From: Prevotella sp.
Lineage (GTDB): Bacteria > Bacteroidota > Bacteroidia > Bacteroidales > Bacteroidaceae
NCBI GenBank assembly: GCA_017458225.1
Contig: JAFTFX010000008.1
Location: 1-64,000, forward strand
Direction of reading: 5' to 3'
Length of the DNA: 64,000 nucleotides
Below, in pieces: positions 1 to 64,000 of this stretch (positions are counted from its first letter, which is position 1; the number at the start of each line of letters is the position of its first letter). A program made the position numbers and the translations under genes. The notes under the pieces are model-generated. The model was not told where the DNA came from. It saw only the letters and a program-made list of their open reading frames with translations, and did not search any database.

Positions 1-68
1 ACCACAAATGGCCACGAATGAACCATAAATATTTATGAGTAATTTATGGCTATTTCAAAATAATGCAG

Positions 69-76
69 TATCTTTG
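69..76 (+). promoter_or_regulatory. -7 promoter element of TA pair
   Basis: TATCTTTG matches the Bacteroidetes TAnnTTTG -7 element and lies 30 bases before the antitoxin ATG. No clear -33 element was seen. Confidence 0.6.
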
Positions 77-106
77 CAGCGACAAACAAATAACAAGGAA
101 GGAAAT

Positions 107-352
107 ATGAGCACGTCAACACTAACCCGTCTGCTTGACTATCTTTACGGCACACTCACGCCCAACAACATGCGCTGGGTGGGTGAACACTTAATAGAGT
201 ATGCCCAAAAAGAGGAAAGCAAACAACTACGTCCATACACAATGAAAGAGATTGACGAAATGCTCGACGAAGCTGAGGCAGCTTTCGCTGCAGGCGACTA
301 CCTTACCAACGACGAAGTGTTCCATCACAGAAACGAGAGCATCCTCGCATGA
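107..352 (+). CDS. antitoxin of a type II toxin-antitoxin pair
   Basis: An 81-residue acidic protein upstream of a RelE/ParE-type toxin. I start it at 107, where an AAGGAAGG purine tract sits just upstream; an ATG at 35 lies before the promoter element and is unlikely to be used. The C-terminal half contains PYTMKEIDEMLDEAEAAF, resembling the PYTMEELNARIDEAEEEM segment of the antitoxin at 59767-60087, so the two pairs are probably related. It overlaps the toxin by four bases (ATGA), suggesting translational coupling. Its role as neutraliser and autoregulator is inferred from pairing. No classical DNA-binding fold is visible, so repression of the promoter is uncertain. Confidence 0.72.
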   Translation: MSTSTLTRLLDYLYGTLTPNNMRWVGEHLIEYAQKEESKQLRPYTMKEIDEMLDEAEAAFAAGDYLTNDEVFHHRNESILA

Positions 353-660
353 AAATTCATTGGCACAAACGCGCTGCATCCCAATTGCACCAAATAGAAC
401 AATACGTCTTACGTGATTTCGGCGAACGCATACGGAAAGAATTCATGGACGATGTGGAGCATGCCGTCCTTTCCCTAACCGAAATGCCCACAAAGGGCAA
501 GGCTGATCCTCTTTTTGCCCATCGTGCTCTACCCTACCGTAGCATCATCGTTCGCCGACTCAACAAAATTGTCTATTACGTAAAAGACGACACACTCCAT
601 ATCGCAGCCTTTTGGGATACTCGCCGTGAACCAAAGTTGCAAGCGAGACAGACCTGTTGA
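349..660 (+). CDS. RelE/ParE family toxin
   Basis: A 103-residue basic protein with the small RelE/ParE layout: an N-terminal strand (KIHWHKRA), a helical pair containing DFGERIRKEF, then C-terminal strands with YRSIIVRRLNKIVYYV and HIAAFWDTRREP. The family either cleaves ribosome-bound mRNA (RelE branch) or inhibits gyrase (ParE branch); sequence alone does not decide which. The RxLNKIVYY and WDTRR segments recur in similar form in the toxin at 60075-60461. It is coupled to the upstream antitoxin by ATGA. Length and frame look intact. Confidence 0.82.
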   Translation: MKIHWHKRAASQLHQIEQYVLRDFGERIRKEFMDDVEHAVLSLTEMPTKGKADPLFAHRALPYRSIIVRRLNKIVYYVKDDTLHIAAFWDTRREPKLQARQTC

Positions 661-768
661 TTGAAATTGATTCTCGCCCAACCCCTGCGAAAAAACAATC
701 AGAATCGTCCATATTTTATGTAATTTTGTTCTGAATATTGATTTTTTGCCTTTTTTTTTGGCAATCCA

Positions 769-800
769 TTTGGTTCTTTTTAGTTCATATTGTACTTTTG
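769..800 (+). promoter_or_regulatory. promoter of exported protein gene
   Basis: TTTG at 769-772 (-33) and TACTTTTG at 793-800 (-7) are separated by 20 bases, as in Bacteroidetes promoters. The ATG follows at 849. A second possible -7, TAATTTTG, is at 721-728. Confidence 0.6.
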
Positions 801-848
801 TGCCGCTATTTTGGCAAAAGAATATAACAACTAAAAATAAAACTAACA

Positions 849-2894
849 ATGAAAAGAAAAACTACTATCAAATCACTACTCCTTATGGCCGCCCTGCTCG
901 TAGGAGGAGGAAATGTTGCGTGGGCAGAGGATGTCTACACCACAGTGTACGAAAGAACTTCTGCCGAAGGCACAACCCAATGGGCAGATGCAGACGTAAC
1001 AGCTTGGGGTAGTGCAACCAACTTAGCCATCAAGAATGACAATAAGTATTTTGGGTTCAGCGGTGCCGTCGGTGAGGCTTCATACTCTTTCACTATCACA
1101 AGCAATGCTAAAGTTAAGTATGAAGCAGAATGGTATGTTCAAAGCACATCAAATGGCAAAGGAACTTATGCTTACCTACGGATGGGTAATCTTTTCATTA
1201 GGGTTAGAGATAGCTATCAATCAAATTACCTCGCCTTTAGTACCGACGGAGGCACTACTTACAGCGAAGAGATATCTACAAAAAATACAGCCAAATGGGT
1301 ACGCAATGGTCAAGTTATTGCAGTTAATGCCATTTTTAATTCTGCGACAAAACTCATCGAAGGCCTTTCTTTTTCCTTTGACGGCGTTGCATATACGGAA
1401 GCGAATCTCGCCAGCAAAAGTATTTCAAACTTTAATACTATTGGCCTGAAAGCGGTAAAAGGTGACTATACCGCAACAAGTATGCTTAAAAGCATCAAAG
1501 TATCCCAAGCAGAGCAGGCTGTTACTAACGCTGACTATACAATTAATTATCAGTTAAGTGGCAATAATGTAAAATCTGTCACTGGAACGAGTGTTATTGG
1601 CGAAGTTATTACAGCTGATATTGCTATAGATGGCGTAGGCGACTATGCTGGTAATCATTACCTCATTACGGCAGAAACCGCCCCAACTATGACATTGGTA
1701 GCCGAAGCGGCAAGTAATGTGTTAAATATCCCCGTACGAGTTCCATACACAGCTACGCTTACTGTGAACAAGACTATTGCTGGTATATCTCAGGATTCTG
1801 AAGTTTTCAACCTCACCGAAACAGATACAAAATCAACAGCATGGGTTTATGTCTATCCAGCATTTGTTAAGAGTGGTTCGACGTATTACTCATGTGGCGA
1901 TGCTCCTTATGGGTGGACTGGTGAATTTACAGATGGTGAGGCTATAAGCAAATCTGTGAATTATTCAACCGAAAGAACAGATATTGTGTATTTCTTAGAG
2001 GAAACAACTTCTGGAACAAATGTCAATTATTCTAATGGTGGAACAATGAACATTGGATCACAAAATGCTCGCGATCGCGGTTATAGTGTTGGCACATTAC
2101 CAGCAGGCACTTACGCATTGGAAGCCAACATTACTGCTGCTAATAGACGTTCTGTTGTAATTCGTCAGTCTACGAATGATCCCTTAGCAACAGTTGGTAC
2201 ATCCAATGAAGATATGACAACAGGTGTTAAGTCGGCAGAATTTACTTTGGAAGAAGAAACAAACTCATTATTTATAAATGGTGCAAACTCTGGAACAGCC
2301 AAAACAAACCAGTCGGAAGATTTTGATTATACATTAGTTAGAATAGTTTCCACCGCTAAGTCTATTACCTCTGCCGGCTACGCCACCTACTGTAGCCCCT
2401 ACGCTCTCGACTTCTCAGGTGTTGAAGGCCTGACCGCTTACATTGCCCAAAAGAATGGCAAAACTATCGAATTCACGCCAGTCAATCAGGTGCCTGCCAA
2501 TACCGGTGTACTGTTGAAAGGCAACGAGGGAAGCTACAACATTCCCGCTATTGCCAGCGCAGCAGCAGTAGAGAACGTTCTCGTGGGTGTGACGGAAGAG
2601 ACGGAAATAGCCGCAAACAACTTCGTACTGATGAACGGTGATAGCGGCGTAGGCTTCTACAAGACCACAAAGGCATTCACCGTGGGTGCTAACACCGCTT
2701 ACCTGCCTGCTAGCGTTGCTGAGGGCCGCACCTTCATCGGCTTCGACGATGATGCCCAGACAACAGGCATCCAGGCTGTAAACAGCGAAAAGATCACCAT
2801 GAACGGTGGCATCTACAACCTGAATGGTCAGCGCGTGGAAAAAGCCACGAAGGGCTTGTACATCGTGAACGGCAAAAAAACGGTCAAGAATTAG
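849..2894 (+). CDS. large exported protein with Prevotella-type C-terminal module
   Basis: A 681-residue protein of unknown function. Residues 1-26 form a signal peptide (KRK, then a hydrophobic stretch ending AWA). The middle is Ser/Thr/Asn-rich and predicted beta-rich; I recognise no catalytic domain. From about residue 500 comes a module beginning ITSAGYATYCSPYALDFSG, also found at the end of the 976-residue protein at 39803-42733. The last 30 residues (IYNLNGQRVEKATKGLYI) are the short module shared by six proteins here; it resembles a type IX sorting signal, which is inference. A small MKKIY peptide gene follows 64 bases downstream. A surface or secreted location is likely. Confidence 0.85.
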   Translation: MKRKTTIKSLLLMAALLVGGGNVAWAEDVYTTVYERTSAEGTTQWADADVTAWGSATNLAIKNDNKYFGFSGAVGEASYSFTITSNAKVKYEAEWYVQSTSNGKGTYAYLRMGNLFIRVRDSYQSNYLAFSTDGGTTYSEEISTKNTAKWVRNGQVIAVNAIFNSATKLIEGLSFSFDGVAYTEANLASKSISNFNTIGLKAVKGDYTATSMLKSIKVSQAEQAVTNADYTINYQLSGNNVKSVTGTSVIGEVITADIAIDGVGDYAGNHYLITAETAPTMTLVAEAASNVLNIPVRVPYTATLTVNKTIAGISQDSEVFNLTETDTKSTAWVYVYPAFVKSGSTYYSCGDAPYGWTGEFTDGEAISKSVNYSTERTDIVYFLEETTSGTNVNYSNGGTMNIGSQNARDRGYSVGTLPAGTYALEANITAANRRSVVIRQSTNDPLATVGTSNEDMTTGVKSAEFTLEEETNSLFINGANSGTAKTNQSEDFDYTLVRIVSTAKSITSAGYATYCSPYALDFSGVEGLTAYIAQKNGKTIEFTPVNQVPANTGVLLKGNEGSYNIPAIASAAAVENVLVGVTEETEIAANNFVLMNGDSGVGFYKTTKAFTVGANTAYLPASVAEGRTFIGFDDDAQTTGIQAVNSEKITMNGGIYNLNGQRVEKATKGLYIVNGKKTVKN

Positions 2895-2958
2895 AGAATT
2901 AATGGATAATTCGTGGTAATTCATGATAATTCGTGTTTAAAACAAAAAAAAAGAACAA
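2895..2958 (+). repeat. conserved intergenic segment with 10-bp repeats
   Basis: Between the exported protein and the peptide gene lie three direct roughly 10-bp units (ATAATTCGTGG, TAATTCATGA, TAATTCGTG), then an A-rich stretch ending GAACAAATG. The minus-strand segment 39802-39708 between the second exported protein and its peptide is clearly homologous, including AAGAATTAGAGAATT, the CGTGG/CATGA units and GAACAAATGAAAAAGATATA at the start. Confidence 0.7.
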
Positions 2959-3171
2959 ATGAAAAAGATATATCAAACACCCGATACACTCCTCGTCTTC
3001 ATTGAGACGGAACGTTTCATGGCCGGCAGCGGCGTAGAAAATGGCTTCGACCCCGAAAATGCCGAAGAAACCTATGAAACCAGCGGCAACCTGTCGCGTC
3101 GCCGCCGCAACACCCGCAACAACTGGGAAGACGACGAAATGGACAATGAGTTCGACGACTACAACTACTAA
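2959..3171 (+). CDS. small MKKIY-type peptide, unknown function
   Basis: A 70-residue peptide. The N-terminus MKKIYQTPDTLLVFIETERF resembles MKKIYLIPKTVEVKVDYSKS of the peptide at 39534-39707. A short Gly/Ser junction (MAGSG, about residues 21-25) precedes a strongly charged tail (RRRR near residue 48, then Asp/Glu/Tyr-rich to the end). There is no signal peptide or membrane segment. It follows a large exported protein in the same orientation, as does its relative. A leader plus variable tail could mean a precursor peptide, but no modification enzyme is adjacent, so function is unknown. Confidence 0.7.
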   Translation: MKKIYQTPDTLLVFIETERFMAGSGVENGFDPENAEETYETSGNLSRRRRNTRNNWEDDEMDNEFDDYNY

Positions 3172-3216
3172 TTACATGGCTACTTTAGCAAATTCAAAAA
3201 TTTAGTTTTCTCTCAG

Positions 3217-3251
3217 AATGGCGACTGTCGCGACGACAGTCGCCATTTTTT
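3217..3251 (+). terminator. rho-independent terminator
   Basis: A perfect 14-bp stem (AATGGCGACTGTCG / CGACAGTCGCCATT), 3-base loop, followed by TTTT. It ends the exported-protein/peptide unit. Confidence 0.9.
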
Positions 3252-3279
3252 AGCACAAAACCGATTTCTCCACCAAACT

Positions 3280-3311
3280 TTTGGCCATACAAAAATGATT
3301 TTGTAATTTTG
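3280..3311 (+). promoter_or_regulatory. promoter of DUF6922/AbiEii-like pair
   Basis: TTTG at 3280-3283 and TAATTTTG at 3304-3311 with a 20-base spacer. The ATG at 3320 is only 8 bases past the -7, so the transcript is probably leaderless or nearly so. Confidence 0.65.
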
Positions 3312-3319
3312 CAACCAAC

Positions 3320-3625
3320 ATGAGTAACAGAGAGTGTATCAATAGTTTTTCACACAATTTGTTTTGGGATGCCGACGTGTCACAGATTTCTATGGACGGC
3401 AACTCAAGCTACATCATACAGCGTGTATTGGAGTATGGGCAGATGGATGACTGGCGACTTATCAACCACTACTACGGACTGAAAAGAATTGTAGACGAAT
3501 GCAAGAAGATGAGAACGCTAAGCCCGGTCTGCCTATCATTTATTTGTACAATTTCACATACAAAAGAGGAGGAATACAGATGCTATCATTTCAGACGGTC
3601 TTGCCCGACACCTTGGAACTCTTGA
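3320..3625 (+). CDS. DUF6922-like putative antitoxin
   Basis: A 101-residue protein with the pattern I associate with DUF6922: FWD near the N-terminus, IIQRVLEYGQMDDWRLI with a following YG, then MRTLSPVCLSFICTI and a terminal EEYRCY. Such genes commonly precede nucleotidyltransferase (AbiEii-like) genes in Bacteroidales. Here its 3' end overlaps the start of the downstream gene by 46 bases in another frame, implying coupled expression. The antitoxin role is inferred from position and family context; there is no direct motif evidence. Confidence 0.65.
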   Translation: MSNRECINSFSHNLFWDADVSQISMDGNSSYIIQRVLEYGQMDDWRLINHYYGLKRIVDECKKMRTLSPVCLSFICTISHTKEEEYRCYHFRRSCPTPWNS

Positions 3626-4206
3626 AGAAGTTAATGGGGATGCCCCTATTAAGCAACATGCGCCTTGTAGGAGGCACAGCACTCGCTTTACAATACGGAC
3701 ATAGGCGCTCAGTTGATTTGGACTTTTTCGGGGAGACGACTGAAAATGTGGAGGAACTCACCGAAGCATTTAGCGAACAAGTAGAAAAAGTCATTATAGG
3801 CGGCCACTCGCGAAGAATAAAGGCCTATTTCTTAAATGACGTAAAAGTTGATATCGTCAATTATGACTACCCTTGGATTGACGATTGCATTACGGAAGGA
3901 GCTATAAGACTGGCATCGCCAAAAGACATTGCTGCGATGAAAGTTAACGCAATAATAGGCCGAGGCACGAAGAAGGATTTCATCGACACCTATTTTTTAT
4001 TAAAGCATTTCACTTTCGACGAACTAATAAAGTTGTATTTGCAAAAATATCCTGACGGTTCTGAATACAGAGCCCTGCTAAGTATGACTTATTTCGGAGA
4101 TGCAGACAGTCAGCCCATGCCCTATATGTTTGAGAAAGTTAACTGGGATACCATTAAGCAAACCCTATGCAACGCTGTTGAAGAGTACAACAATGCACAT
4201 TTATAA
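3580..4206 (+). CDS. AbiEii/AbiGii-like nucleotidyltransferase (putative toxin)
   Basis: A 208-residue protein with the nucleotidyltransferase signature RLVGGTALALQYGHR followed by SVDLDFF: the GG and the DxD-type metal site are both visible. I start it at 3580 because AGAGGAGG at 3565-3572 is a strong ribosome site and homology begins with MLSFQTVLPDTLELL; the frame remains open 27 codons upstream to 3499. AbiEii-type proteins are abortive-infection toxins that nucleotidylate host targets, commonly tRNA; the substrate here is unknown. It forms a unit with the DUF6922-like gene. The key motifs look intact. Confidence 0.8.
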   Translation: MLSFQTVLPDTLELLKKLMGMPLLSNMRLVGGTALALQYGHRRSVDLDFFGETTENVEELTEAFSEQVEKVIIGGHSRRIKAYFLNDVKVDIVNYDYPWIDDCITEGAIRLASPKDIAAMKVNAIIGRGTKKDFIDTYFLLKHFTFDELIKLYLQKYPDGSEYRALLSMTYFGDADSQPMPYMFEKVNWDTIKQTLCNAVEEYNNAHL

Positions 4207-4292
4207 AAAATGCAGGTAAGACAATGCCGAGACTCGCATTCCTGAAGACTGGGTCATTGAAAAGCCCCTAAAATAACACTAATAATCTGTAA

Positions 4293-4329
4293 AAAAGATG
4301 TAAAATGGCACTCCCTTCTACATCTTTTT
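4293..4329 (+). terminator. possible terminator hairpin
   Basis: AAAAAGATG and CATCTTTTT form a 9-bp stem with the T-run inside the descending arm. It lies between the nucleotidyltransferase gene and the efflux promoter. The stem is AT-rich, so confidence is modest. Confidence 0.45.
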
Positions 4330-4331
4330 AG

Positions 4332-4339
4332 TAATTTTG
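4332..4339 (+). promoter_or_regulatory. -7 element of RND efflux operon
   Basis: TAATTTTG matches TAnnTTTG. It is immediately after the hairpin at 4293-4329 and 82 bases upstream of the adaptor gene, leaving an untranslated leader of about 75 nt. Confidence 0.55.
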
Positions 4340-4421
4340 CACTCCGAAAACTCTATGAATACGATTTAGTTTTCGGGAAAGACAGAAATTTATATATAAA
4401 TTTAGTAATTAAAAAATAGGT

Positions 4422-5600
4422 ATGAAAATGAAGAAAATCATGTTGGCTGCGGCTTGCGCTGCCCTGCTGGCTTCGTGCGGCAAAAGCAATGAGCGCCCCA
4501 GCTTTGGCGACAACGAGTACCCCGTCGTAGAGGTGGGAACACAGAGTGCCGCCATGCAGCAAACGTATCCTGCCACCATCAAGGGCGTGCAGGACGTGCA
4601 AATCAGCCCGAAAGTGGGCGGATTCATCACTCGAATCAACGTTAAGGAAGGTCAGACGGTGGGTGCCGGACAGGTGCTGTTCGAAATTGACAACGTGACC
4701 TATCAGGCACAGGTGCGCCAGGCTCAGGCTGCCGTGAACACGGCCCGTACACAGGTGAGCACCGCCGAGCTGACATACAACAACTCGAAGAAACTGTTTG
4801 AGAACCGCGTCATCGGCGACTACGAGATGCAGACCGCACAGAACACCTACGAGCAGGCCAAGGCTGGTCTGGCACAGGCCGAGGCTGCACTGGCCAACGC
4901 CACGGAGGCACTGAGTTTCTGCTTCGTGAAGAGCCCCACGGCTGGCGTGGTGGGCACACTGCCCTACAAGGTGGGCGCACTGGTGAGCGCACAGAACGTG
5001 CTGACCACCGTGAGCGACAACTCGTCGATGGAGGTCTACTTCTCCGTGAACGAGAAGGCCGCCCTGGAAATGTCGAAGACCGAGGGCGGACAGAACGGCG
5101 CACTGGCAGCCCTGCCTGCCGTGAAGCTGCAGCTGGCCGACGGCTCAGTATATGCCCAAGAGGGTAAGGTGACGAAGATGAGTGGCGTGATTGACCAGGC
5201 CACCGGCACCGTGCAGCTGATTGCCGTATTCCCCAACCCCAACAAGCTGCTGAAGAGCGGCGGAAGTGGCAACATCATCATCCCACGCGACCAGGCGGAG
5301 GCTATCGTCATTCCGCAGGCCTGCGTCATGGAGGTGCAGAACAAGAAGTTCGTATACACCCTGGGGCAGGACAACAAGGTGGTGTACACCGAGATTACCG
5401 TAGACCCGCAGAACGACGGCAACAACTACATCGTGACCAGCGGACTGAAGGTGGGCGACAAATATGTAACCAACGGCATCACGAAGCTCAGCGACCAGAT
5501 GGAGATTGTGCCCATCACACCCGAGCGCTATCAGCAGAAAATCAGCGAGCAGGCCAAGGCCATGACCGCCGGCGATATTGTGGGGGCAATGAAAAAGTAA
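4422..5600 (+). CDS. RND efflux periplasmic adaptor lipoprotein (AcrA/MexA type)
   Basis: A 392-residue membrane fusion protein. The signal peptide ends in the lipobox LASC with Cys at residue 19, so it is probably lipid-anchored. A biotinyl-lipoyl-like segment (QDVQISPKVGGFITRINVKEGQ), a coiled-coil hairpin rich in AQAEAAL repeats (about 95-160) and beta-barrel segments follow in the usual order. It bridges the inner-membrane pump encoded next (21-base gap) to the outer-membrane factor. Length is normal for the family. Substrate cannot be predicted, and no dedicated regulator is adjacent. Confidence 0.95.
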   Translation: MKMKKIMLAAACAALLASCGKSNERPSFGDNEYPVVEVGTQSAAMQQTYPATIKGVQDVQISPKVGGFITRINVKEGQTVGAGQVLFEIDNVTYQAQVRQAQAAVNTARTQVSTAELTYNNSKKLFENRVIGDYEMQTAQNTYEQAKAGLAQAEAALANATEALSFCFVKSPTAGVVGTLPYKVGALVSAQNVLTTVSDNSSMEVYFSVNEKAALEMSKTEGGQNGALAALPAVKLQLADGSVYAQEGKVTKMSGVIDQATGTVQLIAVFPNPNKLLKSGGSGNIIIPRDQAEAIVIPQACVMEVQNKKFVYTLGQDNKVVYTEITVDPQNDGNNYIVTSGLKVGDKYVTNGITKLSDQMEIVPITPERYQQKISEQAKAMTAGDIVGAMKK

Positions 5601-5621
5601 ATTTTTTGGAGTTTAGGAGTT

Positions 5622-8600
5622 ATGACATTTACAACCTTTATCAAACGCCCGGTACTCTCGACGGTGATCTCCATCCTCATCGTCATCCTGGGCTTCATCG
5701 GACTGGCTTCGCTGCCCATTGAGCAGTACCCCGATATTGCACCGCCTACGGTGGTGGTGTGGACCAGCTATCCCGGTGCCGATGCCGAGACGGTGAAGAA
5801 CTCCGTCATCACACCGCTCGAAGAGAGCATCAACGGTGTGGAAGGCATGGACTATATGACCTCTTCGGCCAGCAGCGGCTCGGCCCAGATCAGCATTCTG
5901 TTCCGCCAGGGCCTGAATGCCGATATGTGTGCCGTGAACGTGCAGAACCGTGTCAGCCAGGCTCAGGCACTGCTGCCTGCCGAGGTGACGCAGATTGGTG
6001 TGACGGTGATGAAGCGTCAGACCTCGCAGGTGCTGATGTACACGCTGACCTCTGACGGCCGCTACGACGACGAGTTCCTTACGAACTATGCTAATATTAA
6101 CATTGTGCCGGCCCTGAAGCGTATTCAGGGTGTGGGCGACGTGCAGAGCCCCGGTGTGAAGACCTACTCCATGCGTATCTGGCTGAAGCCCGACGTGATG
6201 AAGCAGTACAACCTGATGCCTACCGACATCAGCGGTGTGCTGGCCGAGCAGAACATCGAGGCAGCTCCCGGTACGTTCGGCGAGCAATCGAACGTGGCCT
6301 ACGAGTATGCCATGCGCTACACCGGCCGTTTCAAGACTCCTGAGGAGTTTGGCAACATCATCATTTCGAGCGACGCCAACGGCCAGACGTTGAAACTGAA
6401 GGACGTGGCCAAGATTGAGCTGGGCGGACTGCAGTACTCGGTGTCGATGAAGAACAACAACCTGCCCTCAGTGATGGGTATGGTGCAGCAGGTGGCCGGC
6501 TCGAACGCCAACCAGATTGCCAAGGACGTGAAGGCCGAGTTGGAAGAGCAGGCCAAACTGTTCCCCCCAGGCATGTACTATAAGATCAACTACGATGTCA
6601 CGGAGTTCCTCTACGCCTCTATCGAGGAGGTAGTCTTTACGCTGGTGTTCACCTTGATACTGGTGTTCCTCGTCATCTACGTGTTCCTGCAGGACTGGCG
6701 CTCCACGATGATTCCTCTCATCGCCGTGCCTGTGTCACTGATTGGTACGTTCTTCTTCCTCGAACTGTTTGGCTTCTCCATCAACCTGCTGACGCTGTCG
6801 GCCTTGCTGCTGGCCATCGCCATTGTGGTCGATGACGCCATTGTGGTGGTCGAGGCCGTGCATGCCAAGTTGGACCAGGGCTACAAGTCGACGCTGACCG
6901 CCTCGATCGATGCCATGAACGAGATTTCGGGTGCTATCATATCCATCACGCTGGTGATGGCCTCGGTGTTTATCCCCGTGTCGTTCATCGGTGGCACCAG
7001 CGGTACGTTCTACCGCGAGTTCGGTGTGACGATGGCCGTCTCCATCTTCATTTCGGCCTTGAACGCCCTGACGCTGTCGCCTGCCCTGTGTGCCATCTTC
7101 CTGAAAGCACACGACAAGGACGGCAAGAAACGGGAGATGTCGATGATTGACCGTTTCCACGCCTCGTTCAACGTGGCCTTCAACAAGACCACCGAGAGAT
7201 ATAAAGGAGCCGTGGAGAAACTGGTGCGTAAGCCCGTCACCGTCATTGGCAGCGTTGTCATTGGCATTCTGGTACTAGTAGCTACGATGATGACCACCAA
7301 GTCGGGTCTGGTACCCGATGAGGATACAGGTACTATCTTCTGCACCATCAGCATGCCACCGGCCACATCGGTAGCACGCACCACGCAGATCATCAACGAG
7401 GTAGACTCTATTCTGGGTGCCGACCCCGCCATCATGAGCCGCGAGCAGATTCAGGGTTATAACTTCATTGCCGGTGCCGGTTCCGACCAGGCCACCTTCA
7501 TCATCAAGCTGAAGCCCTTCTCGGAGCGTCAGAAAGGATTCTTCTGGAAACTCAGCGGACTGTGGCAGGGCGACGGTATCTACCGTTTCTTCCTGAACCC
7601 CTACGAGGCCAACGGTGTGCTGGCACAGATCTATATCAAGACGGCACACATCAAGGATGCTTCGATTCTGGCCTTCGCACCGCCTATGATTCCCGGCTTC
7701 TCGGCCAACAGCGGTGTGTCGCTGGTGATGCAGGACCGCACGGGCGGCGACCTGAACAAGTTCTTCGGCATTGTGCAGGACTATCTGAAGGAACTGAACA
7801 AGCGTCCGGAGTTCCAGATGGCCATGACCTCTTATAATCCGAGCTATCCGCAATACATGATTCATGTCGACGTGGCCAAGTGTAAGCAAAGCGGTATCTC
7901 GCCGCAAACGGTGCTCTACACGCTGCAAGGCTACTACGGCGGTCTTTATGCCTCGAACTTCAATGCCTACGGTAAGCTGTATCGTGTGATGGTGCAGGGC
8001 TCGCCCGACACTCGCATGACCCCCGAGTCGCTGAAGAGCGTCTATGTACGCACGCCGAAGGGCATGTCGCCCGTCGAGGAGTTCTGCCGTCTGGAGCGCG
8101 TCTACGGTCCGTCGAATATCAACCGCTTCAACCTCTTTACATCTATCAATGTGACCGCTACTGTGGCCGACGGCTACTCCAGCGGTGAGGCCATCAAGGC
8201 CGTACAAGAAGTGGCTGCCGAGGTGCTGCCTGCAGGCTATACCTACGACTACTCAGGTCTGACCCGTGAGGAGGCCAAGGCCAGCAACACCACGTGGATC
8301 ATCTTCCTGCTCTGCTTCATGTTCATCTACCTCATCCTGTCGGCACAGTACGAGTCGTACATCCTGCCGCTGGCCGTGGTGCTCTCAGTGCCCTTCGGAC
8401 TGGCAGGCTGCTTCCTGTTCACGATGCTGTTCGGCCACTCGAACGATATCTACATGCAGATCTCACTCATCATGCTGATTGGTCTGCTGGCCAAGAACGC
8501 CATCCTGATTGTGCAGTTCGCCTTGGAGCGTCGCCAGACGGGTATGGCTATCTCATGGGCTGCCACACTGGGTGCTGCCGCTCGTCTGCGTCCTATCCTG

Positions 8601-8879
8601 ATGACCTCACTGGCCATGGTCATCGGTCTGCTGCCGATGATGTTCGCCAGCGGTGTAGGCAAGAACGGTAACCAGACGCTGGGTGCAGCTGCCGTAGGCG
8701 GCATGTTGATTGGTACAATGCTGCAGATTTTCATCGTGCCCGGCCTGTTCACCATCTTCCAGTCACTGCAGGAGAAGTTCCGCCCGATGAAGTTTGAAGG
8801 CGACGACGAGAACCCCGACGTGACTACCGAGCTGCAACAGTATGCAAACCGACCTGTGGAATATGAACTGCAAAAGTAG
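5622..8879 (+). CDS. RND multidrug efflux permease (AcrB/MexB, HAE1 type)
   Basis: A 1085-residue inner-membrane, proton-driven pump of full family length. It begins MTFTTFIKRPVLSTVISI, the typical first transmembrane helix. The proton relay is visible: paired Asp in the VVDDAIVVVEAV segment (about residues 404-405) and Lys at about 958 in LLAKNAILIVQF. Two large periplasmic regions separate helix 1 from 2 and helix 7 from 8. It is the second gene of an adaptor-pump-outer membrane factor operon. The last codons run into the first REP-like palindrome, whose flank begins at the stop codon. Confidence 0.97.
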   Translation: MTFTTFIKRPVLSTVISILIVILGFIGLASLPIEQYPDIAPPTVVVWTSYPGADAETVKNSVITPLEESINGVEGMDYMTSSASSGSAQISILFRQGLNADMCAVNVQNRVSQAQALLPAEVTQIGVTVMKRQTSQVLMYTLTSDGRYDDEFLTNYANINIVPALKRIQGVGDVQSPGVKTYSMRIWLKPDVMKQYNLMPTDISGVLAEQNIEAAPGTFGEQSNVAYEYAMRYTGRFKTPEEFGNIIISSDANGQTLKLKDVAKIELGGLQYSVSMKNNNLPSVMGMVQQVAGSNANQIAKDVKAELEEQAKLFPPGMYYKINYDVTEFLYASIEEVVFTLVFTLILVFLVIYVFLQDWRSTMIPLIAVPVSLIGTFFFLELFGFSINLLTLSALLLAIAIVVDDAIVVVEAVHAKLDQGYKSTLTASIDAMNEISGAIISITLVMASVFIPVSFIGGTSGTFYREFGVTMAVSIFISALNALTLSPALCAIFLKAHDKDGKKREMSMIDRFHASFNVAFNKTTERYKGAVEKLVRKPVTVIGSVVIGILVLVATMMTTKSGLVPDEDTGTIFCTISMPPATSVARTTQIINEVDSILGADPAIMSREQIQGYNFIAGAGSDQATFIIKLKPFSERQKGFFWKLSGLWQGDGIYRFFLNPYEANGVLAQIYIKTAHIKDASILAFAPPMIPGFSANSGVSLVMQDRTGGDLNKFFGIVQDYLKELNKRPEFQMAMTSYNPSYPQYMIHVDVAKCKQSGISPQTVLYTLQGYYGGLYASNFNAYGKLYRVMVQGSPDTRMTPESLKSVYVRTPKGMSPVEEFCRLERVYGPSNINRFNLFTSINVTATVADGYSSGEAIKAVQEVAAEVLPAGYTYDYSGLTREEAKASNTTWIIFLLCFMFIYLILSAQYESYILPLAVVLSVPFGLAGCFLFTMLFGHSNDIYMQISLIMLIGLLAKNAILIVQFALERRQTGMAISWAATLGAAARLRPILMTSLAMVIGLLPMMFASGVGKNGNQTLGAAAVGGMLIGTMLQIFIVPGLFTIFQSLQEKFRPMKFEGDDENPDVTTELQQYANRPVEYELQK

Positions 8880-8919
8880 AAGACTCTCCCCCAACCCCTC
8901 CCTGCGAGGGAGGGGAGAA
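8879..8919. repeat. REP-like palindrome, copy 1
   Basis: Core CCCCTCCCT / AGGGAGGGG at 8895-8903 and 8907-8915 with a 3-base loop, preceded by GAAGACTCTCCCCCAA. Copy 2 at 9033-9074 is the same element inverted, so the two could pair over about 35 bases. Confidence 0.8.
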
Positions 8920-8970
8920 GTTACTTTGGCAAACGGGAAATCACTAATAATAATGTAGAAAGTAACAAAT

Positions 8971-10437
8971 ATGATTTTTCAAACAATTAAACACAGCATA
9001 AAGGAGATCAAGACATCACTCGTAAGTCTAACCACTCCCCTCCCTCACAGGGAGGGGCTGGGGGTGAGTCTTCTCCTTTGTTTGATGTTAAGCAGTTGTG
9101 GCTTATACAACAAATATGAGCGTCCTGACGCAGTGAACACTCAGGGACTGATTCGCGACCTGACCAGCGACACCGACACCCTCGTCACCAACAGCGACGA
9201 CAACTTCGGCAACTTGCCTTGGCGCGAGGTGTTCACCGACCCGCAGCTGCAGAGCCTCATCGAGAAAGCGCTGGAGAACAACACCGATCTGCGCAATGCG
9301 GCACTGAACGTGAAGATGATGCAGTCGATGCTCACCGTATCGAAACTGGCTTTTCTGCCTTCGATAGGCATCGGCCCGCAAGGCACCATCAGCAAGGTGC
9401 AGATGGACGGTGCACAGACCTCGAAGACCTATCAGCTGCCCATCTCTGCATCGTGGAGCATCGACCTCTTCGGCAATCTGCTCTCGCAGAAACGTTCGGC
9501 ACAGATGCAACTGCTGGCCACCAAGGACTATCAGGTGGTGGTGCAGACCAACATCATCTGTGGTGTGGCCAACCTCTATTACACCCTGATGATGCTCGAC
9601 GAACAACTGGCCATCATCACCGATATGGAGGGACTGGTGAAAGAAACGTGGGACATGATGAAACTACAGATGGAACTGGGCCGTGCTCGCTCTACCAGCG
9701 TGCAGAGCGCCGAGGCCAGCTACTACGGTGTGCAGGCACAGAAGGCAGCCATCAAACAGCAGATTCGCGAAATGGAAAATTCCATGTCGCTGCTGCTGAA
9801 CGAGGCCGGACACCAGATTGCGCGCGGACAGTTCTACAACCAGTCGCTGCCCCAGAACTTTGCAACGGGCGTTGGCATTCAGCTGCTCTCCAACCGTGCC
9901 GACGTGCACGCTGCCGAAATGGCGCTGGCACAGTGCTTCTATGACACGCAGACGGCCCGTTCGCGCTTCTATCCCAACATCACCATCACAGGCACGGCCA
10001 TGTTCACCAACTCGCTGGGCACACAGATTGTGAACCCCGGCAAGTGGATTCTCTCAGCCGTAGGCTCACTGACGCAGCCCATCTTCCAGCACGGACAGAT
10101 TGTGGCCGGTCTGAAAGTGGCCAAGGCTCAACAGGAGCAGGCTCTGAACAGCTTCCAGCAAGCCATTCTGAAAGCCGGCAACGAGGTATCGAACGCACTG
10201 GTGGCCTATAACACCTGCGACGAGAAGAGCCAGCTGGACGAAAAGCAAGTGAAGCTCTACGAACAGTACGTAGAGGACACCCGTCAGTTGTACACCTCGA
10301 AAGGCAGCAGCTATCTGGAGGTCATCCAGGCACAGTCCAGTCTGCTGAACGCCCGCATCTCGAAGGTGCAGGACGACTTCTCGAAGATGCAGGCCGTGGT
10401 GAACCTGTACCAGGCACTGGGAGGAGGAAGTAAGTAG
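8971..10437 (+). CDS. TolC/OprM-type outer membrane efflux lipoprotein (NodT family)
   Basis: A 488-residue outer-membrane factor. Two repeated helical-barrel halves are visible, with segments such as NLPWREVFTDPQLQSLIEKAL near the start and a second copy of the family pattern from about residue 300. A lipobox LSSC places the modified Cys at residue 43, unusually far from the start. Residues 21-34 (including PLPHREGLG) are encoded by REP-like copy 2, so the N-terminal region has been lengthened by the repeat. No ATG lies closer to a suitable hydrophobic stretch. It completes the tripartite pump encoded upstream. Confidence 0.93.
   Translation: MIFQTIKHSIKEIKTSLVSLTTPLPHREGLGVSLLLCLMLSSCGLYNKYERPDAVNTQGLIRDLTSDTDTLVTNSDDNFGNLPWREVFTDPQLQSLIEKALENNTDLRNAALNVKMMQSMLTVSKLAFLPSIGIGPQGTISKVQMDGAQTSKTYQLPISASWSIDLFGNLLSQKRSAQMQLLATKDYQVVVQTNIICGVANLYYTLMMLDEQLAIITDMEGLVKETWDMMKLQMELGRARSTSVQSAEASYYGVQAQKAAIKQQIREMENSMSLLLNEAGHQIARGQFYNQSLPQNFATGVGIQLLSNRADVHAAEMALAQCFYDTQTARSRFYPNITITGTAMFTNSLGTQIVNPGKWILSAVGSLTQPIFQHGQIVAGLKVAKAQQEQALNSFQQAILKAGNEVSNALVAYNTCDEKSQLDEKQVKLYEQYVEDTRQLYTSKGSSYLEVIQAQSSLLNARISKVQDDFSKMQAVVNLYQALGGGSK
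9033..9074. repeat. REP-like palindrome, copy 2 (inside a CDS)
   Basis: CCCCTCCCT / AGGGAGGGG at 9037-9045 and 9049-9057, followed by CTGGGGGTGAGTCTTCT. It is the inverted counterpart of copy 1 and encodes PLPHREGLG in the signal-peptide region of the outer membrane factor. Confidence 0.8.
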
Positions 10438-10477
10438 AAGACCCACCCCTAACCCCTCCCTGTGAGGGAGGGGAATA
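10437..10477. repeat. REP-like palindrome, copy 3
   Basis: CCCCTCCCT / AGGGAGGGG at 10453-10461 and 10465-10473, with the same GAAGACCCACCCCTAA flank as copy 1. It begins at the stop codon of the outer membrane factor gene. Confidence 0.8.
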
Positions 10478-10502
10478 GTTACAAAAACCAATAGAAAGTT
10501 AT

Positions 10503-11342
10503 ATGAGTATTATGCAAGATAGCAAACTATCTACTTCCCTCCCTCACAGGGAGGGGCAGGGGGGAGGGTCTGACATTTCCCCCAGAGCTGAGATATCGCC
10601 CAATGCGAAAATCGGCAATAACTGTAAGATATTCCCCTTCGTCTATATTGAGGACGACGTGGTGATTGGCGATAACTGCATCATCTTCCCCTTCGTCAGC
10701 ATCCTGAGCGGCACCCGTATGGGCAGTCGCAACAAGGTGCACCAGGGCTCGGTGATCGGTGCACTGCCGCAAGACTTCAACTTCCGTGGCGAGAAGTCGG
10801 AGTGCATCATCGGCAATAACAACATCATCCGTGAGAATGTGGTCATCAACCGCGCTACCCACACCGGCGGCCAGACCGTCATCGGCGACAACAATGTGCT
10901 GATGGAGGGCTCGCACATCTCACACGACACGAAGGTAGACAACGACTGTGTGTTCGGCTACGGCACGAAGATTGCCGGCGACTGCGAGATTGGCCATGGT
11001 GTCATCTTCTCGTCGTCGGTCATCGAGAATGCCAACACCCGTGTGGGTGCAGGCGCTATGATTCAGGCCGGCACCACATTCTCAAAGGACGTTCCTCCTT
11101 ATATTATATGCAGCAAGCGCTCGGAATATGGTGGTGTGAACTTCACGATGGGCCGCAGCTATGGCGTAGACGAGAAGACGCTGAAGCACATTGCCAATGC
11201 CTATCGTCTGGTCTACCTGAGCAACACGTCGCTCTTCGATGCCGTGAAGCAGATAGAAGAGCAGGTGCCCGACGGCCCTGAGATCCGCAACATCATCCAG
11301 TTCCTGCGAGCTACGAAACTGGGAGTCATCGGAAAGAAATAA
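10503..11342 (+). CDS. LpxA-like acyl-ACP--UDP-sugar O-acyltransferase
   Basis: A 279-residue left-handed beta-helix acyltransferase. Hexapeptide repeats (AKIGNN, VVIGDN and similar) run from about residue 28 to 190. SHISHDTKV carries the His expected at the LpxA catalytic position, and AGTTFSKDVPPYI matches the end of the helix. A helical C-terminal domain follows. LpxA transfers a hydroxyacyl chain to UDP-GlcNAc in lipid A synthesis; this may be a paralogue of the main LpxA, and specificity is not known. Residues 11-24 (SLPHREGQG) are encoded by REP-like copy 4. It follows the efflux genes in the same direction with no visible promoter. Confidence 0.88.
   Translation: MSIMQDSKLSTSLPHREGQGGGSDISPRAEISPNAKIGNNCKIFPFVYIEDDVVIGDNCIIFPFVSILSGTRMGSRNKVHQGSVIGALPQDFNFRGEKSECIIGNNNIIRENVVINRATHTGGQTVIGDNNVLMEGSHISHDTKVDNDCVFGYGTKIAGDCEIGHGVIFSSSVIENANTRVGAGAMIQAGTTFSKDVPPYIICSKRSEYGGVNFTMGRSYGVDEKTLKHIANAYRLVYLSNTSLFDAVKQIEEQVPDGPEIRNIIQFLRATKLGVIGKK
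10534..10573. repeat. REP-like palindrome, copy 4 (inside a CDS)
   Basis: CCCTCCCT / AGGGAGGG at 10537-10544 and 10548-10555, followed by GCAGGGGGGAGGGTCTGAC. It is inverted relative to copy 3 and encodes SLPHREGQG near the N-terminus of the acyltransferase. Confidence 0.75.
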
Positions 11343-11386
11343 GGAAGACAGCACAACCTTTTTCGACAACGTCTGAAAAAGAATGC

Positions 11387-12265
11387 CTACAAGAGGCCGT
11401 ACCTTTGCAACAGGGCGGCCTCTTTTTCTTTTGTATCCGCCAGAAAACGCCTATACTCCTCGCTTTCCGGATTAAACGGGCGATGGGCCAGTGCCTCCTT
11501 GACAGGCTTCCACTCCTGCAAGAACCGTCGGGCGGCAGGCGAGAAATAATGCTCCACCAACTGCTGCCAGATGTATTCCACTGCCTGAGCCGAGGGATGC
11601 AGCATGTCGTCCTTATAGAAACGATAGTCGCGGAGCTCGTCGAGCACAATCTCATAGGCAGGGAAGTAGGTAATCTCAGAAGAAGGATGGTTGGCAAGTC
11701 TCTCACAATCTTCCACGATGAGCTTCTTTACAGCCAACTGCAAGACAGCCTTCGACAGCTGACTTTCGTGGAAGCCATACTTCTGATAGCGAATGGGACT
11801 GACGGTGACGACGACTTTCACGTCGGGACGATAGTTTCGCAACAGTCTGACCGCCCTGCGCAGATAGTCGGTACACTCGTCAATGGTAAGTTCCTGTTCA
11901 TCAAACAAACGCTGGGGCCGCTTCTGGCAGTTGTCTACAATCTCGCCAGTCTCCTTCAGCCGATAGACATGATTGGTTCCCAACGTGATGAAGACCACCA
12001 ACTCGCGCTGATGCCCTTCAACAGCGGCCGGTTCTGACGGTTCCTTCTGCAGTTGTTCCTTGCAATAGCGCTCAACGGTGTGCAGCACCGAGGCAGGGTT
12101 GTACATCGTGCCGTAGGGATTGACCGTTGCCCGGAAACGTTCCTCGCAGAAACGCTGTCCTATGCTATCGGCAAAACAACTGCCCACAAAGAGCATCTCC
12201 TCAAGCGGCTCTATCTGAAACGAGGGCCTGTCAATCTCAACAGGGGTTCTAAACTTGATGGCCAT
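11387..12265 (-). CDS. GSCFA domain protein
   Basis: A 292-residue protein with the defining motif FVGSCFADSIG (GSCFA at residues 28-32). A later YKDDMLHPSAQAVEYI supplies the Asp-x-x-x-His pattern of SGNH/GDSL-like hydrolases, so a Ser-based esterase or acyl hydrolase activity is plausible; the substrate is unknown. There is no signal peptide, so it is probably cytoplasmic. It is convergent with the acyltransferase and downstream of the PDDEXK gene on the same strand. Length is typical. Confidence 0.88.
   Translation of the reverse strand: MAIKFRTPVEIDRPSFQIEPLEEMLFVGSCFADSIGQRFCEERFRATVNPYGTMYNPASVLHTVERYCKEQLQKEPSEPAAVEGHQRELVVFITLGTNHVYRLKETGEIVDNCQKRPQRLFDEQELTIDECTDYLRRAVRLLRNYRPDVKVVVTVSPIRYQKYGFHESQLSKAVLQLAVKKLIVEDCERLANHPSSEITYFPAYEIVLDELRDYRFYKDDMLHPSAQAVEYIWQQLVEHYFSPAARRFLQEWKPVKEALAHRPFNPESEEYRRFLADTKEKEAALLQRYGLL
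11391..11430 (+). terminator. rho-independent terminator after the acyltransferase
   Basis: AAGAGGCCG (11391-11399) pairs with CGGCCTCTT (11416-11424), followed by TTTCTTTT. It ends the efflux/acyltransferase unit and lies inside the last codons of the convergent GSCFA gene. Confidence 0.75.
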
Positions 12266-12361
12266 AATATCCTGATATTCACGCTTTTTGCTGTCCTATA
12301 TTGGCTCTGCAGTTCACTCATTGTATCTTTTTTTCTTTCTCTTCCATCTTGCAGTTTTCTT

Positions 12362-13405
12362 TTAGCCATTTTGCAATTCAAAAATTGCTTTTTGCTTTTC
12401 GATCTCCCTCTGCAATTCCTCTTGTGAAGGTAAGAATGTCAGGTATTTAGAAGCAAATAGCTGTTTGCTGTCGTGAAGAACGGAGTAGCGTGCGATATCC
12501 TCACTTGTCTCAGAACATAGTAAAAGCCCAATAGTTGGATTATCACCCTCAGTACGCTTCAAATCATCAAACATTCGCACATACATATCCATCTGCCCAA
12601 CATCCTGATGAGTAACTTTCTTCGTCTTTAGGTCTATCAGCACATAACATTTCAATACAACATTATAGAAAACAAGGTCTATAAAGAAGTCTCCGGCATC
12701 AGTCTTTATGTGGTATTGCTCATACATAAAGGCGAAGCCACGTCCCAATTCCAGTAAGAATGCTCTTAGATGCTTGATGATAGCTTTCTCCAGTTCACTC
12801 TCTGTAAAATCAGTGTTTGACGGCAATTGCAGGAACTCCGCCACAACGGGGTCTTTCATGAACTGACGCGCATCTTCCTGTAAAGGAGCCGTCAGTTGCT
12901 GCATCTCAGCAATCACTGTCTCTTTCTTTGGCGATTGCAGCAAGCGATGGTAATATTGGGAACCAACATTTCGGGCTAATGTGCGTACACTCCACATTTC
13001 GCGAGATGCCTCCTTTACGTACCAGTAACGGGCATCATCGCTTGTGACGGAAAGAAGGGTCCGAAAGTGTGTCCATGTAAGATTTGGCACTCGCGAGTAC
13101 CAAATCTCTAAATCGTTGAAACACAGATAGAACTGCCGATAGGCCCGTAAATCACGAGAAGTATATCCTTTAGCATATGTTCTGCACAAATTCTCAGAAA
13201 GCATATTGATGATTTGAGCACCATACTCAGCCCTTCGCTCTCCTTGTTGTTCCTCTTCTACAATACGTCTCCCTACTTGCCAATAAGTGAGAACAGTTAT
13301 CGCATTGGTATTTTGATATGCCTTTCGCAACCCACTCTCAACAATGCTCCTTACATCATTGATAAGAGTCGACATCGTCGTCTGTATCGTTTTGCCCTCT
13401 TCCAT
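12362..13405 (-). CDS. YhcG-type PDDEXK nuclease domain protein (DUF1016)
   Basis: A 347-residue protein. The N-terminal DUF1016 part contains LTYWQVGRRIVEEEQ and YTSRDLRAYRQFY; the C-terminal PDDEXK part contains GDFFIDLVFYN and YVLIDLKTKK, giving the catalytic Asp and D-x-K residues. Members are associated with phage resistance or DNA repair, but their exact role is unsettled. I start at 13405 because the upstream ATG at 13429 falls inside the -7 promoter element. An XRE-regulator remnant and a small exported protein lie upstream on the same strand. Confidence 0.85.
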   Translation of the reverse strand: MEEGKTIQTTMSTLINDVRSIVESGLRKAYQNTNAITVLTYWQVGRRIVEEEQQGERRAEYGAQIINMLSENLCRTYAKGYTSRDLRAYRQFYLCFNDLEIWYSRVPNLTWTHFRTLLSVTSDDARYWYVKEASREMWSVRTLARNVGSQYYHRLLQSPKKETVIAEMQQLTAPLQEDARQFMKDPVVAEFLQLPSNTDFTESELEKAIIKHLRAFLLELGRGFAFMYEQYHIKTDAGDFFIDLVFYNVVLKCYVLIDLKTKKVTHQDVGQMDMYVRMFDDLKRTEGDNPTIGLLLCSETSEDIARYSVLHDSKQLFASKYLTFLPSQEELQREIEKQKAIFELQNG

Positions 13406-13426
13406 ATCATTTTTCTTTTTCGTTTG

Positions 13427-13434
13427 CAAAGTTA
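13427..13434 (-). promoter_or_regulatory. -7 element of YhcG-type gene
   Basis: TAACTTTG on the minus strand, 21 bases upstream of the ATG at 13405. It excludes the ATG at 13429 as a start. Confidence 0.6.
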
Positions 13435-13474
13435 CATGTTTTATTTTAAAAAAGCGGTTCGCAATATGCCTTAT

Positions 13475-13897
13475 TTACTTTTTCTGCTTATTGTAATCCT
13501 CTTTTGTCATAATTCCCTCTCGCGCCTTTTCAAAGCTCTCTGCATCTTTGTAGAATATCCAATGTATAATGGGCGAGCCACCATACAACGAAGAATATGC
13601 CTGTTGGAATTTCCATCCCCGATCAACCATATAATTTGCAGCATCAACCATGCTGTTAAATTCTATCTCTTTTCCCTCTTCATCTACAAATTTCAACTTG
13701 CTTCTCAAGTCACCCCATGCATTGTAAGACTGACTGTTGCCAAAATCAAAGATGATTTTCAAACCTGATGACAGGCTCTTTTCTATTCCTTTAACCTCAC
13801 AATAATACCGATGACTCTGTGCGGAAGCTCCCAGAGAAATCATTAATATAAATACAAACATTAGTTCGTTCCAACGGTCAAATCCAAATTTTAGCAT
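13475..13897 (-). CDS. small exported protein, unknown function
   Basis: A 140-residue protein with an N-terminal hydrophobic segment ending GASAQS, a probable signal peptide cleaved near residue 27. The mature part starts HRYYCEVKG and contains LSSGLKIIFDFG, then NSMVDAANYMVDRGWKFQQAYSS, a pattern I associate with short uncharacterised Bacteroidales proteins. A shorter start at 13861 would lack positive charge before the hydrophobic stretch. No catalytic motif is visible, and no promoter was recognised upstream. Confidence 0.65.
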   Translation of the reverse strand: MLKFGFDRWNELMFVFILMISLGASAQSHRYYCEVKGIEKSLSSGLKIIFDFGNSQSYNAWGDLRSKLKFVDEEGKEIEFNSMVDAANYMVDRGWKFQQAYSSLYGGSPIIHWIFYKDAESFEKAREGIMTKEDYNKQKK

Positions 13898-13923
13898 GTT
13901 TTCTATATCTTGTATGTCATCAT

Positions 13924-14022
13924 TTAGCGTCGATGGGTTGTCGCAATCAGATTAGTCTTTTCCTGTTCAGCAAGGACTGCACGTAGACGGTTTAATGCTT
14001 CATTCTTTCCAACATTTGCCAT
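13924..14022 (-). pseudogene. 5' remnant of an XRE-family (Cro/CI HTH) regulator
   Basis: A 32-codon reading frame encodes MANVGKNEALNRLRAVLAEQ and then EKTN before diverging and stopping. NRLRxVLAExxKTN is the first helix of many short Bacteroidales XRE regulators, whose HTH normally continues with WLAEQLGK. The recognition helix and the rest are missing, so this looks like a truncated regulator. The remainder of the 13898-14279 gap is AT-rich with no other gene seen. Confidence 0.5.
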
Positions 14023-14249
14023 AAAATGTTCAGTATTTAAGTGCAAATATACACAAAATATCTGATTCTACATAATTAAAAGAAGGAAAGCTGTAGTTTT
14101 TTTCTATGGTAGCCTAACCCCTTCACCAATCCTCCCATTTTTGCGTTTCCCTCAATTTTGAACTTCCTCGTATTTCCCCGTTTTGCCTTTATTTCAGACC
14201 GAATTGCGTTAATCTTCCAAAATCCCTCGTTAGTTACAAGCTTTTTTCG

Positions 14250-14257
14250 TATCTTTG
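14250..14257 (+). promoter_or_regulatory. -7 element of sugar symporter gene
   Basis: TATCTTTG, 22 bases upstream of the ATG at 14280. No convincing -33 element. Confidence 0.6.
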
Positions 14258-14279
14258 CGACCAAATAACCTAAGAAAAA

Positions 14280-15629
14280 ATGCTGAAGCAACCTTTTAAG
14301 TTCACTCTGAACACCAACGACCTGCTCAAAAAAGACGGGGTCAGCTATCTGATTCCGTTCATACTCATCACCCTGTGCTTTGCCCTATGGGGCTTTGCCA
14401 ACGACACCACCGGCCCCATCGTGAAAGCCTTCTCCAAGATTTTCCGCATGAACGTGACCGAAGGTTCGATGGTTCAGGTGGCCTACTTCCTGGGCTATTT
14501 CTCCATGACGCTGCCGGCCGCCTATTTCATTCAGCGCTATTCGTTCAAGGCTGGCGTGCTGTTGGGCCTGTCGCTATTTGCCGTCGGTGCGCTGATGTTC
14601 ATACCGGCACGGTCGTTTGGCTACTATACGCCGTTCCTCGTGGCTTATTTTATCTCCACATGCGGTCTGTCGTTCTTGGAGACAAGCAGCAGCCCCTATA
14701 TCTACTGCATGGGACCGGAAGAGACGGCCACGCAACGACTGAACCTGGCTCAGGCATTCAACTCCATCGGTGCATTCATCGGCATGTTCATTGCCAAAGA
14801 CCTTGTGCAGGCACGCATGAACCCCATGACCTCAGCACAGCGCTTCGAGCTGACATCGGCGCAATTCGACATTATCAAAGAACATGACCTGAGCATCGTC
14901 ATCCAGCCCTACATACTGATGGGAGCATTCTGCATACTGCTGCTGGTCATCATCCGTATCACGAAGATGCCGGTGGCCAGCAACACCCCCGAGAAGAGCA
15001 TCCTGATGACCATTCGCGAACTGATGACCTTCAAGAACTATCGCGAGGGTGTGGTGGCCCAGTTCTTCTACATTGGTGCACAGGTTACGTGCTGGACCTT
15101 CATCATCCAGTATGGCACACATATCTTCATGGCTGAAGGCATGGCTGAGAAAGAAGCCGAGATCATGTCGCAGAACTACAACATCCTGGCAATGGCCTTC
15201 TTCACCGTGAGTCGTTTTGTCTGCACATTCTTCCTGCGCTACATTCCGGCAGGCCGCCTGCTCTGCATCCTGGCCATCTGCGCCATCGCCTTTACGGGCG
15301 GTGTCATCTTCTTCCCCGACCGCAACGGCATCTATTGTCTGGTGGCAGTCTCGGCCTGCATGTCGCTGATGTTCCCCACCATCTACGGTGTGGCACTCCA
15401 CGGACTGGGCAGCAAGGTGAAAGTGGCTGGTGCCGGTCTGATCATGGCCATCATCGGCGGCTCTGTTCTGCCACCGGTTCAGGCACTGATCATCGACACG
15501 AACATCACGTTTCTGGGTATTCCTTCAGTCAACCTGTCGTTCCTGATTCCGCTCATCTGCTTTGTCGTCATCGCAATCTACGGACACAGGTCGTACGTCA
15601 GACAGTACATCTGGAAAATCGACGAATAA
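14280..15629 (+). CDS. FucP-like sugar:proton symporter (MFS)
   Basis: A 449-residue polytopic membrane protein with about twelve hydrophobic segments. FALWGFANDTTGPIVKAFSKIF in helix 1 and LNLAQAFNSIGAFIGMF in the middle are characteristic of the FucP/NagP/GluP sugar branch. FucP imports L-fucose with protons; the substrate here could be fucose, galactose or another hexose. No catabolic genes are adjacent. It ends just before the 22-bp repeat locus and is convergent with the YfhO gene. The start is supported by the promoter and homology beginning near residue 17. Confidence 0.88.
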   Translation: MLKQPFKFTLNTNDLLKKDGVSYLIPFILITLCFALWGFANDTTGPIVKAFSKIFRMNVTEGSMVQVAYFLGYFSMTLPAAYFIQRYSFKAGVLLGLSLFAVGALMFIPARSFGYYTPFLVAYFISTCGLSFLETSSSPYIYCMGPEETATQRLNLAQAFNSIGAFIGMFIAKDLVQARMNPMTSAQRFELTSAQFDIIKEHDLSIVIQPYILMGAFCILLLVIIRITKMPVASNTPEKSILMTIRELMTFKNYREGVVAQFFYIGAQVTCWTFIIQYGTHIFMAEGMAEKEAEIMSQNYNILAMAFFTVSRFVCTFFLRYIPAGRLLCILAICAIAFTGGVIFFPDRNGIYCLVAVSACMSLMFPTIYGVALHGLGSKVKVAGAGLIMAIIGGSVLPPVQALIIDTNITFLGIPSVNLSFLIPLICFVVIAIYGHRSYVRQYIWKIDE

Positions 15630-15641
15630 TTTTTTGCGGTT

Positions 15642-15799
15642 TTTGCATACACTGCTGTCACTAAAGGCAGTATGCGGGGTCAGCTGTGATGCGGTGAAAC
15701 AAGCGTCAGTTTTCGCTCTGATTAACGTCAGTTTTCGCTCTAATTAATATCTTATCTCGCTCTGATTAATATTTAACCAGAGCGAGATATGACGTTAAT
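15642..15799. repeat. repeat locus A: 21-bp motif plus 22-bp units
   Basis: TTTGCATACACTGCTGTCAC (plus T) lies at 15642-15662. From 15699 come 22-bp units at 15699-15720, 15721-15742, 15743-15764 and 15765-15786, mostly ending CGCTCTG or CGCTCTA, and one inverted unit at 15778-15799 that contains the YfhO stop codon. It belongs to the same family as the loci at 43894-44122 and 59304-59561. Confidence 0.8.
15753..15789. terminator. bidirectional terminator-like hairpin made of repeat units
   Basis: TATCTCGCTCTG (15753-15764) pairs perfectly with CAGAGCGAGATA (15778-15789) between convergent genes. There is no long T-tract. It is created by head-to-head 22-bp units. Confidence 0.5.
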
Positions 15800-18299
15800 C
15801 ACGGCGTAACGAATATCGGATTACAGTGAGAAGAGCCGCTAAACAGAGCAACAGCAGAACACCTAAGGCTACGTAGGCAACGGCTTCCGTGCGGTCGACC
15901 GACTTCGGGAAGAACGAGAGCACCACTTCGTGTTCGCCGGCCTCTACCTGCAGGGCGCGCAGCACATAGTCGACACGTCCCAGTTCAGCCTCCTGCCCGT
16001 CGACAGTGGCCGTCCATCCGGGATAATAGACCTCAGAGAACACCACTACGCCGCCCTGGCCAGACCTCACCTTATAGGTTAGCTGGTTAGGTTCGTACTT
16101 CTCAATCGTGACAATGCTGACCGAGTCTTGCTGACGGCTCTGGCCCAGCACCTCGCTGAACTTGCTGTCGGCCACGGCCACATGGCGCAAGGGCAGCCTA
16201 CCGACGGCATCCAGTTCCTGATTGGCATTGTCAACATATTCCACCTTGTCTACCAGCCAGGCATTGCCATAGGTGTAGGGGTTCTGCACGGGTACCGTCT
16301 GTCCCGACTGCAACGGCAGGACAACGTAGCGCATGTTCAGCATGTTCAGCACGGGGAACAGGCTGTCGCCATTCACCTGTGTCATATCGCCGCCGGCATC
16401 CATGATGCCACGGAAGAGCGACTGCATCTCAGGAGCGATATGGGCATCAATGAGTTCCTGATAGCGGCGCAGCTTGGCTGCATGATAGCCACCAATAGAC
16501 TTGTGGTAGTAGCTGGTCTCGTTCTCATTGAACGTGTTGCTGGCCATGTTCAGCACGCGGTAGTCGAGCGTTTTGTCCTGCAGAATGAGCTGGTCGGTCT
16601 GCGTCAGCGGCTGCTTCTGCTCGCGCTCATACTTCGGGACGAACATCGCATCGTTCAAGTAGCGCTTGTTCACCTGCCAAAGATCGAGCAGACAGAGCAC
16701 AATCAGGAGGGCAGTCAACGGCTTGGCATTCAGCTTCTTAGCCTTGTAGAGCAGCATTAGCAGCACACCGACCACAATGATGGCGAACGAGCGCCATGCA
16801 TCGCTGGTGAACATGGCCTGACGCATCTCGGTGAGATTGGCCATGAGCGGTGCTATGTGCTCCTGCGGCAGACCTTGCAGGGCCTGCACCTCCTGGGTGG
16901 AGATGAAACTGCTGAAGAACAGAGATGGGAACAGGGCAAACAGCAAAGAGATGCCTGCCGTCAGTCCGAAGGCTGCATAGAAGCCTACTTTCCGCTCACG
17001 GCTCTCAGCATTCGCTCCTTCACTCCCACTCATCCACTCTTTCAGCGCCAGCATGGCCAGCAAAGGAATGGTGAACTCGGCAATGACCAGGATGGAAGCC
17101 ACCGTGCGGAACTTGGCATACATGGGCACGTAGTCGAGGAAAAAGTCGGTCAAGCCCATGAAATTCTTGCCCCACGACAGCATGACGGAAAGGACTGTTG
17201 CTGCAAAAAGTGCCCATTTCATCGGTCCTTTCACGATGAAAAGGCCCAAAACGAACAAGAACATCACAAAGGCACCCACGTAGACAGGACCGCTGGTTCC
17301 AGGCTGCTCACCCCAATACTGGCCTATCTGCTGGTAGATGGGCACATACTGCGGATTGGCTTTCGCCATGGCCGTCTTGTTGGATGCCAAGGGCACCGAG
17401 GCCCCACCCTTCGTGTTGGGCACCAGCAATGTCCAGGTCTCACCGATGCCATACGACCACTGGGTGATATAGTCGCGATCGAGTCCGCTTGAAGTCTGAT
17501 TGGCCGAATTGGCTTTCACCAGTTCACTCTTGCCACGCATCGACTCTTGACCGTACTCCCACGTGTGGTAAAGGTTCGACAGGTTGACCAGCACACCGAG
17601 CAGACCGCCGGCGATGCAGGCTCCCGTAGCCTTCAGGAAGTGGACATAGCGTTTCTGCTGGACGGCCTCCACCAGATAGGCCAGTATCATGAAGAGAATG
17701 ATGAACAGATAGTAGTAGGTCATCTGCACGTGGTTGGCATGCACCTCAAAGGCAGCAAACACGCCCGTAACAATGAGTCCCCACAGGTATCGTCCGCGAT
17801 AGGCCAGCACAATGCCGGCAATCATTGGCGGCAGATAGGCCAAGGCCCACACCTTCCAGATGTGGCCGGCCGCAATGATAATCAGGAAATAGGTGCTGAA
17901 GGCCCACAGCACGGAGCCCAGTGCTGCCAGGTGCTGACGGAAATCGAAGGCCCGCAGCAGGATATAGAAGCCCAGCAGATAGGCAAAGAGATACCACACA
18001 TTCTCAGGCAGCCACAAATGGTAGGCCTGCTCGGCAGCCGAGAGCGTCGCCGTGCTGTCGTACGACGGTGCCAGCTGGTAGGTAGGCATGCCAGAGAACA
18101 GCGAGTTGGTCCAACGAGTGCGTTCACCCGTACGATACAGATATTCCGATGCCTCTTGTCCGGCACCCACGCCGGCCGACGAGTCGTGGCGATAGAGAAT
18201 ACGCCCCTCAATATCGGCAGGGAAGAAATAGGCAAAGGCCAGAACGGCAAATAGCAGCACTGCCAGCAAGTCGGGCAGAATTTTCTTAACGGTGTTCAT
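15795..18299 (-). CDS. YfhO family polytopic membrane protein
   Basis: An 834-residue protein. It begins with a transmembrane helix (LLAVLLFAVLAFAYFFP), has an ordered series of hydrophobic segments to about residue 560, then a soluble region with LNMRYVVLPLQ and VVFSEVYYPGWTATVDGQEA, and a final helix. The last pattern is typical of YfhO. Family members act in envelope glycosylation or lipoteichoic acid modification in Gram-positives; the role in Bacteroidetes is not settled. The start at 18299 is set by the promoter at 18346-18353; the frame stays open upstream through the divergent nucleosidase gene, which is not coding for this protein. Confidence 0.85.
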   Translation of the reverse strand: MNTVKKILPDLLAVLLFAVLAFAYFFPADIEGRILYRHDSSAGVGAGQEASEYLYRTGERTRWTNSLFSGMPTYQLAPSYDSTATLSAAEQAYHLWLPENVWYLFAYLLGFYILLRAFDFRQHLAALGSVLWAFSTYFLIIIAAGHIWKVWALAYLPPMIAGIVLAYRGRYLWGLIVTGVFAAFEVHANHVQMTYYYLFIILFMILAYLVEAVQQKRYVHFLKATGACIAGGLLGVLVNLSNLYHTWEYGQESMRGKSELVKANSANQTSSGLDRDYITQWSYGIGETWTLLVPNTKGGASVPLASNKTAMAKANPQYVPIYQQIGQYWGEQPGTSGPVYVGAFVMFLFVLGLFIVKGPMKWALFAATVLSVMLSWGKNFMGLTDFFLDYVPMYAKFRTVASILVIAEFTIPLLAMLALKEWMSGSEGANAESRERKVGFYAAFGLTAGISLLFALFPSLFFSSFISTQEVQALQGLPQEHIAPLMANLTEMRQAMFTSDAWRSFAIIVVGVLLMLLYKAKKLNAKPLTALLIVLCLLDLWQVNKRYLNDAMFVPKYEREQKQPLTQTDQLILQDKTLDYRVLNMASNTFNENETSYYHKSIGGYHAAKLRRYQELIDAHIAPEMQSLFRGIMDAGGDMTQVNGDSLFPVLNMLNMRYVVLPLQSGQTVPVQNPYTYGNAWLVDKVEYVDNANQELDAVGRLPLRHVAVADSKFSEVLGQSRQQDSVSIVTIEKYEPNQLTYKVRSGQGGVVVFSEVYYPGWTATVDGQEAELGRVDYVLRALQVEAGEHEVVLSFFPKSVDRTEAVAYVALGVLLLLCLAALLTVIRYSLRRD

Positions 18300-18345
18300 C
18301 GTGCTTATCGTAAATGATTTTTGTCTGCTTGTTAAATATCGGGTG

Positions 18346-18353
18346 CAAAGATA
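18346..18353 (-). promoter_or_regulatory. -7 element of YfhO gene
   Basis: TATCTTTG on the minus strand, 46 bases from the ATG at 18299. It is back-to-back with the divergent mtnN promoter, 22 bases away. Confidence 0.6.
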
Positions 18354-18375
18354 ACCATTTTTACTGAAAAATGCG

Positions 18376-18383
18376 TAACTTTG
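18376..18383 (+). promoter_or_regulatory. -7 element of mtnN-luxS
   Basis: TAACTTTG, 24 bases upstream of the mtnN ATG and directly divergent from the YfhO promoter. Confidence 0.6.
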
Positions 18384-18407
18384 CAACCAAAACAATATTA
18401 ATCGTAT

Positions 18408-19037
18408 ATGAAAATAGGTATTATCGTAGCCATGGACAAGGAACTGCGACAGTTGCAGTCGCTTTTCACCGACGGACATGTGCTCGTTCAGAAATGTGGC
18501 ATCGGCAAGGTGAATGCCGCCTTGGGTGCCCAGCAAATGATCAATGAGTTCCATCCCGATGTCATCATCTCCAGCGGCTGTGCCGGCGGAAATGGCGACG
18601 ACGTCAACGTGCAGGATGTTGTGGTGAGCACCGAGCTGACCTATCACGATGTCTATTGTGGCCGTGCCATCGACGACACCACCATCTATGGTCAGGTGCA
18701 GGGCTTGCCTGCCCGGTTCAAGGCCGACCCCTACCTGCTGCGCAAGAGTGAAGAACTAAACGTCCACCCCGGACTTATTGTTACTGGCGACTGGTTCGTT
18801 GACTCGCAAGAGAAGATGCGCGAAATCATTGGGCACTTCCCCGAAGCCAAGGCTGTCGACATGGAGTCGTGTGCCATCGCACAGGCATGCTATATCAACA
18901 AGGTGCCGTTCATTTCCTTCCGCGTCATCAGCGATATTCCACTGCGCGACACCGATGCCTCGCAGTATCATAATTTCTGGGACACCATCGCCGCACGCTC
19001 TTTCCAGACCACCAAGACCTTCGTAGAGTCACTCTGA
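18408..19037 (+). CDS. mtnN: 5'-methylthioadenosine/S-adenosylhomocysteine nucleosidase
   Basis: A 209-residue cytoplasmic enzyme that removes adenine from methylthioadenosine and S-adenosylhomocysteine, yielding S-ribosylhomocysteine, the substrate of LuxS encoded next. MKIGIIVAMDKEL places Glu at residue 12, the conserved catalytic-region acid. ISSGCAGG is the phosphorylase-fold glycine loop, VDMESCAIAQ is the ribose-binding Met-Glu, and FRVISDI carries the catalytic Asp. Length is slightly short of the Escherichia coli enzyme. The 50-base gap to luxS and shared direction suggest one transcript. Confidence 0.95.
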   Translation: MKIGIIVAMDKELRQLQSLFTDGHVLVQKCGIGKVNAALGAQQMINEFHPDVIISSGCAGGNGDDVNVQDVVVSTELTYHDVYCGRAIDDTTIYGQVQGLPARFKADPYLLRKSEELNVHPGLIVTGDWFVDSQEKMREIIGHFPEAKAVDMESCAIAQACYINKVPFISFRVISDIPLRDTDASQYHNFWDTIAARSFQTTKTFVESL

Positions 19038-19087
19038 CTGCAGCAGCAAGCAACCAAAGGCAGAACTATTCACTTTTCACTACAACA

Positions 19088-19615
19088 ATGGAAGTCATAC
19101 AAAGTTTCACCATCGACCATACCCATTTGAAGCCCGGCATCTATGTCTCACGCGAAGACAAGGGCTTCACCACCTTCGACCTGCGCATCACCGAGCCCAA
19201 CCACGAACCAGCCGTAGCCCCTGCCGCCATGCATAGTCTGGAGCACCTGATGGCCACGTGGTTCCGCAATTCTGAAGTGAAAGACGATGTTGTATACGTA
19301 GGTCCTATGGGATGCCTCACGGGCATGTACATCATCATGAAAGACCACGGGTCGGCAACCGAAGCTCGGGATTCGGGCAGCTATACCGTTGAGGACATGC
19401 GCCGCCTGACGATAGAATGCCTGCAATGGATTCTCACACAGACAGAGGTGCCTGCCACCACGCCTGAGACTTGTGGCAACTACCTGCTGCACGACCTGCC
19501 CATGTGTAAATGGGAGAGTGGCCGGTATCTTGACCGTTTGCAGCACGATTTCCACTGCGAGTACGCCAAGTTACAGGTCACTCTCGATGATGGTCGCATC
19601 TTTGCAGATGCCTAA
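19088..19615 (+). CDS. luxS: S-ribosylhomocysteine lyase
   Basis: A 175-residue enzyme that splits S-ribosylhomocysteine into homocysteine and DPD, the precursor of autoinducer-2. The zinc site is intact: HSLEH gives His49, Glu52 and His53, and ETCGNYLLH gives Cys129. The catalytic Cys76 is in GPMGCLTGMY, where most LuxS proteins have GCRTG. Gene order mtnN-luxS links both steps of activated methyl cycle detoxification. Whether AI-2 is used as a signal here cannot be told. Confidence 0.96.
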   Translation: MEVIQSFTIDHTHLKPGIYVSREDKGFTTFDLRITEPNHEPAVAPAAMHSLEHLMATWFRNSEVKDDVVYVGPMGCLTGMYIIMKDHGSATEARDSGSYTVEDMRRLTIECLQWILTQTEVPATTPETCGNYLLHDLPMCKWESGRYLDRLQHDFHCEYAKLQVTLDDGRIFADA

Positions 19616-19624
19616 AAAACAGAG

Positions 19625-20629
19625 TTATTTCACCTCCCAGATATCGTTGGTCTCAAGCAACTCAGCGAAGTTATGATACTTCTTCTGAGCTGAGACCTCA
19701 GCTATCTGTGCGTGGACAGCATCATTATAGGTGGGAGCCTCTACATCACGGATGACACCCAGGGCAATGGGGAAGCCGTCTTCCGGAGTCATCATGGCCA
19801 GCTTCAGCTGCAGGGTGTTATCCTCGCAGTGAGCATCGTGAACAAGCACGTCGTCAAGGGTGTAGCCATCCTTGCCTATCTCCACAACCTTCAAGCCGAA
19901 GCCCTGCTGCACCAGTCCGAACTCGTTATTCTCGCCGAACACCAGTTTCTCGCCGTGGCGCACATAGATAGCGTTCTTCTTGCGGCCCTCGTTGTTGTAG
20001 ACGATGTCATGACAGTGGTCGTTGAAGATGACGCAGTTCTGCAGCACCTCGGTAACACTGGCACCCTTGTGCTCGTAGGCAGCCTTCAACACCTCAACAC
20101 TGCCCTTGGCATCGGTAGCCACGCAACGGGCAAAGAAATGTCCGCGGGCACCAAAGCACAGCTCTGCAGGACGGAACGGATCCTCTACAGTGCCGTAAGG
20201 GCTGGACTTGCTGACGAAGCCGCGCGGCGAGGTGGGTGAATATTGTCCCTTGGTCAGACCATAGATGCGGTTGTTCAACAGAATCATGTTCAAGTCGATA
20301 TTTCGACGGTTGGCATGAATGAAGTGGTTGCCACCGATAGCCAGTCCGTCGCCGTCGCCCGACACCTGCCATACGGTCAGGTTGGGGTTGGCCACCTTGG
20401 CACCCGTGGCAATAGCGGCGGCACGACCATGGATGGTGTTCATGCCGTAGGTAGCCATATAGTGGGGCAAGCGGCTGGAGCATCCAATACCGCTGATGAC
20501 TGCAACATTCTCTGGAGCCACGCCAATCTCGGCCATGGCCTTATGGAGCGATGCCAGGAAGAAATGGTCACCGCATCCCGGACACCAACGTGGCTGTCCT
20601 TTCTTATAATCTTGTGCTGTATATGCCAT
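19625..20629 (-). CDS. korB: 2-oxoacid (2-oxoglutarate) ferredoxin oxidoreductase, beta subunit
   Basis: A 334-residue thiamine pyrophosphate subunit. RWCPGCGDHFFLASLHKAM near the N-terminus, then SGDGDGLAIGGNHFIHANRR and LLNNRIYGLTKGQ form the TPP/Mg site typical of KorB. With the alpha subunit encoded upstream it oxidatively decarboxylates a 2-oxoacid to the CoA thioester while reducing ferredoxin, or runs in reverse. The 27-base gap to korA contains a TTCACTTTTCACTTC-type short repeat. Convergent with luxS. 2-oxoglutarate is the likeliest substrate; pyruvate is less likely given the two-subunit form. Confidence 0.92.
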   Translation of the reverse strand: MAYTAQDYKKGQPRWCPGCGDHFFLASLHKAMAEIGVAPENVAVISGIGCSSRLPHYMATYGMNTIHGRAAAIATGAKVANPNLTVWQVSGDGDGLAIGGNHFIHANRRNIDLNMILLNNRIYGLTKGQYSPTSPRGFVSKSSPYGTVEDPFRPAELCFGARGHFFARCVATDAKGSVEVLKAAYEHKGASVTEVLQNCVIFNDHCHDIVYNNEGRKKNAIYVRHGEKLVFGENNEFGLVQQGFGLKVVEIGKDGYTLDDVLVHDAHCEDNTLQLKLAMMTPEDGFPIALGVIRDVEAPTYNDAVHAQIAEVSAQKKYHNFAELLETNDIWEVK

Positions 20630-20656
20630 AACTATTCACTATTAACTGTTCACTTT

Positions 20657-22504
20657 TCACTTCTTCAGAATTTCCTCGAATGCGTTGACTAACTCTTCTA
20701 CCACGAACGGCTGTCCTTTCACCTGATTGAACTGGAAGGGTACGAAAGCGTCGACCTTCATGCGCAGGTAGGCTGCCAGCTGACCCATGTTCTGTTCGGC
20801 CACCACCACTTTCTTGTACTTCTTCAGCACCTCGGCAGTGTTCTTGGGCAGCGGGTTCAAATACTTAAAGTGGGTCTGTGCCACTTTGTAGCCCTTCTGG
20901 CGCAACTCGTCCATAGCGGTATGCAGATGACCGTAGGTAGAACCGAAGCCCACAATGAGCAGGTCGGCATCGGCCACATCGCCATCGACCTCCAGGTCGG
21001 GCACTTCAATATTTGCAACCTTCTGCTGGCGCAGACGAGTCATCAGGTCGTGGTTCTCAGGATTGGTAGAGATGGCACCTGTGTTGGAATCTTTCTCCAG
21101 ACCTCCCAGGATATGGGCGAAGCCCTCCCGTCCCGGCACAGCCCAGTAGCGGGTGCCGTTCTCAGCACGCATGTAGGGAGTCCACTTGCCCTTCAGTTCC
21201 TCAGGAACGTATGGGGGATTGATGGCATCGAGCTTGGCCATATCCGGCAGACGGAAGGCACCGCTTCCGTTGGCTACGAAGGCATCGGTGAGCAACACAA
21301 CAGGGGTCATGTGTTCCAAAGCTATCTTACAGGCCTGATAGGCTGCATCGAAGCAGTCGACAGGACTGGTGGCTGCCAGCACGGGCATCGGGCTCTCGCC
21401 GTTACGACCGAAGAGCACCTGCAGCAGGTCGGTCTGTTCCGACTTGGTGGGCAGACCCGTGGCAGGACCGCCACGCTGCACGTCGAGCACCACCAAAGGC
21501 AGTTCCATGATGACGGCCAGGTTCATGACCTCACTCTTCAGACAAATGCCAGGGCCAGAGGTGCTGGTGATGCCCAAAGCACCTGCAAACGAAGCGCCGA
21601 GGGCCGAAGCGGCACCCGAGATCTCGTCTTCGCACTGAACGGTGACAACACCCATTGACTTGTGCTTCGACAGTTCATGAAGCACATCGGTAGCCGGCGT
21701 GATGGGGTAAGAGCCTAAATAGAGTCTCAACCCTGCTTTCTCGGCAGCTGCCATGAAGCCGTAGGCCGTGGCTTTGTTGCCAGTGATATCCATATAGCGG
21801 CCAGGCACTTTCTCTTTCGACTCAATGCGATAGACATTGATGGTAGAAGAATGAGTGTTGTGACCATAGTCATAGCCAGCCTGAATCACCTTGATATTTG
21901 CCTCGGCAATGGCTGGTTTCTTGGCAAATTTCTCGCGCAGGAAGTTAGCCACCAGGTTCAGATCGCGGTCGAACAGCCAGCACACCAGTCCCAGTGCAAA
22001 CATGTTACGGCACTTCAGCATGGCCTTGTTGTCCATGTCGGTATCGGCCAGTGCGGCTTTCACCATGGTTGTCAGGGGGCACTGGATGACGCGGTCGGGG
22101 TCGATGCCCATCTCGCCTAAGTAGTCCTCGGTCTTGAACTGTGCCTTCTCCAGATCTTTCGGTCCGAAAGAATCGGTATCAATGATAATCGTTGCCCCAG
22201 ACTTGGCATAGCGATACTGCGTCTTCAGGGCAGCAGCGTTCATAGCCACCAGCACATCGCACTTGTCGCCAGGGGTGTAGACCTTGCCCTCACCAATGTG
22301 CACCTGGAAACCAGAAACACCTGTGAGCGAGCCTTGCGGAGCGCGAATGTCAGCGGGATAGTCGGGGAAAGTAGAGATACCGTTGCCGACGGTGGCACTT
22401 ACGGTAGAAAAAATGTTTCCGGCCAATTGCATACCGTCGCCGGAGTCACCTGAAAAACGTACGACCACTTGGTCCAAGTTCTTCACTTCCAATTTTTCAG
22501 CCAT
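20657..22504 (-). CDS. korA: 2-oxoacid (2-oxoglutarate) ferredoxin oxidoreductase, fused gamma-alpha subunit
   Basis: A 615-residue subunit. The N-terminal gamma part (to about residue 190) begins with VVRFSGDSGDGMQLAGNIFS; the alpha part starts near residue 235 with GNKATAYGFMAAAEKAGL and contains LGSYPITPATDVLHEL and TSTSGPGICLKSEVMNLA, typical of KorA-type pyrimidine-binding domains. GPATGLPTKSEQTDL is also a family hallmark. It pairs with korB immediately downstream. The only promoter-like sequence upstream is a weak GACCTTTG at 22539-22546. Confidence 0.93.
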   Translation of the reverse strand: MAEKLEVKNLDQVVVRFSGDSGDGMQLAGNIFSTVSATVGNGISTFPDYPADIRAPQGSLTGVSGFQVHIGEGKVYTPGDKCDVLVAMNAAALKTQYRYAKSGATIIIDTDSFGPKDLEKAQFKTEDYLGEMGIDPDRVIQCPLTTMVKAALADTDMDNKAMLKCRNMFALGLVCWLFDRDLNLVANFLREKFAKKPAIAEANIKVIQAGYDYGHNTHSSTINVYRIESKEKVPGRYMDITGNKATAYGFMAAAEKAGLRLYLGSYPITPATDVLHELSKHKSMGVVTVQCEDEISGAASALGASFAGALGITSTSGPGICLKSEVMNLAVIMELPLVVLDVQRGGPATGLPTKSEQTDLLQVLFGRNGESPMPVLAATSPVDCFDAAYQACKIALEHMTPVVLLTDAFVANGSGAFRLPDMAKLDAINPPYVPEELKGKWTPYMRAENGTRYWAVPGREGFAHILGGLEKDSNTGAISTNPENHDLMTRLRQQKVANIEVPDLEVDGDVADADLLIVGFGSTYGHLHTAMDELRQKGYKVAQTHFKYLNPLPKNTAEVLKKYKKVVVAEQNMGQLAAYLRMKVDAFVPFQFNQVKGQPFVVEELVNAFEEILKK

Positions 22505-22625
22505 ATATACAAATTAATATAAGTATTGTTTGCGGCTGCAAAGGTCGGAAACTTTAGCGAGAATACAAAACTTTTGCACGCAAAAATGCAAGAAAACAGC
22601 ATTCTGCGGAATAAACTGCGAAAGT

Positions 22626-23138
22626 TTATGCAATATTCACCCTGTTTTCTGTGTAATTATACAGAACGACCTGATGCCTGTTCAGCGATGCCTGTACATC
22701 TATCATGCGCTGATTGCGCGAGCCGCGAAAGCAGAGTGTCTCGTCGCGCTGGGCTTTCACAAAAGGCCCGTCGACCAGCACATCAAGATATTCCAGCAGG
22801 GCTCGCTGGCGCGGATTAGTGATTAGTGCTTCGAAAGTAAACCCCGTATAGCACCAGATGGTCTTCATGGTACGTTCCTTGATGGCCCGTGCCAATTCTG
22901 CAAAGCCTTCCGGCTGATACATCGGGTCGCCCCCAGAGAAGGTGACATTTGCATAGGGGTCAGCCTCAATAATCCGCATGATCTCCTCAGTCGACATGGC
23001 ATGTCCGCCCTCGAAATCCCACGACTGGGGGTTGTGGCAGCCCGGACACTGATGACGACAGCCAGCACAGTAGATGGAGGTCCGGAATCCCGGACCATCC
23101 ACCATCGTGTCTTCTATGATCGACAAAACAGAGATCAT
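22626..23138 (-). CDS. nrdG: anaerobic ribonucleotide reductase activating protein
   Basis: A 170-residue radical SAM protein. YCAGCRHQCPGCHNPQSW holds the CxxxCxxC cluster motif (Cys27, Cys31, Cys34), and VTFSGGDPMYQ is the SAM-binding GGD-type motif. It uses reduced [4Fe-4S] and SAM to install the glycyl radical on NrdD, encoded 36 bases upstream on the same strand. Length fits the family. The two genes probably form one operon from the promoter at 25454-25461. Confidence 0.95.
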   Translation of the reverse strand: MISVLSIIEDTMVDGPGFRTSIYCAGCRHQCPGCHNPQSWDFEGGHAMSTEEIMRIIEADPYANVTFSGGDPMYQPEGFAELARAIKERTMKTIWCYTGFTFEALITNPRQRALLEYLDVLVDGPFVKAQRDETLCFRGSRNQRMIDVQASLNRHQVVLYNYTENRVNIA

Positions 23139-23174
23139 TTTTCTCTTTTACGAGCCTGACTAGTTATACTAGTT

Positions 23175-25406
23175 CTAGAATAGTTTCTGCTCACCGTCGT
23201 CAATATGAGTGACGCGGTCGTTCAGTTCGGCCAACTTACCACTGTTCCAGCGGTCGGTAGTGCCTACCAGATAACCAGTGATGCGCTGCAACTTGTCGAT
23301 GTTCTTGCTGCCACATTTTGGGCAGACCTTCAAGTCGGCCTGTGCATTCTCGTAACCACAGTCCATGCAGCGGTTGCGATTGTGGTTCACCGATCCGTAA
23401 CCCATATCCAGACGATCCATCATGTCGACCACGCTCATGATGACCTGCGGATTGTGCGTGGCATCGCCGTCAATCTCCACGTAGAAGATATGTCCGCCAC
23501 GAGTCAGATTGTGATAAGGTGCCTCCACTTCCGCCTTATGACGGGCTGAGCACTTATAGTAGACGGGCACATGGTTGGAATTGGTATAGTAGTCGCGATC
23601 GGTCACGCCGGGAATCTTGCCGAACTCCTTGCGATCGCGCTTGGTGAAGCGACCTGCCAGACCTTCGGCCGGTGTGGCCAGCACTGAGTAGTTATGATGA
23701 TAGCGCTCACAGAAATCGTTGACCCTATCGCGCATATAAGTCACAATCTTCAGGCCCAGTTCTTGTGCCTCCTCGCTTTCGCCGTGGTGTTTTCCTATCA
23801 GTGCCACGAGACATTCTGCCAGTCCGATGAAGCCGATACCCAGTGTGCCCTGGTTGATAACGCTCTCAATCGTTTCGTTGGCCCCCAGCTTGTCAGCCCC
23901 AATCCACAAGCTCTTCATCAGCAAGGGGAACTGCTTGGCGTATGCCGTCTTCTGGAACTGGAAACGCTCGTCCAACTGACGGGCAGCCAGTTCCAACTGT
24001 TCGTCGAGCTTAGCCATGAACTGTGCAATGCGCTGTTCCTTGTCTTCAACCTTCATGCACTCGATGGCCAACTTTACAATATTAATAGTGGTGAACGAGA
24101 TATTGCCGCGACCCACCGAGGTCTTCGGCCCGAAGCGATTTTCGAACACGCGGGTACGGCATCCCATGGTAGCCACCTCGTGCAGATAGCGTTTCGGATC
24201 GTCGGCACGCCACTCGTCGTTCTGGTTGAAAGAGGCATCCAGATTCAAGAAGTTAGGGAAGAAGCGACGGGCCGTCACCTTGCAGGCCAGCTGATAGAGG
24301 TCGAAATTGCGGTCTTCGGGCAAGTAGTTCACGCCACGCTTCTTCTTCCATATCTGAATAGGGAAGATGGCTGTCTCGCCACCGCCCACGCCCTCGTAGG
24401 TGGAGAGCAGGATCTCGCGCATGACGCAGCGTCCCTCTGCCGAAGTGTCCGTACCGTAGTTGATAGAAGAGAACACCACCTGGTTACCGCCGCGCGAATG
24501 GATGGTGTTCATGTTGTGGATGAAAGCCTCCATAGCCTGATGTACACGGCTCACAGTCTTGTTGATGGCATGCTGACGAACACGGTCCTTGCCTTTAAGG
24601 TCGTCAAGCGGCTGTTTCAGATAGTCTATCAGCGGCTCGTCGTACAATTCAGAGAAGTCTTCGCCATAGAGTTCCTCCAAGTGTTTCACCTCTTCTATAT
24701 AAGAGAGGCGCACGAAGGGAGCCAGATAGAAGTCGAAAGCAGGAATAGCCTGTCCGCCGTGCATCTCGTTCTGCGCACACTCCAGCGAGATACAAGCCAG
24801 CACCGAGGCTGTCTCAATGCGCTTGGCTGGGCGCGAAGCTCCGTGTCCGGCAATGAATCCGCAGTTCAAGATGTTGTCAAGCGGATGTTGCACACAGGTC
24901 AGCGACTTCGTGGGGTAGTAGTCTTTGTCGTGGATATGCAGATAGTTATGCTCCACGGCATCGCGCACCTCGGGCGACAGCAGATAGTCGTCAACAAAAG
25001 GCTTCGTGGTCTCCGAGGCGAACTTCATCATCATGCCGGCAGGGGTGTCGGCATTCATATTGGCATTCTCGCGTGTGATATCGTTCGACTTCACGTTGAC
25101 GATGTCCAAGAAGATATCGCGGGTCTTGGCCTTTCGGGCAATGCTGCGCTGGTTGCGATAGGCAATATACTTCTGCGCCACATCTTTTCGGGCACTCTTC
25201 ATCAACTCGACCTCAACGAGGTCCTGAATGGCCTCCACGGTCATCTGCGTCTGACCGCGCTGGGCTATATGGTCGGTAATGGTGTTCAACAACCGTTCGT
25301 CCTCACCTCTCTCTGTGGTCATCATCGCCTTACGGATAGCGGCCATGATTTTTTGCTCGTTAAAGCCCACAATACGACCATCGCGTTTTACAACTGTCTG
25401 TATCAT
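23175..25406 (-). CDS. nrdD: class III anaerobic ribonucleoside-triphosphate reductase
   Basis: A 743-residue glycyl radical enzyme reducing NTPs to dNTPs without oxygen. An ATP-cone regulatory domain occupies the start (VVKRDGRIVGFNEQKIMAAI). The C-terminal zinc site is CMDCG...CPKCG (about residues 684-705), and RITGYLVGTTDRW holds the radical Gly position. Most family members have RVCGYL at this site; the Thr in place of Cys is a small variation. NrdG follows. The pair implies growth in anoxic habitats. Confidence 0.96.
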   Translation of the reverse strand: MIQTVVKRDGRIVGFNEQKIMAAIRKAMMTTERGEDERLLNTITDHIAQRGQTQMTVEAIQDLVEVELMKSARKDVAQKYIAYRNQRSIARKAKTRDIFLDIVNVKSNDITRENANMNADTPAGMMMKFASETTKPFVDDYLLSPEVRDAVEHNYLHIHDKDYYPTKSLTCVQHPLDNILNCGFIAGHGASRPAKRIETASVLACISLECAQNEMHGGQAIPAFDFYLAPFVRLSYIEEVKHLEELYGEDFSELYDEPLIDYLKQPLDDLKGKDRVRQHAINKTVSRVHQAMEAFIHNMNTIHSRGGNQVVFSSINYGTDTSAEGRCVMREILLSTYEGVGGGETAIFPIQIWKKKRGVNYLPEDRNFDLYQLACKVTARRFFPNFLNLDASFNQNDEWRADDPKRYLHEVATMGCRTRVFENRFGPKTSVGRGNISFTTINIVKLAIECMKVEDKEQRIAQFMAKLDEQLELAARQLDERFQFQKTAYAKQFPLLMKSLWIGADKLGANETIESVINQGTLGIGFIGLAECLVALIGKHHGESEEAQELGLKIVTYMRDRVNDFCERYHHNYSVLATPAEGLAGRFTKRDRKEFGKIPGVTDRDYYTNSNHVPVYYKCSARHKAEVEAPYHNLTRGGHIFYVEIDGDATHNPQVIMSVVDMMDRLDMGYGSVNHNRNRCMDCGYENAQADLKVCPKCGSKNIDKLQRITGYLVGTTDRWNSGKLAELNDRVTHIDDGEQKLF

Positions 25407-25453
25407 AAACGATTAAAAAAAATTAAGCTTTTAGTTTATCTGAAATACAGTTG

Positions 25454-25461
25454 CAAAGATA
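25454..25461 (-). promoter_or_regulatory. -7 element of nrdDG
   Basis: TATCTTTG on the minus strand, 47 bases upstream of the nrdD ATG. No NrdR-box was recognised. Confidence 0.6.
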
Positions 25462-25495
25462 TAAAATTCCCCTGAAAACCGACACCTGTTTTAAC

Positions 25496-25531
25496 AAAAA
25501 AAATCAGGCGATTTGACGCAAATCGCCTGAT
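25496..25531 (-). terminator. rho-independent terminator of the PL11 gene
   Basis: On the minus strand ATCAGGCGATTTG, a 3-base loop and CAAATCGCCTGAT are followed by eight T. A strong, perfect 13-bp stem. Confidence 0.92.
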
Positions 25532-25563
25532 GATTTATATATAAAAAGGTGTATATGATTTGA

Positions 25564-27858
25564 TTAGCGATTTTCTTTGACGAAAATCTTTTTTCCGTTG
25601 CGGATATAGAGTCCCGTCGACGGATTTTTCACTGCCCGGCCGCTCAAATCATAGTAGGTGTTGTTTGTCTGCACCTGCTGCTGTTCGCTCTTGGTATCCT
25701 GAATCTCAGTAGCAATGAATTCCTCCTCAGACATCAAGGGCACTTTCGAGAAGTCCATGTCGCTACCCAGATAATAGCCGCCGATGTTAGTTGGCTGGTT
25801 GTAGCCCACCTGTTCGTGGATACACTGCATGTAGTAGGTATGGTCGCTCATCAGATAAGGCAGCTTATACTGAGTGGGATACCAAGTCGAGAAGATCTTG
25901 ATGTTCTTTAGTTTTGAACCATCGGGCACGATGAACTCCTCGCGCCAGTCGCCGAGCATATCACCATACCAGCCGGGGTTCGACTTTGAACTATTGTTGA
26001 ACGAGATGTCGTAGCGATAGATAGTGAACGTACGACCGTGGGAAAAGCTTTGAACGATGCCCTCGTTGATCATCTGCCTGTTCAGATAGCCGTCGAACCA
26101 GATGCCTGCATTGGCAGAACTTTCCTTTTTGCGATTGCCGTCCTTATACATCTCAGTACCATTCTGGTCGAACAGTTCGTTTCCGTACATCCAGAACTCA
26201 TAGCCTGGAGAACTTGGGTCAACATCGGCAGTCATACAACGACCCATATCATTATCCGACGTTCCATCTTTTTTCCAGATAAGACTACCGTCTTTCGCAT
26301 CGTGGAGTGCAACCTGAGTCTTTCCATTCTCTAAACAGTGGAACACCTGCATGCCTTCGCGGTCAGGTAGAAACTTACCAACATGGTTGGCATCACCATG
26401 ACCCAAGCGAGTTGTCCAAAGGCCTGTACCGTCGTCATCCCATGCACACGAACCATACATTACCTCATCTTTGCCGTCGCCATCCAAGTCGGCTACATTG
26501 AAGGCATGATTACCCTGACCGGCATAGTAGCTGTTATAGTTACCGTCCTTGTTCGTGTCTCTGCCTCCAGGTGTGTCAGTGTCAAGTTTCCACATGCGCG
26601 ACAACGAGCACTCCAGTCCTCTGTCAGCATCGGGAGTACGCAGGAATTCCCATGCTTCTACTACCGTACGGCCATAAACACCTCGTCCCAGAAACACCTG
26701 CAGCCCCTTGCCTTTGAACGAAGCAACACCCAAACGAAGTGAGTTTGCAAGTTTCCAATAGTATTTCTTCTCACGAGGATCCCACTTCCAGTCGTTCTCA
26801 TACCAGTTGGCAGCCAACTCAGCAGGAGTCTGTCCCTCTACACCGCGACAGATAAAGTTATTTCGCGCCAGTTCCCTGCCAGTTTTTCCATCAATGACCG
26901 AGAAGAACTCCGGACCACCATAGCCTTTCGAGCCATCACCCGTATAGTGACCTGAAGGCCAGATGTCGCGGTAGTCGGTCTTACCGTCGCCGTCGGTATC
27001 AGGGATTTCCTTACCGTCACCAAAGACAGTGCCTTCACCCGTTTTTGTAACCACCTCGGCACAGCCGTCGCCATCGAGGTCGGCCACAGCAAAGTTAATC
27101 GAGTTGCCTGCAATGATGTTCGGACCCGATTTTACGCGCCACAGGAAGGTTCCGTCAAGTTTATAGGCATCAAAGATGGCAATGTGCTTGGCTCGCTTGT
27201 CGCTGTCGCCTGCTCCCTCACTGGTACCAGTCACATTGCCATTGGCATCGTAGTAGGTGAGCAGTCGCTTCACCACCACTTCCATCACGCCGTCGCCGTC
27301 GAGATCGCCCACGGAGCAGTCGTTGGCCTGATATTTGAACTCATTAGGATAGTCACTGCAATCGTCGGTAGAAACCAAAGGAATAGTGATGTAGGGCAGT
27401 TTGTCCTTCCACAAACGTTCATCAATCACAACCGAGTCAAGTGCAGCTTCACGCAGGGCCTGCTTGTCTGCTGCCTTTGAAACAGCGAAAGGTGGTGTTC
27501 CCGCAAAAAAATCTCCACGAACCAAATAATATACAGTAGAAGATGTGGGTAAAGTCAATTGGCAACAGGTTGCGTCCTTGATATTATATGCTTTTCTTCC
27601 CAAAGAGCCATCAGGCTGAGAAGCCGCACGACTATACAGATGGAACGAGGTATCCCACGTGTCAGTCGGAAGCATACGCCAGCTAATCAACAACTTCCCT
27701 ATATCATTCAAATAAGCATTTCCGCTTGTGCTCACCTCAGAATTGCCACACACCGATGCCCACATACCACGCTGGCCTTGAAAGGTCGCCATCGGCAGCT
27801 GTGCATTAATCACCATAGATGAAACAGCCACTGCCATTAACAAAAAAATCTTTTTCAT
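25564..27858 (-). CDS. exported rhamnogalacturonan lyase, polysaccharide lyase family 11
   Basis: A 764-residue secreted enzyme. The signal peptide ends VINAQ (about residue 19). The PL11 propeller follows with repeated Asp-rich calcium loops such as VGDLDGDGVMEVVVKR, AVADLDGDGCAEVVTK and VADLDGDGKDEVMYG. PL11 enzymes cleave the rhamnose-galacturonate backbone of rhamnogalacturonan I in pectin. The C-terminus YYDLSGRAVKNPSTGLYI is the Prevotella-type tail, suggesting surface or secreted delivery. No SusC/SusD pair or other pectinase lies nearby, so it sits outside a polysaccharide utilisation locus. Confidence 0.92.
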   Translation of the reverse strand: MKKIFLLMAVAVSSMVINAQLPMATFQGQRGMWASVCGNSEVSTSGNAYLNDIGKLLISWRMLPTDTWDTSFHLYSRAASQPDGSLGRKAYNIKDATCCQLTLPTSSTVYYLVRGDFFAGTPPFAVSKAADKQALREAALDSVVIDERLWKDKLPYITIPLVSTDDCSDYPNEFKYQANDCSVGDLDGDGVMEVVVKRLLTYYDANGNVTGTSEGAGDSDKRAKHIAIFDAYKLDGTFLWRVKSGPNIIAGNSINFAVADLDGDGCAEVVTKTGEGTVFGDGKEIPDTDGDGKTDYRDIWPSGHYTGDGSKGYGGPEFFSVIDGKTGRELARNNFICRGVEGQTPAELAANWYENDWKWDPREKKYYWKLANSLRLGVASFKGKGLQVFLGRGVYGRTVVEAWEFLRTPDADRGLECSLSRMWKLDTDTPGGRDTNKDGNYNSYYAGQGNHAFNVADLDGDGKDEVMYGSCAWDDDGTGLWTTRLGHGDANHVGKFLPDREGMQVFHCLENGKTQVALHDAKDGSLIWKKDGTSDNDMGRCMTADVDPSSPGYEFWMYGNELFDQNGTEMYKDGNRKKESSANAGIWFDGYLNRQMINEGIVQSFSHGRTFTIYRYDISFNNSSKSNPGWYGDMLGDWREEFIVPDGSKLKNIKIFSTWYPTQYKLPYLMSDHTYYMQCIHEQVGYNQPTNIGGYYLGSDMDFSKVPLMSEEEFIATEIQDTKSEQQQVQTNNTYYDLSGRAVKNPSTGLYIRNGKKIFVKENR

Positions 27859-27894
27859 ACTGTTCTAGTTTTTAGTTCTTTTGATTTCTACCGG

Positions 27895-27902
27895 CAAAAG
27901 TA
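27895..27902 (-). promoter_or_regulatory. -7 element of PL11 gene
   Basis: TACTTTTG on the minus strand, 36 bases before the ATG at 27858. The inverted repeat at 27923-27960 lies just upstream. Confidence 0.6.
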
Positions 27903-27922
27903 CGCAATACCTTTTTTATATA

Positions 27923-27960
27923 TGCGGACAATCGTACAAAAAATCGTAAAATTGTCCGCA
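27923..27960. promoter_or_regulatory. inverted repeat, possible operator or OPT terminator
   Basis: TGCGGACAAT (27923-27932) and ATTGTCCGCA (27951-27960) form perfect 10-bp arms around two inner ATCGTA copies. It is 26 bases past the OPT stop and about 20 bases upstream of the PL11 -7. It could be a regulator site or end the OPT transcript; there is no strong T-tract. Confidence 0.5.
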
Positions 27961-27986
27961 CTTTGTCTTTTTCAAGCCACTTGTCA

Positions 27987-30017
27987 TTATTTCTTCGACA
28001 CGTTTGTAGCCTTAACGAAATAGATAATCAGCAGGACGTATGCAACCAATGCACACAATTCCGATAGCGGGTTGGCCAGCCACGACTCACTGATGGGGTT
28101 GAACCCGCCAAAGCGCAACAGGGCACTCACCACGCCCATCAACGCGCCACCAGCAATGAAGCCCGAAGCTATCAGCGTGCCTTTCTCGCCACGGGCATCG
28201 TTCACCGCTTTATCTTTGGATCGCGTTGTCACATACCAGTTGATGGCACCGCCCACCAGCAGCGGGGTGTTCAGTTCCAAGGGAATGAACATGCCCAGGG
28301 CGAAAGGCAGCGCCGGCACCTTGCAGAGTGTGAGCACAACGGCCAGCACGGCACCAATGGCATAGAGCAGCCACGGTGCCCCCACTCCGTTCATCAAGGG
28401 ATCGATAACGGCAGCCATCGCATTTGCCTGCGGAGCAGCCAGCTGTCCTGAGGCAAAGCCATAGGTCTCATTGAGCAGCATCATCACACCTCCTACCGTG
28501 GCTGCTGAGACAAGTGTGCCCAAGAACTTCCACGTTTCCTGCTTTCGAGGGGTCGTTCCTAACCAATAGCCAATCTTCAGGTCGGTGATGAAGGCACCCG
28601 ACATAGCCAGCGCCGTGCAGACCACGCCACCCATGATGAGGGCTGCCACCATACCGCTGGTACCGTTGAGTCCCACGCCCACCATGACCACTGAGGCCAG
28701 AATGAGTGTCATCAGGGTCATGCCGCTGACAGGATTCGAGCCCACGATGGCAATTGCATTGGCAGCCACCGTAGTAAACAGGAAGGCGATGACGGCCACC
28801 AACACGATAGCAACCAAAGCCTGAAGCAAATTACCATCCATCACCCCAAACCAGAAGAACAGGAAGGTGACAAGGATGGTTACAGCCGATGAAATGGCGA
28901 TAAATTTAAGAGAAAGGTCTTGGCTGGTTCTCGGAGTGCTCGAATTATTCGGAGTGCTCTGATCACTCTGATTATTCAGAGTATTCTGATTACTCAGATT
29001 ATTCTGACTGCTCTGAGAAATTCTCGACACGGCACCCTTGATGATATCCCAGCTTCTGATGATACCTATGACACCAGCCATAGCAATAGCACCGATACCG
29101 ATAGACTTGCCATATGCACGGAAAATTTGTTCAGGCGACATATCGCCGACAGCCATCGTGATAGAGGGGTCCCACTGGTTCAACACATCGCTGCCAAAGA
29201 CCATTGCCATGCCGGGCACTACCAGCCACCACACGGCAAACGAGCCCAGACAGATAATCAGCGCGTACTTAAAACCTATAATATAGCCTAAGCCCAGTAC
29301 GGCAGCACCCGTGTTCACCTTGAACACCAGCTTAGCATGCTCGGCCAAATCCTGACCGAAGCCCACCACTCTACTGGTGAAGTTCTCGTTCCACCAACCA
29401 AACGTAGCCACAATGAAATCGTAGATTCCGCCTACCAGTCCTGCAATCAGCAGCGGCTTGGCCTGACCACCACCCTTTGCGCCACTCACCAGCACCTGCG
29501 TGGTGGCCGTAGCCTCAGGGAAAGGATACTTGCCATGCATATCGCTGACGAAATACTTGCGGAACGGAATGAGGAACAGAATGCCAAGAATGCCACCCAA
29601 GAGGGATGCAAAGAAAATCTTCAGAAACGATGCCGACATCTCAGGATATTTTGCCTGCAGGATATAGATGGCTGGCAATGTGAAGATGGCACCGGCCACA
29701 ATGGCACCCGAACAGGCACCTATCGACTGGATGATAACATTCTCGCCCAGTGCCTTGTTGCGCTTGGCAGCCGTACTCACACCCACCGCAATGATAGCAA
29801 TGGGGATGGCAGCCTCGAACACCTGACCCACCTTCAGTCCCAGATAGGCGGCAGCGGCCGAGAAAAGCATCGCCATCAGTACGCCCCACGTCACCGACCA
29901 CGTGTTCACTTCCGGATAGACACCTCGTGGCGACATCAGCGGCTCATATTGTTCACCTTCCTTCAGTTCCCTGAATGCATTCTCGGGCAACTGGCTTTTT
30001 ACTTCAAAATCTTCCAT
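27987..30017 (-). CDS. OPT family oligopeptide transporter
   Basis: A 676-residue polytopic protein with many hydrophobic segments. TWGVLMAMLFSAAAAYLGLKVGQVFEAAIPIAI near the start and GSNPVSGMTLMTL are recognised OPT features. OPT proteins import small peptides or metal chelates with protons. About residues 328-362 form a Ser/Asn/Gln-rich loop (QSSQNNLSNQNTLNNQSDQS) encoded by degenerate TTATTCAGA-like DNA repeats, not expected in the family core and probably a cytoplasmic loop expansion. The aminotransferase lies 66 bases upstream, but co-transcription is uncertain. Confidence 0.88.
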   Translation of the reverse strand: MEDFEVKSQLPENAFRELKEGEQYEPLMSPRGVYPEVNTWSVTWGVLMAMLFSAAAAYLGLKVGQVFEAAIPIAIIAVGVSTAAKRNKALGENVIIQSIGACSGAIVAGAIFTLPAIYILQAKYPEMSASFLKIFFASLLGGILGILFLIPFRKYFVSDMHGKYPFPEATATTQVLVSGAKGGGQAKPLLIAGLVGGIYDFIVATFGWWNENFTSRVVGFGQDLAEHAKLVFKVNTGAAVLGLGYIIGFKYALIICLGSFAVWWLVVPGMAMVFGSDVLNQWDPSITMAVGDMSPEQIFRAYGKSIGIGAIAMAGVIGIIRSWDIIKGAVSRISQSSQNNLSNQNTLNNQSDQSTPNNSSTPRTSQDLSLKFIAISSAVTILVTFLFFWFGVMDGNLLQALVAIVLVAVIAFLFTTVAANAIAIVGSNPVSGMTLMTLILASVVMVGVGLNGTSGMVAALIMGGVVCTALAMSGAFITDLKIGYWLGTTPRKQETWKFLGTLVSAATVGGVMMLLNETYGFASGQLAAPQANAMAAVIDPLMNGVGAPWLLYAIGAVLAVVLTLCKVPALPFALGMFIPLELNTPLLVGGAINWYVTTRSKDKAVNDARGEKGTLIASGFIAGGALMGVVSALLRFGGFNPISESWLANPLSELCALVAYVLLIIYFVKATNVSKK

Positions 30018-30083
30018 TTCATCGACGTTTTTTATCGGTTCACAAAAAGTTCACTTTTCATTTAACAAAAACTTAACGGCTAC

Positions 30084-31277
30084 TTAAAAACAGTTAGCAA
30101 GCACCTGTTTGATACGCCGCAGACCTTCCATCAGCTGACTGCGCGGACAGGCAATATTCAGTCGGATGAAGCCTTCACCAGTTGTCTGCCCGTACATCGT
30201 GCCCGAATTGACCCACACATGGGCTTCATTCAATAGTTTTTCCGCGATTTCATCGCTGGAAAGACCAGTCGGGCGGATATCTACCCACACCAGATAAGTG
30301 CCTTCCAACGGAGTCACCTTCAACTGGGGCAGTTCGTGGGCAAAGAAGTCACAAAGGGCTTCATAGTTCTGATAGATATACTCGCAAAGACTGTCAAGCC
30401 ACTCCTCGCTCTCATTGTAGGCTGCCTGCAGAGCCACCACGCCAAAGGGATTCACGTCGCACACCTCGTTGATATTGATGGCGCGGTCTATTCTGCGCCG
30501 CCAGGAAGGATTGGAACAGATGATGTTAGCAATCTGAAGTCCTGCCGTGTTGAACGACTTTGACGGCGAGGTGCAGACAATGGCGTTATCCATGTGGCAA
30601 ACCGTTCCGTATGGCACGTAGCGACAGCCGCGATAGGTCAGTTCGTTGTGGATCTCGTCGCTCACCACGATGACGTTGTTTTCCTTACATATATTATATA
30701 CGCGCGCGAGTTCCTCATGCGTCCACACCCTGCCTGCCGGATTGTGCGGATTGCAGAGAATGAGCAGTTTGGCACGCGGCGAACGGGCTTTCTGCTCCAG
30801 ATCGTCGAAATCCATCGTGTAGCGTTGGTCACTGCCAAGGTGCAACGCATTCTCCACCACCTTGCAACCGTTGTTGCGCACCGACGAGAAGAAGCAGTTG
30901 TAGACAGGTGTCTGCAGGATAACCTCATCGCTGGGTTCGGTGAAAGCCTTCACGATGACCGATAAAGCCGGCACCACACCCGAGGTGTATTGAATCCACT
31001 TGCGCTCTATCTCCCACTGATGGCGACGACGGAACCATGAAATAATGGCATCGTAGTAGCTTTCAGGCACGTGGGTATAGCCAAACACGCCATGCTCCAC
31101 ACGCTGTTGTAGTGCACGGATAACGGCCGGTGCCGTCTGGAAGTCCATGTCGGCTACCCAAAGAGGAATCATATCCTCTGGCAGTGGTCTGTCCTCTGAT
31201 TGACTGGGAATTTCTTCATCCCATTTCACGCACCCGCTCCCACGCCTTGTCACCGTTTTGTCAAAATCGTACTTCAT
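30084..31277 (-). CDS. MalY/PatB-type PLP-dependent aminotransferase (cystathionine beta-lyase-like)
   Basis: A 397-residue fold-type I PLP enzyme. MIPLWVADMDFQTAPAV and FGYTHVPESYYDAI are MalY/PatB signatures. ILCNPHNPAGRVWTHEEL and VVSDEIHNEL hold the cofactor-binding Asn and Asp, and CTSPSKSFNTAGLQ the Schiff-base Lys. The family cleaves C-S bonds of cystathionine or cysteine, or transaminates. Its ATG overlaps the upstream DUF3737 stop by four bases, so the two are translated together; functional logic with DUF3737 is unclear. Confidence 0.92.
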   Translation of the reverse strand: MKYDFDKTVTRRGSGCVKWDEEIPSQSEDRPLPEDMIPLWVADMDFQTAPAVIRALQQRVEHGVFGYTHVPESYYDAIISWFRRRHQWEIERKWIQYTSGVVPALSVIVKAFTEPSDEVILQTPVYNCFFSSVRNNGCKVVENALHLGSDQRYTMDFDDLEQKARSPRAKLLILCNPHNPAGRVWTHEELARVYNICKENNVIVVSDEIHNELTYRGCRYVPYGTVCHMDNAIVCTSPSKSFNTAGLQIANIICSNPSWRRRIDRAININEVCDVNPFGVVALQAAYNESEEWLDSLCEYIYQNYEALCDFFAHELPQLKVTPLEGTYLVWVDIRPTGLSSDEIAEKLLNEAHVWVNSGTMYGQTTGEGFIRLNIACPRSQLMEGLRRIKQVLANCF

Positions 31278-32119
31278 TTTCTCGTCTCTATCACGCAGTT
31301 TGCCGGCTGTTTAATATTACCGTCGATAGTCACCGAGCCGATGGAATCGGCCAAAATATGTCCACTCGTGGGGTTCTTGATATTCTCGATATGTCCCTTG
31401 ATATCAGCCTCAACGCACGAATATTCGAACACGCGGTCGCAGGCCTTGTCGAAAGTACAGTTCTCCAGCACCAGTTGGTCGGCGTAGCAGAGCAGCTGTT
31501 CGCCTGCCAGCTGACAATTCACCAAGCGCACGTTCTTAGAGTGCCAAGCCAGATATTCACCGTCAAGGAAAGAGTCGTAGATGGTGATGTTCTCGCACTC
31601 CCAGAACGAGTCCTTCGTCACGATGTGCGCATTGTGCAGCTCCACGTTCTTGCAATACTGGAACACATACTTCGAATCGCTCTTCAGTCCGTCGATGCGC
31701 ACGTTTTCGCAGAACATGAAGGGATAGGTGCCGTCGTGCAACTCCAGATTCTTTGCCTCGATGTTGCGACAGCGCCAGAAGGTCTCGTCGGCATCGTTGA
31801 TGACCACATTCTCCAGTTGTATATCGTGCATCTCGCGGAACATCTTCGGACCGTCGATGCGCGTATTGGTCATCACCAGGTTGTCGCTGTACCACAGTGC
31901 CGAACGGGCTCCGGCATCAAACTGACAATTATTGATCTTGAAGCCGTGGACATGCCAGAAGGGATATTTTCCCCACAAATGACAACCCTCAGCCTCAATG
32001 TTCGAACACTCCTTGATGCCGCTCTCGCCCTCACCAATCGTCACCTGCTCCAAGCGCAGATTATGGCACTCGAAAAGTGGGCGTTCTCCTTCAAAATGTT
32101 GATTACGTATTGTTTCCAT
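31274..32119 (-). CDS. DUF3737 family right-handed repeat protein
   Basis: A 281-residue protein, start set at METIRNQHFEGERPLF, where family homology begins; the frame stays open to 32200 but would run into the upstream gene. It consists of repeated units of about 20 residues (for example FWHVHGFKINNCQFDAGARS, WYSDNLVMTNTRIDG, FEYSCVEADIKG), suggesting a solenoid or beta-helix. It has no signal peptide. Function is unknown. It lies 13 bases after the GT4 gene and overlaps the aminotransferase by ATGA, giving a compact three-gene unit. Confidence 0.85.
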   Translation of the reverse strand: METIRNQHFEGERPLFECHNLRLEQVTIGEGESGIKECSNIEAEGCHLWGKYPFWHVHGFKINNCQFDAGARSALWYSDNLVMTNTRIDGPKMFREMHDIQLENVVINDADETFWRCRNIEAKNLELHDGTYPFMFCENVRIDGLKSDSKYVFQYCKNVELHNAHIVTKDSFWECENITIYDSFLDGEYLAWHSKNVRLVNCQLAGEQLLCYADQLVLENCTFDKACDRVFEYSCVEADIKGHIENIKNPTSGHILADSIGSVTIDGNIKQPANCVIETRK

Positions 32120-32132
32120 TATGATTATATTT

Positions 32133-33281
32133 TTAAGTAAGTTCAGTATAAATGGCTGCAAAGCGTTGGGCGGCATCGTTGTTTTCGAAGCGTCGCACAT
32201 AGTCGAGGCTCCGTTCTATGCGCACCTCGCGGCCTTCGGCTCCTCGCAGCACCTGCTGCAGAGCAGCCGCCAACCCCTCGGCATCGTCGGGATCAACGTA
32301 GAGACTGTCTGGGCCGCCCGCCTCCTCCAAACAAGATCCAGTACAGGCCACCACAGGCAAGCCCATGCGGATGGCCTCGATGATGGGGATGCCAAAGCCC
32401 TCATAGCGAGAAGGATAGACGAACGCCTCGGCCAGTTCGTAGAGGGCAGGCAGATCATCGTCGGGCACACCGTGAAGCAGGTACAGCCGGTGGGCCAGTT
32501 GATGGCGCTCAGCATAGTCGACCACCTGCTTGGCATACTTTGTGCTGCGCCCCACCAGCACCAGATGCACCTCGTCGGGCAACCAAGCAAGAGCCTTGAC
32601 GGCCAGCAACGTGTTCTTGCGCTCCTCGATGGAGCCCACGCTTAATATGAAACGCTCAGAGAGTTTGTATCGAACTCGAACAGCGTTTGATGCAAATGCA
32701 TCGTGCGTTTGATGGAAACGCTGCGCACAGCTCTGATAGACCAGGTCGATGTGTTCCTTCTCAACACCGCCCAACTCACAGATATCGCGCCGCGTGCACT
32801 CGCTGATGGCCACGATACGGTCGGCTTCGCGAAGGGTCTGAAAGAACTTGCGCTTATAGATGAGTACGTCAATCGGATTGTAGTATTCTGGATGGCGCAT
32901 GAAGATGAGGTCGTGAATAGTGACCACCGTCTTGATGCCGCTCTTGCGGATGCCTACGGGCAGTTCGCCCGACAGGCCATGAAACACCTGCACACCGTCG
33001 GCCTGCAACTGGCTGACGATGCCCCTTGAACGCCAGTAGGACTTGTAGAGCGAGAAAAGGGGAGAGGGAAGTGAGGAGAGAGGATAGACGTAGTGCAGGT
33101 TCTGCCGTTCAGGCACCTGCTGGCGGAGGTTGTCGCGCCCACGGTCAGGAGCATACAGGCGAAGGTCGAACTCACTGAAAGCCGCCAGGTCGTTCACCAG
33201 TGTGCGCCCATAGCTGCCCAGTCCGGTGCCATTCCTCACAATGCGCTTAGCATCGAAACCTACGGTGATTGGATGTTTCAT
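32133..33281 (-). CDS. GT4 family glycosyltransferase
   Basis: A 382-residue GT-B enzyme. The start region FDAKRIVRNGTGLGSYGRTL is a donor/acceptor glycine loop. RFILSVGSIEERKNTLLAVKA and YPSRYEGFGIPIIEAIRMGLPVVA provide the E-x7-E motif of retaining GT4 enzymes using nucleotide sugars. It is probably cytoplasmic or peripheral, acting in cell-surface glycan assembly. It heads the unit with DUF3737 and the aminotransferase. The -7 element ends 4 bases upstream of the ATG, so translation is probably leaderless. Confidence 0.92.
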   Translation of the reverse strand: MKHPITVGFDAKRIVRNGTGLGSYGRTLVNDLAAFSEFDLRLYAPDRGRDNLRQQVPERQNLHYVYPLSSLPSPLFSLYKSYWRSRGIVSQLQADGVQVFHGLSGELPVGIRKSGIKTVVTIHDLIFMRHPEYYNPIDVLIYKRKFFQTLREADRIVAISECTRRDICELGGVEKEHIDLVYQSCAQRFHQTHDAFASNAVRVRYKLSERFILSVGSIEERKNTLLAVKALAWLPDEVHLVLVGRSTKYAKQVVDYAERHQLAHRLYLLHGVPDDDLPALYELAEAFVYPSRYEGFGIPIIEAIRMGLPVVACTGSCLEEAGGPDSLYVDPDDAEGLAAALQQVLRGAEGREVRIERSLDYVRRFENNDAAQRFAAIYTELT

Positions 33282-33285
33282 GGTG

Positions 33286-33293
33286 CAAAGGTA
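33286..33293 (-). promoter_or_regulatory. -7 element of GT4-DUF3737-aminotransferase unit
   Basis: TACCTTTG on the minus strand, with only 4 bases between it and the ATG at 33281. A leaderless transcript is predicted. Confidence 0.6.
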
Positions 33294-33347
33294 TAGAAAA
33301 AAAGATAAAAAGCGTGCTCAAATTCCTATATTTTCAGAAATAATATG

Positions 33348-33355
33348 TACTTTTG
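33348..33355 (+). promoter_or_regulatory. -7 element of GT2-CotH-OMP unit
   Basis: TACTTTTG, 28 bases upstream of the GT2 ATG, divergent from the GT4 promoter. Confidence 0.6.
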
Positions 33356-33383
33356 CGCTCGAAAAGCTTAACTGCGAAGAATC

Positions 33384-34316
33384 ATGAAGAGAGTCACCAT
33401 ACTGCTTCCTGCCTATAACGAAGAGGCTTCGTTTCCATTGATAACCGAGCGTATGAACCAGGTGGTAGCCGACAACCCCGACTACGAGTGGGAGTTCCTG
33501 CTGGTCAACGACGGAAGTACTGACAACACCCTCCAGCAGATGATACGGCTGCACGAAAGAGACCCGCGCTTCAGCTACGTAGACCTTTCGCGCAACTATG
33601 GAAAGGAAATCGCCATGATGGCCGGCTTCGACTATGCCACCGGCGATGCCCTCATCATCATGGATGCCGACATGCAGCACCCCGTCGACGTGATTCCTGA
33701 GATGCTGCGCTACTGGGAAGAGGGCTACGACGATGTCTACGCACAGCGACAGGCCAGCAAGGAGTCGTGGCTGAAGCGGAAGACCTCGCACTGGTATTAC
33801 GGACTGTTGCAGTCGATGACGAAGATTCCCATCCAGAAAGACACGGGCGACTTCCGCCTGCTGGACCGTTCCTGCATAGAAGCGCTGAAGCAGATGCGCG
33901 AGACGGAGCGCAACACCAAGGGCATGTATTCGTGGATAGGATTCCACAAGAAAGGCATCTTCTATCAGCAGCAGCTACGACAGGAGGGCACGAGCAAGTG
34001 GAGCACCCTCTCGCTGCTGAACCTTGCCCTGAACGGCATCACTTCGTTCACAACGGCACCCCTGCGCCTGGCTTCCATCATGGGAATCATCGTTTCGCTT
34101 GTCGCCTTCATCTACCTTATTTATATTATAGTAGTCACCAACCTGTATGGCGAACCCGTGCAGGGCTATCCCACCATCATGGTGACCATGCTGTTCCTGG
34201 GCGGCGTGCAGCTGTTAGGCATCGGCATCATAGGCGAATACTTGGGAAGGGTGTTCAACGAGGTAAAAGGGCGACCCGGCTATTTCATCAACTCGTACAA
34301 CGGAAAGCGGAAGTAA
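33384..34316 (+). CDS. GT2 family membrane glycosyltransferase (ArnC/GtrB-like)
   Basis: A 310-residue protein. The GT-A domain has VTILLPAYNEEASFPL, VNDGSTDNT and MDADMQHP (the DxD metal site). Two transmembrane helices follow (about 230-255 and 268-290), then GEYLGRVFNEVKGRPGYFI. This layout matches polyprenyl-phosphate glycosyltransferases such as GtrB and ArnC, which load a sugar onto undecaprenyl phosphate for use outside the membrane. A GT87 enzyme nearby could use such a lipid-linked donor. The next gene is close downstream. Confidence 0.93.
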   Translation: MKRVTILLPAYNEEASFPLITERMNQVVADNPDYEWEFLLVNDGSTDNTLQQMIRLHERDPRFSYVDLSRNYGKEIAMMAGFDYATGDALIIMDADMQHPVDVIPEMLRYWEEGYDDVYAQRQASKESWLKRKTSHWYYGLLQSMTKIPIQKDTGDFRLLDRSCIEALKQMRETERNTKGMYSWIGFHKKGIFYQQQLRQEGTSKWSTLSLLNLALNGITSFTTAPLRLASIMGIIVSLVAFIYLIYIIVVTNLYGEPVQGYPTIMVTMLFLGGVQLLGIGIIGEYLGRVFNEVKGRPGYFINSYNGKRK

Positions 34317-34351
34317 TCACGATGAGAGTCCACTTGCCACTTGAAGAGCGG

Positions 34352-35626
34352 ATGCGAAAGGCGCTGCTGACTTGCATCGCCCTCGTCATGCTGACTGCCT
34401 GCAGCAGTAGCGAAGACGAGTGGTACTACTACCAGTCGGGCACGGTGGTGACCAGTCTTGACGACATCAACACAGGCTTGCCAAAGGTAGACATCACCAC
34501 GCCGGGAAAGACCGAGGTGGTCAGCAAGGAGGTGTGGACAGAGGGAGCCAAGGTGACCATCTACCTTGCTGACGGCAGCATTGACTATCAAGGAACGCTC
34601 AGCATCAAGGGACGCGGCAATTTCACCATGCAGCTGCCCAAGCGGCCTTTCGCCCTGAAACTGGACAAGAAGAGCCCCGTTCTGGGCATGCCCAAGCACA
34701 AGCGGTGGTGCCTGCTGGCCAACTGGCTTGACCGCACCATGATGCGCAATGCCGTGGCTTTCGAGATAGCAGCACAGATGCCAGCACTCGACTACACGCC
34801 ACGCGGACGCTTCGTTGAGGTGTTTTTCAACGGCCGCCATCTGGGCAACTACTACCTTTGTGAGCAAATCAAGATTGACGAGAACCGCGTCGACATCACT
34901 GAAGCCGGAGCCAATGTCACCACAGGACCTGCCGTGACGGGAGGCTATCTCTTTGAACTGGACGACTATTTCGACGAGCCACACCGCTTCATGTCGGAAC
35001 AGGCCGGCATGCCCTGGCAAATCAAGGAGCCCGACGAGCTCAGTCAGGTGCAGGTCGACTATGCCAAGCATTATGTGGCCGAACTGGAGAACGCGCTCTA
35101 CGACAACGACCGCTTCCGTCGCCGCGACTTTGCGGAGTATCTGGACCTAAACTCGTTTGTCGACTGGTGGCTGGTTCACGAGCTCACCATGAACACAGAG
35201 GTGAGGCACCCCCGCAGCTGCTATATGTATAAGGACATCGACCCACCTGGCGGCATCGCGAAACTGAAGGCCGGCCCCGTGTGGGACTTCGATCTCTGGA
35301 CGTTCAATGCCGACCTGACCAATCAGTTCACGTCGTTCAACAGCCTCTACTACCTGCAGCTGTTTCAGGATCAAGGCTTCCGTCAACTGGTAAAAGAGCG
35401 GTGGGCAAGGATGAAAGAGGCCGGACTGCTGCAACACACCTGCGACTTCATCGACCTGACTGAGCAGCAGCTGGCACTCTCCGACCAACTGAATGCCAAG
35501 ATGTGGCCCATCACCCGACCCATGAATGCCGACACTTTCCTGAGCTTCCACGATGCAGCACAGAAACTGAAGACGGCCTTCATACGCAAATACACATGGC
35601 TCGACAACGCCATCAACCAATTATAA
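34352..35626 (+). CDS. CotH-like protein kinase lipoprotein
   Basis: A 424-residue protein. Starting at 34352 gives a clean lipoprotein signal MRKALLTCIALVMLTACSSS; the ATG at 34322 adds ten partly acidic residues and is less likely. CotH features include IKGRGNFTMQLPKRPFALKL, VLGMPKHKRWCLLANWLDRT, MMRNAVAFEIA and AGPVWDFDLW, the last holding the catalytic Asp. CotH phosphorylates spore-coat proteins in Bacillus; roles of exported Bacteroidetes members are unknown. It lies 35 bases after the GT2 gene and before an outer-membrane barrel gene. Confidence 0.85.
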   Translation: MRKALLTCIALVMLTACSSSEDEWYYYQSGTVVTSLDDINTGLPKVDITTPGKTEVVSKEVWTEGAKVTIYLADGSIDYQGTLSIKGRGNFTMQLPKRPFALKLDKKSPVLGMPKHKRWCLLANWLDRTMMRNAVAFEIAAQMPALDYTPRGRFVEVFFNGRHLGNYYLCEQIKIDENRVDITEAGANVTTGPAVTGGYLFELDDYFDEPHRFMSEQAGMPWQIKEPDELSQVQVDYAKHYVAELENALYDNDRFRRRDFAEYLDLNSFVDWWLVHELTMNTEVRHPRSCYMYKDIDPPGGIAKLKAGPVWDFDLWTFNADLTNQFTSFNSLYYLQLFQDQGFRQLVKERWARMKEAGLLQHTCDFIDLTEQQLALSDQLNAKMWPITRPMNADTFLSFHDAAQKLKTAFIRKYTWLDNAINQL

Positions 35627-35654
35627 CGACAACCACTCTACAGACAGCAACAAT

Positions 35655-36236
35655 ATGAAAAAGAACCTTCTCTTACTGCTCACGCTGTGGCTGACAGTCT
35701 CAGCCGCACAGGCACAGATATGGATAGGCGGCGGTCTCAGCATGAAGACCAGCAGCACCACACTGGGCAGCTATCACATGGGAACCAACAACACGATAGC
35801 GGTGACACCCGAAGTGGGATACTGCCTCAGCAACATCTGGGCCGTTGGCCTGCGCATAGGCTATGCCCACTACGACGATGCTGAGACGGTACTTATCGAC
35901 CAGACACTGATGGGGCAGTCGAACGAGTTCAGCGTGGCACCCTTCGTGCGCTATACGTTCTACCAGACAGGTGCCTTCAGCTTCTTTGCCGACGGCGCAC
36001 TGGCCTATCGCGCCATCCATAAGTCGGGCTACGACAGCAACATGAACACCCTGGGTCTGAACATCGGGCCGGGCGTGCAGATGGCCATTAACAAGAAGGT
36101 GGGGCTGACAGCGCGGATGGGCTTCGCCGGCTATGAGCATTCGTGGATGAAAGACCGCGGCATGAAGCTGAAGAACAACCGCTTCAGCCTCGATGTGTTC
36201 AGCGACTTCACCTTCGGAGCCTACTTCAACCTGTAG
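35655..36236 (+). CDS. outer membrane beta-barrel protein
   Basis: A 193-residue protein with a signal peptide ending AAQAQI (about residue 21). Alternating hydrophobic strands (AVGLRIGYAHY, FSVAPFVRYTFY, VGLTARMGFAGYEHSW) and a last strand FTFGAYFNL with terminal aromatic-x-Leu fit an 8-stranded OmpX/porin-like barrel. Function is unknown. It is 28 bases after the CotH gene and overlaps the convergent GT87 gene by 16 bases. Confidence 0.82.
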   Translation: MKKNLLLLLTLWLTVSAAQAQIWIGGGLSMKTSSTTLGSYHMGTNNTIAVTPEVGYCLSNIWAVGLRIGYAHYDDAETVLIDQTLMGQSNEFSVAPFVRYTFYQTGAFSFFADGALAYRAIHKSGYDSNMNTLGLNIGPGVQMAINKKVGLTARMGFAGYEHSWMKDRGMKLKNNRFSLDVFSDFTFGAYFNL

Positions 36237-37381
36237 TCGCGCACCATCATTTCGTAGCACAACTTCAGCCATACCAGCACCACCGGCAGGGCTTTCAGCG
36301 CGTAGGGCTGCACCCACTCGCGCCGCAGATAGGCTGGGAAGAGGTCGCTGGGCGAGAAACTGGTCAGGATGAAGACGAACACCATCAGCGCAACATCCCA
36401 TCCGTTTCGTTTCCAGGGGGCCGCCGTGTACCAGATGACGACACCGGCCAGGGCAATGATATAGCCACTCGACTCGCTGCCTGTAGAGAACAGCACCACG
36501 AACATCAGCACCGAGGCCAGCAGCGTCTGGCGGAAAGCCACATTTTTATATTGTGAGAAGCGCAGGTAGGGATAGCCGAAGAGCAACAAGCCGGGCCCTA
36601 TCAGCCATAAGTCGCTATAGGTGGCACAGCCCGATATCTTGCGAACCATGCCCAAGAGCGAAATATTCTGGTGGTCGGCAAACAGGTTGTCACTGTTCTT
36701 ACCCACCAGACTGCCCATCCACTCGCCATACTGCCCCACTACATATTCAGGACTGCTGATGATCATAGGGGCGGCAAACAGCACGATGCCCCACCCTATC
36801 AGCGACAGCACAAAGCGCACCTTGTGTTTCGAGAAGAAGAAGAAAGCCAGACCCACAATGCCATACAGCTTTACCAGCGTGCCCAGCACAATGAAGAAGG
36901 CGGCACTGCTGTCGCGTTCCTTTTCTATCAGATAATAGGAAAGCAGGATGATGGCCGCAATGCCTACGTTGAACTGCTGCATATAGAGGGCTGTCAGCAG
37001 CTCGTGGGCACAGAACCACAGCAGGAACAGTTGCTGACGGTCGGTGAACTGCGAGCGGCGCACCGCTACATACAGGAACAACGCAAGGAAGAGACACCAG
37101 AGCACCAGGCCCACCCACTCGGGCACCACGGCGAACGGAGCAACCACCAGCGAGAACAGCGGCCCGTAGTAGTTCACGTCGAAATACTCGGCCGGATAGG
37201 CAGCATAGAGCGACAGCTGATGCCACGTGTGCCAGAACACTCCCCTGAAAATCAGGAAATTATTATGGCTGTGCATCTTCATCACAGCCGCGATGACGGC
37301 TATCAGCATCCACAGCGAGAACAGCGTGCGATAGTCGCGCCACAGGGGCATAGCCAGAAAAGAGCGTAGTTTTTCTTTCAT
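36221..37381 (-). CDS. GT87/DUF2029-like polyprenyl-phosphate mannosyltransferase
   Basis: A 386-residue membrane protein with about nine to ten hydrophobic segments. After the first helix, FDVNYYGPLFSLVVAPFAVVPEWVGLVLW fits the GT-C acidic loop and second helix. FNVGIAAIILLSYYLIEKERDSSAAFFIVLGTLVKLYGIVGLAFF is a GT87 (DUF2029) hallmark. The family transfers mannose or arabinose from polyprenyl phosphate donors. It is convergent with the OMP gene, and its own -7 element is at 37413-37420. Confidence 0.8.
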   Translation of the reverse strand: MKEKLRSFLAMPLWRDYRTLFSLWMLIAVIAAVMKMHSHNNFLIFRGVFWHTWHQLSLYAAYPAEYFDVNYYGPLFSLVVAPFAVVPEWVGLVLWCLFLALFLYVAVRRSQFTDRQQLFLLWFCAHELLTALYMQQFNVGIAAIILLSYYLIEKERDSSAAFFIVLGTLVKLYGIVGLAFFFFSKHKVRFVLSLIGWGIVLFAAPMIISSPEYVVGQYGEWMGSLVGKNSDNLFADHQNISLLGMVRKISGCATYSDLWLIGPGLLLFGYPYLRFSQYKNVAFRQTLLASVLMFVVLFSTGSESSGYIIALAGVVIWYTAAPWKRNGWDVALMVFVFILTSFSPSDLFPAYLRREWVQPYALKALPVVLVWLKLCYEMMVRDYRLK

Positions 37382-37412
37382 TGAAATCTTATCACGATAC
37401 CTTTAATGCGTG

Positions 37413-37420
37413 CAAAGTTA
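37413..37420 (-). promoter_or_regulatory. -7 element of GT87 gene
   Basis: TAACTTTG on the minus strand, 31 bases upstream of the ATG at 37381. Confidence 0.6.
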
Positions 37421-37462
37421 ATATATTTTTTTGTAGATTGCTGAATATTCAGATTTTATTCG

Positions 37463-37470
37463 TACCTTTG
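37463..37470 (+). promoter_or_regulatory. -7 element of ABC exporter gene
   Basis: TACCTTTG, 26 bases upstream of the ATG at 37497, divergent from the GT87 promoter. Confidence 0.6.
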
Positions 37471-37496
37471 CCACCGAAAAATTTCAATTATAGCTT

Positions 37497-39332
37497 ATGC
37501 TGAAGCAGTTTTTAGCCATCATGAAGCGCTACCTCAGGCCATACCGCAAGTATCTGGCATGGTCGGTGTTGCTCAACTTCTTTTCCCAGTGGATGAACGT
37601 GTTCTCGTTCGTAGTACTGATACCAATCCTCAATATTCTTTTCAAGATCGACCAGACCGTCTACGAGTACAAGCCGTGGACGTGGAGCACGCTCGACAAG
37701 GAGACCATCACCAACAACGGCTATGCCTATGTGCAGGAACTGATTGTTGAGCACGGTGCCTTCATGACGCTGGTGTTCATGGGCTCGGCCCTCATCATCA
37801 TGACTGCCATCAAGACGCTGGGCTACTTCGCCTCGTCGTCGGTGATGATACCACTGCGTACCGGCGTGGTGCGCGACATCCGCATTGAGGTCTACGAGAA
37901 AGTGCTGAAGCTGCCGCTGAGCTTCTTCTCTGAAGAGCGCAAGGGCGACATCATTGCCCGCATGTCGTCAGACGTAGGTGCTGTGGAGAACTCCATCACC
38001 AGCAGTATCGACATGCTCATCCGCCAGCCCATCGCCATTCTGGTGTGCTTCGCCACCATGCTGACGGTCAGCTGGCAGCTCACCCTCTTCGTCATCATCG
38101 TGGCACCTGTTGCCGGATGGATCATGGGCATCGTGAGCCGCAAGCTGAAGAGCCAGTCGGCCACCGTGCAGGGCAAGTGGGGTGTCATGCTGGCCCAGCT
38201 GGACGAGACGCTGGGCGGCCTGCGCATCATCAAGGCCTTCATTGCCGAACAGAAAATGCTGCGCCGCTTTGTCAACATCAACGAAGAATACCGCAAGGAT
38301 GTCAACTCGATGGCCATGCGCCAGAACGCTGCCCACCCCATGTCTGAGTTTCTGGGCACCGTCATCATCGTCATCGTGCTGTGGTTCGGCGGATATCTCA
38401 TCCTCAGCGAATCGAACCTGATTGATGCCTCAACGTTCATCTTCTTCATGGTCATCCTCTACAGCGTCATCAACCCGCTCAAGGATCTGTCGAAGGCTAC
38501 CTATCAGATTCCCGTCGGACTGGCTTCGATGGACCGCATCGACTTCATCCTGAAGGCCGAGAACCCCATCAAGGAACCTGAGAATCCGCAGCCCATGACA
38601 TCCTTCGAACAGCAGATTGAGCTGCGCGACGTAGGCTTCAGCTACGTCACGGGCCGCGAGGTGCTGAAGCACATCAACCTGACCGTTCCCAAGGGCAAGA
38701 CCATCGCACTCGTAGGACAGTCGGGCTCGGGCAAGTCCACGCTGGTCGACCTCATTCCGCGCTACCACGACGTGAAGGAGGGCGAGGTGCTCATCGACGG
38801 CAAGAACATCAAGAACGTGCGCATATCCGAACTGCGCACCCTGATAGGAAACGTCAACCAGGAGGCCATTCTCTTCAACGACACGTTCTACAACAACATC
38901 ACCTTCGGCGTGGAGAACGCCACCATGGAACAGGTCATCGAGGCCGCCAAGATTGCCAATGCCCACGACTTCATCATGGAGAGCGAGCATGGCTACGACA
39001 CGATGATTGGCGACCGCGGCGGCCGTCTCTCAGGCGGACAGCGCCAGCGCGTCTCCATAGCCCGTGCCATTCTGAAGAACCCACCCATCCTCATCCTTGA
39101 CGAGGCAACGTCGGCCCTTGACACCGAGAGCGAGCGACTGGTGCAGGAGGCCCTGGAACGTCTCATGAAGAGCCGCACCACCATTGCCATCGCCCACCGC
39201 CTGAGCACCATCAAGAATGCCGACGAGATCTACGTGCTCTACGAAGGCGAGATTGTGGAGCGCGGCCAGCACGAAGAACTCATCGAGAAGAACGGTTACT
39301 ACAAGCGTCTGTACGATATGCAGCAGCTGTAA
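37497..39332 (+). CDS. MsbA-like ABC exporter (fused permease and ATPase)
   Basis: A 611-residue half-transporter. Six transmembrane helices span about residues 15-330, with RTGVVRDIRIEVYEKVLKLP and EERKGDIIARMSSDVGAVENS as coupling segments. The nucleotide-binding domain has Walker A GQSGSGKS, signature LSGGQRQR, Walker B ILILDEATSALD and a switch His (AIAHRLST). Such homodimers flip lipid A, lipid-linked sugars or peptides. Its place beside glycosyltransferases suggests an envelope lipid or glycolipid substrate; it may be the essential MsbA. Confidence 0.93.
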   Translation: MLKQFLAIMKRYLRPYRKYLAWSVLLNFFSQWMNVFSFVVLIPILNILFKIDQTVYEYKPWTWSTLDKETITNNGYAYVQELIVEHGAFMTLVFMGSALIIMTAIKTLGYFASSSVMIPLRTGVVRDIRIEVYEKVLKLPLSFFSEERKGDIIARMSSDVGAVENSITSSIDMLIRQPIAILVCFATMLTVSWQLTLFVIIVAPVAGWIMGIVSRKLKSQSATVQGKWGVMLAQLDETLGGLRIIKAFIAEQKMLRRFVNINEEYRKDVNSMAMRQNAAHPMSEFLGTVIIVIVLWFGGYLILSESNLIDASTFIFFMVILYSVINPLKDLSKATYQIPVGLASMDRIDFILKAENPIKEPENPQPMTSFEQQIELRDVGFSYVTGREVLKHINLTVPKGKTIALVGQSGSGKSTLVDLIPRYHDVKEGEVLIDGKNIKNVRISELRTLIGNVNQEAILFNDTFYNNITFGVENATMEQVIEAAKIANAHDFIMESEHGYDTMIGDRGGRLSGGQRQRVSIARAILKNPPILILDEATSALDTESERLVQEALERLMKSRTTIAIAHRLSTIKNADEIYVLYEGEIVERGQHEELIEKNGYYKRLYDMQQL

Positions 39333-39408
39333 ATCTCTGCAAGGAAATTCTCTGGAAATTCGTTTCCATATACTTTACCAATTAGTACGAATGAGAATAA
39401 AATTTTAA

Positions 39409-39438
39409 AGGCCTGCGATCCTCACGGACAGCAGGCCT
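39409..39438 (+). terminator. hairpin downstream of ABC exporter
   Basis: AGGCCTGC and GCAGGCCT form a perfect 8-bp stem with a 14-base loop. The T-tract is weak. Confidence 0.5.
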
Positions 39439-39491
39439 CACTAATTCATTATGATCAAAAAACTGGCAATGCGCTGACTGCCAGCAGGGGT

Positions 39492-39526
39492 GGGGAGGTC
39501 CTTCACACGTGCGGAGGAACCTCCCC
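39492..39526 (-). terminator. hairpin downstream of MKKIY peptide gene
   Basis: GGGGAGGT (39492-39499) pairs with ACCTCCCC (39519-39526), 7 bases past the peptide stop. No long T-tract, so moderate confidence. Confidence 0.5.
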
Positions 39527-39533
39527 AGTATCG

Positions 39534-39707
39534 TTAGTCCTCGTCGAACCAAGAGGTGCCACGAGAAACGGTTTTATAGTCACCATCCCCATTAATTTCG
39601 GCAGGATTGCCAGATATAGTCACATTGGGAGAAGTTGACTGCAACAGAGATTTTGAATAGTCTACTTTCACTTCGACTGTCTTTGGAATTAAATATATCT
39701 TTTTCAT
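39534..39707 (-). CDS. small MKKIY-type peptide, unknown function
   Basis: A 57-residue peptide starting at 39707; an open frame to 39767 would only add the conserved intergenic repeat. MKKIYLIPKTVEVKVDYSKS then LLQSTSPNVTISGNPAEING and an acidic tail ending SWFDED. Its N-terminus resembles that of the peptide at 2959-3171, and both follow a large exported protein. No signal peptide or transmembrane helix. Conserved head and divergent tail are compatible with a leader/core design, but no maturation enzyme is adjacent. Confidence 0.7.
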   Translation of the reverse strand: MKKIYLIPKTVEVKVDYSKSLLQSTSPNVTISGNPAEINGDGDYKTVSRGTSWFDED

Positions 39708-39802
39708 TTGTTCTATACGTTTTTTGTTTTTAACATGAATGATCACGAATGACCACGAATTATTCATTAATTTAAATTCTCTAATTCTTGACCTATTCTT
39801 GA
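39708..39802 (-). repeat. conserved intergenic segment, second copy
   Basis: On the minus strand the region carries AAGAATTAGAGAATTTAAAT, then ATAATTCGTGG, TCATTCGTGA and TCATTCATG, then AACAAAAA and GAACAAATG. It matches 2895-2958 in order and spacing. A further degenerate copy may lie at 1-30. Confidence 0.7.
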
Positions 39803-42733
39803 TTAGTTCTTAACCACTTTTCTGCCGTTCACGATGTAGAGTCCACCTTTCCTCGGGTTCTCCACGCGGCGGCCCTGCAGATCGTAGAAAACGCCATTCA
39901 TTGCGGACTTTCCGCTGTTCACTGCATGAATACCGGTTGTCTCTTCGTCCTCGAAGACAACGCTCAGGCGGGCTGAACCTGCAGGGGCCTTGTAGGCAGT
40001 GCTCAGATAAGCACGGTTAGCAGGCATGTAGGCCCCACTCTCAGTAGCCATGTTGAACACGATGCCGTCCTGTCCGTTCTGCAGGATGTAGTTAAACTTA
40101 TCGCCCGACTGCTTGGCAACCAGCGTGCGAACAGTCGTTCCCACCAGTTCGTTATCGGTGATGGTCGCGTCGGTGGTGGTCACAGGCACGGCGATTGTCG
40201 TGTCAGCATCCACATCCTTATAGAGAATCACACCCGTATTAGCCGGAACAATACCATTGGAAATCTCGGTCATCTTCACCACGCTGCCATTCACCTTAGC
40301 CTTATAGACCGTGATGCCTGTTGCGCTGAAGTCCAGCTTGTGCGGCGAGCAGTAAGTGGCGTACTTGGCAGCAGTGATGGTGACAGCAGGGGCGAGGGTG
40401 ACGGTGGCACCAGTCATATTCTTTCTATCGCTTCCACTTTTTGTTTCCCCAGCTATTACAACCGAAGCGCTACCTCCTGTCCATGTGGCTGAAGCATCGG
40501 GATTGGTCAGCCCTGACTCAAAACCATCTTGACCTGTCAAAACGATTTTTGTGATTAAATAGCCTGTAGGTGCTGTGAAGGTTAGACTGCCACCTGAATA
40601 CAAACGGAGGCCGCTTGCATTGCAGTAGAAGCCACTGCCTGTTCCTTTTGCATAGGTGACGGTTACGTTTTCTTCCTTTCCACTGTACGATGTCGCACTG
40701 CCAGCGGCATAGCTTGTGAAGGCTGTGCAGCCAAAGAATGTGTTGTTGAGAGTAATGTCAACGCTGGTGCTTTGCGGTTTGCTCGAAGTCAGTGTCAGCT
40801 CGTATGTACCCTCGGAAGGAGCGTACACGTCAGTGCCGGCATAAGAGGCCGTAATAGTTGTAGTTCCTGCACCTACAAGGGTGATTTCACCATCCTCGTC
40901 GATCGTTGCCACGCTGGTATCACTCGATGTCCACGTGACGGCTACGGGGGTGACGGTACTTCCGCCAGCCTTGACGGTGGCTGTTGCCAGTCCGCCTTCA
41001 GTAGCAGTATAGACATCCTTGTCGTCTATATCAATCGCTACAGTCGTAGTTGTGGTTTTCTTTGCTACATTTACGGTCAGTGTAGCCGAGGTGCCTTGAT
41101 AGCTTTCATTGCCTGCGAAAGTGGCGGTAAGTGTGGCGGTTCCGTACTTGTAGCCCATTACATAGCCCTCATCGTATTCGGCAATAGTGTCATCGTCACT
41201 GGTCACGCTAATGGTTACAGCACCAGCAGAGCACTCAACGCTTACCTCTTCCATATCTTGAGCCGTAATGTCAAGTGAGGTGATGGCCTCGTCCTCGCTA
41301 TTCTTGAAGGTGATAGTCGGAACAGGCAAACTGCTTACTGTTGTAGCGTATGCAGAATATGTGATTCCACCGCTTGCTAAATAGTTGATGACGATGGATG
41401 TCAAATAGCCTGCATTTTCACCATTCGTCAATACAAAATAGCTTTTGTTATAGGATGAGCAATCGAATGTATATACTAAATTTGAATTGGTGGGAGTTAT
41501 ACTGGTTCCTCCTGTTGGATTTGCTGAATCACCAATTTTTAGCGTAAAGTTCTTTTTGTCGTCATCCGAATGGTAAGTAATAACTACACTCTGAATCTTG
41601 TTCAAACCGGTTTCATTATAGATGGTTCCTGTACCGTTGCTATTTCCTGCAGCACGCCATTGCATCTTCTCGCCATTCTTATATCCCTGCAGAATGTTAA
41701 AATTAGCGCCGTCAAGAGAATAGGTTTTGGCAGCGGCGTATGAAGTTGGGAAATTCGTCGTATTTTGAGTGATGGTTTTGTTCGCAGCCTGTTCACCGGC
41801 ATCTTCAGCCGTCGCGAATACGGCGTAGTAGGTGATGTCGTTAGTACTCATGGTTGCAGAGGTGATGAATGAGGGCTCAACATCAGTAGTGCCAACGATA
41901 GGTATAGTTACCCAGCCTACAAACGTTTTGCCGTTGATGTCAGAGGGATCACTTGGGAAGGTAATGTCAGAACCTTCGCTTACTGTGTCGTCATCGTCAT
42001 TATCAATAGTTCCGTTTACAGAGAAGTGAGCCGTATGCGTAGGAATGGCCTCGAAGTTAATTGTCACCGTGCAATCAGATGATGGGGTAACAGTGAAAGC
42101 GTTGCCACTCTGTGAGACTGTTGCAGTACCCGTTGTAACAGTATATGCAGGTGTTGCATAGCGGTATCCGGAATTGGGAGAACCAGTAATGACAGTTCCA
42201 CTCAATGAAACGGTACCATAAGTATTGTTGTTAGATTGGGCTGTGATGGTGTAGGCAGGAGCAGCAGGAGTGTATGCAATTGTAATAGTTTTAACGGAAA
42301 CATTTCCTGCTGCTCCTGAAACGGTAAATGTTAGAGCAGAACTTGTACTGCCGCTCCATGAAACACTAGTTACACCAGCACCAGGAGTAGCACCGGCAGT
42401 TATAGTACCACTATTAGCAGAAATGCCTGTTGGATACACTTTGTTCTTTCCTCCAGTATTGCATGCAACAGACATGTTTATTGAAGTAATAGTTTCGCCA
42501 TTTTGGGGTGTTATTGTTAAGGTATTAGAGGCATAAAGTCGAACCCCTTTTTCGGAATCATTATAAGCTGAGGCTGTACCAGAACCACCGGTAGAAATAG
42601 TAAAATTGGATCCACCTGTAAAAGATGGCCCAGTGGCAGCAGAATAAGTTGTCTCATCTCCCCACGCACTCCCTACTCCTGCTATCAGGGCGCACAGCAG
42701 GAGCATTGTTTTTAGTTGTAATAGTTTTTTCAT
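39803..42733 (-). CDS. large exported protein with Ig-like repeat and Prevotella-type C-terminal module
   Basis: A 976-residue protein. The signal peptide ends SAWG (about residue 25). The body is Ser/Thr/Gly-rich beta structure; about residues 600-690 contain a Big2/Ig-like unit (VTWTSSDTSVATIDEDGEIT, then GAGTTTITASY). Near the end ITAAKYATYCSPHKLDFSA begins the module shared with the protein at 849-2894, and the tail is FYDLQGRRVENPRKGGLYI. Function is unknown; a surface adhesin-like role is plausible but not shown. It has a leader of about 310 nt with strong secondary structure and is followed by an MKKIY peptide gene. Confidence 0.85.
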   Translation of the reverse strand: MKKLLQLKTMLLLCALIAGVGSAWGDETTYSAATGPSFTGGSNFTISTGGSGTASAYNDSEKGVRLYASNTLTITPQNGETITSINMSVACNTGGKNKVYPTGISANSGTITAGATPGAGVTSVSWSGSTSSALTFTVSGAAGNVSVKTITIAYTPAAPAYTITAQSNNNTYGTVSLSGTVITGSPNSGYRYATPAYTVTTGTATVSQSGNAFTVTPSSDCTVTINFEAIPTHTAHFSVNGTIDNDDDDTVSEGSDITFPSDPSDINGKTFVGWVTIPIVGTTDVEPSFITSATMSTNDITYYAVFATAEDAGEQAANKTITQNTTNFPTSYAAAKTYSLDGANFNILQGYKNGEKMQWRAAGNSNGTGTIYNETGLNKIQSVVITYHSDDDKKNFTLKIGDSANPTGGTSITPTNSNLVYTFDCSSYNKSYFVLTNGENAGYLTSIVINYLASGGITYSAYATTVSSLPVPTITFKNSEDEAITSLDITAQDMEEVSVECSAGAVTISVTSDDDTIAEYDEGYVMGYKYGTATLTATFAGNESYQGTSATLTVNVAKKTTTTTVAIDIDDKDVYTATEGGLATATVKAGGSTVTPVAVTWTSSDTSVATIDEDGEITLVGAGTTTITASYAGTDVYAPSEGTYELTLTSSKPQSTSVDITLNNTFFGCTAFTSYAAGSATSYSGKEENVTVTYAKGTGSGFYCNASGLRLYSGGSLTFTAPTGYLITKIVLTGQDGFESGLTNPDASATWTGGSASVVIAGETKSGSDRKNMTGATVTLAPAVTITAAKYATYCSPHKLDFSATGITVYKAKVNGSVVKMTEISNGIVPANTGVILYKDVDADTTIAVPVTTTDATITDNELVGTTVRTLVAKQSGDKFNYILQNGQDGIVFNMATESGAYMPANRAYLSTAYKAPAGSARLSVVFEDEETTGIHAVNSGKSAMNGVFYDLQGRRVENPRKGGLYIVNGRKVVKN

Positions 42734-42852
42734 AAGATATTGTTTTATTAAAAAATCCTGTCTACAGCATGGTTGGGGCTGATGGTGTGTCTGCGCTTGC
42801 TATACATTATTATATATATAGGAAACGTGGAACTGATGATTCCACATCTTTC

Positions 42853-42974
42853 TTAAGTGAGGTCCTAGGAAAACCCGTATAGAAAAAAGATACAGTGCAG
42901 CAATTCCACGCTACCGCGTGGAGAAGTCCACTATGCCTCTTGTCTATACATGAAATTTCCTAGGTTTCACTTAA
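42853..42974 (-). ncRNA. structured 5' leader element (candidate cis-regulatory RNA)
   Basis: Within the 42734-43045 leader, three ordered arms pair: TTAAGTGA/TCACTTAA, CCTAGGAAA/TTTCCTAGG and GTATAG/CTATAC. An inner hairpin CCACGC-GGTA-GCGTGG is enclosed. A competing hairpin CTTAAC/GTTAAG at 42970-42982 would break the outer arm. A further GTGGAA/TTCCAC hairpin lies at 42827-42845. I recognise no known riboswitch consensus. It could instead be a MITE-like inverted repeat. No coding sequence was recognised elsewhere in 42734-43137. Confidence 0.5.
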
Positions 42975-43051
42975 CAAGTTAAGCATAACGCCTCTCGGTC
43001 GTTTCCAATAATGTCTTCGGGTCGTCCGACGTACATCTTCCGACACCGCTG

Positions 43052-43083
43052 CAAAGGTACAACGAAAAATCGGAACTGCCAAA
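43052..43083 (-). promoter_or_regulatory. promoter of exported protein with long leader
   Basis: On the minus strand TTTG (43080-43083) and TACCTTTG (43052-43059) are separated by 20 bases. The gene starts at 42733, so the leader is about 310 nt. Confidence 0.65.
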
Positions 43084-43137
43084 GCAATTCCGAAATAAAT
43101 GTTTGCGATAAGTTTACGTTATGGGGTGCCAGCAAAT

Positions 43138-43629
43138 TCAAGGCTTCATCTCATTAAACATGGAGATGTCGGAATCAAACAACTGAATGATGTCGTCAAG
43201 ATGAGGGTTGTTACGTTGAACGATGGCCGCAACATACTCAAGTCCCCTTTCTCCCCTAACTTCACTTGCTCTTATGACATATTGTTTTTGTTGTTCGGCT
43301 CCATTGAACCAACGAAGGAACAAACGGGATCGTTGCGCTTGCTGCCCTCCATCCATACTGCACATGTAAAGCAGAATATCAGGATTTTGTCGAAAGAATT
43401 CTTCAATAATACAAATGACTGTTTGGGCAATTTTCTTGTCGCCTGGCGAAGTAATCTGTTTCGGATTAGTCAAGTTAAACCAATAAGCAGTATAAAACGG
43501 GTTGGGTTCTTCATCGAAAGAAACGAGGTATGTGATATCATAGTCTGTTTTGAAATATAAATGGCCAGATGTCTCCATAACGTCGTATGGAGAATGGTCA
43601 TTTATAACATTAATATCCAGACAATTCAT
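43138..43629 (-). CDS. DUF6169-like protein
   Basis: A 163-residue soluble protein. The pattern YFKTDYDITYLVSF, then KKIAQTVICIIEEFFRQNPDILLYMC and DGGQQAQRSRLFLRWFNG matches what I know as DUF6169, a family of unknown function common in Bacteroidetes. There is no signal peptide. It starts 3 bases after the stop of a small charged protein gene, forming a two-gene unit seen in related genomes as DUF6169 plus a short partner. Function is unknown. Confidence 0.75.
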   Translation of the reverse strand: MNCLDINVINDHSPYDVMETSGHLYFKTDYDITYLVSFDEEPNPFYTAYWFNLTNPKQITSPGDKKIAQTVICIIEEFFRQNPDILLYMCSMDGGQQAQRSRLFLRWFNGAEQQKQYVIRASEVRGERGLEYVAAIVQRNNPHLDDIIQLFDSDISMFNEMKP

Positions 43630-43632
43630 TGG

Positions 43633-43812
43633 TTATACCCATTCAAGATCATAATACCCAGACTCTGCAGCAGCCTTCTTGCGGCGCTGACGCTCTGCAA
43701 ACCATTCCTCTGCCTCTTTCTGCCGCCTTGCCTTTATCTGACGGCCACGTTCCAACAGTGCAAGGAAATCCTCGCGAGTCCACTTCTTGACATTATTAGT
43801 TGTTTCCATCAT
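43633..43812 (-). CDS. small charged protein upstream of DUF6169
   Basis: A 59-residue, highly charged helical protein (TREDFLALLERGRQIKARRQ then KEAEEWFAERQRRKKAAAES). I start at the ATG at 43812; a TTG at 43818 is a weaker option. It lies 22 bases from the -7 element and 3 bases before the DUF6169 gene. It is probably a partner or regulator of that protein, which is inference from coupling only. Confidence 0.6.
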   Translation of the reverse strand: MMETTNNVKKWTREDFLALLERGRQIKARRQKEAEEWFAERQRRKKAAAESGYYDLEWV

Positions 43813-43833
43813 TGCCAATAATTATTTTGGCAG

Positions 43834-43841
43834 CAAAATTA
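43834..43841 (-). promoter_or_regulatory. -7 element of DUF6169 unit
   Basis: TAATTTTG on the minus strand, 21 bases before the ATG at 43812. A CTTG at 43862-43865 could serve as -33 with 20-base spacing. Confidence 0.55.
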
Positions 43842-43893
43842 CAACAACTTTTTGAAATTGCCAAGAAAATGTGCGGAGAAAGTTTTTGGCATT

Positions 43894-44122
43894 TTTGCTG
43901 TCACTGCTGTCACTGTTTCTGCCATTGATGGCTCATCATGCTGCAACGAGCGTCACTTTCCACTGCAACCTGATATTAACTTCGCTGTGATCTGATATTA
44001 ATTAGAGCGAGATTTGACGCAAAACAGAGCGGAAAATGACGTTAACCAGAGCAAAAGATGACGCTCGTTGCAGCACTGCCCGACGCCCCCCTGCCACACA
44101 CAGTGACAGCAGTGTATGCAAA
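43894..44122. repeat. repeat locus B: 22-bp units inside nested inverted repeats
   Basis: Five 22-bp units on the minus strand at 43959-43980, 43981-44002, 44003-44024, 44025-44046 and 44047-44068 share AACGTCA and CGCTCTG-type ends. They are bracketed by 15-bp perfect inverted arms CTGCAACGAGCGTCA (43941-43955 and 44059-44073), and outside by a 21-bp TTTGCATACACTGCTGTCAC-type motif (inverted, 44102-44122) and a degenerate copy at 43894-43914. No gene was seen in 43813-44243. Confidence 0.8.
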
Positions 44123-44189
44123 TCATTCAAAAAAAATAATCATTATTTTCCGTGATATTCCGAAAAATCGTCTGAAAATATTCAATTGC

Positions 44190-44220
44190 TTGCCTGTTTC
44201 ATTTCTTCTTCGTAACTTTG
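44190..44220 (+). promoter_or_regulatory. promoter of ung
   Basis: TTG at 44190-44192 and TAACTTTG at 44213-44220 with a 20-base spacer, 23 bases before the ATG. Confidence 0.65.
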
Positions 44221-44243
44221 CAGCAGATAACCACAAAGGAGCG

Positions 44244-44909
44244 ATGAACGTACAGATAGAACCTTCATGGAAAGAGCAACTGCAAGGGGAGTTTGAGAAG
44301 CCTTACTTCCAGCAGCTGACCGAGCGCGTGCGACAGGAGTACACGGCCGGAGCCTGCTATCCGCCGGGGCGACTCATCTTCAACGCCTTCAACCTGTGTC
44401 CGTTCGACGAGGTGAAGGTGGTCATCATCGGACAAGACCCCTATCACGAGCCGGGACAAGCCCACGGACTGAGCTTCTCGGTGCAGGACGGCGTGATGTT
44501 TCCACCATCGCTGCAGAACATCTTCAAGGAGATCAGTGACGACCTGGGCATGCCTGTTCCGCAGAGTGGCGACCTGAGCCGCTGGGCGCGTCAGGGTGTG
44601 CTGCTGCTGAACGCCACGCTCACCGTGCGGGCCCATCAGGCCAACAGCCATGCGGCGCTGGGGTGGCAGACCTTCACCGATGCAGCCATCAAGGCGCTGG
44701 CCACACACCGCCGCCATCTGGTGTACATGCTCTGGGGCGGCTTTGCCCGTTCGAAAGCCTACATGATTGACAAGCAGCAGAACCTGGTGCTGGAGTCGGT
44801 GCATCCCTCGCCACTCTCGGCCAACCGAGGCGGCTGGTTCGGGCAGCATCAGTTCTCGCGTGCAAACCATTATTTAATACAGCAGGGCCTGCAACCCATC
44901 AGCTGGTAA
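44244..44909 (+). CDS. ung: uracil-DNA glycosylase, family 1
   Basis: A 221-residue base-excision repair enzyme that removes uracil from DNA. The catalytic loop GQDPYHEPGQAHGLSFSV holds the water-activating Asp; LLLNATLTVRAHQANSH and HPSPLSANRGGWFG, with the catalytic His and minor-groove loop, are all intact. I start at 44244, preceded by AAAGGAG and the promoter; the frame is open to 44058 but that stretch is the repeat locus. It is monocistronic or leads into DUF3109. Confidence 0.97.
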   Translation: MNVQIEPSWKEQLQGEFEKPYFQQLTERVRQEYTAGACYPPGRLIFNAFNLCPFDEVKVVIIGQDPYHEPGQAHGLSFSVQDGVMFPPSLQNIFKEISDDLGMPVPQSGDLSRWARQGVLLLNATLTVRAHQANSHAALGWQTFTDAAIKALATHRRHLVYMLWGGFARSKAYMIDKQQNLVLESVHPSPLSANRGGWFGQHQFSRANHYLIQQGLQPISW

Positions 44910-44948
44910 CCCCAATTATTAATTACTAATTACTCATTATTAATTATA

Positions 44949-45551
44949 ATGCTTCCCCCCATTCTGCAAATAGGCGATATCCTGATTTCGTCGGACATAC
45001 TGACCGAACAGTTCTGCTGCGACCTGGCGGCCTGCAAAGGGCAGTGCTGCATAGAAGGCGATGCCGGCGCACCCGTGACTACCGATGAAATCATGGAGAT
45101 TGAGAACGTGCTCGACGACGTGTGGGGCAATCTATCGGCACAGGCACAGGCAGTCATTGACCGTCAGGGCGTGGCCTATACCGACGAGGAGGGCGACCTG
45201 GTGACAAGCATCGTAGGGGGCAAGGACTGCGTGTTCACCTACTACGACGACATTGAGGATGCCGGCACCCATCAGCCCATCCACAACTGCTGTCTCTGCG
45301 CTCTCGAAAAAAAGTGCAAGCCCATCAGCTGTGCCCTCTACCCCATCCGCGAGAAACGGTTCAGCGATGGCACCGTGGCACTGAACTATCACCGCTGGGC
45401 CGTCTGCAAGGATGCTGTGAAGAAAGGACGGGAGCTCAACCTGCCCGTCTACCGCTTTCTGGAAGGTCCGCTGGTGCGACGCTTCGGTCGTGAGTGGTAC
45501 GACGAACTGTGTGCCGTTGCCCACGACCTGAAAGCGCAGGGTTACCTATAA
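44949..45551 (+). CDS. DUF3109 cysteine-rich protein
   Basis: A 200-residue cytoplasmic protein with clustered cysteines: CCDLAACKGQCCIEGDAG near the N-terminus and NCCLCALEKKCKPISCALYP in the middle. The spacing resembles YkgJ-type metal or iron-sulfur centres. Function is unknown. It lies 10 bases upstream of a radical SAM gene, suggesting joint expression and perhaps a related iron-sulfur function; that is inference. Length is typical. Confidence 0.88.
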   Translation: MLPPILQIGDILISSDILTEQFCCDLAACKGQCCIEGDAGAPVTTDEIMEIENVLDDVWGNLSAQAQAVIDRQGVAYTDEEGDLVTSIVGGKDCVFTYYDDIEDAGTHQPIHNCCLCALEKKCKPISCALYPIREKRFSDGTVALNYHRWAVCKDAVKKGRELNLPVYRFLEGPLVRRFGREWYDELCAVAHDLKAQGYL

Positions 45552-45561
45552 CTTTTCCACT

Positions 45562-46665
45562 ATGCTTGCTCCTTTCGGCCACCCTTTCTATGTTATGGCA
45601 AAGCCCGTCGGCAGCAGTTGCAACCTGAACTGCCGCTACTGCTACTATCTGTCGAAGGGAAAGGGGCGCATGACGGAGCAACTGCTTGAAACATTCATAC
45701 AGCAGCACATCGAGGCCCAGACGCAGACCGACATTCTGTTCACCTGGCACGGCGGCGAACCTTTGCTCACACCTCTTTCTTTTTACGCGCGCGCAATAGA
45801 GCTGCAACAGCAGTATGCCCACGGCCGGCATATAGACAACTGTCTGCAGACCAACGGCACCCTGCTCACCGACGAGTGGTGCGCCTTTTTCCGCAAGCAC
45901 AACTTCCTCATCGGCATCAGCATCGACGGGCCGCAGTGGATGCACAACACCTACCGCCAGCAGTTCGACCAGACCCTGCAGGGCATACGGTTGCTGCAGA
46001 AGCACGGCGTGGAGTGGAACGCCATGGCCACGGTGAACCACGTGAATGCCGACCACCCCGTGGCGTTCTACCGTTTCTTCAAGGAGCTGGGCTGTGAGTA
46101 CCTGCAGTTTACCCCTGTGGTGGAACGGCACGAAGGACAGGTCACGACGGAGTCGGTCACCCCAGCGCAGTGGGGTAATTTTCTGGTAAGCCTCTATGAT
46201 GAATGGATTCGGAAGGATGTAGGTCGGCTGTTTGTGCAGCTGTTCGATGCCACACTGGCCAACTGGGTGGGTGCTGAGCCGGGTGTCTGCTCAATGTCGG
46301 CCCTCTGCGGACTATCGCCTGCCATGCAGCCCGACGGGTCGCTCTACTGTTGCGACCACTTTGTGTTTCCTGAGTACCGGTTAGGGAATATCCGTCAGCA
46401 AACGCTGACCGAAATGGTGTATGGAGAGCGCCAGCAGGCCTTTGGACAAGAGAAGCGCAACGGTCTGAGCCAGCGCTGCCGTGAGTGCGACTATCTGTTT
46501 GCCTGCCACGGCGAATGTCCGCGCAACCGCTTTCTGCCCGACCATGAAAACTATCTCTGTGAAGGCTATCGGCAGTTCTTCGAGCACGTAGCACCCACCA
46601 TGAACTTCATGGCTGCCGAACTGGCGGCCGGCAGGTCACCGGCCAACGTCATGGATACAATCTAA
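45562..46665 (+). CDS. anaerobic sulfatase-maturating-type radical SAM/SPASM enzyme
   Basis: A 367-residue enzyme. GSSCNLNCRYCYYL holds the CxxxCxxC cluster motif, WHGGEPLL the SAM-binding GGE, and QTNGTLL and ISIDGP further family motifs. The SPASM region has MSALCGLSPAMQPDGSLYCC and CRECDYLFACHGECPRNR for auxiliary clusters. anSME enzymes convert a sulfatase Ser or Cys to formylglycine. No sulfatase is encoded here, so targets would be elsewhere. Gene order with DUF3109 is close (10 bases). Confidence 0.9.
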   Translation: MLAPFGHPFYVMAKPVGSSCNLNCRYCYYLSKGKGRMTEQLLETFIQQHIEAQTQTDILFTWHGGEPLLTPLSFYARAIELQQQYAHGRHIDNCLQTNGTLLTDEWCAFFRKHNFLIGISIDGPQWMHNTYRQQFDQTLQGIRLLQKHGVEWNAMATVNHVNADHPVAFYRFFKELGCEYLQFTPVVERHEGQVTTESVTPAQWGNFLVSLYDEWIRKDVGRLFVQLFDATLANWVGAEPGVCSMSALCGLSPAMQPDGSLYCCDHFVFPEYRLGNIRQQTLTEMVYGERQQAFGQEKRNGLSQRCRECDYLFACHGECPRNRFLPDHENYLCEGYRQFFEHVAPTMNFMAAELAAGRSPANVMDTI

Positions 46666-46685
46666 ACTCGTACCCCCGACAATAC

Positions 46686-47351
46686 TTAATGAATAGACAG
46701 GGTCTTCACCACCTCGCCCTGATAGGTATTCACCGTCAGTCGGATGCTGTCGGCAGTGAGGTCTTGCAGCGGCAAACTGAAATAGCTGTGTGTTGAATAG
46801 TATTCAGGCACGCCGCCCTGGTCGTGATAAAGGCGCAGCCAAAGCGTGTGCGTATTGTCGGCATTGGTCATGAGCGTATCGCCAATGACGGCCAGCAGCT
46901 GCATCGCCTCGTCGTCGCTGGTGGAACCCGTCTTCAGGTAGAACCCCACGTTCAGGTAGCGCTTGTTCGTGCTCACCCATACGCTTTCCAGCGTCAGCGG
47001 ATCGGTCTTTATGCCGCTCTTCACGCTGTCCTTGTGAATGATGTGGGCCACCGAAACCTTGCTCAGCCTCACGGGGTTGGTCAGCGCCCCATACTGTTCG
47101 TAGTAGAGAATGGCACGATAGATGGTGTCGGCTTTCGTCATCCAACTGGCACTGCGCAGCGACATCATGGTCAGTCGCTGATCCTCGTCGGTCACGGCAT
47201 AGTCCATTTTCTTGTCGGCATTGGCATGAGCCTCCACAAAGTCGGCCTGCACATACGAGTCGACACCGGTGCCTTTCTCGTAGGCATCCTGCGTACAAGC
47301 TGCAAAGAGCAGCAGCGCCACCCCCCAAAAAAGATTTCTACAGTTCATCAT
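46686..47351 (-). CDS. NigD-like lipoprotein
   Basis: A 221-residue lipoprotein; LLLFAACTQ provides the lipobox Cys at about residue 19. The C-terminal half has VWVSTNKRYLNVGFYLKTG, LWLRLYHDQGG and LTVNTYQGEVVKTL, matching the NigD-like C-terminal domain of Bacteroidales, originally named from a bacteriocin-linked locus but functionally unclear. The start could also be the next ATG at 47348. It is the last gene of a five-gene minus-strand run and is convergent with the radical SAM gene. Confidence 0.82.
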   Translation of the reverse strand: MMNCRNLFWGVALLLFAACTQDAYEKGTGVDSYVQADFVEAHANADKKMDYAVTDEDQRLTMMSLRSASWMTKADTIYRAILYYEQYGALTNPVRLSKVSVAHIIHKDSVKSGIKTDPLTLESVWVSTNKRYLNVGFYLKTGSTSDDEAMQLLAVIGDTLMTNADNTHTLWLRLYHDQGGVPEYYSTHSYFSLPLQDLTADSIRLTVNTYQGEVVKTLSIH

Positions 47352-47377
47352 CTTTCACCATTCACTTTTACTCTTCA

Positions 47378-48544
47378 CTATTCACTCTCCACTGCCATTT
47401 TGTTCCTCAGCGGATTGGCATACATGGTCAGCATGCGCTCACGCAGGAAAGCCTCATCCTTGTTGGGAATACGAATCTTGGCCAGCTGGCCATCCAAATA
47501 GTGGTTAAACGTCTGCACATCCTGCTGAGTGTAGTGGTCAGCATAGTCGATACGGCCCGACAGTTGGTCGGCGGCAACATAGTTGGCAGGATAGAGACGG
47601 TAGCCGACATGGATCTCGCAGTCCATGCGCTGGGCAAGCGCGGCATAGAACTCGTTCTTGGACAGACCGGCCAGCTCGTCAATCCACGCATTGATGGGCG
47701 TGCCACAATGATAGTGCACACGGCCTTTATAGCCGAAGATGCCCGTCTTCATGTTGTCTAGATCGTCCTGCTTGCTCTTCTTGAAGGCGGGGTTGTCGCG
47801 TTTCTGCTGAAACTCCTGCGCCTTCAGGTAGTCGCAGGGGTCATACTCGTAGCTGATGGTCAGCGGCACGATGTTAAGGTCGCGCAACTTGTCGGCCATG
47901 TTTTCGCCCATTCCACCCATGGCCAGCATCTTCAGCACCGACTCCTGCGTGCGGTCGTCGCTATCCTTGGCGCGGCCTTCGCGCTGGGCAATCCAGATGT
48001 TCTCCTTTTTCTGCGTCACGGCATAGTGGATATAGCTGCTCATCAGCTGACTACTGCGCAGCATCTCCTTCGGGGTCAGTCCGCGCCGCACGGTGAACGC
48101 CTTGTTCATCCTCACCAGCCGCTTGATCCACGGATAGATGAGCAGGTTGTCGCCAATGCCAATCTCTACCGTCGTGGGGTGACCAGCCTTGATAAGCATC
48201 ACGTCGAGGAATGCTGAGTCGAGCACGATGTCGCGGTGATTGGAGACAAAGGTATAACGAGGCCCCTGCTTATCGGCAGGCAACAAACTTCTGTCGAACG
48301 TGCAACCGTCGGTATGCTTGCGGATGATGTGGTTCACGATGGGCTTCATGAACCGCAACTGGAAGCCGAGCGGTGTCTTCACTCCGGTAAAGGTCAGCCG
48401 CAGCAGACCATTGCGCAGCCCTTTCGGCAACCAGGGCGCAAAGCCCTTCATGATGGCATTGAACTGGCGGTCACTCAGCAGGTCCTCAAAAGCCTGCTTC
48501 ATCTCACCTGCCTCGTAAGGGCGAATCTCATCAAATTCTTCCAT
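47378..48544 (-). CDS. PlsC-like glycerolipid acyltransferase family protein
   Basis: A 388-residue protein. SNHRDIVLDSAFLDVML is the catalytic His/Asp block (spacing one residue longer than the classic Hx4D), NKAFTVRRGLTPKEML and WIAQREGRAKDSDDRT supply the next two acyltransferase blocks, and VPLTISYEYDPCD the last. It probably acylates lysophosphatidate or a related lipid at the inner membrane. The start overlaps the ddl stop by one base (TAATG). Longer than most PlsC proteins, with an extra C-terminal region. Confidence 0.8.
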   Translation of the reverse strand: MEEFDEIRPYEAGEMKQAFEDLLSDRQFNAIMKGFAPWLPKGLRNGLLRLTFTGVKTPLGFQLRFMKPIVNHIIRKHTDGCTFDRSLLPADKQGPRYTFVSNHRDIVLDSAFLDVMLIKAGHPTTVEIGIGDNLLIYPWIKRLVRMNKAFTVRRGLTPKEMLRSSQLMSSYIHYAVTQKKENIWIAQREGRAKDSDDRTQESVLKMLAMGGMGENMADKLRDLNIVPLTISYEYDPCDYLKAQEFQQKRDNPAFKKSKQDDLDNMKTGIFGYKGRVHYHCGTPINAWIDELAGLSKNEFYAALAQRMDCEIHVGYRLYPANYVAADQLSGRIDYADHYTQQDVQTFNHYLDGQLAKIRIPNKDEAFLRERMLTMYANPLRNKMAVESE

Positions 48545-49533
48545 TAGAATTGGTTTTCAACAATTTCTGTCAGCACATCGGTGATATTCAGACCGGCGGC
48601 ACGCACCTGCTGGGGAATGAAACTGGTGGCCGTCATGCCTGGAGTCGTATTGATCTCGAGCAAAGAGATTTTCTGATCAGCAGAGATGATATAGTCTATG
48701 CGGATGATGCCGTTGCAGTGCAGGATGTCATAGATGCGGCTGGTGAGCTCGGCCACGCGCTTGGAAGTGTCCTCAGACAGACGGGCCGGCGTGATCTCCT
48801 GCACCTGGCCGTTGTATTTCGCATCGTAGTCGAAGAACTCATTCTGCGTAACCACCTCGGTAGCAGGGAAGACCACCGATTTCTTTTTCGTCTTGTAACA
48901 GCCGATGGAAATCTCAGTGCCTTCCAGGAACGACTCAATCATCACCTCGTCGCTCTCCATCATAGCCACACGCAGGGCAGCAGCCAACTGGTCGGGCTTC
49001 TTCACTTTCGACACGCCGAAAGAAGAACCGTCGTTGGCCGGCTTCACAAAGCAGGGCATGCCCACGATGTCAATGATGGCTTTCTTGTCGATCTGGTGTT
49101 CCTGACCGCGGCGCACCAGCACGCTCTCAGCCACGTTGACACCATATCCGCGCAGATACTGGTTGAGCACGAACTTATCGAACGTCATGGCTTCTACCAG
49201 CACACTGCTGGTGGAATAGGGAATGCCGACGAGGTCGAAATATCCCTGCATGATGCCGTTCTCGCCCGGCGTGCCGTGGATGGTGATATAAGCATAGTCG
49301 AAAAAGCGCGTCTTTCCGTTTTCCTGAAAAGAGAAGTCGTTCAAGTTGATGCGTGAAGTGGTCCCGTCGGATAGTTCCACCTGCCAGTTTGTTCCCTTCA
49401 CGTCGACCAGATAGACGTTGTAGCGCTCTTTGTCGAAAAACGAATAAAGACCTTGAGCGGAGCGCAACGACACATCGTGCTCCGACGAGTCGCCACCGCA
49501 GACGATGGCAATAGTTCTTTTCTGTTGTTTCAT
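48544..49533 (-). CDS. ddl: D-alanine--D-alanine ligase
   Basis: A 329-residue ATP-grasp enzyme joining two D-Ala for peptidoglycan. IAIVCGGDSSEHDVSLRSAQ is the N-terminal signature; HGTPGENGIMQGYFDLVGIPY, KPANDGSSFGVSKVK and the metal site INTTPGMTATSFIPQQ are intact. It is cytoplasmic. It lies between the RluD-type and acyltransferase genes, in a cell-envelope-biased operon with the PASTA protein. Confidence 0.95.
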   Translation of the reverse strand: MKQQKRTIAIVCGGDSSEHDVSLRSAQGLYSFFDKERYNVYLVDVKGTNWQVELSDGTTSRINLNDFSFQENGKTRFFDYAYITIHGTPGENGIMQGYFDLVGIPYSTSSVLVEAMTFDKFVLNQYLRGYGVNVAESVLVRRGQEHQIDKKAIIDIVGMPCFVKPANDGSSFGVSKVKKPDQLAAALRVAMMESDEVMIESFLEGTEISIGCYKTKKKSVVFPATEVVTQNEFFDYDAKYNGQVQEITPARLSEDTSKRVAELTSRIYDILHCNGIIRIDYIISADQKISLLEINTTPGMTATSFIPQQVRAAGLNITDVLTEIVENQF

Positions 49534-49589
49534 TCCTATTCTTATTTTTTATTCTTTTACTTTTTTATTCTTTATATTTTTTTGCCCTT

Positions 49590-50702
49590 CTATTCTTTCA
49601 ATCTCTTTCTCCACTTCTCGATGAGTGCCTGCATGTCGCTGGGCAGATCGCTGGTGAAGTCCATCTGCTCGCCTGTGACGGGATGCACGAAGCCCAGCGT
49701 CTTGGCATGCAGCACCTGTCGGGGACACAGGTTGAAGCAGTTCTGTATGTAGGCCTTATAGCTGGCCGTTCGCTCACCGCGCAGAATCTCGCAGCCGCCA
49801 TAGCGCTCGTCGGCAAACAGCGGGTGGCCGATGTGCTTCATGTGGGCACGTATCTGGTGGGTGCGTCCCGTTTCCAACCGACATTCCACCAGTGTGGTAT
49901 AGCCGTAGCGCTCCAGCACCCGGTAGTGGGTGACGGCCGGCTTACCCGTTTCCGAGCCCGGTGGGAACACTGCCATGCGCAGGCGGTCTTTCGGATCGCG
50001 CCCAATGTTGCCCTCTATGCGTCCTTCGTCCTCAACAAAATTGCCCCACACCAAGGCCACATAGCTGCGGTGGGTCTCATGCTTGAAGAACTGCTTGCCC
50101 AGAGAGGTCTTTGCCTCGGGGGTCTTTGCCACCACCAGCAAGCCACTTGTGTCCTTGTCGATGCGGTGCACCAGTCCCACCTGCGGATCGTTGGGATCGT
50201 AGGTGGGCAACTCTCGCAGGTGCCAGGCGATGGCATGCACCAACGTGCCATGGAAATTGCCGCAACCGGGGTGTACCACCATGCCGGCCGGCTTGTAGAT
50301 GACCATCAGTGCATCGTCCTCATAGCGCACGTCGAGGGGTATATCCTCAGGCTCGATGGTCGTATCGAAATGAGGACGGTCGAGCATCAGGGTGATGATG
50401 TCGCCCGAGCGCACTTTATAGTTGCTCTTGACGGGCTTGCCTTCCTTTCCTTGCAGGTGGTCGGCAGCCGAGCAGACGTGTATAAAACCAGCCTCGGCAG
50501 CCGCCTGAATGCGGTTGCGCGTCTGGTGCTGCATGTGTTCTGATAGATATTTGTCAATGCGCAAAGGCTCTTGTCCGCGGTCCACCTCTATGCGGAAATG
50601 CTCATAGAGCTGACCGTCGCCGCCTTGCGCGTCTTCGTCACCTTCACCGATGGCATCATCCATCAGTTCCAGCTCGTCCATATCGTCATTTTCTGCTTTC
50701 AA
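49590..50702 (-). CDS. RluD-family 23S rRNA pseudouridine synthase
   Basis: A 370-residue enzyme. An S4-like RNA-binding start (LRIDKYLSEHMQHQTRNRIQ) precedes the catalytic domain, with VHRIDKDTSGLLVVAKT containing the catalytic Asp, and LETGRTHQIRAHMKHIGHP. RluD modifies uridines in helix 69 of 23S rRNA; related RluA/RluC specificities cannot be excluded. About 30 acidic N-terminal residues precede the S4 part. It starts 4 bases after the PASTA gene. Confidence 0.92.
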   Translation of the reverse strand: MKAENDDMDELELMDDAIGEGDEDAQGGDGQLYEHFRIEVDRGQEPLRIDKYLSEHMQHQTRNRIQAAAEAGFIHVCSAADHLQGKEGKPVKSNYKVRSGDIITLMLDRPHFDTTIEPEDIPLDVRYEDDALMVIYKPAGMVVHPGCGNFHGTLVHAIAWHLRELPTYDPNDPQVGLVHRIDKDTSGLLVVAKTPEAKTSLGKQFFKHETHRSYVALVWGNFVEDEGRIEGNIGRDPKDRLRMAVFPPGSETGKPAVTHYRVLERYGYTTLVECRLETGRTHQIRAHMKHIGHPLFADERYGGCEILRGERTASYKAYIQNCFNLCPRQVLHAKTLGFVHPVTGEQMDFTSDLPSDMQALIEKWRKRLKE

Positions 50703-50706
50703 CTTC

Positions 50707-51351
50707 TCAATCTTCCACTATTTCAACAAACTCGTCGGTATCACCATCTATGAGGCTGGGCGCATCCAGCATCATGTCTTCTTCGTCTTCATCTTCCGAC
50801 GTGCCGTTACCGATGACCAGCATAAGGGGTGTCTCAATCGACACCATGTCGCCGGCACGCAGGTTGCGACTGCCGGCCATCACGCCATACACCCAGTCGC
50901 GTTCGCCATCAACCAGTTTCGGCTCCAGCAACGTAAAGCCGATGGCCGTCAGACGGGCTTGCGCCTCGCGGTAGCTGCTATTGTCAATCAAGTCGGGGAT
51001 TCTCACCTTTGGTGATGACGTAGAGTTAATGGTGACATAGATGGTGCGGCCTTCCTTCACTTTTGTGCCTGCACCCGGCTGTTGCATCAGGATGCAGTCG
51101 GCATCCATGCGTTTGTTGTAACCCGTGTCGTTGGCTATCACATAGATGCCCTTCTCTCTCATACTGGCAATGGCATCCACATATTCCATGCCGTAGAGAT
51201 CGGGCACTTCGATACCCTCGTCGTGATGGGTATAGGCCGACAGCGCATACTGCACGCCGAAACACAATAATATCAAGAAAAGAGCCATCGCCAGCAAGTG
51301 CAGGAACAGATAGCGGCTCAGAAACTTACCAAAGAATTCTTTTACGTCCAT
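50707..51351 (-). CDS. membrane-anchored PASTA domain protein
   Basis: A 214-residue protein. One transmembrane helix (about 14-36), then PASTA units: IEVPDLYGMEYVDAIASMRE, VRIPDLIDNSSYREAQARLT and a third degenerate unit, with QQPGAGTKVKEGRTIYVTI closing the first. An acidic tail ends the protein. PASTA domains bind peptidoglycan or lipid II fragments; here no kinase or transpeptidase domain is attached. It heads the operon with the RluD-type synthase, ddl and acyltransferase. Confidence 0.88.
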   Translation of the reverse strand: MDVKEFFGKFLSRYLFLHLLAMALFLILLCFGVQYALSAYTHHDEGIEVPDLYGMEYVDAIASMREKGIYVIANDTGYNKRMDADCILMQQPGAGTKVKEGRTIYVTINSTSSPKVRIPDLIDNSSYREAQARLTAIGFTLLEPKLVDGERDWVYGVMAGSRNLRAGDMVSIETPLMLVIGNGTSEDEDEEDMMLDAPSLIDGDTDEFVEIVED

Positions 51352-51377
51352 GACGACTTACATTTCGTAATTTGCCA

Positions 51378-51385
51378 CAAAGGTA
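51378..51385 (-). promoter_or_regulatory. -7 element of PASTA-rluD-ddl operon
   Basis: TACCTTTG on the minus strand, 26 bases before the ATG at 51351. The remainder of 51386-51577 is AT-rich with no gene seen. Confidence 0.6.
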
Positions 51386-51577
51386 GTGAAATTTTCACAG
51401 AGCCATTGCTTCGCGTGTGTTAAAAGAATGTAAACAGACGCAAACCATCTGCACCCCTTTTCTTTTAAACCGAAAGAAAAATGGCAGAAAAATAACCAAT
51501 GTGCCATTTTTTACCTAAAAATAACAAAATTAAGAAAGAAAAACGTATAAAAATAAGGTTATTTCAATTTTTCCCCT

Positions 51578-51585
51578 TATCTTTG
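51578..51585 (+). promoter_or_regulatory. -7 element of exported-protein operon
   Basis: TATCTTTG, 56 bases before the ATG at 51642. It probably drives the three exported proteins to 59290. Confidence 0.6.
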
Positions 51586-51641
51586 CACGGCTAATTTAAT
51601 TTGAAACAAGAAAAAAAGAACAAAAAATAAAGAAAAAGACT

Positions 51642-53039
51642 ATGACAAAAAGACTACTTTTATTGGGCACGGCAGCCCTCATTTTCCTGTCAGCAAGCGC
51701 ACAAGTGAAGATCAAAGGTGTGCTGAACAACAACCGCTATGACGATGGCGAGCAGCTGAAAACCACATGGATTGGCTCGCTCTACGACGAAAACGGCAAC
51801 TATACAGGCAAGACGGCCTTTATCGTTGACTATGGCATCTATGCCATGACATGGGACGGCAACACGCTGAGCACACCTATCAAAGAGCCTGCCGTAAACC
51901 TGTCGGACATCAAACAGGGCTCGCAGGTGAACTATGAAAAAGCTCTTTGGGCCACCAATTTCAACTTGATGTACGGAAACTCAGGTGCCGCCTATGTGAA
52001 CGGACAGATTGTCACCGTCATGTCACGCGACTATCAGTCAACAGAGGACAACGAACTATTTGCTGTCCGCAAGTGGAATGCCAAGACAGGCGACCTGCTC
52101 TCACACACTGATGACTATTTGGACGTATCGGCCAACATCGAATCGGCTGGCATGAGCTACAACCGCAAGGACGGAAAAGTGTATGGATTCTTCCATATCA
52201 CCGATGCCAAACTACTGGACGAGATTATCAACGACCCTGACTATTATGCCGACCAGGACGATACCGACTGGGGACGCGAAGGTCTTGACGATGGCTACTG
52301 CCTGGGCACCATCGACCTGAAGACCATGAAGATTACGCCCATCACGCCAGGCTTGTACTATGGCAACTACGTAGCCTTTGCCATCAACAGCGACGGACGC
52401 GCCTTCGTACTCACCAGTGGCGGCACCAACGGCTATCTGGGCGATGACGGAAAGATTTACAACATCAACAACGAACTGGGCGGAGCACAGCTCATCGAGA
52501 TTGACACAAAGACCGGTCTGATGGTTCGTAACAGCAAGCAGGTTACCGACCCCAGCACAGGCGAGGTATACACTGAGTACACCTTCCCCCTTCCTGCCAC
52601 GGGCTATTGCTCACAGGTGCGCCGCCAGGCTGCCTGCTTTGCCAAGAGCAATCCAAACAAGATGTACTGGATTGGCTTCTACAACAGCGGAAAGGGTGTC
52701 AACAGCTATGGTTCGTGGACCACGCTCGACAACCGCGAGTGGCGCACCAACGGCCTGTACGACACTGCCCTCTACGAGATTGACGTGACCACTGGTGTCT
52801 GCACCCGTGTAGCTAAAGTGCCCAACCGCTGCTCGTTCTCAGCCCTCTGGATTGACGGCGACGACTGCAGCGACGGTGCCGAAATCGACATCGACGGCAT
52901 TGAGGAGATTCAGCAGACCGCGCTCCAGAACGGCAGCGCACAGGTCTACAACCTCAACGGCCAGCAGGTCAAGACACAGGGCCGCGGTCTCTATATCGTC
53001 AAGGAAGGCGGTAAGACCCGCAAAGTGCTGAAGCACTAA
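51642..53039 (+). CDS. exported protein with Prevotella-type C-terminal module
   Basis: A 465-residue protein. The signal peptide ends SASAQ (about residue 20). Repeated strands with short motifs (VDYGIYAMTWDGNTL, VYGFFHITDA, GYCLGTIDLKTMKI, LYEIDVTTGVCTRVAKV) suggest a beta-propeller-like fold. The tail is VYNLNGQQVKTQGRGLYI. No catalytic motif is seen. It leads a three-gene run of exported proteins; a hairpin at 53083-53116 separates it from the next. Function is unknown. Confidence 0.85.
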   Translation: MTKRLLLLGTAALIFLSASAQVKIKGVLNNNRYDDGEQLKTTWIGSLYDENGNYTGKTAFIVDYGIYAMTWDGNTLSTPIKEPAVNLSDIKQGSQVNYEKALWATNFNLMYGNSGAAYVNGQIVTVMSRDYQSTEDNELFAVRKWNAKTGDLLSHTDDYLDVSANIESAGMSYNRKDGKVYGFFHITDAKLLDEIINDPDYYADQDDTDWGREGLDDGYCLGTIDLKTMKITPITPGLYYGNYVAFAINSDGRAFVLTSGGTNGYLGDDGKIYNINNELGGAQLIEIDTKTGLMVRNSKQVTDPSTGEVYTEYTFPLPATGYCSQVRRQAACFAKSNPNKMYWIGFYNSGKGVNSYGSWTTLDNREWRTNGLYDTALYEIDVTTGVCTRVAKVPNRCSFSALWIDGDDCSDGAEIDIDGIEEIQQTALQNGSAQVYNLNGQQVKTQGRGLYIVKEGGKTRKVLKH

Positions 53040-53082
53040 AGCATACAGCAACCCCCTGTTACGAACCTGTAAAAAGAATTCG

Positions 53083-53116
53083 TTTTGCCAAGGCCCCAAA
53101 AGGGTTCTTGGCAAAA
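53083..53116 (+). terminator. intra-operon hairpin
   Basis: TTTTGCCAAG and CTTGGCAAAA form a perfect 10-bp stem with an inner CCC/GGG pairing. There is no T-tract, so it may attenuate, protect or terminate the first transcript. Confidence 0.55.
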
Positions 53117-53165
53117 TGCATTAAAAAAAGCACTACATTTCCTAAACACGAAACAAAGACAAAAC

Positions 53166-55490
53166 ATGAAATTCTATACAAAAACTATTCTTTTTTCATG
53201 CTTTGCAGTCCTCGCTTTGACTGCAACGGCTGACAATGTTATAAAAGTAGCGCGTGTTCAGAAAACAACCACACAGAAAGCTCCTGCAGCCATGCAGTAT
53301 CAGGCCACCGAAGGCCAGCTGAACCTGCCACGCACCATCCTTCGGGCAGCAGCCAACGGTCTGACCGCCGATTTCAGCGTCCAAGACTCTGCCGCCTATG
53401 TCACCGTGTGGAGCGAGAATTTCGACAGCGACGACCGCGATGCCAAGGGCAACCTGAAACTTACTGGCTGGACTCTCGACCAAGGTGAGGGCAGCGTGGT
53501 CACCTTCACCAAAGAGAAAAAAGACTTCAACACCATCGACCCCAATGACGTGTACTCCCTGCATATCGACGGGCCTTATCAGGTATTCAAGCGCACAAAG
53601 GCATCGGCCACCAGCTCTGCCATCAGCGTGCCTAAAAACGGTCAGCTACATGCATACGTCCGCATGGCTCCCACCTGGAACGACTATGTGACACTGGCTG
53701 TGCAGATCTCTGCTGACGACTTCGCCACCACGACGGAGATATGGAACAGCAAGGAAGTGACTGAGGGCAGTGCCCGATGGATTCCCATCACGGCCGACCT
53801 CGCCGACTATGCCGGCAAGCAGATCAAGATTCGCCTGTACTGGGGCCCTGGCATCAACGACACCTTCAACACTGGCGGCTATATGGGCGATTTCTATGTT
53901 GACGGTCTGACAGTCACTGGCGTCAGCACCGTCGACCAGGTGAACGTGAAGACGGGCGAAGAGATTCGCTTTGCCGACCTCACCACAGGTGGCACGCCCA
54001 CCCGATGGGAGTGGTCGTTCCCCGGAGGAACGCCAGCTTCTTCAAACGAGCAGAACCCCGTTGTCTACTACACCGAGGGTGGCTCCTACGACGTGACGCT
54101 CAAGGTCAGCGACGGCACTGCCACAGCTGAGGTGACGAAGAAAGCCTTCGTCAGCGTGGAGGCACAGGCCCCCGAAGCCGGCGTGCTGTTCCCTGCCGAC
54201 TTCCGCACATTGGCACAGCCCCGCATGCGCATGATTGCCCCGTTGGCTCCCGTGGAATACAAGGATGCCTCCACCGGCTATCCTACTGAGTTTACTTGGA
54301 CAATGTACACGCCTTACGACCTGGCCAACAACACCGGATTTATGTTTGTTCCCGATACCGTCTTCACCACGAAAGACGTGACCTATCGCCACAACGCTCT
54401 CGATAAGTGCTATGTGCTGCACACGGCACAGAACTCGGAGGGCTACACCTTCGTTGACGACTCCGTACAGGTGCAGTTCCAAGGCATGGTGTCCAACTTC
54501 CAGCCAGCCGACAGCTATCAGACCAACTTCGTCGACGGCGACCTCACCCTGCCCGGTGCCAACAAAATGGGCATCACTGCCTGGGCTGAACGCATCTCGA
54601 AGCCTTCTGTTCCCGTGGTGCTCGAAGGCATGTACGTAGGCTTCACCAAGGCATCGGCAGAAGGACTGCTCGACCAGATCTCGTCAGTGACCTTCTCGCT
54701 CTACACCAGCGAGAACGGCCTGCCCGGCAAGCCCATTGAGATGCTTGACTCATGGATGATGAGCGAACTGAACTATGCCATGAACACCCAAAGCGGCATG
54801 GTGACCATCGAACTGGGTCGCCGCATCATTATTGACCAAGAGGTGTTCCTCGTTATTGACGGCATACCCGAGAAGAACGATTCTCTGGAATGCGCCATCG
54901 GCATGGCTCCCATGCGCACCTATGGCAACACCGCCTTCATGCTGAACAAGGGCAAGTGGCGCCCCTTTACAGGCTACTTCCAGAAAGCTCCCGGCGGTCA
55001 GACCTCGTTGAGCGTATTCCCCTATTTCAACCACTCGGTGCTCATCCCAGCCAAGGTTGACGAGCGTGGCGGCATCACTATGGGCAACGACACCACGCTG
55101 GTACCTGCCGAGGCCAGCAAGGCCGACCTGCTTGTATTTGCCAACCAGGGTGTCTATAAATATCTGGGCAGCAATGCCGACTGGTGCCGCATTCTGGGCA
55201 CACCGGGCGAATATACAGTCGACTCCGTCAGCGTTGAGTTCGATGCTCTGCCCGAGGGAATGGAGTGGCGCGATGCCATCGTCTCCGTGACCGACAGCGT
55301 GCAGACGCTGAACCTTGTGGTGCGCCAGTCGCGCAACATGCACACCGCCATCCGGACCATTCCTGCCGCAACGACCACTGTCACCGAGCGCTTCGACCTG
55401 CAAGGCCGTCGTCTGACCAACGGTCGCCAGCCTCGCGGCATCTATCTGGAACGCAAGAACGGACAAGTACGTAAAATCAAGAACCTATGA
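53166..55490 (+). CDS. exported PKD-domain protein with Prevotella-type C-terminal module
   Basis: A 774-residue protein; the start at MKFYTK (53166) gives a signal peptide, while the open frame to 53085 would encode the hairpin. After a jelly-roll-like region (WSENFDSDDRD, VYSLHIDGP) comes a PKD domain at about 245-330 (FADLTTGGTPTRWEWSFPGG and GGSYDVTLKVSDGTAT). The tail is RFDLQGRRLTNGRQPRGIYL. PKD domains are usually extracellular spacers or carbohydrate-binding. The stop overlaps the next start by four bases (ATGA). Function is unknown. Confidence 0.88.
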   Translation: MKFYTKTILFSCFAVLALTATADNVIKVARVQKTTTQKAPAAMQYQATEGQLNLPRTILRAAANGLTADFSVQDSAAYVTVWSENFDSDDRDAKGNLKLTGWTLDQGEGSVVTFTKEKKDFNTIDPNDVYSLHIDGPYQVFKRTKASATSSAISVPKNGQLHAYVRMAPTWNDYVTLAVQISADDFATTTEIWNSKEVTEGSARWIPITADLADYAGKQIKIRLYWGPGINDTFNTGGYMGDFYVDGLTVTGVSTVDQVNVKTGEEIRFADLTTGGTPTRWEWSFPGGTPASSNEQNPVVYYTEGGSYDVTLKVSDGTATAEVTKKAFVSVEAQAPEAGVLFPADFRTLAQPRMRMIAPLAPVEYKDASTGYPTEFTWTMYTPYDLANNTGFMFVPDTVFTTKDVTYRHNALDKCYVLHTAQNSEGYTFVDDSVQVQFQGMVSNFQPADSYQTNFVDGDLTLPGANKMGITAWAERISKPSVPVVLEGMYVGFTKASAEGLLDQISSVTFSLYTSENGLPGKPIEMLDSWMMSELNYAMNTQSGMVTIELGRRIIIDQEVFLVIDGIPEKNDSLECAIGMAPMRTYGNTAFMLNKGKWRPFTGYFQKAPGGQTSLSVFPYFNHSVLIPAKVDERGGITMGNDTTLVPAEASKADLLVFANQGVYKYLGSNADWCRILGTPGEYTVDSVSVEFDALPEGMEWRDAIVSVTDSVQTLNLVVRQSRNMHTAIRTIPAATTTVTERFDLQGRRLTNGRQPRGIYLERKNGQVRKIKNL

Positions 55491-58400
55491 ATCCATTCCT
55501 TTTTCCAAAGAGCCAATGGCTCGTCATCACGCTCCTTGCTCTGCTTGCAGGGACAAGTCCCACATGGGCTGAAGAGTTGACCGTTTATGACGCTTCCAAC
55601 ACCAACACAGAAGTTCCCGTGAACGGGTTCTACGGTGACAACTATCAGAAGTGCGAATTTGTGATTCCTGCCGAAGACCTGTCGGCCATGAACGGTGCGA
55701 ACATCACGGCACTGAAGTTCTATACAAACTGGGACAAGGAACTGACCAGTACGTTCCAAGTCTACATGAAAGAAGTGGAAGCTACTGCATTAACAGCCTT
55801 CACTGGTGCAGAGGATGCCACAACCGTGTATACAGGAACTATCACGGCAGCCAAAAACGAGATTGCCATTGCTTTCGCCAATGAATACAACTACAAAGGC
55901 GGTAACCTGCTGATAGGATTTTTCTCGACGACCAAGGGCAACTATGCCAACTCGTCAAACTCTGCTTTCAAGGGCAAGAATGTTGATCAGGCTGCAGCCT
56001 TTTGCGGACATAACGGTTCTTCGGTCGACGCGATAGTTGGCAGCAGCAAGTACTTCATCCCCAAGACTACTTTTACATACGAGATTCCCGTCGTAGGTCC
56101 CGGCTTTAAGGTCGTTGACTACGACAATGGCGACACTTTCACGTTCGGCTTGACGAATGCCGGCACCAAGAAGGCCCTCAAAGTCAAGAATCCCGGTACC
56201 GAGAGTGTTACCGTCAACATCGCCACTACGGGTGGCTTTGCAGCAGCCTCGACAATCACGCTCGCTGCGAAGGAAGAGAAGGATGTGGAAATCACCGCTC
56301 CTTCAGCTACTGCCAACGGCACCATCACGTTCACGCCGACTGCAACGGGTGTGCAGGCAGTAACGCTCCGCCTGAGCTGTTCCATCAAGAATCCTGCCAA
56401 AATGTTCGTCGACTTCAGTGAGAACGACCTGCCCGAAGGCTGGAAGACCGTCGGTATGGGCAGCTATACCACAGGTTCCTATGCATCCAGCTATGTATGG
56501 GATTTCTCCAAAGGCTATGCATGGTACAAGAGCTCAGGATCGAATGCTTCTTATGCCGGTTCCTACTACCACTCACTGGTCTCTCCGCTCATCAAGTTTG
56601 CTGAGGGCGAAAAACTTCTGTTCAAAGTGAAGAAAGAGCTCCAGTATTCCTCTTATGTCAGTTATCTCCGCGTGGACTATTCTGCCGACGGCACCACTTG
56701 GGCAGCAGCCGATGGCGGCACCTTCAATGATGCCGACCTGTCAGAAGACTGGAGCGAGAAGGAAATCAGCGTTCCTGCCACCACCAAGCAGATACGCTTT
56801 GTGGCAGCCGGTGTGGGCATCGACGACATCTATGGCGGCGAAGAGTCAACGGCTCCGGTCATGAAGGTCACGGCAGAGGACTTCTCGTTTGGCATGATCA
56901 ATGCCGTTGCCACCACCACGTTCACCATACAGAACAAAGGCAAGTCGACCCTGACTGGCGTAAATGTGCAGTCGAGCGATGCCAATTTCACCATTGAGGG
57001 CATTCCTGCATCGGTAGGCGTTGGCGAGACAGCCACTGTCACCGTGAAGATGTCGGCAGCCAATATCGGCACTCACGAGGCCACCATCACCATAACGGCT
57101 CCTGAGCAGGAGACCGCCACCTTCCAGGTCAGCGGCTACGTGATGGACAACACACTGTTCACCGAGACCTTCGACAGCAACACCACGCCCGACGGCTGGG
57201 AAAACACCGGTTGGACATTTGCCAACGGCGAGGCCTCTGGCGTTTGGAAAAGTCCCAAGTATCAGCTGACCACGCCTACACTGACCGTTGCTGCAGGCGA
57301 GAAGATGGTTATCGAGGCCATGAAGACGACGTACAGGGGCTCTTGCGCCATGGACATCTACGTATCAAAGGACGGCGGTGATTTCACCAAACACCAGACC
57401 ATCGACAGCGACGATCTCTCTGAAACTGCTTACAAGCTGTTCTACATCGAAGGACTTGAAGCCGGCAGCTACCAGATTCGTTTCGATGCCAACGACAACA
57501 AGATTACGGCCGTCAACGGATTCCACCGTAACACAAATGCGCCGAAGATGGAGCTCGTCTCTACCCAAGCCGCCGCATTCGGCAAGGTGGCCGCTACTCC
57601 TGACCCCAAGACCTACACGGTGAAGAACACGGGTACAGGCACGCTGACCGTCAATATCGCATCAGACAATGCAGCCTTCACCGTTGCGCCCGCACAGCTG
57701 AACATCAACGGTGGTGAGAGCGCCAACTTCACCGTCTCATTCAACTACGCCACGGGCAACTACGGCCACTTTGCCGGCAACATCACCGTTACGCCCACCT
57801 ACAACGAGGCGCTTGCCGTCACCATCGCTGCCACGGCCAAAGCCATCGACCCCAACGCCTGGGACGAGGACTTCGAGGAAGGCACACTGCCCCAAGGATG
57901 GACAGCAGACGGGTTCAGTGTTGGAAAATATACAGGATGGGGCACATTCACCAATAGCACCTATTATGCCTTCGGTTCCGCAAAAGGCTCAACTTTGATT
58001 ACTCCGCGTCTTGAAGCCAAGACCGGCGACGTGCTGACATGGGAAGCCGACATCGACTACTCTGACGAAGGCATTAAGGTAGAATACTCTGATGACGATA
58101 AGGCTACATGGAAAATACTCGATATTGAAGGATTGACTAAGAGCACAAATTCCGGGAAGGAAAACTTCTATCTCCCTGGTGACAATGGCTATTCTGCCGG
58201 TGCTGCATTGCAAATGTCGTTCACGGCTCCTGCCGATGGCTATTACTACCTGCGCTTCACCTCTTCTTATAATAGAGAAGGCCTTGACAACTTCAATGGC
58301 TTCAAGCTGGCCCTGAAGGAGCATGATGCTGCCATTACAGCTCAGGAAATCCGTGAGACCTTCACGCAGTATACCAACCATCAAGTCAGCGTCACCGTGA

Positions 58401-59290
58401 AAGAACTGGTAGGCAAGAGCGAGACGCTGACTGCCCGTTTCTTCATTGGCAACACGCAGTATGGCGAGGCAGTCACCGAGACCGTTCCTGCCGGTGGTGA
58501 GAAAGTGTTCAATATCGTTGTTCGCCTGAACGAGGTCGTCAGTGGCGATGCCTACTTTGTGGTGTCCAACGAGCATATCAACCTCGTGAGCGACAAGGTG
58601 GCTGTCACCACCAAGGCCGCCATCGTGCTCGATGAGGACATCGCTCTCGACGAGATGCCTTCGGGCTATCAGGACAAGGCTGTTGTCAAGTACACGGCAC
58701 AACAGGGCTGGAACACAATCTGTATGCCCTTCGCCCTGGACGACACCGACATGAAGGCACTCTTTGGCGAGGGATACAAATCTTATGAGTTCAAGGCCTA
58801 CAACAGCAGCACCGGCGAGATCAAGTTCGTTGAGGCCGACCGCCGCTACGCCGGCTACCCCTGCATTGTGTACTGCCAGAACGTTCCTGCCATTGCGGCC
58901 CCCGGCTATATCGTGACCTACGTTAACTTCTCGTCTACAGCGAAGGACGACAGCTATAGCGGCGTTACGTTCCAGGGCTCGTTTGCCCCGATGGGTGCAG
59001 GCTCGCTCGCCGGCAAGTATCTGGTGAAGAACGAACAGGAAGTGACTCCCGGCAATGCCGAAACGCAGCAGAAGGGCTATCGCGCCTACTTTGAACTGCC
59101 CGACGATGCCGCCGTCTATCTGGCCCTCTACAACAGCGACGGCACCATCACTCACATCAATGCCGCAGAGTTCAACCAGCAGCAGCGCACCACCGTCTAC
59201 AACCTGCAAGGCCAGCAGACCAGCGGCAAAACTCGCGGTCTGAACATCATCAAGCAAGGCAACAGCGTCCGCAAGGTCATTGTTCGCTAA
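55487..59290 (+). CDS. very large exported protein with HYDIN/ASPM-like and jelly-roll modules
   Basis: A 1267-residue protein. The signal peptide ends SPTWAEE (about residue 28). An N-terminal module of about 170 residues (LTVYDASNTNTEVPVNGFYG, FVIPAEDLSAMNG) is shared with the protein at 61172. HYDIN/ASPM-like repeats follow (FSFGMINAVATTTFTIQNKG), with choice-of-anchor J-like jelly rolls (ETFDSNTTPDGWENTGWTFA; DFEEGTLPQGWTADGF). The tail is VYNLQGQQTSGKTRGLNI. Probably surface-located or secreted; function unknown. It is translationally coupled to the PKD gene and followed by repeat locus C. Confidence 0.88.
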   Translation: MNPFLFPKSQWLVITLLALLAGTSPTWAEELTVYDASNTNTEVPVNGFYGDNYQKCEFVIPAEDLSAMNGANITALKFYTNWDKELTSTFQVYMKEVEATALTAFTGAEDATTVYTGTITAAKNEIAIAFANEYNYKGGNLLIGFFSTTKGNYANSSNSAFKGKNVDQAAAFCGHNGSSVDAIVGSSKYFIPKTTFTYEIPVVGPGFKVVDYDNGDTFTFGLTNAGTKKALKVKNPGTESVTVNIATTGGFAAASTITLAAKEEKDVEITAPSATANGTITFTPTATGVQAVTLRLSCSIKNPAKMFVDFSENDLPEGWKTVGMGSYTTGSYASSYVWDFSKGYAWYKSSGSNASYAGSYYHSLVSPLIKFAEGEKLLFKVKKELQYSSYVSYLRVDYSADGTTWAAADGGTFNDADLSEDWSEKEISVPATTKQIRFVAAGVGIDDIYGGEESTAPVMKVTAEDFSFGMINAVATTTFTIQNKGKSTLTGVNVQSSDANFTIEGIPASVGVGETATVTVKMSAANIGTHEATITITAPEQETATFQVSGYVMDNTLFTETFDSNTTPDGWENTGWTFANGEASGVWKSPKYQLTTPTLTVAAGEKMVIEAMKTTYRGSCAMDIYVSKDGGDFTKHQTIDSDDLSETAYKLFYIEGLEAGSYQIRFDANDNKITAVNGFHRNTNAPKMELVSTQAAAFGKVAATPDPKTYTVKNTGTGTLTVNIASDNAAFTVAPAQLNINGGESANFTVSFNYATGNYGHFAGNITVTPTYNEALAVTIAATAKAIDPNAWDEDFEEGTLPQGWTADGFSVGKYTGWGTFTNSTYYAFGSAKGSTLITPRLEAKTGDVLTWEADIDYSDEGIKVEYSDDDKATWKILDIEGLTKSTNSGKENFYLPGDNGYSAGAALQMSFTAPADGYYYLRFTSSYNREGLDNFNGFKLALKEHDAAITAQEIRETFTQYTNHQVSVTVKELVGKSETLTARFFIGNTQYGEAVTETVPAGGEKVFNIVVRLNEVVSGDAYFVVSNEHINLVSDKVAVTTKAAIVLDEDIALDEMPSGYQDKAVVKYTAQQGWNTICMPFALDDTDMKALFGEGYKSYEFKAYNSSTGEIKFVEADRRYAGYPCIVYCQNVPAIAAPGYIVTYVNFSSTAKDDSYSGVTFQGSFAPMGAGSLAGKYLVKNEQEVTPGNAETQQKGYRAYFELPDDAAVYLALYNSDGTITHINAAEFNQQQRTTVYNLQGQQTSGKTRGLNIIKQGNSVRKVIVR

Positions 59291-59303
59291 ACTTTTTCGC
59301 AAT

Positions 59304-59391
59304 TTTGCATACACTGCTGTCACTCCACTGCAATCGTCTGATACACAAGATATTAGTACGGCGTTTGTAGAGTGACAGCAGTGTATGCAAA
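59304..59391. repeat. repeat locus C: perfect 21-bp inverted pair
   Basis: TTTGCATACACTGCTGTCAC (plus T) at 59304-59324 and its exact inverse at 59371-59391, 46 bases apart, directly after the exported protein stop. This could form a strong hairpin or be a mobile-element end pair. Confidence 0.85.
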
Positions 59392-59451
59392 TTTCATAAA
59401 AACAAAAACCGCCATATTTCGTTGCGTCAAGAGCCGTTAGATGTTTTTGCA

Positions 59452-59561
59452 GTTTGCGTCACTTCCTGCTCTGGTTTGCATCACTTTCTGCTCTGGTTAA
59501 CGTCAAGTCTCGCTCTGGTTAACGTCAAATCTCGCTCTAGTTAATATCAGATTACAGCGAG
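59452..59561 (+). repeat. repeat locus C: tandem 22-bp units
   Basis: Five contiguous units at 59452-59473, 59474-59495, 59496-59517, 59518-59539 and 59540-59561. Four start with GTTTGC or GTTAAC and end GCTCTG or GCTCTA; the fifth starts GTTAAT and diverges at its end. No gene was recognised in the rest of the 59291-59766 gap; 59562-59707 is AT-rich. Confidence 0.85.
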
Positions 59562-59707
59562 AACAGACGCTAACTACAGCAAGATTCAATACGGATAAAA
59601 CATTCTGTTTTTGTCATTTTTTGTTGACAATTTTATCAAAAAGTCAATAATTTGCTTATAAAAATGACATTTTTTCTCATTTTTATCGTTATTTCGTTTT
59701 TTTTTGT

Positions 59708-59715
59708 TATTTTTG
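59708..59715 (+). promoter_or_regulatory. -7 element of second TA pair
   Basis: TATTTTTG, 51 bases upstream of the antitoxin ATG at 59767. Confidence 0.5.
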
Positions 59716-59766
59716 CCCGATAAAACAAAAAAAAGAAATACTGACAAAATTATAATAAGCTGCTTT

Positions 59767-60087
59767 ATGGAAACGACAAAGAGCACCATGGCAAACGAAC
59801 CAGCACTGATGACTTACGGGATGAGCACAGAGCTGAAAGACAGTGGTTTGCTACTACAAATCAACAGATTGAGTCATGAAGACAAAAAGTGTCTCATTCG
59901 CTACATCTATGATACGGAAAAGACAGATAGTGAAGAAATAGATTTCATTGAGAGTAATCCACCTTACACTATGGAAGAACTTAACGCCCGTATTGACGAG
60001 GCAGAAGAAGAGATGGAACGCGGAGAGGGCAAAACTTTTGAGAGCATGATGTCAGAGATGAACAAAAATTTGTTATGGCTCAAGTAA
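59767..60087 (+). CDS. antitoxin of second type II TA pair
   Basis: A 106-residue acidic protein. I start at METTKS (59767); earlier codons lie next to the promoter. ALMTYGMSTELKDSGLLLQI then DKKCLIRYIY resembles the helical dimerisation parts of Bacteroidales antitoxins, and PYTMEELNARIDEAEEEMER resembles the antitoxin at 107-352. The stop overlaps the toxin start by 13 bases. DNA-binding ability is not evident from sequence; the neutralising role is inferred from pairing. Confidence 0.72.
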   Translation: METTKSTMANEPALMTYGMSTELKDSGLLLQINRLSHEDKKCLIRYIYDTEKTDSEEIDFIESNPPYTMEELNARIDEAEEEMERGEGKTFESMMSEMNKNLLWLK

Positions 60088-60461
60088 TCTGGCAGAAAAG
60101 AGCAGAAAAAGAACTTTACAAATTACTTGTTAATGGGTTCTTGGAATTTGGTGAGACTACTGCCAACCGTTTTACAGAACAAGTTAGACTGCTTAACGGA
60201 GAGTTGCAGAAATTTCCAGAAATCGGCTACCCAGAGCCACTGCTAAGGGAAAGAAACAAATTATATCGCTCAGTACATATCCAAAAGCGTTTTAAACTGA
60301 TTTACTATTTTTCTCCATCAACAGATACGGTACACGTTGCAGATATTTGGGACACGAAACGTTCTCCCGAAATATTGCAAAAAAGGAATCGGATAAATCG
60401 ACAATCTTTTATAGAAAAGATAATTTATATTCAATATTTAGTTCTAAACAAAATGGGATAA
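60075..60461 (+). CDS. RelE/ParE family toxin
   Basis: A 128-residue protein with the family layout: VIWQKRAEKELYKLL, a helix with FTEQVRLLNGELQKFPEIG, then LYRSVHIQKRFKLIYYF and VHVADIWDTKRSPEIL. The final 25 residues extend past the usual end of the fold. It overlaps its antitoxin by 13 bases in another frame. Target (ribosome or gyrase) is not predictable. It appears intact, unlike its downstream neighbours. Confidence 0.82.
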   Translation: MAQVIWQKRAEKELYKLLVNGFLEFGETTANRFTEQVRLLNGELQKFPEIGYPEPLLRERNKLYRSVHIQKRFKLIYYFSPSTDTVHVADIWDTKRSPEILQKRNRINRQSFIEKIIYIQYLVLNKMG

Positions 60462-60463
60462 AA

Positions 60464-60646
60464 ATGAGCAATATCATCAAATTCGAAGATATAAGCGACA
60501 AGAGCATACGACTCAGAGGCAAGGATGTGATTCTTGACTTTGAGGTGGTTGCATTGCATGGCATCCAGACTAAGGAAGTCAATCAAGCAGTAAAAAATAA
60601 TCCCAGAAAGTTTCCCAAAAGCTATGTTTTAGCGATGCAAAGGTAG
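60464..60646 (+). pseudogene. truncated ORF6N-domain gene
   Basis: A 60-codon frame encodes MSNIIKFEDISDKSIRLRGK and then VILDFEVVALHGIQTKEVNQ, AVKNNPRKFPKSYVLAM, the first half of an ORF6N DNA-binding domain. It stops at 60646 where intact proteins continue with an E-W-x-x-L and SSWGG region. It lies 2 bases after the toxin, and no continuation was found in other frames. Confidence 0.65.
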
Positions 60647-60680
60647 GAATAATAATAACATTCAAACAAATAAAAAAAAT

Positions 60681-60911
60681 ATGCAGACAACAACAATTCA
60701 CATCCCTGTGCAGATACCTGCTCAATACAATAATGTGGAGCAGTTGAAAGAGCAATTAATAAACTATGCCAGTTCTGTTATTATGAACTCTTTGAAGCAA
60801 AAGTCTCAAAAGAAGTCTTATGCCGTTGATGCTTTGTGTGGTGCCATACCGCGTGAGAAAATCGCTGGTGAATATTTAGAAGAGTATCTGCAAGAGAAAT
60901 ATGGAATATAA
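60681..60911 (+). CDS. antitoxin-like partner of a broken PIN-domain gene
   Basis: A 76-residue protein with an N-terminal strand (TTTIHIPVQIP), a helical middle (YNNVEQLKEQLINYASSVIM) and a terminal GEYLEEYLQEKYGI tail. It is typical of small proteins preceding PIN toxins in Bacteroidales, though I cannot assign a family name. It lies 10 bases upstream of a PIN-domain remnant. With the toxin broken it is probably an orphan antitoxin. Confidence 0.6.
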   Translation: MQTTTIHIPVQIPAQYNNVEQLKEQLINYASSVIMNSLKQKSQKKSYAVDALCGAIPREKIAGEYLEEYLQEKYGI

Positions 60912-60921
60912 GCGTAAACCT

Positions 60922-61166
60922 ATGAGAGTATTTCTTGACACAAATATCTTTATGGAATTTTTCGAGCAACGAAGTCAGTGTGAGAATCTTTTACAGATAT
61001 TGAAGACAGCTACCAATATCAGTGCGCCTTGTACAACGGATGCTCGCAGTTTGTTACCATTAATATCAAAGATTTCGAGAAAGCAAACCAGATGGCAACA
61101 GAAATACTTACTCCAGGACAGTTCGTGGAAAAATATATTCAGAACAATAATAACAATATTAACTAA
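60922..61166 (+). pseudogene. PIN-domain toxin with internal deletion and frameshift
   Basis: The start MRVFLDTNIFMEFFEQRSQC carries the first catalytic Asp of PIN nucleases. About 40 residues later the original frame diverges, and another frame reads ALYNGCSQFVTINIKDFEKA then TEILTPGQFVEKYI, the usual C-terminal half, ending at 61166. The central section with the middle acidic residues is missing, so it should be inactive. Confidence 0.7.
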
Positions 61167-61171
61167 ACAAA

Positions 61172-64000
61172 ATGCTTATGAAACAAATTTTTTACTTGAA
61201 AAAGAGTAGATGGCTACTCTTCACGCTCCTCGCACTCTTTGCGGGGATGAACCCAGCGTGGGCACAAAAAACACTGCCGTATAGCTACGGGTTCGAGACA
61301 GCCCTTGCAGATGAAGGGTGGGCACGAACAGATTATGCAAGCAATACTAACATTTACAATGTTGGTAGCGGTTCTGCACACGATGGAAGTTATGTATTTA
61401 GATTCTATTACAACACCAATCCTCCCCAATATCTGATATCGCCAGAGTTGACAACCTCTACTAAGACTGTTGATGTTTCTTTCTGGTACAAAAATGCTGG
61501 TGATTATACTGAGACATTCAACGTAGGTTATTCCACCTCAAATACCGAAACAGGTTCTTTCACTTGGCTTGACGCAGATATCACTGCACCTTCTTCGTGG
61601 ACAGAATACAAAAACACGTTCCCTGCAGGGACAAAGTATATCGCTATCAAATACACTGCCTATGATCAATATCAGATGTATATTGATGATTTCAGTGTCG
61701 AAGAGACTCCAACCTGCATTAAGCCTACAGGCCTGACTGCAGGTGAAACGACCTATAGCTCTGTTGCGCTGAGCTGGACCAACGGAAGCGTTGATCAGGA
61801 TGCTTGGCAGATTGCCTATTCAACGACATCTGATTTCAATCCAGACGAGGTAACTCCTGTTGACGCCAACAGCAATCCTTTCACGCTGAATGGACTCACA
61901 CCCGAAACCACCTACTATGCATACGTTCGTGGTAACTGCGGTGCTGAGGACAAGAGTGCTTGGAGCAACAAGGTTACTTTCACAACGCCTGAGAAGTATC
62001 CTGTCCCAACGGGATTAAATATATCTAAACTTGGCACAACAGCCACACTTACATGGACTGTTGGCGGAGAAGAGACAACATGGGAAGTAGTATATTCAAC
62101 ATCTTCAACAGATAATCCTGACGAGCTCACCGCAAACAGCGTAAACACGACAACATACCAGATGATTAATCTTACCGTAGGAAGCACATACTACGTTTGG
62201 ATTCGTGCCAAAGCAGGAGAGGAGCATAGTGCATGGCTTAGTGGTTCGTTTACTTTGAACTATGCCTCTCCCACTCCAACATCTGTTGACAAGAATGGTA
62301 TCACAAACGTCACGTTTGGTTCTAATGGTTTCATCGTAAACAATAACAACCGTCCTACAAGTTCGCCTTATTATGGTAATTATTCTACCCAGGTCGGTGC
62401 TGTACCTGCTGGGACGACTGCGGCCATTGACATTACCTTTGCTACAGGCTATACTTACGGAACGGTCATCTTTGTAGACTGGAACAATAACTATGAGTTT
62501 GAAGCAGACGAAGCTGTTTACAAGGGAACCAGTGCTCCTGATAATCCTACTACTCTGAATGCAACATTTGACATCGCGGCAGGCCAGGCATTAGGTGACT
62601 ATCGTATGCGTATCGTTGCCGCGGACTCCTATTATGACAACTACATTAGCGGTTCTGCTTCCTATACGAGCGCATTTTCTTGCCCGACAGGAACTTATAC
62701 TGTAGCTCACGACTATACACTTCGCGTGATTACGCCTCCCTCTTGCGCCACTCCTACAGCTTTGACGGCAAGCAACGTTGCTGCTCGTTCTGTTGACTTG
62801 GGTTGGACTGTTGATGACGAGGAACAGGATGCATGGCAGATTGTCTATGCCACCGATGCAGACTTTGATCCTGCTGCTGCAACACCCGTTACTGCGGGTA
62901 CGAATCCATTTACTCTTACAGGTCTTACACCAGAAACAACCTACTATGCATACGTTCGCGCTTATTGCAGCGAGAGCGACCAGAGTGCATGGAGCAACAA
63001 AGTAAGCTTCACAACACTTCCCTCGTGTATTGCTCCTACAGCTTTGACAATAGGTAGTGTCGGGACTACAACCGCTACGCTGACTTGGACTGACGAGACC
63101 GAGCAGACCAAATGGGAAGTGAGCTACAGCACTACGAGCGGTGCACCTGACGATGGCACTATCGTTGCTGTGACCGAAAAGACCTATACGATTCTTGGCT
63201 TGACAACTGGCACGACCTACTATGCCAGCGTTCGTGCCGTAAATAGTGATGAGGACAAGAGTGCTTGGAGCAGTGAAATCAGCTTCACACCTGGTGTACT
63301 GACCGTGAACGATGGAACTACAACGAACTCTTATGTTCCTCTATATGGCGGCAATGTCAGTACATCAAGTAGCTCATATGTTAGAGGCCAATTTGTCATT
63401 CCTGAAGAAAGTCTAGGTAGTATTACGGACAATAATATCGACAAATTGGTATTCTACAGTAGCACTGCTACAAGAAGTTGGGGCGACGCTGAATTTACCA
63501 TCTACTTGAAAAAGATGGAAAGTGCCGAGTTCACCAGCACTGCGTTTATTGATGTGACTAACGAAGAACCTGTGTATAGCGGCAAGCTGAGCATCAGCGG
63601 CAATCAGATGGAAATTACCTTTACAGAGTCATTTGAATACACGGGTGGCAATCTTCTTGTTGATGTTCAGCAGACAGCTTCTGGTTCATATGGAAGTTCA
63701 TCGTGGTATGGTATTGCCACATCTTCGTACCAGGCCTTGAATAAAGGAAGTTATTCTAACACACGATACCAGTTCCTTCCGAAGGTTTCAATCTACTACT
63801 CGCCCGTTGTGATTGCTCCGAAGATGAGGGTAGCTCAAACGGAGATTGCCTTTGGGCTGGTAGAGAAGGATTCTGAACAGACCGCTACCTTCACGATTGA
63901 GAACAAGGGCAAGGCTGACCTTGACAACATCACCATCACATGTCCAGATGGCAAGTTCAGCGTTGACAAGACCACTATTACAAAGATTCTAAATAAGGAC
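61172..64000 (+). CDS. large exported FN3/GEVED protein (3' end outside window)
   Basis: An open frame of 943 codons running off the window. The signal peptide MLMKQIFYLKKSRWLLFTLL then ALFAGMNPAWAQ resembles that of the protein at 55487. About residues 35-178 form a jelly-roll-like region, FN3 domains start near 180, 275, 522 and 615, a GEVED-like region (FVDWNNNYEFEADEAVY) spans about 365-520, then the module shared with the 55487 protein (LTVNDGTTTNSYVPLYGG) at 705-880 and a HYDIN-like unit. An alternative ATG is at 61178. It starts 5 bases after the PIN remnant with no obvious promoter of its own. Function is unknown. Confidence 0.85.
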   Translation, partial: MLMKQIFYLKKSRWLLFTLLALFAGMNPAWAQKTLPYSYGFETALADEGWARTDYASNTNIYNVGSGSAHDGSYVFRFYYNTNPPQYLISPELTTSTKTVDVSFWYKNAGDYTETFNVGYSTSNTETGSFTWLDADITAPSSWTEYKNTFPAGTKYIAIKYTAYDQYQMYIDDFSVEETPTCIKPTGLTAGETTYSSVALSWTNGSVDQDAWQIAYSTTSDFNPDEVTPVDANSNPFTLNGLTPETTYYAYVRGNCGAEDKSAWSNKVTFTTPEKYPVPTGLNISKLGTTATLTWTVGGEETTWEVVYSTSSTDNPDELTANSVNTTTYQMINLTVGSTYYVWIRAKAGEEHSAWLSGSFTLNYASPTPTSVDKNGITNVTFGSNGFIVNNNNRPTSSPYYGNYSTQVGAVPAGTTAAIDITFATGYTYGTVIFVDWNNNYEFEADEAVYKGTSAPDNPTTLNATFDIAAGQALGDYRMRIVAADSYYDNYISGSASYTSAFSCPTGTYTVAHDYTLRVITPPSCATPTALTASNVAARSVDLGWTVDDEEQDAWQIVYATDADFDPAAATPVTAGTNPFTLTGLTPETTYYAYVRAYCSESDQSAWSNKVSFTTLPSCIAPTALTIGSVGTTTATLTWTDETEQTKWEVSYSTTSGAPDDGTIVAVTEKTYTILGLTTGTTYYASVRAVNSDEDKSAWSSEISFTPGVLTVNDGTTTNSYVPLYGGNVSTSSSSYVRGQFVIPEESLGSITDNNIDKLVFYSSTATRSWGDAEFTIYLKKMESAEFTSTAFIDVTNEEPVYSGKLSISGNQMEITFTESFEYTGGNLLVDVQQTASGSYGSSSWYGIATSSYQALNKGSYSNTRYQFLPKVSIYYSPVVIAPKMRVAQTEIAFGLVEKDSEQTATFTIENKGKADLDNITITCPDGKFSVDKTTITKILNKD

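Follow-up and report, generated by a model that had tools for sequence, protein, structure and literature searches.

A run of 22-bp tandem units lies close to an inverted motif just behind a gene in a Prevotella sp. contig, and the same combination recurs at two other places nearby. What kind of sequence is this, and from what does it derive? We analyzed it within a 64,000-nucleotide stretch of the contig (JAFTFX010000008.1, positions 1 to 64,000; the window), in the rest of its genome, and in related genomes. We interpret the locus, here called C, as most probably one end of an element whose full form carries a helicase gene of the VapE type, with that gene missing. The repeats hint at a mobile-element family built on a replication initiator protein, with no transposase.

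Anatomy of the repeat loci

Locus C opens with an A/T-rich outer edge (59293-59303) three bases past the stop codon of the gene at 55487-59290. Many other copies in the same genome have, by eye, a comparable T-rich edge in front of the motif. The left iteron pair, with the core TGCATACACT/GCTGTCACT, follows on the plus strand (59304-59325) and is matched by the right pair on the minus strand (59370-59391). These inverted arms are perfect, as originally predicted, although they are 22 bp long and not 21; the 19-mers that they contain span 84 bp end to end. The stretch 59293-59402 has an RNA fold z of -5.6. The 22-bp array occupies 59452-59561 on the plus strand. Four of the five units first counted there are clear and in register (59452-59539), while the fifth, ending at 59561, is weak with 3 mismatches to the core. 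A degenerate inverted unit with 4 mismatches lies past the array on the minus strand (59565-59580).

The same two parts are found at A and B, as had been claimed. Locus A (15644-15849) has a single iteron pair 15 bases past a stop codon (15644-15662, plus strand), three forward units (15704-15769, plus strand), and inverted units (15773-15849, minus strand), inside which the ORF of a minus-strand gene ends at 15795. At locus B (43896-44120) the array is enclosed by its two ends, a variant iteron pair TGCTGTCACT/GCTGTCACT with 3 mismatches on the left (43896-43914, plus strand) and an iteron pair on the right (44102-44120, minus strand). Its three inverted units (43993-44052, minus strand) lie within a palindrome with perfect arms of 17 bp (43939-43955 and 44059-44075). 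Tandem Repeats Finder gives a period of 22 at all three loci. A separate tandem repeat of 27 bp/18 bp at 28944-29016 in the window overlaps the minus-strand frame 27987-30017 and is unrelated in sequence to the 22-bp family.

Copies across the genome

The draft genome comprises 2.24 Mb in 46 contigs and is 74.7% complete. With up to 3 mismatches, the inverted 19-mer has 39 matches in it versus 0 for the backwards pattern, and the core of the 22-bp unit has 117 versus 6 for the reversed control. The family is therefore real, and occurrence by chance alone, the outcome that would have spoken against the original prediction, is ruled out by these controls.

All motif matches together with clustered unit matches map to at least 40 places, A, B, and C included; isolated weak matches were left out, and 40 is a minimum. 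The motif occurs without vapE at 25 of these places, and 23 of the 25 also have 22-bp units with up to 4 mismatches (L016 and L017 have none). At eight places, a motif pair spanning 84-85 bp forms a dispersed hairpin. Another 14 places have the array only, one of them (L032) with a lone variant motif 1.2 kb off, and these array-only places count against derivation from a vapE element. Motif, array, and gene occur together at a single place, L024. Many arrays turn round, with forward units followed by inverted units in a fixed register, so that these copies are long palindromes. Neither this turn nor the candidate parent gene at L024 had been anticipated in the original prediction.

A vapE unit with the same parts

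L024 has one inverted motif on each side of a 1.6-kb stretch that holds a 12-bp tandem repeat, a 22-bp array, and a frame for a VapE/DUF3874 helicase. The 12-bp repeat, ACATGTCTCCCC, is separate from the 22-bp family and has about six copies between the left motif and the array (L024 2067-2142). The frame encodes about 420-449 residues, depending on the start codon, runs through the right motif, and stops 36 bases past it. The protein matches the VapE-like family (PF05272, 4e-32), DUF3874 (2e-16), and DUF5906 in Pfam, and DNA helicase and primase families in PHROGs; NCBIfam gave no match. It contains a Walker A motif, GQGFGKS, and the motif LLINLDEFN. Its sequence also matches that of 7pds_A, a chain of known structure ("Similar to D. 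nodosus vapE", E=5e-13), which we take to be the Rep helicase of a staphylococcal island.

No frame of at least 110 amino acids was found within 950 bases upstream of this vapE gene. Its 3' end has a single motif and not a complete hairpin, and the gene (listed also as L125) is negative in the 3' hairpin test described below, which counts against the vapE-element interpretation. A second VapE gene of the genome, L247, has no such motif or array. A PIN-domain gene (PF01850; L024 3796-4218), possibly half of a toxin-antitoxin pair, adjoins the vapE unit.

vapE loci across the genus

Genes with DUF3874 are common in the genus and rare in an order-wide sample. They were detected at E<=0.001 in 59 of 100 genus genomes, 48 of them above the curated cut-off, but in only 7 of 119 genomes order-wide, 3 above the cut-off (the Prevotella sp. 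genome is included in each set). The motif itself is nearly confined to this genome. Counting it, 13 of 299 genus genomes have matches with up to 2 mismatches, and the other 12 have one or two each. An exact 16-mer of the variant form is present in 8 of 249 genomes, again with this one included, and its control in 0. The closest full-length rplC-rplD in the genus sample is 88-89% identical to that of this genome. One motif copy lies directly behind a VapE gene in each of G003, G026, and G123. Six more copies in G145, G131, and G123 (L099, L100, L107-L109, L111) have no VapE within a 3-kb stretch; at L109, a 22-bp array lies about 230 bases from the motif. Among named genomes there were four motif matches, none with an array of this type of unit. 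One of the four, L047 in a named Prevotellaceae draft genome, is an intergenic hairpin of TGCTGTCACT repeats (1019-1160) without such a unit, and no VapE-like frame was noticed in its ORF list.

The inverted ends of vapE genes are lineage-specific iterons of about 10 bp. When the 5' flank was compared with the inverted 3' flank of the same gene, 22 of 40 loci scored at or above the threshold of 15 versus 3 of 160 mismatched flank pairs (Fisher 2e-15); L024 scored 17. Direct flank matches were found at 7 of the 40 loci and in 0 of the 160 pairs. A 3' hairpin with a directly repeated arm stands behind 16 of 29 vapE genes versus 8 of 160 other ORFs (Fisher 4e-10). Two of these eight (L116 and L130) are a vapE hairpin seen from the neighbouring ORF, and L143, which has no open frame, was left out. 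The iteron behind the vapE stop codon varies by lineage. In a tree of 28 VapE sequences, the VapE of the Prevotella sp. genome groups with L139 (iteron AGCAGATGGG), apart from both L137 of G034 and the GCTGTCACT clade. The genes whose iterons are most like its own are therefore not its sisters, and iterons do not simply follow the protein phylogeny, which counts against the vapE-element interpretation. Coevolution of iterons and VapE was considered, and a tree of such depth gives it no support.

Arrays are a further common part. An array with a period of 20-24 bp within 700 bases upstream of vapE was found at 15 of 20 loci in a first batch, which included L024 and four near-identical G024 copies. 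In a second batch the count was 12 of 20, or 15 of 20 with the 3' side included; this batch was partly pre-inspected, in that shorter stretches of several loci had been seen and the upstream array of L168 (= L139) was already visible. L150, whose stretch has no vapE, was not counted. Among ORFs of the same loci, 3 of 20 had such an array. As this control was small, a wider one was made, in which 4 of 113 ORFs were positive, two of them sharing one array. The counts are not fully independent because L146-L149 and L173/L174 are related copies. Two results count against the vapE-element interpretation: 13 of the 40 vapE loci have no 5' array as defined here, and 22-bp arrays also occur away from vapE (the 4 of 113 ORFs, and 16 of 80 arrays in G045).

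The best upstream array has a period of 22 in 19 of 30 loci and of 44 in 3. Units are palindromic at p<0.05 versus shuffles in 14 of 24 cases (mean arm 5.1 versus 3.4), for example GTCCCACCCGTTGGGAC. The earlier suggestion of a binding array with sites two helical turns apart was thus close, although the unit of the Prevotella sp. genome itself is only weakly palindromic (arm 3-5; p=0.09 at L024).

Longer forms exist as well. A frame of at least 110 amino acids lies upstream at 13 of the 40 vapE loci, and among the 12 loci with scanned upstream frames, 11 have DUF6078. These DUF6078 genes of 112-165 residues are at L153, L154, L157, L158, L165, L167, L169, L170, L177, L180, and L183, and in nine of the 11 loci the order is end, DUF6078, array, vapE, end. 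DUF6078 is a candidate binder of the 22-bp units. At L153, the ends are 141 bp long with a hairpin and an outer AAAAAGTTTTTT that resembles the edge at many copies of the Prevotella sp. genome. The ends of L183 in G087, TTTTTGCATACACTGCATACACT, are close to TTTTTGCATACACTGCTGTCACT of the window.

The four equal-scoring vapE genes of G024 (L146-L149) lie in repeated segments of several kb with long matches of 91-98% identity, apparently a larger mobile or duplicated region. Recent jumps of single genes were therefore rejected here, and these copies are not counted as mobility.

Gene-less copies match the resident vapE locus

The G087-type iteron was searched in 12 chosen genomes. It has 29 matches in G034, 26 in the Prevotella sp. 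genome, 8 in G087, 3 in G020, and 0 in the other eight; the reversed control has one match, in G369. Away from vapE, we examined 13 of 15 places in G034 (C63 and one on C49 were left out) and all 6 in G087. The gene-less copies in G034 are mutually related, with an end-to-end length of 300-399 bp in nine of the 12 measured. Of the 13 examined there, 11 carry the 22-bp unit found at the resident vapE locus (L167), and 5 of the 6 in G087 carry that of L183. The anatomy of the vapE element is repeated in many genomes of the genus, and dispersed copies match the resident vapE locus in the Prevotella sp. genome, G034, and G087. It is chiefly on this identity of ends and array that we interpret locus C as one end of a vapE element that lacks the gene itself. 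G020 holds a two-gene element at the same place as G087, plus one further match with 3 mismatches. The shared place indicates that the element was inherited there and had not newly moved.

In a 400-kb sample of G045, 22 was the commonest period among tandem arrays (16 of 80). One hairpin there, whose iterons resemble those of L156, a vapE locus of G045, has 22-bp arrays on both sides and is located between sufS-like and rnhB-like frames (names by eye). As L156 has no 5' array, the array at this hairpin cannot be matched to it. No match to the iterons of L158, another vapE locus of G045, was found in the sample, where the only VapE matches were in L191, at 27-30% identity.

Proposed mechanism

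Loci A, B, and C are probably vapE-less copies of the cis-acting parts of a vapE element. The original prediction of a non-autonomous mobile element therefore came close, with vapE as the gene that the loci appear to lack. The full element is a short transposon-like unit that consists of inverted ends of ~10-bp iterons, the 22-bp array, and the gene for a VapE/DUF3874 initiator-type helicase. In some copies, the ends are a whole iteron hairpin of about 85 bp, and longer forms carry DUF6078 as well, placed between left end and array. Because the 3' hairpins of vapE resemble SaPI/PICI origins, VapE may bind the iterons through its C-terminal part and open the DNA as at a replication origin, by analogy with the Rep helicases of SaPIs and PICIs. 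DUF3874 is likely the DNA-binding part. By eye, the spacers of the window hairpins are not AT-rich, and in this they differ from a PICI origin. The array may be a row of operator-like sites that control or load the VapE complex. In the weakest step, VapE would act in trans and insert new copies of the DNA with iterons and array elsewhere in the genome, in most cases close behind a gene.

Mobility of the copies is suggested by related sequences at different places and by copy numbers that differ between genomes. No movement or clean empty site was seen, which counts against this interpretation. The flanks of A, B, and C, which had been proposed as a test for empty sites in relatives, yielded no clean one in 12 relatives, and in none of these did a flanking-gene pair of the three loci occur together among the matches listed. 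To our knowledge, VapE has no strand-cutting (nuclease) domain, and this also counts against it.

A wider proposal is that such elements form a separate class of selfish DNA, with an initiator helicase as the shared protein. Their spread would depend on replication firing at the iteron ends, with no transposase involved. They would also maintain populations of gene-less offspring, each an iteron hairpin with a 22-bp array, and the sequence of these would turn over along with the resident vapE of each species. We regard this as tentative, somewhat short of an even chance.

Alternative explanations

The hairpins may instead be leftover replication origins of PICI-type vapE satellites that were scattered by recombination and not mobilized in trans, which we consider unlikely. 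In the descriptions available, the origin of a PICI or SaPI directly follows rep on its 3' side and has a spacer between two sets of iterons (PMC6092414, PMC7581432), and the 3' hairpins of vapE have a similar layout. However, the inverted ends on both sides of vapE, and the G034 units, alike in build with nine of 12 measured at 300-399 bp, look like discrete copies and not debris.

It is improbable that the repeats are now host control sites, either bidirectional terminators or mRNA-stabilizing hairpins that are mobile no longer. Such a role would fit their position: the nearest gene end is a 3' end at 33 of 38 places with two neighbours and at 20 of 21 places with one 3' and one 5' neighbour, and the median distance to the nearest 3' end is 34.5 bases (ORFs by a simple rule, with no random-site control). 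It would also fit the folding of eight stretches, whose z lies between -1.8 (array C) and -9.5 (L045) relative to first-order resamplings, which are not exact dinucleotide shuffles. In G128 (L207/L218), the gene orthologous to the one on the right of locus A (15795-18647) is followed, by eye, by a 22-bp inverted array of different sequence; this may reflect a shared target or sequence turnover in place. However, selection on insertions also predicts the 3' bias, and four places lie between two 5' ends. A control-site role would not predict that the repeats pair with vapE, that iterons form the ends of vapE genes, or that the copies are identical to the resident vapE locus. The RNA terminator family that had been offered as another possibility is not the best interpretation, although most copies sit just past a stop codon.

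Classical MITEs, in which the motif would be an insertion-sequence end moved by an IS transposase and the array a passenger minisatellite, as proposed for BrickBuilt, are very improbable. Dispersal, inverted ends, and a tandem array are all expected of such elements, and L010, L020, and L021 are related copies (303-313 bp at 79-86%) at different places. The long frame between the ends is vapE, however, both at L024 and in G087 (L183), and in G034 and G087 the ends and array agree with those at the genome's own vapE locus. No target duplication was seen by eye at nine G034 copies, which counts against MITEs and vapE elements alike; the outer edges of the copies in the Prevotella sp. genome are indistinct.

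A CRISPR array is ruled out, as originally stated, since the units abut without spacers; a known RNA family was rejected because Rfam gave only 12 matches, all far under the gathering score, in 59200-59760; and a phage origin was rejected because viral contigs had one motif match, low-complexity by eye and without units of this type, and no VapE match.

Comparison with known systems

In the open-access literature searched, which excluded subscription papers and preprints, we found nothing linking VapE or DUF3874 with such repeats, nor the names DUF3874 and DUF6078. The pairing with vapE gives the DUF3874 genes common in the genus candidate DNA sites, and vapE elements offer an origin for a class of lineage-specific repeats. 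They also raise the question of whether dispersal needs a dedicated nuclease or can be driven by an initiator helicase alone.

BrickBuilt, a Porphyromonas gingivalis MITE with 19 copies in ATCC 33277 and a 23-nt unit, is alike in being dispersed and intergenic; it has short inverted ends, and its tandem units, each about two helical turns long, abut without spacers (PMC4596501). As described there, its ends are of the GAGACC type and resemble those of the IS5 family, and the available text reports no array-carrying parent. Here, the unit is 22 bp, the ends are TGCATACACTGCTGTCACT, and ends and array go with vapE. PINSR, a 188-bp repeat with 177 and 184 copies in two strains of Prevotella intermedia/nigrescens, is likewise a lineage-specific, intergenic, amplified Prevotella repeat (PMC4755523). 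It is set apart by its description, which in the available text gives no terminal inverted repeats and names no parent (PMC4755523). In the available descriptions of the REPIN/RAYT system, copies of a hairpin spread without the one resident gene to which it is linked (PMC3116915, PMC8266576), as seems to be the case here.

RAYT is a TnpA of the HUH type (tyrosine HUH transposase). The parent candidate here is an AAA+ helicase, VapE (PF05272) with DUF3874, and a 22-bp array is added. A hairpin that stands beside the parent gene and is also dispersed was found in G087 and G034. The Prevotella sp. genome has the eight dispersed hairpins of 84-85 bp, but L024 has single motifs.

Another parallel is the rep-ori region of SaPIs and PICIs, where iterons lie directly 3' of the gene for the initiator helicase (PMC6092414, PMC7581432). 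As far as these sources describe it, the C-terminal domain of the SaPI initiator helicase binds iterons directly downstream of its own gene (PMC7581432), and the two iteron sets of a PICI origin are separated by an AT-rich stretch (PMC6092414). Iterons 3' of the helicase gene are also seen here (16 of 29 vapE genes versus 8 of 160 ORFs). The short units examined differ in that no integrase frame is present (L024 and L156; at L156, all frames of at least 100 amino acids overlap vapE). The vapE elements differ further in having iterons on both sides of the gene, gene-less copies, and a 22-bp array.
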